A program made the translations under genes and the position numbers. 34,007 nucleotides of DNA from a virus. Positions 1 through 34,007 of this stretch are shown one piece after another. The stretch covers positions 1 to 34,007 of the IMG/VR virus record IMGVR_UViG_3300025108_000012; one strand, given 5' to 3'. Numbering within the stretch: position 1 is the first letter of the stretch; each line of letters starts with the position of its first letter. Below the pieces are notes generated by a model. The model saw nothing but the letters and a program-made list of their open reading frames with translations, had not been told where the DNA came from and made no database searches.

Positions 1-127
1 TATGTCGATAATGCATTACGATCGACCCGGCGAGTAGTTTGATATGATAGCATTGAAACGATCCATCGATACTCATGTCGACGATTTCGATTTGACCTTC
101 TAACACTATGAACGACCATGCGCCGAA
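1..127. repeat. Left copy of 127-bp exact terminal direct repeat
   Basis: These 127 bases are identical to the last 127 bases of the window. An exact overlap of this size is what a k-mer assembler leaves at the ends of a circular or circularly permuted contig. The gene read across the join stays open and starts with an ATGA overlap on its neighbour, which supports true continuity. A genuine short terminal repeat of a linear virion cannot be excluded from sequence alone. Confidence 0.95.
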
Positions 128-190
128 CGTATGATTAAACGTGTTTGTTTTAAAAATACATTCTGTCGCTTGGATCGTTCGAATATTCAT
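1..190 (-). CDS. Small hypothetical protein, 5' part (gene crosses the contig join)
   Basis: This is the N-terminal part of a 96-residue protein whose remainder lies at 33780-33880. Its ATG at 188-190 overlaps the TGA of the helicase-loader gene as ATGA, the usual coupled arrangement. The frame stays open through base 1 and continues in the identical right-end repeat to a stop at 33780. The N-terminus reads MNIRTIQATECIFKTNTF. I do not recognise the family; there is no membrane segment or clear motif. It is the last gene of the replication operon, directly before a hairpin terminator, so a replication-linked or early accessory role is possible but unproven. Any caller treating the window as linear will truncate it to a GTG-started 68-residue version. 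Confidence 0.75.
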   Translation of the reverse strand, partial: MNIRTIQATECIFKTNTFNHTFGAWSFIVLEGQIEIVDMSIDGSFQCYHIKLLAGSIVMHYRH

Positions 191-1131
191 TTATCTACAT
201 ACCAGTGTTTTAAGTCTTTAGTTCGTCGACGATCTCGCCCGATCATTCGAAGCGGTTCATTGAACATTGCATCGAATCGACTGATAACCGCCTGATTATT
301 ATCTATTGATTGTATGAACTGGCGAGGCGTTAAGTTAGTCGTTGTAACGATTGATAGGTCGCCGCTTTCCCATCGTTCATATAATGAACCGTATAGATCA
401 GCATTAAACGAAGTTAACCAACTCGATTTATGAGCCGAGCCGCCAATTCCTCCGAGTTCATCGAATAAAAGCAAATCGATATTATCAAGCCAATTGTCGA
501 GCGGGTTCGACGCCTCGCCCCGGATACTGGCGTATCGTTGCTCGACTAGCTTTTGATGAGTTATATATTTAACTCGAAGGTCGCTGAATATCGCTTCTTT
601 AGCGAGACAGTATAAAAGAGATGTTTTACCGTTTCCCGGTTGTCCCCAGATATAAACGCTCGGGCTTTTCGGTTGCTCTTCATTTCCGTAACTAATCCAA
701 GAAACGAGCGATCGAATACGATGTCTCAACTCTGCCGAATCGTATTCATAAGCGCCGAAATGCATACCGAAGGCGTCGGGCGGTAGCTGTAATCGATTTA
801 GCTTTTCGAATCGTTGTCGAGTGATTTCGCATCGTGTACAGCGACTCGAATATGTATATCCGTCGTCGTCTTTTCGAGTGACTCGACCATACACGCATAA
901 ACCACAGTATGGCACTTCTTTTAATGTGTATTTGCTCTTGTGTCGATGTACCCAGTTATTCTCTTCGAGATTGCGATCGTTTAAATGTCGATAGTCGCCA
1001 TAGACTTTTTTAGTCGCCGTCGCTTTGAGTTCGTCTCGTCGCCTTCGAAGGTCGTCTAACATTGAAACAAACTCGGGTCGTTTAAGAGTCTCACTGAGAG
1101 AAACCATTTTATCAGTTTTATAATGTCTCAT
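187..1131 (-). CDS. DnaC-like AAA+ helicase loader / replication ATPase
   Basis: A 314-residue ATPase of the DnaC/IstB-like AAA+ group, expected to load the replicative helicase at the origin. Walker A is GQPGNGKT (about 163-170), Walker B is LLFDE (about 221-225), a sensor-1-like stretch IVTTTN lies near 261-266, and an arginine-containing ISRF lies near 283-286. The N-terminal part has two cysteine pairs, CGLC (76-79) and CTRC (98-101), which could hold a zinc ion, as in zinc-finger DnaC/DnaI-type loaders. The start at 1131 is supported by an AAAGGCGGG ribosome site, and the gene overlaps the end of the initiator gene by 14 bases. Position behind an iteron-containing initiator gene matches the lambda O/P-type arrangement. 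The IstB transposase-helper alternative is unlikely, as no transposase is present. Confidence 0.85.
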   Translation of the reverse strand: MRHYKTDKMVSLSETLKRPEFVSMLDDLRRRRDELKATATKKVYGDYRHLNDRNLEENNWVHRHKSKYTLKEVPYCGLCVYGRVTRKDDDGYTYSSRCTRCEITRQRFEKLNRLQLPPDAFGMHFGAYEYDSAELRHRIRSLVSWISYGNEEQPKSPSVYIWGQPGNGKTSLLYCLAKEAIFSDLRVKYITHQKLVEQRYASIRGEASNPLDNWLDNIDLLLFDELGGIGGSAHKSSWLTSFNADLYGSLYERWESGDLSIVTTTNLTPRQFIQSIDNNQAVISRFDAMFNEPLRMIGRDRRRTKDLKHWYVDK

Positions 1132-1858
1132 AGTACCCGCCTTTTAATAAATCGATTCTGAATAGTTTGCGAGCGACACGTTTTCGATTCTCAAATGAAT
1201 CGGCGATATTTAATCTTTTAAGCTGTTTCTCAATTGCTTTAATCTGATATTCTTCTAATCGTAAATCGGGTTTCATATCCGGGGTAGGTAGTGTCATTTT
1301 GTCACTATGTGTCAGCTTGTCACACTGTTCTATTGTTTCATAATTGAGAGAATTGTTAATTAGGTTGTAATTGTGTGACAGTCTGTCACTACCCCCCTGT
1401 GTCATTCTGTCACTACCTAAGACCTTTTTTGTCACTACCCCCTGTGTCATCCTGTCACTATGTGTCATCCTGTCACTATGTGTCACGTTGTCACTATGTG
1501 TCATTTTGACACTACCCTGTGAGACTCTCTCTCTCTTCGCTTTTTGCTTTGTCTCTTCACTACATTTCAGTATGTGAGAAACGTTTAAACTAGTCGTCGA
1601 TTTAGCATTTAAATCGCTCTCGACTCTGGTCGATGTACGTTTGATATACCCGGCGGCTTTTAGCTCAACGATATGTCGAACGATTGATCGACGATTATGA
1701 TTAAGAGTTGTCGCAATATCATTACTCGATACGTCGCCGCTAAATGTTGACCAGTCGACCCGCTGTAATATAGCGAGCAGTACAAGTTTGCCTAGTGGCT
1801 TTACTTTTAGCTTAAATATAGCGAGTCGAATATCGATCTCCCTGAGTTGTTCGTTCAT
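1118..1858 (-). CDS. Replication initiator with winged-helix N-terminus (lambda O-like role)
   Basis: A 246-residue protein. Residues of about 20-75 look like a winged helix-turn-helix with a recognition part near SSNDIATTLNHNRRSIVRHI. The middle (about 115-190) is a repetitive low-complexity linker of THSDRMT-like units, which is exactly where the DNA carries an 18-bp iteron array. The C-terminal 50 residues are basic and may contact the helicase loader or helicase encoded next. The start ATG follows an AAAGGGGAC ribosome site. As first gene of the leftward operon, it probably binds its own internal repeats and opens the origin, as lambda O does. The assignment rests on the fold, neighbours and iterons, not on direct family recognition. 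Confidence 0.75.
   Translation of the reverse strand: MNEQLREIDIRLAIFKLKVKPLGKLVLLAILQRVDWSTFSGDVSSNDIATTLNHNRRSIVRHIVELKAAGYIKRTSTRVESDLNAKSTTSLNVSHILKCSEETKQKAKRERVSQGSVKMTHSDNVTHSDRMTHSDRMTQGVVTKKVLGSDRMTQGGSDRLSHNYNLINNSLNYETIEQCDKLTHSDKMTLPTPDMKPDLRLEEYQIKAIEKQLKRLNIADSFENRKRVARKLFRIDLLKGGYYETL
1290..1514. repeat. ori: Iteron array inside the initiator gene: probable replication origin
   Basis: Eight full copies and one partial copy of an 18-bp unit, consensus TGTGTCATCCTGTCACTA on the plus strand. Copies start at 1290, 1308, 1374, 1398, (partial, about 1420), 1443, 1461, 1479 and 1497; the last four are head to tail with no spacer. Each unit carries two GTCA half-sites 8 bases apart. 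A conspicuously AT-rich stretch (1326-1373) sits between copies 2 and 3 and could be the unwinding element. The 18-bp period equals six codons, so repeat number can change without breaking the initiator frame. Lambda-type phages carry iterons in the same position, inside the O gene. Confidence 0.8.
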
Positions 1859-1987
1859 TGTGTCCCCTTTCTTGGGTCGTTTGAAGTGATATCAAAATAT
1901 ATTTTAAAATAATACTTGTCAACGCTTTTGTGTGGTGGTACACATTAATACATCACTAACACACACCGCTAAGAAAGCGAGAACATA
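1859..1987. promoter_or_regulatory. Divergent control region between the two early operons
   Basis: A 129-bp gene-free region between the leftward initiator gene and the rightward 1988 gene. On the plus strand TTGTCA (1916-1921) and TACACA (1939-1944) with 17-base spacing form a weak candidate promoter. Its -35 shares five bases with the -35 of the leftward promoter, so the two polymerases would compete. GT-rich and CA-rich tracts (about 1929-1972) give loose inverted symmetry that could be an operator, possibly for the HTH protein at 2221. The -35 is fairly clear; the rightward -10 is weak. Confidence 0.4.
1894..1922 (-). promoter_or_regulatory. Sigma-70-like promoter for the replication operon
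   Basis: On the minus strand a perfect TTGACA -35 (1922-1917) is followed after 17 bases by TATTTT (1899-1894); TATATT with 15-base spacing is an alternative -10. The initiator start lies about 36 bases downstream of the -10. Confidence 0.6.
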
Positions 1988-2221
1988 ATGAAACGACTCA
2001 AGACTTCAACGATTAAACGATACTCAAACAAACAACTCGTAAGACACTTCGATCGATTGCTCGACCTTTTCGACATCGCCCCGTTTCGATTAACTGGCTG
2101 CGATAAAGTGTTCGAATATGACCTGTCTAATAACAGTTACTTCTTTTCATTTACTACCGAAGATCGAGACACTTTGATTATTGCGATTGAAGCGATCTAT
2201 CGAACAATTGAGGCGAGATAA
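1988..2221 (+). CDS. Small hypothetical early protein
   Basis: A 77-residue protein, first gene of the only rightward operon. The N-terminus is basic (KRLKTSTIKRYSNKQLVRHF), followed by a mixed part ending in an acidic, hydrophobic helix-like tail. No family recognised and no membrane segment. The start is preceded by AAGCGAGAACATA, a leader also found before the RecT-like gene. The stop overlaps the next start as TAATG, so translation is probably coupled to the HTH gene. Function unknown; as an early gene next to a regulator it could be an anti-host or regulatory protein. Confidence 0.6.
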   Translation: MKRLKTSTIKRYSNKQLVRHFDRLLDLFDIAPFRLTGCDKVFEYDLSNNSYFFSFTTEDRDTLIIAIEAIYRTIEAR

Positions 2222-2613
2222 TGAACGACTTAAAACGACAGTTATTAAAGAAGAGCGTACCCGTTAAACGGCTCGCCGAGTTTGTCAGTATCGATCGATC
2301 ACACTGCTCGAAAATCATAAACGGTCATAGTCAACCGAGTATCGAACTCGCTCGACAACTCGCCGCCGCCGCTAATATGTTTACTCATCATCTCGGCTAT
2401 TATATGCCATCGGATTTCAGCAATTCAGAAAACGTCGACGATTCATACGATATACAAGTCGACGCCCTTGAACAGATTATCGCTCGATCAGTTGTTACAT
2501 ACGACGCTTATCGACGAAATATCGATGTAAATGCGACACCGCTTTTAAACGACTTCGAGGCGATCAAACGATTAAACGATCTAGTAAAATCGATCAATGG
2601 AGTAAATACATGA
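2221..2613 (+). CDS. HTH (Cro/XRE-like) DNA-binding protein
   Basis: A 130-residue protein with an XRE/Cro-like helix-turn-helix at about residues 15-50: VKRLAEFVSIDRSHCSKII forms the first helix, turn and recognition helix, followed by the typical PSIELARQLAAA helix. The C-terminal 70 residues are acidic and helical and may dimerise. It starts in a TAATG overlap with the previous gene, behind GAGGCGAG. It is the only Cro-like candidate in the genome. It may bind the divergent region 1859-1987 and tune early transcription. No integrase or self-cleaving repressor accompanies it, so a lysogeny switch is not supported. Confidence 0.75.
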   Translation: MNDLKRQLLKKSVPVKRLAEFVSIDRSHCSKIINGHSQPSIELARQLAAAANMFTHHLGYYMPSDFSNSENVDDSYDIQVDALEQIIARSVVTYDAYRRNIDVNATPLLNDFEAIKRLNDLVKSINGVNT

Positions 2614-2909
2614 GTCCCGACGCCCAGTTTGCGAACGATATGAAAATCAGTTTAATGCTCACGACTGTAATGATCTTCATCTATCTCGCATTTGCGAACG
2701 GCGGTTACGCCCCGGTCGATAGTTGTGCAAACTCTATCATCGACACGTTATCGCCCTTTCAAGTGCATCAATTAACTGACAGTAGTTACCCCGCAAATTA
2801 TAAAGAAGTAGCGAACTTTTGTATCGATCATCTTGATAACTGGCCTGATTTACTTAATGAAGCGAGAACATTTCGAGAGTTACCTTCTCGACCAGATATG
2901 CACTTTTAA
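2610..2909 (+). CDS. Small secreted or membrane-anchored hypothetical protein
   Basis: A 99-residue protein with one hydrophobic segment at about residues 13-31 (ISLMLTTVMIFIYLAFA), followed by about 65 polar residues with two cysteines (CANS, NFCID) that could form a disulphide outside the membrane. The segment could be an uncleaved anchor or a signal peptide. It begins in an ATGA overlap with the HTH gene after a GGAG ribosome site, so it is translated with that operon. Its early position and predicted export would fit superinfection exclusion or membrane signalling, but this is inference only. No family recognised. Confidence 0.55.
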   Translation: MSPDAQFANDMKISLMLTTVMIFIYLAFANGGYAPVDSCANSIIDTLSPFQVHQLTDSSYPANYKEVANFCIDHLDNWPDLLNEARTFRELPSRPDMHF

Positions 2910-2924
2910 ACAAACGAGAACATA

Positions 2925-4031
2925 ATGAACAACACTAATTTTTGGATACCTAAAACGGGCGAAGAACTTGAACGATTAGCGGGCGTACTCTCTGACAATC
3001 CCCGATCAGCTAAAGAGCTAATTCGCTGTCATGCTTGGTTCGGCCATTTCTTCGACGGTCATCTCGGCAAGGTTCAAGCGAATACTTCAATAATACAGGG
3101 CAAACCCGCCTTGATGAGTGATGCTCTCGTCGGAATATGTTATCAATCGGGGCTCGTTCGTCGCTTATCTGTCGTCGAATCTACTGATAAACAATGTACT
3201 GTCGAAGCCGAGCGAAACGACGAACCGCCGGGCGAAGTTCATCGATTCACCTTCACTTGGCAAATGGCCCAACAAATGGGATTGATCAAAGCAGTCTGGA
3301 ATAAACAAGCGGCTAATATGCTTCTCAAACGATGTCGAAGTTTTATATGTCGTCAAGTATTTCCCGAGGCCGTTTCGGGATTATATACGATCGATGAGAT
3401 CGCCGACTTCGCTTCGTTACCTGAAAAAGAAATCGAAGCTCTACAAGCTCGATCAATCGGTTTCGATGATTACAATTCAAAAAATGCAAGCTCGGCGAAA
3501 CCCGAACCCGCCCCGCCAGTCGAACAAAAAAAAAGTGAACTCATCGACTTAGACGCTGACACTACCCGAGTTTATCGATCGTTTGATCGAGAAGAGTTAT
3601 TCTTTGAACATTGCGACGAACTGAATATTTCAGCTGATCAAGTCTTCACAAAGATAAACGCTGATAAATTCGATACAGCAAAAGCGACGCCCGCCGAACG
3701 TCAGAAATACTTTTATAATAATATTGCGCTCGACATCATCCGACGGGGTACATTTTTAATAGAGGACTGGCAATCATTAACGAGCGAACATAAAGCGCCG
3801 TTTCACAAGGGCTTGTCTTCTCAATACCCAGTACTCTCTGAAATCCCGTTGAGTTGGTACGAACATCGGTTATGTTTACCCGCTTTCGCCGAGACATTAA
3901 TATTAACGCTAGACGTACCCGAAACAGAGTATCAAAGCGTGCGTCGAGCTTTTCAAAACTACCCGAGCGACGATTGGCGTTTGTTCGATTATGTATCTGC
4001 TCTTGTCGTCGAAGAAACCGTCGAAGATTAG
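2925..4031 (+). CDS. recT: RecT-like single-strand annealing protein
   Basis: A 368-residue protein. Residues of about 60-170 follow the RecT pattern: GKPALMSDALVGIC with the preceding QANTSII strand, an SGLVRRL strand, the FTFTWQMAQQMGL segment, the W-K-ANMLLKRCRSFICR helix and FPEAVSGLYTIDEI. This family anneals complementary single strands and drives recombination-dependent replication. The C-terminal 170 residues lie outside the core and are not recognised. The start is preceded by ACGAGAACATA, a leader shared with the gene at 1988. Its usual partner, an exonuclease, is not adjacent; the only candidate nuclease-like gene is at 31775-32818. It ends convergently with, and 4 bases inside, the last gene of the structural operon. 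Confidence 0.75.
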   Translation: MNNTNFWIPKTGEELERLAGVLSDNPRSAKELIRCHAWFGHFFDGHLGKVQANTSIIQGKPALMSDALVGICYQSGLVRRLSVVESTDKQCTVEAERNDEPPGEVHRFTFTWQMAQQMGLIKAVWNKQAANMLLKRCRSFICRQVFPEAVSGLYTIDEIADFASLPEKEIEALQARSIGFDDYNSKNASSAKPEPAPPVEQKKSELIDLDADTTRVYRSFDREELFFEHCDELNISADQVFTKINADKFDTAKATPAERQKYFYNNIALDIIRRGTFLIEDWQSLTSEHKAPFHKGLSSQYPVLSEIPLSWYEHRLCLPAFAETLILTLDVPETEYQSVRRAFQNYPSDDWRLFDYVSALVVEETVED

Positions 4032-4306
4032 CGAAGCGGTTGCGGTGTCTGTAAAACGTGATTGTTTTGATTCTGATTCTGATTTAATAGCGTTTCTAAT
4101 CGAGTCATACTCGCAATCAAACGAGCGAGTTTATCATCGATTTCGCCGAGCTTTTGATCGACGGCGCTTGCTCTCGTTTCTAACGATTTGATTTGTTGTT
4201 TCATTCGTCCCAGTTGCTCGGCGGCGTGTGCTTTGTCTTGTAGAGACTTAAAAAAGATACCCACTAAACCGATTAACGTACCGACATCAATTGCGCTCAT
4301 ATCCAT
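4028..4306 (-). CDS. Small membrane protein with coiled coil (XhlA-like layout)
   Basis: A 92-residue protein with a short hydrophobic segment (IDVGTLIGLVGIFF, about residues 6-19), then a charged helix with heptad-like spacing (about 25-75) and a glutamine/asparagine-rich tail (NQNQNQNN). Size and order resemble haemolysin XhlA-type lysis accessory proteins but in reversed topology, so the comparison is weak. It is the last gene of the structural operon and overlaps the convergent RecT-like gene by 4 bases (4028-4031), with no terminator hairpin between. The start could also be the second ATG two codons in. Likely a lysis or membrane accessory protein. Confidence 0.55.
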   Translation of the reverse strand: MDMSAIDVGTLIGLVGIFFKSLQDKAHAAEQLGRMKQQIKSLETRASAVDQKLGEIDDKLARLIASMTRLETLLNQNQNQNNHVLQTPQPLR

Positions 4307-4307
4307 T

Positions 4308-4784
4308 TTAACGACCCCAGACTAACAATGAGAGAGAAGCGACGGCGATTAAACTAACCGCCCCGACACTATATAATAACATATTTCGTTGTTTGTACGA
4401 TGTAGCGAGCGATTCTTCAAGTCGAGTTAATCTAAACTCATACGCTTTAATCGTGACAGCGTCGTCGTGTTCTCTATTTAAAGCGATCGTCTGTTCTCTG
4501 TTCATACCCTGTAAGCATTCATCGATAGCTGAATCGATGGCGTATGAACAAAGATCGGGCGAGCCTTCAAGTATGCTTTTAATTCTGACAAAATTAAACG
4601 GCGTTAACATGATCGATGTATCGCCAACGACGAAGCCTTTTCGAACTTTTAGAGTATGAATCGGCTCAACGTTCGCACCCAGATAAATCATAGTTGCGGG
4701 GATATCCCGAGGCAAAACGGGCGTTAAAATCAGCGATAATGAGACTAATATACTAATCACTACAGACGACCTCTTTATAATCAT
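4308..4784 (-). CDS. Two-segment membrane hypothetical protein
   Basis: A 158-residue protein with a hydrophobic N-terminal segment after a KR pair (about residues 4-24), a central soluble region of about 110 residues with two cysteines (DLCSY, DECLQ), and a C-terminal membrane segment (LLYSVGAVSLIAVASLSLLV, about 136-155) before WGR. The positive N-terminus favours the ATG at 4784, which overlaps the previous gene by 32 bases but has a poor ribosome site. A GTG at 4760 lies at a good distance from GAGG and is the alternative start. It stands in a cluster of three small membrane proteins downstream of the fibres and could act in lysis of the envelope. No family recognised. Confidence 0.55.
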   Translation of the reverse strand: MIIKRSSVVISILVSLSLILTPVLPRDIPATMIYLGANVEPIHTLKVRKGFVVGDTSIMLTPFNFVRIKSILEGSPDLCSYAIDSAIDECLQGMNREQTIALNREHDDAVTIKAYEFRLTRLEESLATSYKQRNMLLYSVGAVSLIAVASLSLLVWGR

Positions 4785-5049
4785 TCAGCGCTTTTTTAAC
4801 TCTCTCATCACATACGACAGTACATTCGAGAACTTCGCCGCCCGCTCGCTTCGCTTTACATTCTGTTAACTGTCGATTGATATCGAGAGCGACCGTCGTT
4901 TGTTTTTCGGCTTCGACGATATACGATGAGCATATATCAACGGGGTCTTTATCTCCGAGCAAATACCCGGCGGTCGTTGCGACAACGATCGAACATAAGG
5001 CGAGAACATAAGGGATCGTTTCTCGATGTGCCAAAAGTTGCTCGATCAT
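4753..5049 (-). CDS. Membrane-anchored cysteine-rich hypothetical protein (possible spanin-like)
   Basis: A 98-residue protein with an N-terminal membrane segment (YVLALCSIVVATTAGYLL, about 14-31) and a soluble remainder with helical character and five cysteines (DICSSY, TECKAK, LECTVVCDE, VVCSD). Topology (one N-terminal anchor, periplasmic helical domain) resembles an inner-membrane spanin, but typical spanins lack this cysteine density. It overlaps the upstream gene as ATGA and the downstream gene by 32 bases, which also recalls the nested Rz/Rz1 style. It lies about 4.6 kb downstream of the holin. Function is a guess. Confidence 0.5.
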   Translation of the reverse strand: MIEQLLAHRETIPYVLALCSIVVATTAGYLLGDKDPVDICSSYIVEAEKQTTVALDINRQLTECKAKRAGGEVLECTVVCDERVKKALNDYKEVVCSD

Positions 5050-5414
5050 AACAGCACAATTGACACAAGATCACCCGCGACATAATCAACCTTTTCATCA
5101 CCTAACCCCTTAGGAATTAAATAAGCAATAGGTGCACCGCTTTGAGTTGTCGTGAGATAAGAGCCGCTTTGATATAGCTCGCAACCCTGCCAGCTTGCCG
5201 AAGTGTTTAGCGGGATAAGAGCTGGCCCGCTTGTCGCAATCTCAGCAACTAACAATTCACTAGTTGTCACGTCATCGCTTACGAGAATCGTTTTAACGCT
5301 TGTACAGATACCAAGATTTCGACCTACTGATAATGTATCGAGCAACCCAGTTTCGTTAAATTGTGCAAACTGTCCGACCTGTAAACTAATGGAACATTCA
5401 TTTATAAATTTCAT
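5046..5414 (-). CDS. Hypothetical virion-surface or fibre-associated protein
   Basis: A 122-residue protein, mostly predicted beta strand, with no membrane segment. It starts MKFINECSISLQVGQFAQFN and includes a PALIPLNTSASWQGCELYQSG stretch resembling small beta-sandwich phage surface proteins. It lies downstream of two fibre-like genes and shares their atypical base use (few TCGA). The ribosome site is weak; it probably relies on coupling, as it begins 4 bases after the previous stop and overlaps the next gene as ATGA. It may be a fibre tip or fibre chaperone. No family recognised. Confidence 0.5.
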   Translation of the reverse strand: MKFINECSISLQVGQFAQFNETGLLDTLSVGRNLGICTSVKTILVSDDVTTSELLVAEIATSGPALIPLNTSASWQGCELYQSGSYLTTTQSGAPIAYLIPKGLGDEKVDYVAGDLVSIVLL

Positions 5415-5418
5415 AATA

Positions 5419-6090
5419 TCACGCTGTAAATTTAGCTGTTAAAGCATATTGATTTTTAGTTGCTGTCGATTGTGGCCAAGCTACATTTCCGCTAAGTGTG
5501 AGTGTTTTTAGGCCTACATCAACAGTCGATCCACTAGTTGATATATAACCATGAATTGTCTGTCTGTTATAGCCTGTTCTTCTTATACGAACAATCGGCC
5601 CAAGTGCTGTACCTGTGCTCGTTTGCCATTGCGCATCAATGAAAGCTGTTGACTGTGAGTTTTCAGCTAGACATACATCACAACTCAGTAAAGCTTTTGT
5701 ATTTGCATCAACTGTTATTCTCTCGATGTATCTTGATTTAGTGCCGTAAACTTTTTCTCCAATTGTTAATTTAGGCAAACTGTCAAGAATCACGTTCGGC
5801 CCTGCAGTTGACAACGTGCTACGAATCGGCAAAAGAAATGGTGACTCAAATGACGTGTTATAATATGATGCTGTATATTGTGCCGCTGATAAAGTTGATG
5901 GAGTTGCAAAAGTCGCTATGTCTTCATATCGAATTATTATTGCAGATGCGATCCAGTCTGAACCATCAAAATACAATGCATCATTCACAGCAGGGCTAGT
6001 CGATACGTTTGAAAGGTCATTTAAATCAAGCGTGACTTGACCAATTCGATCAGGTTCAATGCTGTTTATTGTATTAGTTAAATAACTCAT
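5419..6090 (-). CDS. Tail-fibre-like protein, paralogue of the upstream gene
   Basis: A 223-residue protein. Its first 55 residues (DRIGQVTLDLNDLSNVST, then YFDGSDW) closely parallel the upstream protein (SRIGAIGAELGDLSDVTE, then IYDGSSW), the linker type seen in trimeric phage fibres before a receptor-binding domain. The remainder is a predicted beta-rich domain ending NQYALTAKFTA, unlike its paralogue. Start ATG follows GAGGAAAT and overlaps the upstream stop. The likely role is an alternative or accessory host-recognition fibre. Base composition is AT-richer and TCGA-poor compared with the tail genes, suggesting import by recombination. Confidence 0.6.
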   Translation of the reverse strand: MSYLTNTINSIEPDRIGQVTLDLNDLSNVSTSPAVNDALYFDGSDWIASAIIIRYEDIATFATPSTLSAAQYTASYYNTSFESPFLLPIRSTLSTAGPNVILDSLPKLTIGEKVYGTKSRYIERITVDANTKALLSCDVCLAENSQSTAFIDAQWQTSTGTALGPIVRIRRTGYNRQTIHGYISTSGSTVDVGLKTLTLSGNVAWPQSTATKNQYALTAKFTA

Positions 6091-6710
6091 GTTCTAATTT
6101 CCTCAATTAGAATATAACCCCGCTCACTATGTCTATCAGTTTGAGAAGCTTTAGCGACAACGTTTGTCGCAGTGATGATCTCTACTGTGTAAGTAGTTCC
6201 AGTCGTGGGCGTGACAATAGTTACAGCCGGATTACCAACTAGATCATTTGTATAGCCACAATTACCAGTCGCACCAACTTGACTTGAACCATCGTGCCAG
6301 CGGTATTCTAAAAGCCCGCTTGAGTTTGTTAGATCAAGTCCTGCGACTGCATACAATTTAAACGTGCCCGCGGGTAGTGTGACGCTTGATATCCAATTTG
6401 ACGCACTTGTAATTGTAGCGCCTGTGATTGTGTTAGTTGTCGAAGCTGCATAAAACTCAACATCATTACCAACGGATACACCGCTTGCGCCTGAACCGCT
6501 GTAATTTTGACTCGCTCCCTCACCAATGAAAATCGTTCCTGCGTATGTTGCTGTTGGTGTCGCATTTTCCCAACTTGAACCGTCATAAATTAAATAATTT
6601 CCAAGGGCTACACTTGATTCTGTGACATCGCTTAAATCTCCTAACTCTGCACCTATTGCACCAATTCGACTAGGTTCTCCATTGCCTATTTTTATTTTAT
6701 TATGTGACAT
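6087..6710 (-). CDS. Tail-fibre-like protein with variable C-terminal domain
   Basis: A 207-residue protein when started at the ATG at 6710, which overlaps the upstream fibre stop as ATGA behind GGGAG. A TTG 15 bases upstream is a less likely start. The N-terminal linker (RIGAIGAELGDLSDVTE) is shared with the next gene. The remainder (GEGASQNYSGSGASGVSVGN onward) is Ser/Thr/Gly-rich beta structure, typical of adhesion domains exposed on fibre tips. It probably extends the main fibre or forms a side fibre. Composition differs from the tail genes, like its two downstream neighbours. Confidence 0.6.
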   Translation of the reverse strand: MSHNKIKIGNGEPSRIGAIGAELGDLSDVTESSVALGNYLIYDGSSWENATPTATYAGTIFIGEGASQNYSGSGASGVSVGNDVEFYAASTTNTITGATITSASNWISSVTLPAGTFKLYAVAGLDLTNSSGLLEYRWHDGSSQVGATGNCGYTNDLVGNPAVTIVTPTTGTTYTVEIITATNVVAKASQTDRHSERGYILIEEIRT

Positions 6711-9256
6711 CAGATAATCTCCCAATGTGAACCAGTGCTCACAAGTGTAATAGCTGAGTATTGAACATCAAGAACATAGTCAGTTGTCACGCCATCAATT
6801 GTCTGAGTCTGTGGGTCAATCGTGATATCACCTGTGCCCATATTTTTGATCCTGATTTCTGACCCTGCACTTATACCGCTGGTTGGTAATGTAACAGTGA
6901 ATGTTTGATTGCCCGCTCCGCATGAGTAATGATAGTTTGCCTGCGCATTCGCAGGATCGGCGGTGATTGCTGAATAAGTGAAGCCACCAGGAATATTAGT
7001 CAATTGACTACCATCGACGGCGGGCAATCGTGCCGAACCGTCTAGTTGTACAACGTTACTTGCTGACGTCCCGACGGCCTCAACCGCCGCCGTACCTAAC
7101 CCGAGATGACCTCGAGCGGTTGGAGCGTCGTTTAAATCGCTTAAATCATTAGCAGGTACTAAATAGCTTAGATTATCATTTAAGCTTGATAGATTAATAG
7201 TCGACAGCGCCGTCGAAACCGCTTGATTTGATACATTGCCTAGAAAGATTTTACCGTCGTTAAGATTAGGAGTCGCCGCCGTTCGACCCGCACCGCCTAC
7301 GATAATCACGCCGTCGCTCGCATCGCTTCGAACGACTCGACCGATATTTTGTAACAAGCCCGCTTCGCTAGTCGGGGCGGTTGTCGTTAATGTACCCGGC
7401 GTCGTCGAAACGTATAGCGTATCGCCCGCACTAAATGAGCTAGTATCAACGCCCTCAAGATTTCCAAACGATACGATTTGAACCTCGGCTTGATCGTTAG
7501 CGTTCGCATAGACTAAACCGAACGCAGGCATAGCCGACGCATTATCCGAGTCGGCTTTATCGACGGTTGGTACAGTACCCGAAACGCCTTTTATATATAC
7601 CGCCGTCCCCTTCGTTAGTTGAACGCCCGAATCATTTTTCGCTTTGAATCTAACCGCCCCGTTTACGTCGCCGTAGTACGTGATGAATCGAGTTGACTCT
7701 TCGCCGATGGTTCTCGTTAGATTTGTATTCGCTGTAATATCACCCGACGTTTCAGCGCCGCCGATTGTGATACTGTTAGTCGTTGTCGAACCCGCTGTCG
7801 TTACTGTATCAAGTGTCGGAGTCGCTATCGTGCCGAGCTTTGTATCGATACCTGATAAATGACCGTCGACGTTTGCATTTGCGGCGGTGTAATTGACGGC
7901 GGTATGATCGGCGACGATGTCATCACCCGACACAACGACAGCCCCAGTAAGAGTGTTAACGCTCGTCACTGGTGCGCTTGCTAGATTCGTAAGCTGAGAG
8001 CCATCGACGGCGGGCAATCGTGCCGAGCCGTCGAGCTGTACAACGTTACTTGCTGACGTCCCGACGTCTTCGACGGAAGCCGTCCCGAGCGTACCGAACT
8101 TTGTATCGATACCCGACAAATGACCGTCGACGTTAGCGTTTGCTGCGGTATAATTAACGGCGGTATGATCGGCGACGATGTCATTACCCGACACAACGAC
8201 AGCCCCAGTAAGAGTGTTAACGCTCGTCACTGGTGCGCTTGCTAGATTCGTAAGTTGAGAGCCATCGACGGCGGGCAATCGTGCCGAGCCGTCTAGTTGT
8301 ACAACGTTACTTGCTGACGTCCCGACGTCTTCGACTGAAGCTGTGCCAAGCGTACCGAGCTTTGTATCGATCCCCGACAAATGACCGTCGACGTTAGCGT
8401 CAACGGCGGTGTAATTTACGGCGGTATGGTCGGCGACGATGTCATCACCCGACACAACGACGACGCCCGTTTGTGTGTTAACGCTTGTCACTGGGGCGCT
8501 TGGCAGGTTCGTCAATTGGCTACCATCGACGGCGGGTAATCGTGCCGAGCCGTCCAATTGTACAACGTTGCCCGCTGACGTCCCGACGTCTTCGACCGCC
8601 GCCGTACCTAATCCGAGATTTGTTCGAGCGGTTGGAGCGTCGTTTAAATCGCTAAGATCATTAGCTACGACGAGAAAATCACTTGATGACGCTGTCGAAG
8701 CCGTGCCAAGTGTACCGAACTTCGTATCAATACCCGACAAATGACCGTCGACGTTTGCATTTGCGGCGGTGTAATTTACGGCGGTATGATCGGCGACGAT
8801 GTCATCACCCGACACGACGACCGCCCCAGTTTGAGTATTGACGCTTGTTACTTGATCAGTATTATCGATTTTGTCGATTTTGCTATTAGTAACCGAACCG
8901 CCCATATCTTCATTAATTAAAAGATGATCGCCGATCGCCCACGTCTGACCGTATATTGTGCCGACTGTATCAATAACGTATAGATCACCTTGCAAAGCAT
9001 TTGCGATCGATGGAGTACCCGCCGTCGCATTAAACGCCCCTTTGTATGTTAACCCGGTCGCTATCGTACCGAGCTTTGTATCGATACCTGATAAATGACC
9101 GTCGATATTTGCATCGGCGGCGGTATAGTTAACGGCGGTATGGTCGGCGACGATGTCATTACCCGAGACAACGACGACACCCGTTTGAGTATTGACGCTC
9201 GTTACAGCCCCGCCGCCGCCCGCCGATGATTTAAATGATTCGAATTTTATAGACAT
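6710..9256 (-). CDS. Large repetitive tail fibre
   Basis: An 848-residue protein built from internal repeats. Five copies of a unit beginning SVNTQTGVVVVSGDDIVADH and running through GHLSGIDTKLGT, and copies of a second unit with QLDGSARLPAVDGSQLTN. Such GDLSDL/LGLGTAA/DGSQLTN linkers are characteristic of trimeric phage tail fibres. The middle (about 500-640) is a non-repeat domain (GGAETSGDITANTNLTRTIG, then KGTAVYIKGVSG). The last 90 residues form a common fibre end with NMGTGDITIDPQTQTIDG. Start follows AAAGGGG. DNA-level repeats allow gain or loss of units, and base composition changes near 7000, so the C-terminus seems swapped in. Lysine-poor, no membrane segment; binds host surface. 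Confidence 0.85.
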   Translation of the reverse strand: MSIKFESFKSSAGGGGAVTSVNTQTGVVVVSGNDIVADHTAVNYTAADANIDGHLSGIDTKLGTIATGLTYKGAFNATAGTPSIANALQGDLYVIDTVGTIYGQTWAIGDHLLINEDMGGSVTNSKIDKIDNTDQVTSVNTQTGAVVVSGDDIVADHTAVNYTAANANVDGHLSGIDTKFGTLGTASTASSSDFLVVANDLSDLNDAPTARTNLGLGTAAVEDVGTSAGNVVQLDGSARLPAVDGSQLTNLPSAPVTSVNTQTGVVVVSGDDIVADHTAVNYTAVDANVDGHLSGIDTKLGTLGTASVEDVGTSASNVVQLDGSARLPAVDGSQLTNLASAPVTSVNTLTGAVVVSGNDIVADHTAVNYTAANANVDGHLSGIDTKFGTLGTASVEDVGTSASNVVQLDGSARLPAVDGSQLTNLASAPVTSVNTLTGAVVVSGDDIVADHTAVNYTAANANVDGHLSGIDTKLGTIATPTLDTVTTAGSTTTNSITIGGAETSGDITANTNLTRTIGEESTRFITYYGDVNGAVRFKAKNDSGVQLTKGTAVYIKGVSGTVPTVDKADSDNASAMPAFGLVYANANDQAEVQIVSFGNLEGVDTSSFSAGDTLYVSTTPGTLTTTAPTSEAGLLQNIGRVVRSDASDGVIIVGGAGRTAATPNLNDGKIFLGNVSNQAVSTALSTINLSSLNDNLSYLVPANDLSDLNDAPTARGHLGLGTAAVEAVGTSASNVVQLDGSARLPAVDGSQLTNIPGGFTYSAITADPANAQANYHYSCGAGNQTFTVTLPTSGISAGSEIRIKNMGTGDITIDPQTQTIDGVTTDYVLDVQYSAITLVSTGSHWEII
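7831..9210. repeat. Five direct DNA repeats of about 143 bp in the fibre gene
   Basis: Near-identical units start at about 7831, 8091, 8351, 8711 and 9066, each running about 142-145 bp and encoding the SGIDTK to SVNTQTG unit. A second repeat of about 95 bp (encoding QLDGSARLPAVDGSQLTN) occurs at about 7000, 7979, 8240 and 8515. Identity is high enough at DNA level for homologous recombination between copies. Confidence 0.85.
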
Positions 9257-9268
9257 TGATCAACCCCT

Positions 9269-9649
9269 TTAGACATTAAATCCGGCGTAAACGATGAAAG
9301 AATCGCCCGCCGCCGCTTTAGCATAGGCGATATTAGTTACATTCGAACCGCCGTCGATCGCTTGCACGTCGACGCTATATGTACCGAGTACGCCGACGAC
9401 GCCGTCGGCGTTTGTTTTACCGTCGCTCGCAAGTGTTCTCGCTCTTAGTTTAATAAACGATACAGTCGTCGAGCTTGAACTAACGACGCCGACAAATGCA
9501 AACGGTCGATCGGCGGCTAGTTGAGTACCTGAAGTCGGGTCGTAGAAATCCGACGAGTTGAGAGTATACCAGTCTGTACTCGATATCGATGAAGCGTTAT
9601 AACTGGCGATCGCTCGACCCGCTGTAATTGGTGGCTGCACTGTACTCAT
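9269..9649 (-). CDS. Hypothetical virion-associated beta protein
   Basis: A 126-residue protein, mainly predicted beta strands, with no membrane segment or cysteine. It begins MSTVQPPITAGRAIASYN and includes DRPFAFVGVVSSSSTTVSFI. It lies between holin and main fibre, overlaps the holin stop as ATGA, and follows a GAGG ribosome site. Size and position suggest a fibre-attachment or head/tail decoration protein. I do not recognise the family. Its codon use matches the tail genes and not the imported fibre tips downstream. Confidence 0.55.
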   Translation of the reverse strand: MSTVQPPITAGRAIASYNASSISSTDWYTLNSSDFYDPTSGTQLAADRPFAFVGVVSSSSTTVSFIKLRARTLASDGKTNADGVVGVLGTYSVDVQAIDGGSNVTNIAYAKAAAGDSFIVYAGFNV

Positions 9650-9861
9650 TTTTGAACCTCGATTTTATTTTGAATGTTATTCGTTCGTTTGGCGGCGACG
9701 TTCGCCCCCGCAAATACTAAATATAGTGTATCGATCAAACCGAGCGTTTCGCCCGATGCTTTACCCGACAAAGCGAGGATAAACGAGCAACCAAGAGCCG
9801 CATAAAACGCCATCGCTTTTCGCCCGCCAAGATGATCAATGATTAGTTTATTTTCACTCAT
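9646..9861 (-). CDS. Small two-segment holin
   Basis: A 71-residue protein with two predicted membrane segments, AMAFYAALGCSFILALSG (about 16-33) and GLIDTLYLVFAGANVAAK (about 40-57), and a short charged C-terminus (KRTNNIQNKIEVQK). The frame is open further upstream, but the ATG at 9861 follows GGAGTCGATTTCG and overlaps the endolysin stop by 8 bases, so this shorter start is chosen. Holins oligomerise in the inner membrane and let the endolysin out. The position directly after a CHAP endolysin supports the call; the family itself is not recognised by motif. Confidence 0.7.
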   Translation of the reverse strand: MSENKLIIDHLGGRKAMAFYAALGCSFILALSGKASGETLGLIDTLYLVFAGANVAAKRTNNIQNKIEVQK

Positions 9862-10516
9862 CGAAATCGACTCCGAGTAATCTATAAACATGAGCGATTT
9901 CTTCAAGACTTCGACGACGCTTGATAACGCCCTCGCCGTATTCACCGTCGCCGAGTTCGCCTTTTGCATTTCCTTCGATCGTCTCTACATAACCATTTTT
10001 AATATCTGGGTGCTTATTACAAATCGTAATATGATCGCCTTGCACAGTATGTTTTGATGTAAACACGACGATGATATCGCCCGGAGCGGCGTTTTGTATT
10101 TCAATTTTTCGGCTAGTCTTCGCCCAGCTCGTATACATTCGATAACACGACGCAAATACCTTATACCGAATATCCATTTTTACTCGAACATGACAAAAAG
10201 CGGCGAACGCACCACACCAAGCGAATTGACCGTTTCGAGTATAGTCGTCTTCCCAAGACCAACCGAGGCCTTCTCTTGATTGAATGTATGTATTTATTCG
10301 ATCACTGGGGTCTTTAACGACTCGATCGAATTCGGCTTCGGCTCGCTCGATAGCATTAACGACATTAACATCGCTGTGAGGTGCTAAGAACTCATGATCA
10401 TCGACCAACGGTAAAGCCTGCAAATCGATTTCAACTTGATTCAATGCTCGACCCGCTCGTCTTAAATCGTCTTCGAGTTGTTCGACTCTCGCTTCTAGTT
10501 GTGCTTTCGTTGCCAT
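9854..10516 (-). CDS. CHAP/NlpC-like cysteine-peptidase endolysin
   Basis: A 220-residue enzyme. Residues 5-35 form a coiled coil (LEARVEQLEDDLRRA); residues of about 70-200 form a cysteine-peptidase domain. The likely nucleophile is C101 in FAWCGAFAAF, the histidine H162 in GDHITICNK, and the third residue E181 or N183 in TIEGNAKG. This is the Cys-His-polar order of CHAP/NlpC amidases that cut peptidoglycan stem peptides or amide bonds. No signal peptide, which fits release by the holin encoded next. Start follows GAGGAATC. A tail-associated lysin is the alternative, but the adjacent holin argues for the endolysin. Confidence 0.75.
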   Translation of the reverse strand: MATKAQLEARVEQLEDDLRRAGRALNQVEIDLQALPLVDDHEFLAPHSDVNVVNAIERAEAEFDRVVKDPSDRINTYIQSREGLGWSWEDDYTRNGQFAWCGAFAAFCHVRVKMDIRYKVFASCYRMYTSWAKTSRKIEIQNAAPGDIIVVFTSKHTVQGDHITICNKHPDIKNGYVETIEGNAKGELGDGEYGEGVIKRRRSLEEIAHVYRLLGVDFDE

Positions 10517-10525
10517 GATTCCTCG

Positions 10526-13500
10526 CTATGAATAAATTTGAGCTTCGATGTTAGAGTTTATCACATTTGAACTATTAGCTAAATAACCGTCGAGACGATG
10601 ATCGTTCGAAGCGTTTGCATAAGTCGTCGGCTCGATCGTACCCGCCGCCGATGGTATGCCATGAATCGCCGTAAATGTAATCGTTACCCCGACGACGGTA
10701 TCGATCGTCAAACCGATGATAGCGTTATCTTGATCGCCCGTCGGTACATAATCGACGACATCGCCCGAGCTAAAGAACAAAGCGTCGTTTGTACTAAAAT
10801 CGGCGGTGTCGATTGTAATGCTCGTTACTGTCGGAATAGTAGCGACGCTCGCTGAACTATTCCACGCAACGACATTTAAGCCCGTTGTGATTAACTCTAA
10901 ATCGCAACCTTCATCTAATAGATTTTGATTAATCGATCTAACCATCGCAACGCCATCGGTAACGCCGTACTCGTCGCTATATGCTCGCAAATGATCCGAC
11001 GATACTTGAACGTATGAACCAAGATCAAGATAGATCGACGAGCCAGTACTAATCGAGCCTCGCCAAAGTCGAAGCGGGTTAGCTAATAGATTAAATATCC
11101 GACTCGCCGTCGGTATAAATACATCATAAGAATCGCCGACGCCTCGCCCGAATTGATCACTCGAAACGCCGGGTAAATCGAGCGTTATTTTTGATCGCTC
11201 GCCGCCGTATCTGTTTATCGCTTCTTGATCGTTAAACAGTACCGAGCTTCGATATTTTTCTTCGGCGGGGTCGTAATCATAGTTGAATGATATTTGAGTT
11301 ACAATGTCTTCGTAAATATCCCAAGTCGGGACAGGATCGACGAACCAGTCGCCCGCCGATATTGTTAACGCTGTCGATTTTGAACGATCAGCGCCGATCG
11401 GAACTAAAGCGATTTTTGATCGCCCGGTCGTTTCGTCTCGCTTCATAACAAGAGTCGCACCGAGTAGCTTTAAAATCGATTCAAACGTCGACCGTAAATC
11501 AGTACCGTCGCCCGCATACTGATCGCTTAATAAAAAGGGCGACGACGCCCCGACTCTCAAGAATGAAGCTTCGTCGATGTCATCCGATGAGATATTTAAA
11601 CCGACGCTTAATGTATCATAAGAGCCATTTATTGACCCGCCGCCGCCGCTTTCTAATAGTTTTAATAATACGACGCCGACCAATTCGCCCGTAAATCGCC
11701 CGCCTCGGGTGATCAATACTCTCTCTCGATTTGGCCAGTCGCCGAATGATGTATTTCGCCCGAGATTTTGACCGCTTCTCAGGTGTAATTTATAGCCGAC
11801 ATTTGACCCGCCAAACGTTGCAACCGTTTCGTGAGTCGCTTGTAAAAATTGAGTCCGAGTCGAGTCGCTTCGTCGGTCGAAATATCTAATCGTTAGCCAA
11901 TAATAAACGCCAGTTGTTAACGTACTAGGCAACCCGAGCGAGCTTTCAACTAATAACGTTGATTCATATAATTGATAATATGCATTTGCGATTTCTCTTA
12001 GTTCGTATGATGTCGCCCCCGATCCTGGTTCGACTCTAATCGCTTTTACTATAACTGAATCAGACTCTCTAAAATCTTCGATGTATGGATCGTCGCCTTC
12101 GCCGATGTCAAGCGGGTATGATAATCGGCTTAACGTATCAAGTTCTAATCGATCGCCCGTCGATGTAAAATTTTTAGGTCGTCGAGCATATCCCGACACA
12201 TATTGACGCCATGCATTTTGAGTCGACCAGAGATAAACGGTCGTCGGATAGCTTGACGCTGTCGTTTTGCTCGCCAGTACTCGACTATCAGAATCGAGTC
12301 GCCACTTTGCGACACCGCCCGAAAATCCTGTAACCCCGCTCGCCCCGTCGCTAATCAGTTTATCATTGATTATGTTTGGCCATTTTACGACCTCATCATC
12401 TCCGAGTTGATGAGCTTTTAACTCTGTTCTGGGTAAAGGTATGTTAAGCGTCGGCGATAATTCCGAGGCGGTCAAAGCGTCGGGAATAGTAGCGTCGGCG
12501 TAAACTTGATATTCAGTAAATGTCGATGAGGTGATATCAGTTAATGACGTCGGGTAACTAGCCTCATCGGCGATCGAATCAAATGATCGTTGAAACCGAG
12601 GGTATCTCGGGTGCGCTTCGGTATATGTATCGGCTTCGTTACCTTTGGGTAGTGTCGGATCAAAATCTAGTAATGATGATTTTAGTTGTAATGATGAGTC
12701 GGTATTTACTAATTGTATTTGATACGTTGAAGCGGTTAATGGAGAGCTTGAAATCGGGAAAGCATAAACTCGCGGGCCTTCATCCTCGTTTAATTCTGTC
12801 GCATATTCTAACACCGAACCGAATTGACCATCGAAATGATGATAACCAGTTAATAACCGAGTTTGATTAATTTTATCGCTTAACGACGTATCGATTAAAG
12901 CTGTTAAAGGTACAAGCGACAAAGATATCGTTTCGCCATTTTCAACGCTTGGCGACGATTCGATTATACCGTTTATAATTTCGACATAATCTGAAACCGA
13001 GCCGTCGGCGTATTGATGAGCGCCGAACAACTTCGCCCGACGTCCTCGAAAAGTTGTAATTTCTGTCGTTACTTCAGGGACTAGCGAACCCTCTAAACTA
13101 ATCGAATGATTCTGAATCGGGGTATTACCCGCCCCTCTACCGCTCGAAACAAATAATCGAGTCGATAACGCCGAACTGGCTCGAACCGTTTCGCCGCCGA
13201 TATGCATTAACCGGGGATATGAGAGCGACGTCAAATCTGTATCTATTCGAATGATTGAATCGGTTCGATCGATTGATTCTGTTAATTGCGCTTTTGTCGT
13301 TGCGCTTCTCGCACCACACCGACCGAAAATAATACCTGCATCGCCGCTATTACCTCGCCGATCAATCGCCAGTGTAATTGTTATCGCTGAATATTCACCT
13401 ATCCCCCCGCTAGGATCGACCGACGCTGAAAACGCACCGACGGTCAATATCCCTTGTTTATCAATATAGTTAATCCCCGTCGCAATTGTAGCGTCTAACG

Positions 13501-13594
13501 ATGTAGACGACGGCGGGGTCGTTGAATGATAGCGATATATTAAACCGCCGATTTCGAGAGCAAATACACGACGACCATTTTCTGAATTTATCAT
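10526..13594 (-). CDS. Large distal tail hub / tail tip protein
   Basis: A 1022-residue protein, the largest of the genome, placed after the tape measure and three distal proteins, where tip-hub (lambda J-like) proteins lie. N-terminal residues to about 250 look beta-rich (MINSENGRRVFALEIGGLIY), with an early GTPIQNHSISLEGS region. The section around 740-850 (DIYEDIVTQISFNYDYDP, then VLFNDQEAINRYG) resembles hub domains of long-tailed phages. The C-terminus (DHRLDGYLANSSNVINSN) is a likely fibre-docking end. Starts in ATGA overlap with the previous gene. It should cap the tail tube and carry the fibres. Called by length, order and general resemblance. Confidence 0.6.
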   Translation of the reverse strand: MINSENGRRVFALEIGGLIYRYHSTTPPSSTSLDATIATGINYIDKQGILTVGAFSASVDPSGGIGEYSAITITLAIDRRGNSGDAGIIFGRCGARSATTKAQLTESIDRTDSIIRIDTDLTSLSYPRLMHIGGETVRASSALSTRLFVSSGRGAGNTPIQNHSISLEGSLVPEVTTEITTFRGRRAKLFGAHQYADGSVSDYVEIINGIIESSPSVENGETISLSLVPLTALIDTSLSDKINQTRLLTGYHHFDGQFGSVLEYATELNEDEGPRVYAFPISSSPLTASTYQIQLVNTDSSLQLKSSLLDFDPTLPKGNEADTYTEAHPRYPRFQRSFDSIADEASYPTSLTDITSSTFTEYQVYADATIPDALTASELSPTLNIPLPRTELKAHQLGDDEVVKWPNIINDKLISDGASGVTGFSGGVAKWRLDSDSRVLASKTTASSYPTTVYLWSTQNAWRQYVSGYARRPKNFTSTGDRLELDTLSRLSYPLDIGEGDDPYIEDFRESDSVIVKAIRVEPGSGATSYELREIANAYYQLYESTLLVESSLGLPSTLTTGVYYWLTIRYFDRRSDSTRTQFLQATHETVATFGGSNVGYKLHLRSGQNLGRNTSFGDWPNRERVLITRGGRFTGELVGVVLLKLLESGGGGSINGSYDTLSVGLNISSDDIDEASFLRVGASSPFLLSDQYAGDGTDLRSTFESILKLLGATLVMKRDETTGRSKIALVPIGADRSKSTALTISAGDWFVDPVPTWDIYEDIVTQISFNYDYDPAEEKYRSSVLFNDQEAINRYGGERSKITLDLPGVSSDQFGRGVGDSYDVFIPTASRIFNLLANPLRLWRGSISTGSSIYLDLGSYVQVSSDHLRAYSDEYGVTDGVAMVRSINQNLLDEGCDLELITTGLNVVAWNSSASVATIPTVTSITIDTADFSTNDALFFSSGDVVDYVPTGDQDNAIIGLTIDTVVGVTITFTAIHGIPSAAGTIEPTTYANASNDHRLDGYLANSSNVINSNIEAQIYS

Positions 13595-14226
13595 GGTGTT
13601 ACACTACCTTCGAAAATATCATAGATATGTATTGAGGCGATAGCGACCGCCGATACTTCAACATCAACGATCAAAAGTTCGCCTCGGTTCGCCGATGGTA
13701 CATAAAGCGGGCGAGGCAAATCGGGCGTCGTATTTGTCGGGGCGTCGATGAGTTCGCAACCAGTGAATAACGATTTGACTCTCTCTGTACCCGTTAAATC
13801 CGACTCGATATGAACATCATTCGAGAACTCGATACCAACATCGACCGGGGCGACTGAATACGAATTACCCGTTGATGGTCGTAAACTAATTTTTATGTTT
13901 GGCGTATCGTCGAGCGTCATCGCTGAATAGTTGATTACGATTGCGAGTCGTTCGCTTAATGCTGTCGATTGATAAAGAAAATACGAATGTAGACTCTTGT
14001 AGCTAGCTAGTGATTGAATTGACGAAACCCCGCCGTCTAATGATGAATATCCATATCGACCGTATAAACTATGACTAACATTATAATGAGCCTCGCCGAG
14101 AAATTTAGCGTTCGAAAGTTGAGCTAAACCGCCCGCCAACTGGGCGACTGTACCGCCCATAATTACTGCTCCGTTGAAGCAACCTTCGACCGAAGGTAAC
14201 CGATTGTAGTTTGTAGGAATCAACAT
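13591..14226 (-). CDS. Distal tail / baseplate hypothetical protein
   Basis: A 211-residue beta-rich protein with no membrane segment; it begins MLIPTNYNRLPSVEGCFNGA. It follows an AGGAG ribosome site and overlaps the hub gene as ATGA. It lies in the run of proteins between tape measure and hub, where distal tail components are encoded. I recognise no family; the likely role is a baseplate or tip subunit. Confidence 0.55.
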   Translation of the reverse strand: MLIPTNYNRLPSVEGCFNGAVIMGGTVAQLAGGLAQLSNAKFLGEAHYNVSHSLYGRYGYSSLDGGVSSIQSLASYKSLHSYFLYQSTALSERLAIVINYSAMTLDDTPNIKISLRPSTGNSYSVAPVDVGIEFSNDVHIESDLTGTERVKSLFTGCELIDAPTNTTPDLPRPLYVPSANRGELLIVDVEVSAVAIASIHIYDIFEGSVTP

Positions 14227-14229
14227 TTA

Positions 14230-15309
14230 CTAAACTCCTATGATGCTTAAACCTGTGATATATGGAGTACTAGCGATCGGGTTAAGTATGCTCAATAATG
14301 AATCAGCGTTTACACTCGACACTTCGACGCCGACTCGATACATAGACAAACCGAATTCGTTTGATCTGGTCAGTTCATCTCGAATCAATGTTAAAGAGTA
14401 TGAACTCCAACCGTTCGCCGAAAACGTTAATCGATGACTAAATATCTCGACTGTGATTGTTTGCCCGCCGCTTAAACCCGCCACATTTGCGAATAGATTG
14501 ATCGTTAAATCGAGTTCATTCATACCCGAAAATAAAGCGACTTCACTAAACATATAATATTGATCGCCATGTCCAAGACCGATCGGCGGGTTCGCCGCTA
14601 TATTCAAGGCACTTGATGAACTGGCATTACGAACGCCCGACCAATTTAACAAGACTCGACCTCGGGTTCGTAGCGTTGACATATTGCGAAGCGTTTCGAC
14701 ACCGAATCGACTTGATAAAGGTTGGTCGGCGGCTTGTCGTGTCGCACCCTGTGGTATGAACTCACTTGACCCGATGTAATGAACGCCCGCCGTTATTGGC
14801 GATGTCAACGGCGACCAGTTCGCTTGAATCCCGAGTACTTCGATCTCATGAGTCGCCGTCGCTTTAACTGATAACGTTAATAAACCGACGGCCTCGGTTT
14901 CAGTTGATAGCGTCGTTATTGTTGCAACGTCGAAAACACCACCGTATCGGGCGGTGTCTGTTACTGTAATCGTATCGGTGTATGTATTCCCAGATATGGG
15001 AAACGTTAGTTTTAACATTATTTGAGCGCCCGACGATCCACAAAATGCACTTAGCCGAATTTTCAACTCATTATGTGATCGACTCAACTTCGGAATGTAC
15101 CATCCGCACATTTCAACAAAACTAGTCGAGTCTTGTCTAAAACATGAATCATCGAACGTTTGAGATATAACGTTATGAGTACCCCCGACGGCGAAACAAT
15201 AGTTTTGCAAATCAGCAAGTCGGGCGACTTCAGTCGTTCGAATCGTTTGCCCGGCGGTTACTCGACTTGAATCGACGAGAGCGGGCGAGCTTGTAAAATC
15301 ATTACTCAT
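14230..15309 (-). CDS. Distal tail / minor tail hypothetical protein
   Basis: A 359-residue beta-rich protein starting MSNDFTSSPALVDSSRVTAG. It is rich in Ser/Thr and short strands, with regions such as TVEIFSHRLTFSANGW that look like carbohydrate-binding or jelly-roll folds. It overlaps the upstream gene as ATGA. The gene order (tape measure, 399-residue protein, this one, 211-residue protein, hub) suggests a tail-tip component. No recognised family. Confidence 0.55.
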   Translation of the reverse strand: MSNDFTSSPALVDSSRVTAGQTIRTTEVARLADLQNYCFAVGGTHNVISQTFDDSCFRQDSTSFVEMCGWYIPKLSRSHNELKIRLSAFCGSSGAQIMLKLTFPISGNTYTDTITVTDTARYGGVFDVATITTLSTETEAVGLLTLSVKATATHEIEVLGIQANWSPLTSPITAGVHYIGSSEFIPQGATRQAADQPLSSRFGVETLRNMSTLRTRGRVLLNWSGVRNASSSSALNIAANPPIGLGHGDQYYMFSEVALFSGMNELDLTINLFANVAGLSGGQTITVEIFSHRLTFSANGWSSYSLTLIRDELTRSNEFGLSMYRVGVEVSSVNADSLLSILNPIASTPYITGLSIIGV

Positions 15310-16505
15310 AAATGCTCAATCTCCATCGAAACGGGGACTCGTCTATGTAATCGAGTCGGATATAATAGGTCATAGTTTACAGTGATCGACGAGCCACGAA
15401 GACGACCTCGCTCGCCGTTTTGTTCTGACGTATAAAGAAAATCATAAGCGACTTGACTACCTCTGATTTGATCAGTTCGAAGAGATCGCCGAGAGTCGCC
15501 CCAGTCTTGATACAAATTTATTCTTTCACCGCCGCCGATGTATCGAATAAATCGATTAGCGAAATGCTGATAATCGTCTCGCTCATCAAGTCGGGCGTCG
15601 AGATCAAACGTTATGTTTGATGTCACATAAGAGCCGATGAAGTTGCTCGCATAAGACCCGCCGATCTTTCTTCTAAACTGTCCGACGTTTTCGGCTCGTA
15701 AATGATACCCTTGCAAAGGTCGGCTAGGAAACAAAACGGCGTCGCTATGATATGAAGCTGTTAATCGTGAATATGTACCATCAACGACGGGCGACTCGTT
15801 ACCCGAGAAACCGAGCAGATTTCGAATCGCTGTCGACGACCATGTCAAATCGCCTTCGCTTGTTTTATAGTGAGATTGTATAAAACCATCATTATTTAAC
15901 GACCATGTAATTTGAGTTGACCCGGCGGCGGTGTCGATCTCTTGAAGTGATGATAAACTAAAATCATCGGCGTCGCTTTCAGCGGCTCTTAGAAACGTCG
16001 TAACGTCTTGAATATCGGGTGTTGTCGATGGAAATGTAAACGTATCTGACCCAACGACTTCGTCTATACGATACGACATCGACGATAACTCAAGTAATCC
16101 CCTCGACCAGTCAGTCGAAGCCGTCGCAATATAAACCGAACCGCTTAAAACGGCGTTAACAGTAGACGAACCGAAACCGAGTTGGTCACTCGACCCGATC
16201 GACGTTATTGTAAAATCTTCATTTGATTCGATAACGATTTGATCACTACTATTTATATATATTCGCCAAGATGACGGCGAACCAAATGTCGCCGACGTGA
16301 TCAGTTGACCAGTGCCATAAATCGAACCGCTTGATTCTCGATTATTTAAAAAGAATAAAGTGTCTTCGTAAACGCCTTCGCCAGTTGTAAACGTTGGCAT
16401 TGTTCGAGCCGTTGAACTACGTTGAAAGATTTCGGTCGCTGAATATGTACGCATATCGAGCGACGCTAAAAGAGCGAAATTCGGGGCGGGTGTATTAACT
16501 GGCAT
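15306..16505 (-). CDS. Distal tail-like protein directly after the tape measure
   Basis: A 399-residue protein starting MPVNTPAPNFALLASLDMRT. The gene after the tape measure usually encodes the distal tail protein (Dit) in siphoviruses. Here the length is above a short Dit and the sequence is predicted all-beta (SSWRIYINSSDQIVIES, then FTFPSTTPDIQDVTTFL). Its start overlaps the tape-measure stop by one base (TAATG) behind GAGG. Assignment is by position; family not recognised. Confidence 0.55.
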   Translation of the reverse strand: MPVNTPAPNFALLASLDMRTYSATEIFQRSSTARTMPTFTTGEGVYEDTLFFLNNRESSGSIYGTGQLITSATFGSPSSWRIYINSSDQIVIESNEDFTITSIGSSDQLGFGSSTVNAVLSGSVYIATASTDWSRGLLELSSMSYRIDEVVGSDTFTFPSTTPDIQDVTTFLRAAESDADDFSLSSLQEIDTAAGSTQITWSLNNDGFIQSHYKTSEGDLTWSSTAIRNLLGFSGNESPVVDGTYSRLTASYHSDAVLFPSRPLQGYHLRAENVGQFRRKIGGSYASNFIGSYVTSNITFDLDARLDERDDYQHFANRFIRYIGGGERINLYQDWGDSRRSLRTDQIRGSQVAYDFLYTSEQNGERGRLRGSSITVNYDLLYPTRLHRRVPVSMEIEHL

Positions 16506-18544
16506 TATGTACCTCGTCTCGGGCGAGGCGAGCCTCGTCGATTTCTATTTTGTAGATTAGTTAATCGATCGGCGAGAGCTTGTTCGGCGGCGGTTTGAGT
16601 ATCGTAAATGACAGCGCCCCCGAAATTAATATTATAAACGACCTCGGTTGATTCGGCTTTCTCTCGAGCGGGCGTCGTTTGAGTCTGGGGTAATGCAGTC
16701 GGCGACGTATCGCCACCGCTACCGCCACCGCCACCACCGACGCCGAGTCGATTCGCTGTAACGCCTGCGATTGCCGCCGCCCCTGCATAACCCGCCGCCG
16801 CTTTACCTGCAATCGAAGCACCTGCAATGTCGCCAATTGCTAACCGAGCGAGCGAGGTCGCCCCTTGAAATACGGCTTGAACCGCCGCTTGTTTACCGAT
16901 AGCAAATATCGCTTCGCCTACACCTTTTTTAAACTCGCCCTGTGCGACGATTGAACTATAAGCCGCATCGACGCCCGCCGATGCGAGTTGTTTACCCATG
17001 CTTTCGAGTTGTGAGAACTGGGCGCTTAACGCTTCATCTTGTATATGTTTTCGCTCGATCGCTTCTCGCCGATTTAGTTCTGTGATTTCTTCCTGAGTAT
17101 TTTGATTTAATGTTTTCTCTTTTTCATAAGAGAGAGAAAGTATTTTTAACCGCTTTTGAAGCGTATCTTGTTCTAAAGATAAATCGAACTCTCTATTATT
17201 TAGTAGAAAAGCTTGTCTTTGTTTTGCTAGCTCTTCATCTTTTTTGATGTCGTTTTGTACGATTCGGTCGACTGCATTTTGATACTGTAATCTAGCGATT
17301 TCTTGTTTGTTTAAATTATCTTTTGCTAGGGTTAATTCTTCGTCATATCTTAACGTTAAAATATCAAGTTGATTCGCACCGTTTATCTCCATTGATTGAA
17401 GTTCAAGATTTCTAATTTGTTGAAGTTCGGCGGTCGTTTGACGTTCCAACATTAAACGGGCGGTCGCTTCTTTTGCGTCGATTAAAGCTTTTTCGGCTCG
17501 CCTTTTTTCATTTATAGCTTTTTGCTTTTCAAAACTAGCACTTCTAATTTGTCGAATCTCAGCTTGTAACCGTTTCGCTTCGGCTTTTATCGCTCGACTT
17601 CGCACTTTTTCGCTAATATCCTCGATCGCCTTTAATTCTCTAGTCTTTTGTTTGCTTCCTATTTTAGCGATTTCGATTTGTGTCTTGATTTGGCCTTTTG
17701 TGGCTTCAAGTTCGGATAGTCGAGCGGCGTCTAATAGCTTTGATTCTTGTTCGGCTAATTGTTTTCTAAACTCAGGACTTTGTTTTAATCTCTCTTCTTT
17801 TAAAGCCTCGAATTTAGCGAAGTTTTCAGCGCCTTTTTGAGTCAGTCGGTCGGCTTCGGCTTCTTTTTTGGCAAGTTCGGCTCGCTTGCGAGTGAGTTTA
17901 TCTCTCGCCGCCGCTTGTCTACCGATGGCTAACCCGGCGAGGTCGTTCGCTTGGGCGTTTAAAAGGTTCGCCGTTGAACTTCTTTCAAGTTGTTTAATCT
18001 CGCTTTTGAGTAGCTGAATAGATTTATCTAGCTTCTCATTCTTTTCTCGTATGCCTTGAGCTTGTTCGAGCGGTAATTTTGCCGCCATCGATAAAATTCT
18101 AAGTTCTTTTATCTGTTCTTTATTTAAAATCACTTGCGCCGCCGCTAGCTCTTCAACGGCGCTTGTTAGCTCGGCGGTTGATGCTATATAAGCGTCACTT
18201 CTAATATTAGCACCGCTGGCTTCGTTCGAATATTCTCGAAACGCTTGCACAAGTTCAAAAAGAGCGACTGCCGCTATACCAATCGGCCCGACAAGCGCCG
18301 AAAATGACATTTCGCCCGACTTCGCCGCTCCTGATAGTTCGCTAAAACCATCGACAACCCCACTTAACGCCCCGCCGACATTGCCGAGAGCTTCATTCGC
18401 TTCGCCGCCGAGCGATGAAACTGCATCGCCGACACTGTTAAACGATTCTCCGACAGCTTTTGAACCGTCCTCTAATTGTTCAAAACCTTTTTCAGCTTTA
18501 TCAGCATTTAATACGACGTCTATTTCGATTCGGCGGTTCGTCAT
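16505..18544 (-). CDS. Tape measure protein
   Basis: A 679-residue protein that sets tail length; at about 0.15 nm per residue this predicts a tail of roughly 100 nm. The N-terminus (EIDVVLNADKAEKGFEQLED) is typical of phage tape measures. A hydrophobic patch lies near 83-102 (VGPIGIAAVALFELVQAF), then a long highly charged coiled-coil region (about 130-520), hydrophobic alanine/glycine-rich segments near 540-600, a GGGGGGSGGD run and a basic tail (RNRRGSPRPRRGT). It follows the frameshifted chaperones, the conserved order in siphoviruses. Its start overlaps the chaperone stop as ATGA. Confidence 0.9.
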   Translation of the reverse strand: MTNRRIEIDVVLNADKAEKGFEQLEDGSKAVGESFNSVGDAVSSLGGEANEALGNVGGALSGVVDGFSELSGAAKSGEMSFSALVGPIGIAAVALFELVQAFREYSNEASGANIRSDAYIASTAELTSAVEELAAAQVILNKEQIKELRILSMAAKLPLEQAQGIREKNEKLDKSIQLLKSEIKQLERSSTANLLNAQANDLAGLAIGRQAAARDKLTRKRAELAKKEAEADRLTQKGAENFAKFEALKEERLKQSPEFRKQLAEQESKLLDAARLSELEATKGQIKTQIEIAKIGSKQKTRELKAIEDISEKVRSRAIKAEAKRLQAEIRQIRSASFEKQKAINEKRRAEKALIDAKEATARLMLERQTTAELQQIRNLELQSMEINGANQLDILTLRYDEELTLAKDNLNKQEIARLQYQNAVDRIVQNDIKKDEELAKQRQAFLLNNREFDLSLEQDTLQKRLKILSLSYEKEKTLNQNTQEEITELNRREAIERKHIQDEALSAQFSQLESMGKQLASAGVDAAYSSIVAQGEFKKGVGEAIFAIGKQAAVQAVFQGATSLARLAIGDIAGASIAGKAAAGYAGAAAIAGVTANRLGVGGGGGGSGGDTSPTALPQTQTTPAREKAESTEVVYNINFGGAVIYDTQTAAEQALADRLTNLQNRNRRGSPRPRRGT

Positions 18545-18963
18545 TTGCTCGCTTCTTTCATAGCTCGATCATTCGCACGTTGTTGAGCTTCTTTTATATT
18601 ATACTCTATTGTTTCTAAACAATCGATAAGCGCAACCGATGGCGATGTATAAACGTCTCGTATTTGAATCAAGCCCGCTTTATGTCGATTGAATGTTTGA
18701 ACGATCGGAGCGATTCTGTTTACATCAGCGACCGGGCACGATCTTATTTTAAGATCACTAAAATCAACGCCCGAGTCTGGAGCGACTCGATAACCCATAA
18801 TGTACACGCCCTCGTCATCTTTTAACGATTGCGCTAATGACGGCATAAACTCACGACCGCAATTACCCCGCTGTCGTCTTAAATCGGGCTTGTCATGGCA
18901 TTGTTTACACGACCATGAGCGACCGCCGTTTTGACTTAGCCAAACCGAAGCCGCCGCCGCTAT
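18541..18963 (-). CDS. Tail assembly chaperone, -1 frame extension (gpGT-like T part)
   Basis: This frame has no good start at its upstream edge but is open from the stop of the preceding gene. A -1 shift on GGGAAAA at 18969-18963 adds 140 residues to the 170-residue upstream protein, giving a 310-residue fusion. The added part starts IAAAASVWLSQNGG and contains a cysteine cluster (SCKQCHDK then RGNCG) before MPSLAQSLKDDEGVYIMG. An ATG-started version (18541-18846, 101 residues) would lack the cysteines and is less likely. The fusion, like lambda gpGT, would recruit tube subunits to the tape measure encoded next. Confidence 0.8.
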   Translation of the reverse strand: MAAAASVWLSQNGGRSWSCKQCHDKPDLRRQRGNCGREFMPSLAQSLKDDEGVYIMGYRVAPDSGVDFSDLKIRSCPVADVNRIAPIVQTFNRHKAGLIQIRDVYTSPSVALIDCLETIEYNIKEAQQRANDRAMKEASK

Positions 18964-19472
18964 TTTCCCGAGTGATCGAGCAGGCTTATTCGTTGAACGT
19001 GTAAAACGAGTTCGCCGATCGTTTCAGTTCGTACATGGTCAGGTCGTATCATTTGCAATTGATCAACCGACGCCGACTCGCCGTCGATGGCTTGTAACGA
19101 CTCTCGAATCATCTCTATATATACCCGATTGATATACGCTGTATATTCTGAGTATGCGACTCGCTCATCGTTATCGAGAGTATGGTGCCATCGTGCCCGC
19201 TCTTCTAAATCGCTCGGCGCTTGTAACCAAAGCAACCGCCCCAGTTCGCTTCGAGTATAAGCACCTGCATTAACCTCGGCTTGTTCTCTGTTGGCGGGCG
19301 ATAATGCTCGCAATGTAAACCGAGTCGCTTCGTCGTTAACTGATTCGAGAGATGATAAATCACCCGATGATAAATAAAGAGATCTTTGTTCATCCGACGC
19401 ATTTACAGCATCGTCACAGGTGACAACGACATCGACCGTTTGATTACTATCAGTTAAAAAGCGAATCGCCAT
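18960..19472 (-). CDS. Tail assembly chaperone (gpG-like, zero frame)
   Basis: A 170-residue protein beginning MAIRFLTDSNQTVDVVVTCD, largely helical and acidic after about residue 40. Placed between tube protein and tape measure, the conserved place of the G/GT chaperone pair. It ends HSGK-stop with a canonical slippery heptamer over its last codons, so most ribosomes stop and a fraction shift to the longer form. The ratio of the two products is known to matter for tail assembly in lambda. No sequence-level family recognised. Confidence 0.75.
   Translation of the reverse strand: MAIRFLTDSNQTVDVVVTCDDAVNASDEQRSLYLSSGDLSSLESVNDEATRFTLRALSPANREQAEVNAGAYTRSELGRLLWLQAPSDLEERARWHHTLDNDERVAYSEYTAYINRVYIEMIRESLQAIDGESASVDQLQMIRPDHVRTETIGELVLHVQRISLLDHSGK
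18963..18969 (-). promoter_or_regulatory. Programmed -1 ribosomal frameshift site GGGAAAA
   Basis: The minus-strand sequence TCG GGA AAA TAG contains G GGA AAA in the X XXY YYZ phase immediately before the zero-frame stop. Slipping back one base gives ATA GCG GCG GCG GCT and an open frame of 140 codons to the tape-measure start. Confidence 0.85.
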
Positions 19473-19475
19473 TTG

Positions 19476-20798
19476 TTACACGTTCCCCACTGCTAAACCA
19501 ATTCTAAACGGAGAGTTACCCGCCGTCGCTTCATACGATGACGTTGTAAAATCCCCCGCGTATCTAGCTTGTTGATATGTTAACGTTTGGCGAACGATAT
19601 CGTTACCACTAACATCATAAACGCTCGGGTCATTTGTTAAAATAGCGGCGGGTAACATAATTGCGCAACCCTTGCCGTCGTCGACTGGGCCAGTGCCGAC
19701 GAGTACTTGTCGAACTGTTCTATTAAAATAGTCATCGGCGACGGTTGTATTAACAGTCGACAACGTTAACGATAACTCGACAGACACGTCGCTGATATCC
19801 ATCCCCGACATTCCGATAATATCATTACTATAAGATAATGGCGTTAATGTGTTCGTTACTGTTAGCGAAAAGTCTTCGGCGTCTAAAGCCGTGCGAGCTT
19901 GCGTTTCGCCGACTGTACCGTTTGTCGATGAGGCGGGCGAACCCGTCGACACTACGACATAAGCACCACGAAAAAAGGCAGGCGAACCACTGTTATAAAC
20001 AGGCTCAACCGATCCGACAGCGCCCGAATGATTGTCGGTGATATAAGCCGCTTGATATGTCAATTCAGCCATCAAACGACCATTATCGAGAGTTATATTC
20101 ATCGATTCAAGTACGCAACCAAAAGCGAGTTGTTGAAAGTTTTCGCCGTCGATTTTAAATGCAACCGATGAAGCGAATTGACCGCTATTATTTCGACTTG
20201 GTACATACCACGTTTGTAAACCTCGAACCGTTGGCGTACCTGTGAAGCCTGCACTAAAAGCGGGGCTTACAGTGACATCACCCGAAACGTCGTTATCTGT
20301 AATCGCTGAATACTCGGCTCGACCGTTAATCTCCGAGCCGATGAGTAAACCAACGTCGGCGATAGCGGGCGAACTGCCCGGCGTATATGTATTAACATTC
20401 GATACCGCCGAGGCCGTATCTTGTAATAATGAACCCGACGGCGCTTGCGTATTAAAACCCGCACCCAACAAAGAACCGAGATAGTTAGATGAATAACTAT
20501 TCGCCGCTGTACCGATGGTCGTTAAATCTACTCGACAAACGATTGAACCAGTTCGTCGACGAATACGTTTATTAGTCGTTGTATTCCATACGGTATCAGG
20601 CTCGGGAGCGTTGAAATAAGCGCCGTCCCGAGTGTCGTTTCGCTCGCTTGCGACGGGGTCGCCACTTAATACGACTGGGTCACGTTCGCAGGGGATAGAA
20701 ACAAATGTTAACCCGCTTACACTGGGTATTCCGTCGGTGTCGGGCGAACCGAATGTCGTTTCGCTCGCAATAGATAAGCTTCGATGTGTTACAGCCAT
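19476..20798 (-). CDS. Major tail tube protein (probable)
   Basis: A 440-residue protein starting MAVTHRSLSIASETTFGSPD. The ATG at 20798 lies 7 bases after GGAGG and just past the preceding stop, so it is preferred to the TTG at 20804. The sequence is rich in beta strands with Ig-like stretches, as in tube proteins with decoration domains; 440 residues is longer than simple tube proteins. Order (tail terminator, tube, chaperones, tape measure) supports the call. Starts of similar form (SIASETTFGS) occur in phage tail tube proteins. There is no other tube candidate. Confidence 0.75.
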   Translation of the reverse strand: MAVTHRSLSIASETTFGSPDTDGIPSVSGLTFVSIPCERDPVVLSGDPVASERNDTRDGAYFNAPEPDTVWNTTTNKRIRRRTGSIVCRVDLTTIGTAANSYSSNYLGSLLGAGFNTQAPSGSLLQDTASAVSNVNTYTPGSSPAIADVGLLIGSEINGRAEYSAITDNDVSGDVTVSPAFSAGFTGTPTVRGLQTWYVPSRNNSGQFASSVAFKIDGENFQQLAFGCVLESMNITLDNGRLMAELTYQAAYITDNHSGAVGSVEPVYNSGSPAFFRGAYVVVSTGSPASSTNGTVGETQARTALDAEDFSLTVTNTLTPLSYSNDIIGMSGMDISDVSVELSLTLSTVNTTVADDYFNRTVRQVLVGTGPVDDGKGCAIMLPAAILTNDPSVYDVSGNDIVRQTLTYQQARYAGDFTTSSYEATAGNSPFRIGLAVGNV

Positions 20799-20800
20799 TT

Positions 20801-21265
20801 TCAAGCCTCCAAAAATAAAAGATCAAAAGGGATCGTTAATATATGAGCGACACGTTCGCCGCTAATATCTGCGATTGATTCGAATGTTGGTTGTATCGGT
20901 ATAACTGATAGTATACCCGTATTAACGAGATCATAATCGGGGTCTTTTAATGTCTCGATCAGATTCGAAACATCTTCGCCGATCATCCTCGCGAGATAGC
21001 TATAGTCGGCGGGGATTTCATAACGTACTCGACAGTTTATTCGGCAACGTTTTCGACCTGATATCCCCGTCGCCCCGTCATCGGTTGGAAAATCGCCGAT
21101 GGTTAATTCGAAGAAACGGTTTTGAAATGATCGCTCGTTTAACTCGACTGTATAGCCGTCGCCCCGCTGTATAGCGACAAATGTATTATTAACGTCGGTT
21201 TTAGGCGTCATTAATTCGATAGTATTCTCTAAATGTTGAAGCGCCGCTCGAATACCTTGACTCAT
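20801..21265 (-). CDS. Tail terminator / tail completion protein
   Basis: A 154-residue protein starting MSQGIRAALQHLENTIELMT, with an alpha/beta pattern (helix, strands, then a LARMIGEDVSNLIETL helix) typical of tail terminator proteins that cap the tube and join it to the neck. It lies directly before the tube gene and overlaps the neck gene as ATGA. Called by position and length. Confidence 0.6.
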   Translation of the reverse strand: MSQGIRAALQHLENTIELMTPKTDVNNTFVAIQRGDGYTVELNERSFQNRFFELTIGDFPTDDGATGISGRKRCRINCRVRYEIPADYSYLARMIGEDVSNLIETLKDPDYDLVNTGILSVIPIQPTFESIADISGERVAHILTIPFDLLFLEA

Positions 21266-21768
21266 TTTAATTTCTCCAAAATATCAAAACGAATCGATTC
21301 GACGAGTATGTCGACTTCATCGTTAGTTAATCCGATGTACTCTCGCTTTTCATTTACAGCATAACCATAGCTTTCGACCTGATTCGTTAAACCTATTTTA
21401 AAATGATTCTGGGTCGCTTCGGTTACAACTAAATTATTCATGAGTTGACCAGACAAAACGAGATCGACTTCGGCGCTATTACCCGAGCCGCCTCGACGCC
21501 TTGATTCATGTTTATATTGTTTGTACCCGCCTTCGTAAAATACAGACTTACCCGACGCCGACGGTTGCCCGCCCTTCGGTGTTAAACGAGCGCCCCGTTT
21601 TGCTACTGATAGCGGGTTCGTCGAGTATTCCTTAAACGGCTTATCGTTAGCATCTAAACCTTTACCCGTTCGCATTTTGATCAATGCGAGCATATTTTGA
21701 CCCAGTCCGAGGCTATCTCGAGCCGTCCATAATTCACGGGGTAGATTTAATTCAAAACGGGCGCTCAT
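21262..21768 (-). CDS. Neck / virion morphogenesis protein (Mu gpG or HK97 gp10-like)
   Basis: A 168-residue basic protein. Features seen: a LALIKMRTGKGLDANDKPFK segment, then FKEYSTNPLSVAKRG, a KG-rich loop and VDLVLSGQLMNNL, the pattern of phage virion morphogenesis proteins that stop the head or connect it to the tail (RTG..D..G..F..YS...VDL..SG.M). The following ESYGYAVNEKREYIGLTNDE region is also typical. The ribosome site is weak. Sits between connector and tail terminator. Confidence 0.75.
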   Translation of the reverse strand: MSARFELNLPRELWTARDSLGLGQNMLALIKMRTGKGLDANDKPFKEYSTNPLSVAKRGARLTPKGGQPSASGKSVFYEGGYKQYKHESRRRGGSGNSAEVDLVLSGQLMNNLVVTEATQNHFKIGLTNQVESYGYAVNEKREYIGLTNDEVDILVESIRFDILEKLK

Positions 21769-21771
21769 CTT

Positions 21772-22716
21772 TTAGTGTCTCATTCCTCGACCGGGATTGA
21801 AAAAAGCATCGTTGGCGGTTTTGCTATACGTTCGCCAACTCGCCCGAAAATCAGTCGCCGAACCGCCCGACCTTCTCAAGTCTTCCTCACCCGAATCGAT
21901 TACGCCGTCGCCGTCCAAATCAAGAGAGATCGATCGAAGTGCAGAATTCAAAAGTTCATGACAACGATTTCGCATTGTTTCTGCGGCGTCGAAATCTCGT
22001 ATCTGTTCATAGACAATAGCGGCGGTACAATATGAATGAGCTAGTTTAAAAGACTCTGTATTAAAGACCTCATCTTCGGTGATGTTATCATTATTTAAAT
22101 GATCCCGAATCGATAAAACGATCTCATGTTCGGCGGCTTTTATCTGGGGTTCAAAATCACTTTGTCGGCGAGGTACCATGTCGGCGAGATTCGCAAAAGT
22201 AGCGACTAACTCATTATGATCGAGGCCAGTATTAAACGGCCGAGGCGTTACTTTGAAAAGCCCTCGCTCTTGTTTACTCGAACTCATGTTCAGTTCAGTA
22301 TAACTAACTCGATAAGTAAACGTTCCACTCGTCGCAATACTCGCCGCTAATATGTCGACGTATGATGTAGCTAGTTGAAGAGTCGCTGTATTAGTTAGAT
22401 CGATGTCTCTCGACAAAGGCTCGGCTAATATCGCAGTCGTACCGCCGAGTCGTGAAACAACGACGGCGTAGTATGTATCGCTACTTGTTATTAAAAAACC
22501 GTTTTGCTGTTCTCGATAGTATGTAGCCGGGGCGCTGTCGAGTGTTAATGTACGTCGATCGGTGGCGATGGCGTTAACTGTTAGATCAGTTGTAAATCGT
22601 GTTAGATTTTCACTAATTCCCGCCGCTGTATCAATTACGACGCTCGGCGTACCAGTTAAAGGTACTTGAGGCGACCATATAAACCGATGATTTTGATTCG
22701 TTATCGCTTTTCTCAT
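21772..22716 (-). CDS. Head-tail connector / adaptor with EF-hand-like loop
   Basis: A 314-residue protein in the connector position after the minor head gene. The N-terminal 150 residues are beta-rich; residues of about 165-265 form a helical domain (NLADMVPRRQSDFEPQIKAA, then SFKLAHSYCTAAIVYEQI) like gp6/gp15-type head-tail adaptors. A perfect EF-hand-type loop, DLDGDGVIDSGE (266-277; bases 21886-21921), follows. The C-terminus FFNPGRGMRH is basic. Start follows AAGGCGAAG and overlaps the previous stop. Likely completes the neck and may bind calcium. Confidence 0.65.
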   Translation of the reverse strand: MRKAITNQNHRFIWSPQVPLTGTPSVVIDTAAGISENLTRFTTDLTVNAIATDRRTLTLDSAPATYYREQQNGFLITSSDTYYAVVVSRLGGTTAILAEPLSRDIDLTNTATLQLATSYVDILAASIATSGTFTYRVSYTELNMSSSKQERGLFKVTPRPFNTGLDHNELVATFANLADMVPRRQSDFEPQIKAAEHEIVLSIRDHLNNDNITEDEVFNTESFKLAHSYCTAAIVYEQIRDFDAAETMRNRCHELLNSALRSISLDLDGDGVIDSGEEDLRRSGGSATDFRASWRTYSKTANDAFFNPGRGMRH

Positions 22717-23633
22717 CTCTTCGCCTTTGCATTTGCTTTCGTAATATCAGCGTTCGACGCCTTCGTTAATTTCGCCGCTTTTATAAAACCTTCTGTCACT
22801 GGCGACCAGCTATGCCGACAGTTATACCCACCGCCCGACGTCACAACGGCAAGCCCTTGATCATTGTTTAAACGTCTCATTTGTTGATCTGAAACGACGA
22901 GATCGATTAACTCTCGACAAAATGGTCGGGTTATACCGTCCCTCGGGCCAGTGTATAAATTATATTTTAAGCCTGCGGCGGTAGCGGCGACAGCGGTTAC
23001 GCCTCGACCATATTGAGAGATTTTAGTTCGTACTTCAGTCAACGCCGAACCTTCTGATTTTGACAGGCGTATTTGTAGATTCGACATCGCCGATGCTATC
23101 GGTACTTCCATCGCAATATTGCGAAGCGATTCTCGAATCGATGTTTGATAACTCGGTATAATGATTTCATCAAATACAGCGTTTGTATTTTGTATTTGTA
23201 ACGTGTCGATTTGCGGAGCGATTGAATCAAAATTAAAAGTCGGGTCGACAGCGTTTAACGCTCCCCCGATCGAGTCTCTTATTTTGTCTTGTTGGTCGAT
23301 AAACGTATCGATCGCACCGCCCAAACCGCTTTGTAATATCAAATCAGTCAACTGATCGTTTGACATACTCGCAAGCGTTGTCGGATCGATTCGGATCAAC
23401 GCTTTTTTCAACTCGCTTATAACTTCGGTTCGTGACTTTTTTAAAGCACTGGCGAAAGCTCGCTCGGCGGCGACCTCGGCTCGAAGTTGTTCGATTTTAG
23501 ATTTTGTTAGTTCAGCGATCGCCCCGCTTTGACTTTTGACTTGACGTGTTAAATCGTCAATCGCCTTTTTATCAGCGTCGTCTCGTTTCTCGCTAAATCC
23601 GATGACCATCGGGCGACCGCATGAACAGTTCAT
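22713..23633 (-). CDS. Minor head protein (SPP1 gp7 / Mu F-like)
   Basis: A 306-residue protein. Residues of about 20-70 are a coiled coil; the C-terminal third has the family signature: YTGPRDGITRPFCREL, then a QGLAVVTSGGGYNCRHSW stretch (Cys/Asn/His/Trp) and a lysine-rich tail. Such proteins sit at the portal inside the capsid and help DNA exit. An N-terminal MNCSCGRP pair of cysteines precedes the usual region, and the ATG lacks a visible ribosome site, so the start is uncertain (ATG of MVIGFSEK is an alternative). Position after capsid rather than before it is less usual. Confidence 0.8.
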   Translation of the reverse strand: MNCSCGRPMVIGFSEKRDDADKKAIDDLTRQVKSQSGAIAELTKSKIEQLRAEVAAERAFASALKKSRTEVISELKKALIRIDPTTLASMSNDQLTDLILQSGLGGAIDTFIDQQDKIRDSIGGALNAVDPTFNFDSIAPQIDTLQIQNTNAVFDEIIIPSYQTSIRESLRNIAMEVPIASAMSNLQIRLSKSEGSALTEVRTKISQYGRGVTAVAATAAGLKYNLYTGPRDGITRPFCRELIDLVVSDQQMRRLNNDQGLAVVTSGGGYNCRHSWSPVTEGFIKAAKLTKASNADITKANAKAKR

Positions 23634-23636
23634 ACA

Positions 23637-24641
23637 CTAGTTAACGCAAGTCGTAATGATCCGACCTAATGTCGAGTCGACGGCGTGGAACTTTTGTACT
23701 TCCTCGGCGTACACATATCGACGAGTACGATCGAGCGAATCATATTGACCTGCTACCATACCGCTGAACTCGAAGTTAAGGGCGGCGACTGGCATACCTT
23801 TTACATTACCCGACTTTTGTACGATTGAATCACTGCCCTTTAGAATACCCATAAAGATGCTCGCTTGATTCCATATGAAACCTTCGCTTGAAGTCGCACC
23901 CGGTACAGCGGTATCTTGACGAGCCGAGCCGACATAAATGTTCGGTATGCCTAAAACATCTTGCAAAACTTGTATAACCGCCTCATTTGCGAGAATACGA
24001 GAACCGCTTGAAAGGCCCGCCGACGCTGTACCCGCAAAACCTCGAACCTCGGGGTTCTTTGCAAGAGTTCTAAATACCTTATGACCTAGAACAAGAGAGT
24101 CGGGATTGATACCATGCGCCGCCTCGAAAACAGTATTTTTGAGATCATAAAGATCGCTCAACGGCTCGGCGTTTGCGTCGTCGAACTCACCGCCGAATTC
24201 GTTAGCGGCGGTATCATTATTAAAATTACCAGTCCCGAAAAGTAAATCGGCGGCTCGCTTCTCTTTTGCTAGTCGCATTACTCGGGCGACCTTTTTAGCG
24301 ATTCGAGCTTCCTCACTACCGGGGTATTGACTGTCGAGAATATCCTCCATAGCGATGCTATCATTTGCAGAATAGATCAACGCTTTGAATGTTTGTGAAG
24401 TACGATCAAAACCGCCGATAGTTGCTCGGCTTGAACCCGGCGCTCTCTCAAGATCAAGACCCGCACCCGCACCCATAAAATTGCGAGTTGCTTCGACTAG
24501 TAAAGTACCGCTTCGCTCTGGTACTTTGATCGATTCGAAGATTTTGTCGGCGATGAGTTGATCATCGCTCGGTACAGTTTCGACGACAAGGGCGCTTAAA
24601 ATTTCGTCGACAGGATGTAAATTTGTATATGATGAAGCCAT
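23637..24641 (-). CDS. Major capsid protein
   Basis: A 334-residue protein of HK97-fold type by length, order and pattern: N-terminal arm (VDEILSALVVETVPSDDQLI), a spine-like helix segment (IAKKVARVMRLAKEKRAADL), P-domain-like LVLGHKVFRTLAKNPEVRG and a C-terminal strand region (KSGNVKGMPVAALNFEFSG, then RYVYAEEVQKFHAVDS). It follows the decoration protein and protease-scaffold genes. The good AAGGA site supports the start. The family seems to be the Mu-like/marine capsid group, recognised by context, not by a single motif. Confidence 0.85.
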   Translation of the reverse strand: MASSYTNLHPVDEILSALVVETVPSDDQLIADKIFESIKVPERSGTLLVEATRNFMGAGAGLDLERAPGSSRATIGGFDRTSQTFKALIYSANDSIAMEDILDSQYPGSEEARIAKKVARVMRLAKEKRAADLLFGTGNFNNDTAANEFGGEFDDANAEPLSDLYDLKNTVFEAAHGINPDSLVLGHKVFRTLAKNPEVRGFAGTASAGLSSGSRILANEAVIQVLQDVLGIPNIYVGSARQDTAVPGATSSEGFIWNQASIFMGILKGSDSIVQKSGNVKGMPVAALNFEFSGMVAGQYDSLDRTRRYVYAEEVQKFHAVDSTLGRIITTCVN

Positions 24642-24652
24642 TATTTTATTCC

Positions 24653-25045
24653 TTAGCTTAGTCGGTTACTCGGGCCAGTGAAGACGACGTTGATTTGATC
24701 GCCATCGCTCGCCGACGCTTGATTAATATTAGGTAGCATATAAGCGACGGCATAATCACCCGCACCGCCTGCGAAGGCGATAAGCTTGCCCGCCGTTGTC
24801 GCCATCAATAAATTCATTGTTGCGGGTGCAATCTCACCGCCTGCGATGGCTCGGCTTTTCGCACCGTTGACTTTTACTTCAACGACATCACCCGTCGAAC
24901 AAGCTCTTTGAGCGATACCGATACAATTGTTTTCGGTTGCGGCGGCGGTGATTTCAGCTTTACCGTTCTCGTCGACTGAAACGAGAGCGAATTCGGTGAT
25001 CGCTTCGGCGGCGACCATTGTTACGATATTATCTGTATTTGACAT
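24653..25045 (-). CDS. Capsid decoration protein (DUF2190-like)
   Basis: A 130-residue, alanine/glycine/valine-rich beta protein without cysteine clusters: DNIVTMVAAEAITEFALVSV, then GIAQRACSTGDVVEVKVNG and AGGEIAPATMNLLMATTAG. This is the pattern of DUF2190-type head decoration proteins that bind at capsid three-fold or quasi-three-fold points. It lies between protease-scaffold and capsid, the usual place. Start behind GGAG. Confidence 0.85.
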   Translation of the reverse strand: MSNTDNIVTMVAAEAITEFALVSVDENGKAEITAAATENNCIGIAQRACSTGDVVEVKVNGAKSRAIAGGEIAPATMNLLMATTAGKLIAFAGGAGDYAVAYMLPNINQASASDGDQINVVFTGPSNRLS

Positions 25046-25048
25046 TTT

Positions 25049-26638
25049 TTATACTCCATACGCTTTGGCGTAATAGTCGGGATTTTCATTTCTAAATTGA
25101 GTTAATGCTTCGCTATACGAAACGCCCTTTTCAATACTTAGAGCCTGAACTCGCTCGTTTAAACTCGTTTTACTGATCTCTTGACCGCTCGCACCATGTC
25201 CGATTTGATTCAATGGCACAGTCGAGTTTAAAGGTCGCTCATTAAACATCGACCAGAACTCGGGCTGTACAGCTTTAATCGCCCAAGCTTTAGCGGCGAC
25301 GCTCGCTTCGGCAGGTGAAATTCGACCTTCCGAAAGTAGGGTTTTGACGGCGTCGTTACATTCAATCTCTCGCTTTTCGGCTTCGATTGTTTCGAGTCGT
25401 TCGTTGAGTCGAGCATTATTTTCTCTTAAACTGTTAATCTCAGATAAAAGCATCGACTCGCCTAAACTCGTAGTTTCGCTCATCGACGCTTTTTTCTTCT
25501 CGTCTTCGTCGTCGTCGTCTTCGGTTAGAGTTGTCTCGTCTTCGTCTTCATTCGTAGACTCTTCATTTTTAGAAACGATCGAAGACTCGGCTTCGTCTTT
25601 CATATCTGCGAGCGTTTGTTCAAGCTCTTTAACTAGCTCATCTTTAGCGGCAAGCGCCTTTTTAAGCTCGTCTGTACTCATGTCGTCGATGTTCATATCT
25701 GCCCTTTCGCTTAATGTAATTCGATCGATTTTATTGTTAGATTGTGCAGGTCGAGGCGTTAACGTAATCGCTAATAGTTGAGCATTACCGACCAAAGTAC
25801 CGCCGTCTCTTGAATATACATCGCCCGTTATGAACTCAGGCGACGACCAAAGGACACCGCCCGCATTTTGTACGACCTCGACGCCCCGTTCATTATAAGC
25901 GGGGATCGCATATAGGCCATCATCTTTAAGTTCTAAACCAACGATTAAACCGAGAGCGTTACCGCTTTCAGGCGGGGCGGGTTGCCCGCCTTGAAATGGA
26001 CTCGTAGCGTGTTGCCAGTCTATGACGACCGGGTCAACTTCGGCTCGCTCGTTATAAACTCGAACAAGCTCGGCGAGTAAATCTTGATCGATATCTTTAC
26101 CGATTTGATCCCCGCTCATTCGACTAGTTACTTGACCCAGTGCAAGCGTTTTAAATGCTCGACCAACGATCAAACCATCGTCTCTATCTGATTCGATGTC
26201 GATGTCGACTTTGACCGCTTCGCTATATGCTCTTAATGTTTTATTCTTCATTTTTTCATCAACCTTTTTCATCATACCGACGATTTTATTTGACCATCGA
26301 TAACCCGCATCACCCCCCCACGCCGACCATGCGATACGACCCTTTGACCAGTCCGACCATTTCGGCGACTTTTTGTCGACTTCGTGTCGCTGAAAATAGG
26401 AAAGCATACGCCGAACGGTATCGGGTGAAACCGTTTGACCATTTGATAAGTCTCTCGCCCGAGCGATCCCGACGGCGGTTAAACCCTTTTGTGATTTCGG
26501 TTTCTTTGCTCGAACCAATAACGCTTTTTTCGCTTCGGCTTGTACAGCTTTCGGCGGTGTAAAATTGATATGATTATATTTTTCAGGTGTCATCAAATGC
26601 GAGATGAAGTCTTGTTTTCGTTTTCGAATCTTAACCAT
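25049..26638 (-). CDS. Prohead protease-scaffold fusion (Mu gpI-like) with extra N-terminal domain
   Basis: A 529-residue protein with three parts. Residues of about 25-125 form a small basic domain with GLTAVGIARARDLSNGQ, SYFQRHEVDK and AWSAWGGDAGYRWSNK, seen in several phage prohead proteins. Residues of about 145-310 match the Mu I-like protease region, with VVIDWQHATSPF (possible catalytic His) and WSSPEFITGD. Residues of about 325-460 are an acidic, coiled-coil scaffold with a run of Asp/Glu (EDEDETTLTEDDDDEDE). The C-terminus is a helical delivery-like end. As in Mu, protease and scaffold are one gene. No internal start is obvious, but one at MNIDDMSTDELKK (about residue 313) would give a scaffold-only form. 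Confidence 0.8.
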   Translation of the reverse strand: MVKIRKRKQDFISHLMTPEKYNHINFTPPKAVQAEAKKALLVRAKKPKSQKGLTAVGIARARDLSNGQTVSPDTVRRMLSYFQRHEVDKKSPKWSDWSKGRIAWSAWGGDAGYRWSNKIVGMMKKVDEKMKNKTLRAYSEAVKVDIDIESDRDDGLIVGRAFKTLALGQVTSRMSGDQIGKDIDQDLLAELVRVYNERAEVDPVVIDWQHATSPFQGGQPAPPESGNALGLIVGLELKDDGLYAIPAYNERGVEVVQNAGGVLWSSPEFITGDVYSRDGGTLVGNAQLLAITLTPRPAQSNNKIDRITLSERADMNIDDMSTDELKKALAAKDELVKELEQTLADMKDEAESSIVSKNEESTNEDEDETTLTEDDDDEDEKKKASMSETTSLGESMLLSEINSLRENNARLNERLETIEAEKREIECNDAVKTLLSEGRISPAEASVAAKAWAIKAVQPEFWSMFNERPLNSTVPLNQIGHGASGQEISKTSLNERVQALSIEKGVSYSEALTQFRNENPDYYAKAYGV

Positions 26639-28046
26639 TTCGACGCCGCCTAATTAACGTTTCAGCAAGCGCCGAGACACCGCCGCCGCCTTTGGCCTGA
26701 ATAGTTCGCTCGATTGCTGATCGTTGCGCATCCTCGGGAAGGTCGCCCGCTCCGAGTCGATCTCGAATCGCTCTCTCAAGTTCATCGTCTGGCGTTAATA
26801 ACCCGGCGGTTACTAAAGCGGGTAAGCTGTTCAATGATTCGGCGAGATCATCGGTATCAAGCCCCGTATGTACAAGACGAGGTAACTTCGACGGGTCAAC
26901 CGCTCCGTAGTTCCATTTGACTAGTCGACCGACTGTACCGCCGCCTCGACGATCGACGCCGTTGATTGTACTCGTTACGATGTCGCATAGATTAATCGCC
27001 GCTCGTCTAAACACACTTAAATGTATTTCCCCGACTGACCTCGCCCCCGTTTCAGTATTTCCCAAATCGGCGAACTGGGCGAGGAAAGCACTTGAGATTT
27101 GCGAATCGCATTTCGTGATAATTTCTAGCGGGGCGCTTGCGTATAAATTCGACTGCATAGCATACGTATCGAATTTAACTGCACCCGTCTCGACTAGATA
27201 CGATTGTTCAGTCGAGATAAATGATCGGGCCTGTTCTTCGGCGTCGTCGATCATCGCTTCGATATCGCCGTCGGTTAGACCTTGCGATTCGGCTTGCGAA
27301 CGATCTACTTTTACAACGGGCGTCGGGATCGCCCAACGATCAACGCCGACACACATTAAATTAGACACACGTTGTTTTGTTCGCCACCACCACCAGACAG
27401 GGCGAAGCATACCGACGCCCTCGAAGTTCGACCCCGTTCGATTCAATGTTAATAACAAAAGTTTATTAGCGGGGATCGGCTCGGGTGTATATGTAACGCC
27501 GACCGTATTTTGTAAAACGCCGTCGAGGTTTTGATTGTCTCGACTTAACCATCGATTATGCGCCGATGGTTCTCGATCAGCGTATTGATCAAGCCAAATG
27601 CGAGAACGACCAGTCGAATCAAGACCGACTCTATAAATCTCCTCGGCGTATCTATAGCCGACTGGGATAAACTCTAAAAGATAGCTGAGTTGATCTTCAA
27701 ACGAAGACGACATTTGACCCGAGAAGCCGTCGAAGCCGAACGCCTCGTTACAATATCGAGCGAGTTCATCGGCGACGGGGTCGGATTCGATCCCCGCTTC
27801 AAATCGCCATGACGCCGACAATAATGTTTGTTTCAACATATGCCAAGACCGACGAACGATCGGGTCGGTTCTTAGCATTTCTTCGGCTTCACTTACCCAC
27901 GATAAACCCGTTAAGCTTGCATTTCGCTCCTTACCCGAAATCACCCCGCCGTTTAATTGAGTACCTGTTATGCCTCGAGTTTGAAAGCGTGGGTATTTGC
28001 CTTTAAGATGGCGTTGTTCTCGATTAACGAGTTTATTCATAGACAT
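26631..28046 (-). CDS. Portal protein (Mu gp29 / DUF935-like)
   Basis: A 471-residue portal. Signature segments: EEMLRTDPIVRRSWHMLKQT near the N-terminus, a GMLRPVWWWWRTKQRVSNLM helix (about 216-235), IMIDDAEEQARSFIST and the C-terminal helical wing. Portals form the dodecameric DNA entry ring. It is the first gene of the structural operon, 27 bases or so downstream of the predicted transcription start, behind GGGG. A second ATG (codon 3) is a possible start. It follows the control interval rather than TerL directly, because a methyltransferase lies between. Confidence 0.85.
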   Translation of the reverse strand: MSMNKLVNREQRHLKGKYPRFQTRGITGTQLNGGVISGKERNASLTGLSWVSEAEEMLRTDPIVRRSWHMLKQTLLSASWRFEAGIESDPVADELARYCNEAFGFDGFSGQMSSSFEDQLSYLLEFIPVGYRYAEEIYRVGLDSTGRSRIWLDQYADREPSAHNRWLSRDNQNLDGVLQNTVGVTYTPEPIPANKLLLLTLNRTGSNFEGVGMLRPVWWWWRTKQRVSNLMCVGVDRWAIPTPVVKVDRSQAESQGLTDGDIEAMIDDAEEQARSFISTEQSYLVETGAVKFDTYAMQSNLYASAPLEIITKCDSQISSAFLAQFADLGNTETGARSVGEIHLSVFRRAAINLCDIVTSTINGVDRRGGGTVGRLVKWNYGAVDPSKLPRLVHTGLDTDDLAESLNSLPALVTAGLLTPDDELERAIRDRLGAGDLPEDAQRSAIERTIQAKGGGGVSALAETLIRRRRNG

Positions 28047-28079
28047 ACTACCCCGATTGATAAAACGTGGTTCTCGGCT

Positions 28080-28108
28080 ATTATAAACCCGATTCGATAG
28101 TTTAGCAA
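28080..28108 (-). promoter_or_regulatory. Strong sigma-70-like promoter for the structural operon
   Basis: Minus-strand TTGCTA (28108-28103), 17 bases, and a perfect TATAAT (28085-28080). The portal start lies 34 bases beyond the -10. This is the best promoter in the genome and heads about 24 kb of structural genes. Confidence 0.75.
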
Positions 28109-28113
28109 ATAAG

Positions 28114-28133
28114 TACTGAAATCCTGTTCAGTA
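28114..28133 (-). promoter_or_regulatory. LexA-box-like palindrome upstream of the late promoter
   Basis: The 20-bp palindrome TACTGAAATCCTGTTCAGTA has TACTG and CAGTA ends with exactly 10 bases between, the spacing of the E. coli LexA box (TACTG-N10-CAGTA). The fourth arm base differs from CTGT...ACAG on both sides, so affinity for LexA may be low. It lies 5 bp upstream of the -35, a place more typical for an activator or a weak operator. Confidence 0.5.
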
Positions 28134-28191
28134 TTGTAAACGGTGTTTTGTTAGTCTATTCTCGAAACGTGAAAAGTTAGAATTTGTTAGC

Positions 28192-28283
28192 GCCCTCGCC
28201 GAAGTGTTTAAATATGCTTCGGCGGGGACACTATTTAAATAACATCATTCTATTTTTTCGTTTTCGTTTAATTTGGCGAGGGC
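28192..28283 (-). promoter_or_regulatory. Competing hairpins between methyltransferase and portal
   Basis: An 8-bp stem CGCCGAAG/CTTCGGCG (28197-28204 with 28217-28224, 12-base loop) shares one arm with a second 9-bp pairing, GCCCTCGCC (28192-28200) with GGCGAGGGC (28275-28283). The two pairings exclude each other. Neither is followed by a T-run on the minus strand, so it is not a simple terminator. It lies in the transcript leader region between operons and could be an attenuator-like switch, a protein-binding site or an RNA-processing site. Confidence 0.45.
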
Positions 28284-28329
28284 TTGACCTAAAGAATACC
28301 CCCTTGTTTTCGTTACGCTTGGAGGAACT

Positions 28330-29478
28330 TTATTTAAGCAATCCTTCCAATCTCTCGACGTCGGAGTAGGCTAATTCTCGCAATAACGTTTTGAAGGCTC
28401 GCTCGGCGGTCGCCGGGACAACTCCATTTCCGAGTAATCGTAGTTCATCCGTTCTATTATCAACGGATTGGTACAACTTGGCATCGTCCAGCCGATAGGT
28501 AATCCCATCAGTAATTCGACCCACCGAGGGTTTAATTTTCCTCTGTAATTTTCGGCGTCGTGTACTTGCCTCGGCATTGTATCGATACGACCCTTTCCAT
28601 CGGATCGAGGGGGTAACTTTTTTTTCATTTCGATTTCGTAAGAGTCTCTTGTTATTGGAGTTGCCCACTTTTTCGCTCGCTGTATTGTAATTTGCCCTTG
28701 TAATCCTAATTGTTTTTTCAGTTCCAATCTTCTTTGAAAATGATCGAGAGAACAACCTAGTTCTCTTATTTCCATCGAAGCCGTCGGAGTTACCCATAGC
28801 AACTCTCTTGGGTTCAAAGCTATATTGTTTTTCTTCTCTAAACGCAGGCCATACATTCTCGAACTGAGTGTTTGATTCGATAAGTCTGTTAATAACATCA
28901 TATCCGGTTCGTTTAAGATCATCGGATATACCGAGAATGAAAACTCGCTTTCGACGATGAGGCGCGCCGACTTCGCTCGCCGAGAATATGCCCGCCGTCG
29001 CTCGGTAGCCCAGTCGTTCCAACTCTCGGAGGATATGAAGCAAAACGGGCGTCGATTCGGGGTCGCTCCATTGATCGGAGTGTAATTTTGATGAGAAGAT
29101 CCCTTCGACGTTTTCCAAGAAAACAACGGTAGGTCGGCAAATTTTGATTCCCCGTTTAATCGAAGGCCATAAATGTCTTGAGTCTTCGTCGGCGGCTCTT
29201 CGCCCGGCTGTACTAAATGGTTGGCAAGGGAAACCGCCTGACAAGATATCCACTTTTTGACTAAATATTTCCCAGTCGAACGTTTTAAGATTCGACCAGA
29301 TAGGGGCGAGGTCGAGTAAACCCGCTTCAATCTTCGAAACCAAGTTTTCGATGGCGAAATATTCGATCTCCACATAACAGATCGTTCGAATATTTCTGAT
29401 AGCTCTTTTAAGTCCGAGATCAATTCCCCCGTACCCTGTACAGAGTGATATATGTTTAAGTTCTTCGGTATTATCCAC
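28330..29478 (-). CDS. C5-cytosine DNA methyltransferase
   Basis: A 382-residue DNA (cytosine-5-)-methyltransferase with all key motifs: motif I TGYGGIDLGL (14-23), motif IV GGFPCQPF with catalytic Cys85, motif VI ENVEG (122-126), motif VIII GAPHRRKRVFILG (171-183) and the C-terminal motif IX/X region with LRLLGNGVVPATAERAF (about 346-362). It probably protects phage DNA from host restriction; no partner endonuclease is adjacent. The start must be GTG: the frame is closed by TAA two codons upstream. An overlapping frame starts at an ATG two bases before this GTG, using the same AAAGG. Composition is TCGA-poor, suggesting import. It interrupts the terminase-portal order. Confidence 0.9.
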   Translation of the reverse strand: MDNTEELKHISLCTGYGGIDLGLKRAIRNIRTICYVEIEYFAIENLVSKIEAGLLDLAPIWSNLKTFDWEIFSQKVDILSGGFPCQPFSTAGRRAADEDSRHLWPSIKRGIKICRPTVVFLENVEGIFSSKLHSDQWSDPESTPVLLHILRELERLGYRATAGIFSASEVGAPHRRKRVFILGISDDLKRTGYDVINRLIESNTQFENVWPAFREEKQYSFEPKRVAMGNSDGFDGNKRTRLFSRSFSKKIGTEKTIRITRANYNTASEKVGNSNNKRLLRNRNEKKVTPSIRWKGSYRYNAEASTRRRKLQRKIKPSVGRITDGITYRLDDAKLYQSVDNRTDELRLLGNGVVPATAERAFKTLLRELAYSDVERLEGLLK

Positions 29479-29480
29479 AT
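28371..29480 (-). CDS. Overprinted ORF in the methyltransferase gene, recognisable C-terminal domain
   Basis: A second frame of 369 codons is open over nearly the whole methyltransferase gene, starting ATG at 29480 behind AAAGG, 2 bases before the methyltransferase GTG. Its C-terminal third has WVTPTAS, KKWATPITRDS and KLNPRWVELLMGLPIGWT, which from memory matches a recurrent phage protein C-terminus found next to or within C5 methyltransferase genes. The same bases read as KPSVGRITDGITYRLD in the methyltransferase frame. The N-terminal two thirds are basic and not recognised. It may be a real second product, a frameshifted alternative C-terminus, or a relic. The C-terminal domain is supported; expression is not shown. 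Confidence 0.45.
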   Translation of the reverse strand: MWIIPKNLNIYHSVQGTGELISDLKELSEIFERSVMWRSNISPSKTWFRRLKRVYSTSPLSGRILKRSTGKYLVKKWISCQAVSLANHLVQPGEEPPTKTQDIYGLRLNGESKFADLPLFSWKTSKGSSHQNYTPINGATPNRRPFCFISSESWNDWATERRRAYSRRAKSARLIVESEFSFSVYPMILNEPDMMLLTDLSNQTLSSRMYGLRLEKKNNIALNPRELLWVTPTASMEIRELGCSLDHFQRRLELKKQLGLQGQITIQRAKKWATPITRDSYEIEMKKKLPPRSDGKGRIDTMPRQVHDAENYRGKLNPRWVELLMGLPIGWTMPSCTNPLIIERMNYDYSEMELSRRPPSEPSKRYCEN

Positions 29481-29490
29481 TTTAAACCTT

Positions 29491-30864
29491 TCAAAAGCTA
29501 GCTTTTGCCCCGCCGCCCGTTCGAACTTTTCGACCTTTTTTATCAGTCGAACTCGAACGGCTTGTATAACGTTTTGTATCGACGCTTGTATCGTGCCAGT
29601 TGAATATTATACAGTCGTATCGAAGGGCGTCGAGCGGGTCTTCTCGACCGTCCTTAACGGGTCGTTCGTTCTTATCCCAAGCATACGATAATAATGCTTT
29701 TCGAAGACTATTACCCGATGATCTTTCGCCCCGATCCCATACGTCCCGAGTTATTAAATATCGACGTTGAGCGAACGCCCGTTTTAATCGTTGAACGCCG
29801 TTTAATACATCGGTTTTGATCGGGTCGCTTGTATGACGAAGAGCCATACCGAGACCGTTCGGCGGGGCGGTTCTCATCGCTCGAAATGCACTCGCCCCGG
29901 TTTGGTCGTTTCTCGCTCGCCCCGCTTTATCAGCGACACCAGTGTCGAGCCATATTCTCGCCGACGGGGCGTCGTTTTGTAATGAGCGAGGCCATGATAT
30001 AGACGTTATCAATCGAGCTAATTCGGCGGTCGTTACTTCTTTCGGATTGAACTCAGCACAAATGACCGAAGCGTTTAATGTCTCATCATGTACGATAATC
30101 AAAACTGATGGTTTTCTAAATCCCCAGTCGATAGCGATTCGCCCCGTCATCGATTCGTTATATTCCCAGTTATCAATAACAAGCGACTCGGTGAACTCGC
30201 TATATATCAATCCCGTTGGCGGCTTCGGTTTATTCATAACCATCGCCTCACGTTCGTCGACGGGTAACATTTTCGTCGCTTCGAACCAGTCGTCCGATAG
30301 ATTTTGTTTGTTAACGTAGCTCGTAAATAAAAGCGGGTCATAGCCTGCCGACTCCGACATCGATACCCACCAAGCCCCGACAACGGGCAAGCCTACAAGA
30401 ATCATAATCGGCGATTCGCCTGCTCGAAGTCGCCCGAGTGCTTTATGTGCAACCTCGGCGCTTAATGTTTGACACTCATCTATAAGACAAACGCCCGACG
30501 TTATGTTCAAGCCTTCAAGGGGATTATGAGTCGTGTCCCTTGTACCCGGTCGATAATACGATCGACACCAGACTGTAGACCCCGTATGAGGATCAAACCA
30601 AACTTGTTGAGTATGATTATACGTCCAACCGAGCGGCGATAACCACTTTTCGATTTCAGGCATTAACACCGATCGATATCTCGGCGCTGTATCTGTAACG
30701 AGTAGAATACTTGTACCGGGTCGCACTTTTGCAACGAACAAAATCGAGAAGACGAGCGCCGATGTTTTGCCCGATCCCCACCCGCAGCGAGCCGATATAA
30801 TTTTATCTTTTCGAATAATACGCCCGATGATCTGAGCTTGAAGTTCGTTAAGATTTAAACTCAT
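29491..30864 (-). CDS. terL: Terminase large subunit
   Basis: A 457-residue packaging motor. Walker A GWGSGKT (28-34), Walker B VCLIDE (125-130) with catalytic Glu, and an RNase H-like nuclease domain with acidic residues in IAIDWGF (D246), IWLDTG (D307) and GREDPLDALRYD (about 406-417). It translocates DNA into the prohead and cuts concatemers. Small-subunit gene lies upstream, separated by one small gene. Nuclease and ATPase residues appear intact. Packaging type (pac headful or cos) cannot be settled, but the circular assembly fits headful packaging. The stop lies 10 bases before the methyltransferase/overprint start. Confidence 0.95.
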   Translation of the reverse strand: MSLNLNELQAQIIGRIIRKDKIISARCGWGSGKTSALVFSILFVAKVRPGTSILLVTDTAPRYRSVLMPEIEKWLSPLGWTYNHTQQVWFDPHTGSTVWCRSYYRPGTRDTTHNPLEGLNITSGVCLIDECQTLSAEVAHKALGRLRAGESPIMILVGLPVVGAWWVSMSESAGYDPLLFTSYVNKQNLSDDWFEATKMLPVDEREAMVMNKPKPPTGLIYSEFTESLVIDNWEYNESMTGRIAIDWGFRKPSVLIIVHDETLNASVICAEFNPKEVTTAELARLITSISWPRSLQNDAPSARIWLDTGVADKAGRARNDQTGASAFRAMRTAPPNGLGMALRHTSDPIKTDVLNGVQRLKRAFAQRRYLITRDVWDRGERSSGNSLRKALLSYAWDKNERPVKDGREDPLDALRYDCIIFNWHDTSVDTKRYTSRSSSTDKKGRKVRTGGGAKASF

Positions 30865-30865
30865 G

Positions 30866-31165
30866 TTATCTCAATATTGGTCGGTGTCGCTCATCACCGT
30901 ATAACATCGAATCTCTAAATAGTTCGATCCACTGTAAAGCGAGTCGGCGGCTTTTCTCATGTATAACGCTTTCGGGCGCTGTCCTATAATTAGCTAATAA
31001 TACGAGCGTCGATTTATAGTCATCGATTAAAACGTCGATCAGCTTTGTCTCATCATAAACGACCCGATCGTCTTCGATGCAAATAATAGCGATATCGAAT
31101 AATGCTCTCGGTTGATAATATGACAATGTCGACGACGTTGAGTCGCCCCAGATATTACTCTTCAT
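30866..31165 (-). CDS. Hypothetical protein between the terminase subunits
   Basis: A 99-residue protein starting MKSNIWGDSTSSTLSYYQPR, acidic in the middle (IICIEDDRVVYDETK) with a helical C-terminal half. It overlaps the TerS end by 11 bases and is followed directly by TerL, so it is part of the packaging unit. Small genes between TerS and TerL are not a fixed part of Mu-like head modules. No membrane segment and no recognised family; could regulate terminase or be an accessory packaging factor. Confidence 0.6.
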   Translation of the reverse strand: MKSNIWGDSTSSTLSYYQPRALFDIAIICIEDDRVVYDETKLIDVLIDDYKSTLVLLANYRTAPESVIHEKSRRLALQWIELFRDSMLYGDERHRPILR

Positions 31166-31595
31166 TTTCTAGCTCAATACTTTGAGTCATCGGCTCGCCT
31201 GTTATCGCTTCTACCCCTTGAGCTAACATCGAGGCGACTAGTTTCGAGCCGTCGTTTGCTTTGCTAATATTAACGCTCATATCTCGTTTAATCGACCATC
31301 GCTCGGGATGTCGTCTCTCAAGTAGCCAAGCTTTCGCCCGCCAATCGTCCGAGATTCTTATATCATTGTATAAAGCGGCTTCGCCGAAATCGATAGCGGC
31401 GTCGAACTCATCATTAAAATCGGCGTCATCTTTTCGCCAGTTGTCGACTGTTCGAGGATGAACGCCCGCTTGCGTACAAGCGGCTTTAATCGTTAACCCC
31501 GCTCGAAGATTGTTTAATATCGCTTCGATGTATTTCGGCGTTTTCTTCGACTTGTGGTTTGTCTTCTGTTTTGTCTTCGGTTTCGCTTTTGCCAT
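31155..31595 (-). CDS. terS: Terminase small subunit
   Basis: A 146-residue DNA-recognition subunit. The first 20 residues are lysine-rich (KAKPKTKQKTNHKSKKTPK). A helix-turn-helix follows at about 30-55 (GLTIKAACTQAGVHPRTVDN, then WRKDDADF), and a helical oligomerisation part with AWLLERRHPERWSIK, a motif common in terminase small subunits. It binds the packaging start site and feeds DNA to TerL. The first 110 bases lie inside the preceding gene in another frame, an unusually long overlap; ribosome site GAGAAG. Confidence 0.85.
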   Translation of the reverse strand: MAKAKPKTKQKTNHKSKKTPKYIEAILNNLRAGLTIKAACTQAGVHPRTVDNWRKDDADFNDEFDAAIDFGEAALYNDIRISDDWRAKAWLLERRHPERWSIKRDMSVNISKANDGSKLVASMLAQGVEAITGEPMTQSIELENEE

Positions 31596-31758
31596 AAATC
31601 TTCTCTGTAACTTCGATTAATTCGAGAGTGATTTGATTATACAATCGTAACGTTTCATCTCGAAGCGGCTCATTCTCGTCGTCGAGACGTAGCTTTTGAT
31701 AGAGTTTAGCGATGAGTTCATCTCGCGCGTTGATTGTCGTATTTGTAGTATTAACCAT
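31486..31758 (-). CDS. Small hypothetical protein overlapping terS
   Basis: A 90-residue helical, acidic protein (DELIAKLYQKLRLDDENEPL, then LYNQITLELIEVTEKIYG) with a disordered, Glu/Lys/Ser-rich end. Its last 36 codons share 110 bases with the start of terS in another frame. That shared section gives disordered ends in both proteins, as expected for overlapped coding. The ribosome site is weak. Function unknown; translation coupled to terS is plausible. Confidence 0.55.
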   Translation of the reverse strand: MVNTTNTTINARDELIAKLYQKLRLDDENEPLRDETLRLYNQITLELIEVTEKIYGKSETEDKTEDKPQVEENAEIHRSDIKQSSSGVND

Positions 31759-31774
31759 ATAACTATTGCTCTCG

Positions 31775-32818
31775 TTATGATGACTTGAATAGATTCATTA
31801 CTCGTCTAAATACCGACGGCCTTACAATCACATCATAACCTGTAACATCGCTCGAACGTCGTCGAATATGCTGTTTATGTAGTGAGTTAAACCATTGATG
31901 ATCAGGGTATTTATTATTTGTCTTAATACGTTGAAAAGTTGTCGGAGACATATTCAACTCGATTGCTATCGATGTTAGCGTTAAACCTTCTTTTAACCGG
32001 GTCTCGATTATTGTTTTCTCATCGTCAGTAAACCGAGTCATTACGCCCCGCTTTCGCTTCTCTTTTACGACGTCGTCATTTTGGGGCTTATCTTCAGAGA
32101 CAAATAAATCAAGTTGTTCGCTCTCGACGGGGTCGACTGGGTCGACGCTCTCGACTGGGTCGACGCTCTCGACTGGGTCGAATCTTGATAATCTAGTTTG
32201 AGGATATGCCGACGGCTCGAGCGATGTCGTTTCGTCGATTGTAAAGAAATCTTCGAGTTGATCAGTTTGTTTTATAGCTAGTTCGAACTCGCCCAATGTC
32301 TCGAAATACTGAATAACCGCCTCGTCTTTATTTTGACCATGTAGCATGATCATCGCATAATCATCGCTATTATATTTCTTTAGATACTGACTGGACGCCT
32401 CATCTTCATAAACGAGAATGTAAAAGACCCAACGACCGAAAGAACAGTTTTGTCGATTGCGTCGTAAAGTCAATTCAGTAACTAAACTTAAAAATTTATG
32501 ATTACCGTATTGATCGGAGATATATCGAATGATGTCGGATTGCGTCGGGCGATTTTTATTGTATCGAGTCGTTTTGACTTCAGAGAGTAAAACCGTATGA
32601 GTCGGATCGTCTCTAGTATATGTGACCAGATCAGCGCAATTTGTTAAATCGCCATCGGCGAACGGCGGCTTTCGATTCGTAAATCTTGTTTCATACGCCC
32701 TGTTAGCCAGTTGAAAATTAGAATAATGACCGTTGAATATAGCGGCGATTTGACCTGCTAAAAAGTTGTGTAAGTTCGTTTGTTCATTCGTTGCATATTG
32801 TGTATTCGTTGCGTTCAT
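31775..32818 (-). CDS. PD-(D/E)XK-like nuclease domain fused to HTH
   Basis: A 347-residue protein. Residues of about 55-100 contain a PD-(D/E)XK-like layout: CADLVTYTRDD, then about 15 residues to LSEVKTTRYNK (E-x-K), followed by a helix with RYISDQYGNHKF. Residues of about 210-235 are a repeat linker (VDPVESVDPVES). Residues of about 270-300 form a helix-turn-helix (FTDDEKTIIETRLKEG, then TSIAIELNMSPTTFQRI). The C-terminus is basic. It may be the recombination or processing nuclease that partners the RecT-like protein, or a DNA-binding regulator with a degenerate nuclease fold. It starts in ATGA overlap with a 7-codon leader. Confidence 0.55.
   Translation of the reverse strand: MNATNTQYATNEQTNLHNFLAGQIAAIFNGHYSNFQLANRAYETRFTNRKPPFADGDLTNCADLVTYTRDDPTHTVLLSEVKTTRYNKNRPTQSDIIRYISDQYGNHKFLSLVTELTLRRNRQNCSFGRWVFYILVYEDEASSQYLKKYNSDDYAMIMLHGQNKDEAVIQYFETLGEFELAIKQTDQLEDFFTIDETTSLEPSAYPQTRLSRFDPVESVDPVESVDPVDPVESEQLDLFVSEDKPQNDDVVKEKRKRGVMTRFTDDEKTIIETRLKEGLTLTSIAIELNMSPTTFQRIKTNNKYPDHQWFNSLHKQHIRRRSSDVTGYDVIVRPSVFRRVMNLFKSS
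32121..32182. repeat. Short tandem repeat, 18-bp unit
   Basis: CTCTCGACTGGGTCGACG-type units start at 32148 and 32166 after a longer related copy at 32121. They encode the acidic VDPVES linker. The 18-bp unit keeps frame, so copy number can vary. Confidence 0.75.
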
Positions 32819-32838
32819 GTTATCCCTGTTTTGTTCAT
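32815..32838 (-). CDS. Possible seven-codon leader peptide
   Basis: The minus strand reads MNKTGIT and stop; its TGA overlaps the next ATG (32818) as ATGA. It is preceded by CGAGAACATA, the same leader as the 1988 and 2925 genes. Its own codons include the AGGG ribosome site of the next gene. It may couple or regulate translation; could also be chance. Confidence 0.35.
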   Translation of the reverse strand: MNKTGIT

Positions 32839-32848
32839 TATGTTCTCG

Positions 32849-32885
32849 ACTATCGCCGGGGGATTATCTAGCTCTCGGCGATAGT
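32849..32885 (-). promoter_or_regulatory. Perfect 10-bp inverted repeat upstream of the nuclease-HTH gene
   Basis: ACTATCGCCG (32849-32858) and CGGCGATAGT (32876-32885) pair perfectly over a 17-base loop in the 77-bp gap after SSB. There is no T-run after it on the minus strand, so a regulatory or processing hairpin or an operator is more likely than a terminator. Confidence 0.6.
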
Positions 32886-32895
32886 TGGTCATATA

Positions 32896-33294
32896 TCACG
32901 ACCATTTATTATCTGTAGTTCTCCACGGGTCGAGAGCACTTGTCTCGCTCGGCGTTAATGTTTCATTCGGGTATGTCGGCGTATCTTTTCGAGTGACTAG
33001 TTTATAAGACCAACATTTAACCTCGAAAAAAGTTTTGTTTTCATGCTCGTAACTTTCGTAACTTCCTTCGACTAAAACGCAATCGCCCCGTTTCACAGTT
33101 TCAGCGGCTCGAACCGATGAGCGCCCCATAACTTTGATTTTATGCCAAGTCGTATTTTCTCGCCATTCGCCATCATGGCCTTGATATCGTTCGCTAGTCG
33201 CCAATGAGAAAGTAGCGTAATTCTTACCGCCGCTCGTCACTTTTAATTCAGCATCTCGCCCCGCATTACCCACTAATAAAACTTTATTGATCAT
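32896..33294 (-). CDS. ssb: Single-stranded DNA-binding protein
   Basis: A 132-residue OB-fold protein: INKVLLVGNAGRDAELKVTS, then YATFSLATSERYQ, ENTTWHKIKVMGR and VKRGDCVLVEGSYE, the classic SSB sequence order. It coats single strands during replication and RecT-mediated annealing. The tail is short (LDPWRTTDNKWS) and lacks the acidic DDDIPF-type end that recruits host partners. Start follows AAAGGGG, overlapping the RHH gene as ATGA. Confidence 0.92.
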   Translation of the reverse strand: MINKVLLVGNAGRDAELKVTSGGKNYATFSLATSERYQGHDGEWRENTTWHKIKVMGRSSVRAAETVKRGDCVLVEGSYESYEHENKTFFEVKCWSYKLVTRKDTPTYPNETLTPSETSALDPWRTTDNKWS

Positions 33295-33551
33295 CTATAA
33301 TAACCCCTTTTTTTTAGATCAGCTTTGTACACTGCTTTTTTAGCCCCGGCGAATATTCGGGCGGGTAATGATAAATCGTCATTAACGTTATTATCAGCGT
33401 TATACATTTCGATAGCGTGTTTAACACAGGTTCGAACCGCTTGATTCATGTTCAAGCCATAATCTTTCATTATTTCGCCAATGACTTTGGCGTCGTCGTC
33501 GTCAAGATAGATCGATATTTGATGGCGTTTGGGTAGCTTCTTTTCTAACAT
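33291..33551 (-). CDS. Ribbon-helix-helix (CopG-like) DNA-binding protein
   Basis: An 86-residue protein with a ribbon-helix-helix domain at about residues 7-50: RHQISIYLDDDDAKVIGEIM, turn, then MNQAVRTCVKHAIEMY. The first strand (QISIYL) would enter the DNA groove. It is first gene of this operon and may regulate its own promoter. The C-terminal 30 residues are basic (GAKKAVYKADLKKRGYYR). An antitoxin role is less likely, as no toxin gene adjoins. Confidence 0.75.
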   Translation of the reverse strand: MLEKKLPKRHQISIYLDDDDAKVIGEIMKDYGLNMNQAVRTCVKHAIEMYNADNNVNDDLSLPARIFAGAKKAVYKADLKKRGYYR

Positions 33552-33623
33552 ATAAAATCCTTTTGTTGGCGGCTTGGGACTACTCCAAATGTTTCAAAAA
33601 TGACGATCCCCGCCGCCGTTAAT

Positions 33624-33653
33624 ACTTTAATGTAAATTAAACTTTATAGTCAA
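33624..33653 (-). promoter_or_regulatory. Candidate promoter for the RHH-SSB-terminase operon
   Basis: Minus-strand TTGACT (33653-33648), 18 bases, then TAAAGT (33629-33624, four of six matches to TATAAT). It lies directly after the terminator of the replication operon and about 75 bases before the RHH start, within an AT-rich stretch. Confidence 0.5.
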
Positions 33654-33654
33654 C

Positions 33655-33730
33655 ATAAAATAAGAAAACCCCAGTTCATCGATTAAGAGAGATCGAGCTA
33701 GTCTTTTAAAAAAAGAATAATGAACTGGGG
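33655..33730 (-). terminator. Terminator of the replication operon
   Basis: CCCCAGTTCAT and ATGAACTGGGG (33720-33730 and 33669-33679) form an 11-bp perfect stem, followed on the minus strand by TTTTCTTATTTTAT. The 40-base loop is large and T-rich. It lies about 50 bases after the stop of the small gene at 33780. Confidence 0.8.
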
Positions 33731-33779
33731 TGATGCTCAGTAAAGAGAAGATGACTCTATAACATTCGAAAACGATAAT

Positions 33780-34007
33780 CTATTGAAAAATGGCGAGGCT
33801 ACTATTTTGTTTTATTTGTAGATCGTCGCTCGGCTCTTCTGAGTTATGATACAGACGAGCGCTTTTAATACCCTGCTCATTATGTCGATAATGCATTACG
33901 ATCGACCCGGCGAGTAGTTTGATATGATAGCATTGAAACGATCCATCGATACTCATGTCGACGATTTCGATTTGACCTTCTAACACTATGAACGACCATG
34001 CGCCGAA
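33780..34007 (-). CDS. Small hypothetical protein, 3' part (gene crosses the contig join)
   Basis: C-terminal part of the 96-residue protein whose ATG is at 188-190. Bases 33881-34007 repeat 1-127, so the frame runs on without break. Visible sequence: IVLEGQIEIVDMSIDGSFQC, a beta-rich stretch, then MHYRHNEQG and SARLYHNSEEPSDDLQ. No family recognised. A terminator follows its stop. See the left-end entry for the start. Confidence 0.75.
   Translation of the reverse strand, partial: FGAWSFIVLEGQIEIVDMSIDGSFQCYHIKLLAGSIVMHYRHNEQGIKSARLYHNSEEPSDDLQIKQNSSLAIFQ
33881..34007. repeat. Right copy of 127-bp exact terminal direct repeat
   Basis: Identical to bases 1-127. One copy should be removed for a circular 33,880-bp genome. 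Confidence 0.95.

Follow-up and report, generated by a model that had tools for sequence, protein, structure and literature searches.

An overprinted gene pair in a viral genome is predicted to encode both polypeptides of one C5-cytosine methyltransferase

In this study, we describe two overlapping genes on the same strand, both under purifying selection, in the window (the whole stretch of 34,007 nucleotides that was analysed, from the virus record IMGVR_UViG_3300025108_000012), located between the genes for the terminase large subunit (29491–30864) and the portal (26631–28046), as assigned from the PHROG matches of these neighbours. One frame, denoted α, carries the catalytic core of a C5-cytosine DNA methyltransferase, and the second frame, denoted β, is overprinted on it. 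We consider it likely, with a probability of about 0.84, that α and β are the two polypeptides of a single heteromeric C5-cytosine methyltransferase, with β as the motif IX subunit; the overprinting itself is near certain. An earlier note, made from the sequence of the window, had described two same-strand frames of 382 and 369 codons starting at GTG 29478 and ATG 29480 behind AAAGG, and the open reading frames lie exactly there; the peptides it had pointed out, WVTPTAS, KKWATPITRDS and LNPRWVELLMGLPIGWT, were all located in β (Table 1).

Table 1. Positions of the α and β frames and of their features in the window
Feature	Positions (strand)	Sequence or start	Remarks
α frame	28330..29478 (−)	GTG start, 382 aa	C5-cytosine methyltransferase core: motifs I–VIII, variable linker, motif X
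β frame	28371..29480 (−)	ATG start, 369 aa	Overprinted, +1 relative to α; N-terminal half conserved, W(A/V)TPT blocks, motif IX at the C-terminus
Probable shared Shine–Dalgarno	29487..29491 (−)	AAAGG	From sequence
Twin start	29476..29480 (−)	ATGTG	β ATG, α GTG 2 bases on; read from sequence
β N-terminus	29457..29480 (−)	MWIIPKNL	Faces the α N-terminus VDNTEELK
α motif I region	29422..29445 (−)	LCTGYGGI	
α motif IV	29212..29238 (−)	GGFPCQPFS	Includes the catalytic Cys; PCQ invariant in alignment A1
α motif VI	29101..29115 (−)	ENVEG	ENV invariant in alignment A1
α motif VIII region	28939..28968 (−)	GAPHRRKRVF	
α variable linker	28432..28860 (−)	Residues 207–349	Predicted unfolded, near-neutral; coincides with the constrained part of β that holds the WATPT blocks and motif IX
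β WVTPTAS block	28776..28796 (−)	WVTPTAS	α reading there: MGNSDGF
β KKWATPITRDS block	28641..28673 (−)	KKWATPITRDS	α reading there: VGNSNNKRLL
β motif IX	28485..28535 (−)	LNPRWVELLMGLPIGWT	Single-chain HMM alignment
α motif X	28411..28437 (−)	LLGNGVVPA	Single-chain HMM alignment

The α frame matched PF00145 with an E-value of 5e-38 (131.8 bits against a cut-off of 22), phrog_363 with 6.5e-53 and TIGR00675 with 103.6 bits, which exceeds the cut-off of that family, and both this profile match and motifs I, IV (PCQ), VI (ENV), VIII and X place it among the C5-cytosine DNA methyltransferases of PF00145; its C5 motifs are invariant in alignment A1. The AF2 model of α is confident for the large domain and for the helix of motif X, and residues 207–349 are not folded (pLDDT about 26–46); its comparison with M.HhaI gave a Z of 19.4 and an rmsd of 3.5 for 202 of 327 residues. 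The core fold and motifs of α are shared with the single-chain enzymes M.HhaI, M.HaeIII and Dcm. The earlier note had credited the methyltransferase frame with every C5 motif, which does not hold for motif IX: single-chain members carry it on the same polypeptide, unlike the known two-polypeptide members, but it is absent from α and is present on β. In the classical C5 methyltransferases that were sampled, motif IX (such as RxLTxREAARLQSFP) lies in the main frame and there is no long second frame. As a separate observation, two related loci (L057 and L058) show a single stop at α codon 118, inside the core (EPL*FFGENV), with β intact, and the related locus L059 has W at this position.

The reading of β as a chance open frame opposite the methyltransferase gene is refuted by several lines of evidence. 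When the codons of α were shuffled synonymously in 20,000 trials, β never stayed open and acquired 9.8 stops on average and at least 2; when those of β were shuffled in the same way, α was open in none of 20,000 (minimum 8 stops). For comparison, 13 further large ORFs of the window were examined in their two unused frames on the same strand, which contain 12–68 stops and stay open for 92 codons at most. The conservation of β as a family and the substitution pattern, both described below, also speak against chance. It had been proposed beforehand that the second frame was the result of overprinting or of a frameshift rather than of chance, and overprinting is supported by the integrity of β in homologues and by selection on both frames.

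As a query, β matched 60 other viral contigs, mostly over its full length from residue 1 and with about 28–44% identity. In all 60 of these contigs the α frame lies in the matching register (broken in some of them) and the third frame is closed across the gene. The β frame is intact in each of the 57 loci, the window included, whose contig spans the whole β gene, which is the outcome of a check for stops in the alternate frame of homologues that had been suggested for this DNA; in most of the 57, α runs to its full length and includes motif X. All 50 aligned β sequences matched phrog_1008, and at the MWIIPKNL N-terminus M1, W2 and P5 are invariant and the remaining positions reach at least 90% (alignment A3). 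No plasmid match was found for β. Modelled alone with AF2, β gave a poor model (pLDDT 52.7), in which the fold of a target-recognition domain (TRD) is not visible. In about ten loci (L044, L045, L047, L048 and L051–L056) α stops just after motif VIII and β is intact, and motif X is therefore not always on one continuous α chain; in L044, motif X persists further down in the α frame, perhaps as a separate ORF, which raises the question of a three-piece enzyme. The motif IX block occurs twice in one β frame in L016 and L017, which suggests a tandem duplication of recognition modules. In two Pseudodesulfovibrio contigs (L074 and L072), a different α family (AEPELGRVxxGTPxRVDRLxCIGNGQVP) also carries a +1 β frame, and dual coding therefore extends beyond the MWIIPKNL lineage.

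Both frames proved to be under selection. Across 14 close pairs, the overlap had substitution rates of 0.086, 0.031 and 0.069 at α codon positions 1, 2 and 3, compared with 0.088, 0.051 and 0.275 for the longest ORF flanking it in each pair; the excess normally seen at α third positions, which coincide with β second positions, is gone in the overlap. Relative to changes that are silent in both frames, which are few (33) and therefore leave wide intervals on these ratios, changes that alter α and are silent in β occurred at a rate of 0.40 (0.28–0.66), and changes that alter β among those synonymous in α at 0.29 (0.22–0.44), so that the synonymous-site constraint which the earlier note had proposed to look for is present. 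In the region of α motifs IV–VIII, the rate was 0.14 for α-changing and 0.29 for β-changing substitutions; beyond motif VIII, it was 0.81 (0.58–1.46) for α-changing and 0.20 (0.08–0.50) for β-changing substitutions. Some of the pairs repeat one split, and with 10 non-redundant pairs these ratios are similar. After motif VIII, α thus evolves almost neutrally and β is constrained. Scored against family HMMs from which the window had been left out, β reached 358.9 bits compared with 162±19 after α-preserving shuffles (z 10.4), and α reached 428.7 bits compared with 129±19 after β-preserving shuffles (z 15.7). The locus is thus a same-strand overlapping (overprinted) gene pair in which α and β are both under purifying selection.

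A damaged methyltransferase gene, in which compensating indels or assembly errors have left the second frame as a relic, would account for a central block lying in a different frame from motifs I–VIII and X. However, 47 distinct loci from independently made assemblies share this arrangement, phage isolates show it as well, and selection acts on both frames; this reading, compensating frameshifts included, is therefore also refuted.

The nature of the β C-terminus was revealed by its relatives. Profile scans with the LNPxWVExLMGxPxGW block yielded 160 further viral loci. Sorted by frame, 72 loci with the block combine α (motifs I–VIII and X) with a motif IX read in the +1 frame, 34 combine α (motifs I–VIII) with motifs IX and X in the +1 frame and 28 hold motifs I–VIII, the block and motif X within a single ORF; the remaining loci are unclear or are split without overlap. 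The 28 single-chain phage methyltransferases have LSPRFVEWLMGLPDG in one frame with motifs VIII and X, which flank it. An HMM was built from the C-terminal part of these 28 enzymes, and its motif IX columns (152–180) aligned to residues 303–331 of β of the window (E = 1.2e-5) and its motif X columns (189–220) to α of the window. As the HMM matches the window on both frames, the end of β is motif IX and the C-terminal part of the enzyme is divided between the frames; this C5 motif IX is what the earlier note had described as a recurring end of phage proteins. This assignment rests on the single-chain phage intermediates: in hhalign the motif IX–X region of β and classical bacterial C5 methyltransferases aligned in the same columns with a weak E-value of 0.008, and a phmmer search of the motif IX–X stretch against the PDB gave a chance match only. 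Motif X is found in the β frame in loci L050, L071, L078 and L079, whereas the window has GNGVVP in α. In three bacterial C5 methyltransferases with an LNP-type motif IX, the motif lies in the +1 frame beside an open run of 213–495 codons. In five loci (L136, L144, L148, L149 and L164), the α core and the ORF with motifs IX and X overlap barely or not at all, and the +1 frame is not preferred.

It is improbable that β is a real overprinted protein that acts independently of the enzyme, as a regulator, an anti-restriction protein or otherwise, and merely shares its DNA. The absence of any Pfam, NCBIfam or PDB sequence match for β and the conservation of an N-terminal half without an assigned role would suit such a protein, but its C-terminus is the very motif IX that α lacks, related β ORFs also carry motif X or are fused to motifs I–VIII in a single ORF, and among the 60 β contigs no complete MWIIPKNL-type β was found apart from an α core. 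We prefer the reading in which α and β are most likely the two halves of one enzyme and would be active as a complex. Since β is constrained and α is near-neutral beyond motif VIII, β probably supplies target recognition in addition to motif IX.

For the synthesis of both chains, a choice of start at ATGTG behind one Shine–Dalgarno sequence would be the simplest route, because the GTG is the sole α start before the upstream stop in 31 of the 47 distinct loci and the next in-frame α start lies 11–45 codons in, usually no earlier than codon 35, where motif I has already been passed. A Shine–Dalgarno-like string lies upstream in 39 of the 47 loci. As MWIIPKNL was among the scan patterns, this sample is in part preselected for conservation of ATGTGG. 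Programmed frameshifting could instead join α motifs I–VIII, the central block of β with motif IX and, back in the first frame, α motif X into one chain, and both the order of the blocks in the DNA, which fits a single-chain enzyme, and the existence of 28 single-chain relatives are in keeping with this. However, such a chain would require two shifts in opposite directions and would leave the conserved ATG and the selected N-terminal half of β unused, which makes it a very improbable product; with separate GTG and ATG starts for α and β, frameshifting is not needed.

For the two-polypeptide enzyme that we favour, the following mechanism may be proposed. Ribosomes would be recruited by the one Shine–Dalgarno sequence and would start either at the ATG, giving β, or at the GTG two bases on, giving α. 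The α chain would fold as the catalytic large domain, which binds SAM, carries the PCQ nucleophile and ENV and is completed by the helix of motif X; its stretch between motifs VIII and X would serve only as a linker. The β chain would contribute the missing part of the small domain, namely motif IX and probably the target-recognition region, and its overprinted N-terminal half may keep the subunits together. The expected activity of such a complex is methylation of phage DNA, plausibly as a protection against host restriction.

Among known two-part enzymes, M.EcoHK31I resembles the window in that its small chain is read from an alternative frame which overlaps that of the large chain. According to the summary of Lee, Kam and Shaw (1995) in PMC3404938, one polypeptide of M.EcoHK31I (YGGCCR), the large chain, carries motifs I–VIII and X and the other carries motif IX only, and both features are found in the window; this likeness is one of motif layout. 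However, β of the window spans nearly the whole α gene and starts two bases before α, it has a conserved overprinted N-terminal half and the α linker is near-neutral, and the gene belongs to a phage, in which terminase and portal genes flank it. The constrained variable region of the window is on β, but M.EcoHK31I is predicted to have its TRD on the large chain. In M.AquI (CYCGRG), motif IX is on the second polypeptide as in the window, but the same source (PMC3404938) places motif X on that second chain as well, whereas motif X of the window is on α; the M.AquI layout occurs, in the +1 frame, in 34 related viral loci.

Among isolates, the +1 arrangement was found in Paenibacillus phages, Acinetobacter phage ABMM1, mycobacteriophage ShroomBoi and Salmonella phage SEN4, and it also occurs on bacterial contigs. 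In Arthrobacter phage Andrew and Streptomyces phage Euratis, the form with motif X in β is annotated as two methylases. In Paenibacillus phage Redbud, the 'g50 internal gene' (REDBUD_51, AJK27910) is an annotated +1-frame gene within a C5 methyltransferase and ends with LNPDWVECLMGFPIGWT; unlike β of the window, it starts inside α and lacks the MWIIPKNL N-terminus, and it is labelled as a hypothetical protein. In a literature search that had most subscription journals outside its reach, no description of overprinted phage C5 methyltransferases was found. Two-part C5 enzymes are already known, and what is new here is the near-complete overlap, the twin starts and the overprinted, conserved N-terminal half of β. 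We are somewhat inclined to regard the locus as an extreme form of a widespread and mostly unrecognized class of phage C5 methyltransferases with catalytic and recognition subunits on the same bases; here, the overlap is about 1.1 kb, the starts are two bases apart, the ratio of the subunits would be set by one ribosome-binding site and overprinting of the catalytic core would have given rise de novo to the N-terminal half of the recognition subunit. To our knowledge, long and fully selected same-strand overlaps are rare, and one partner is usually without a known function; unlike such overlaps, α and β appear to be partners in one enzyme. Single-chain, split and overprinted relatives can be compared, which opens the origin and upkeep of the overprinting to experiment. 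As annotation usually retains one frame only, a subunit required for the prediction of specificity or for the production of active phage methyltransferases may routinely be missed.

Elsewhere in the window, a 347-residue ORF at 31775–32818, upstream of the terminase genes, weakly matched a transcriptional regulator and a DNA invertase, the matches being confined to its C-terminal part.
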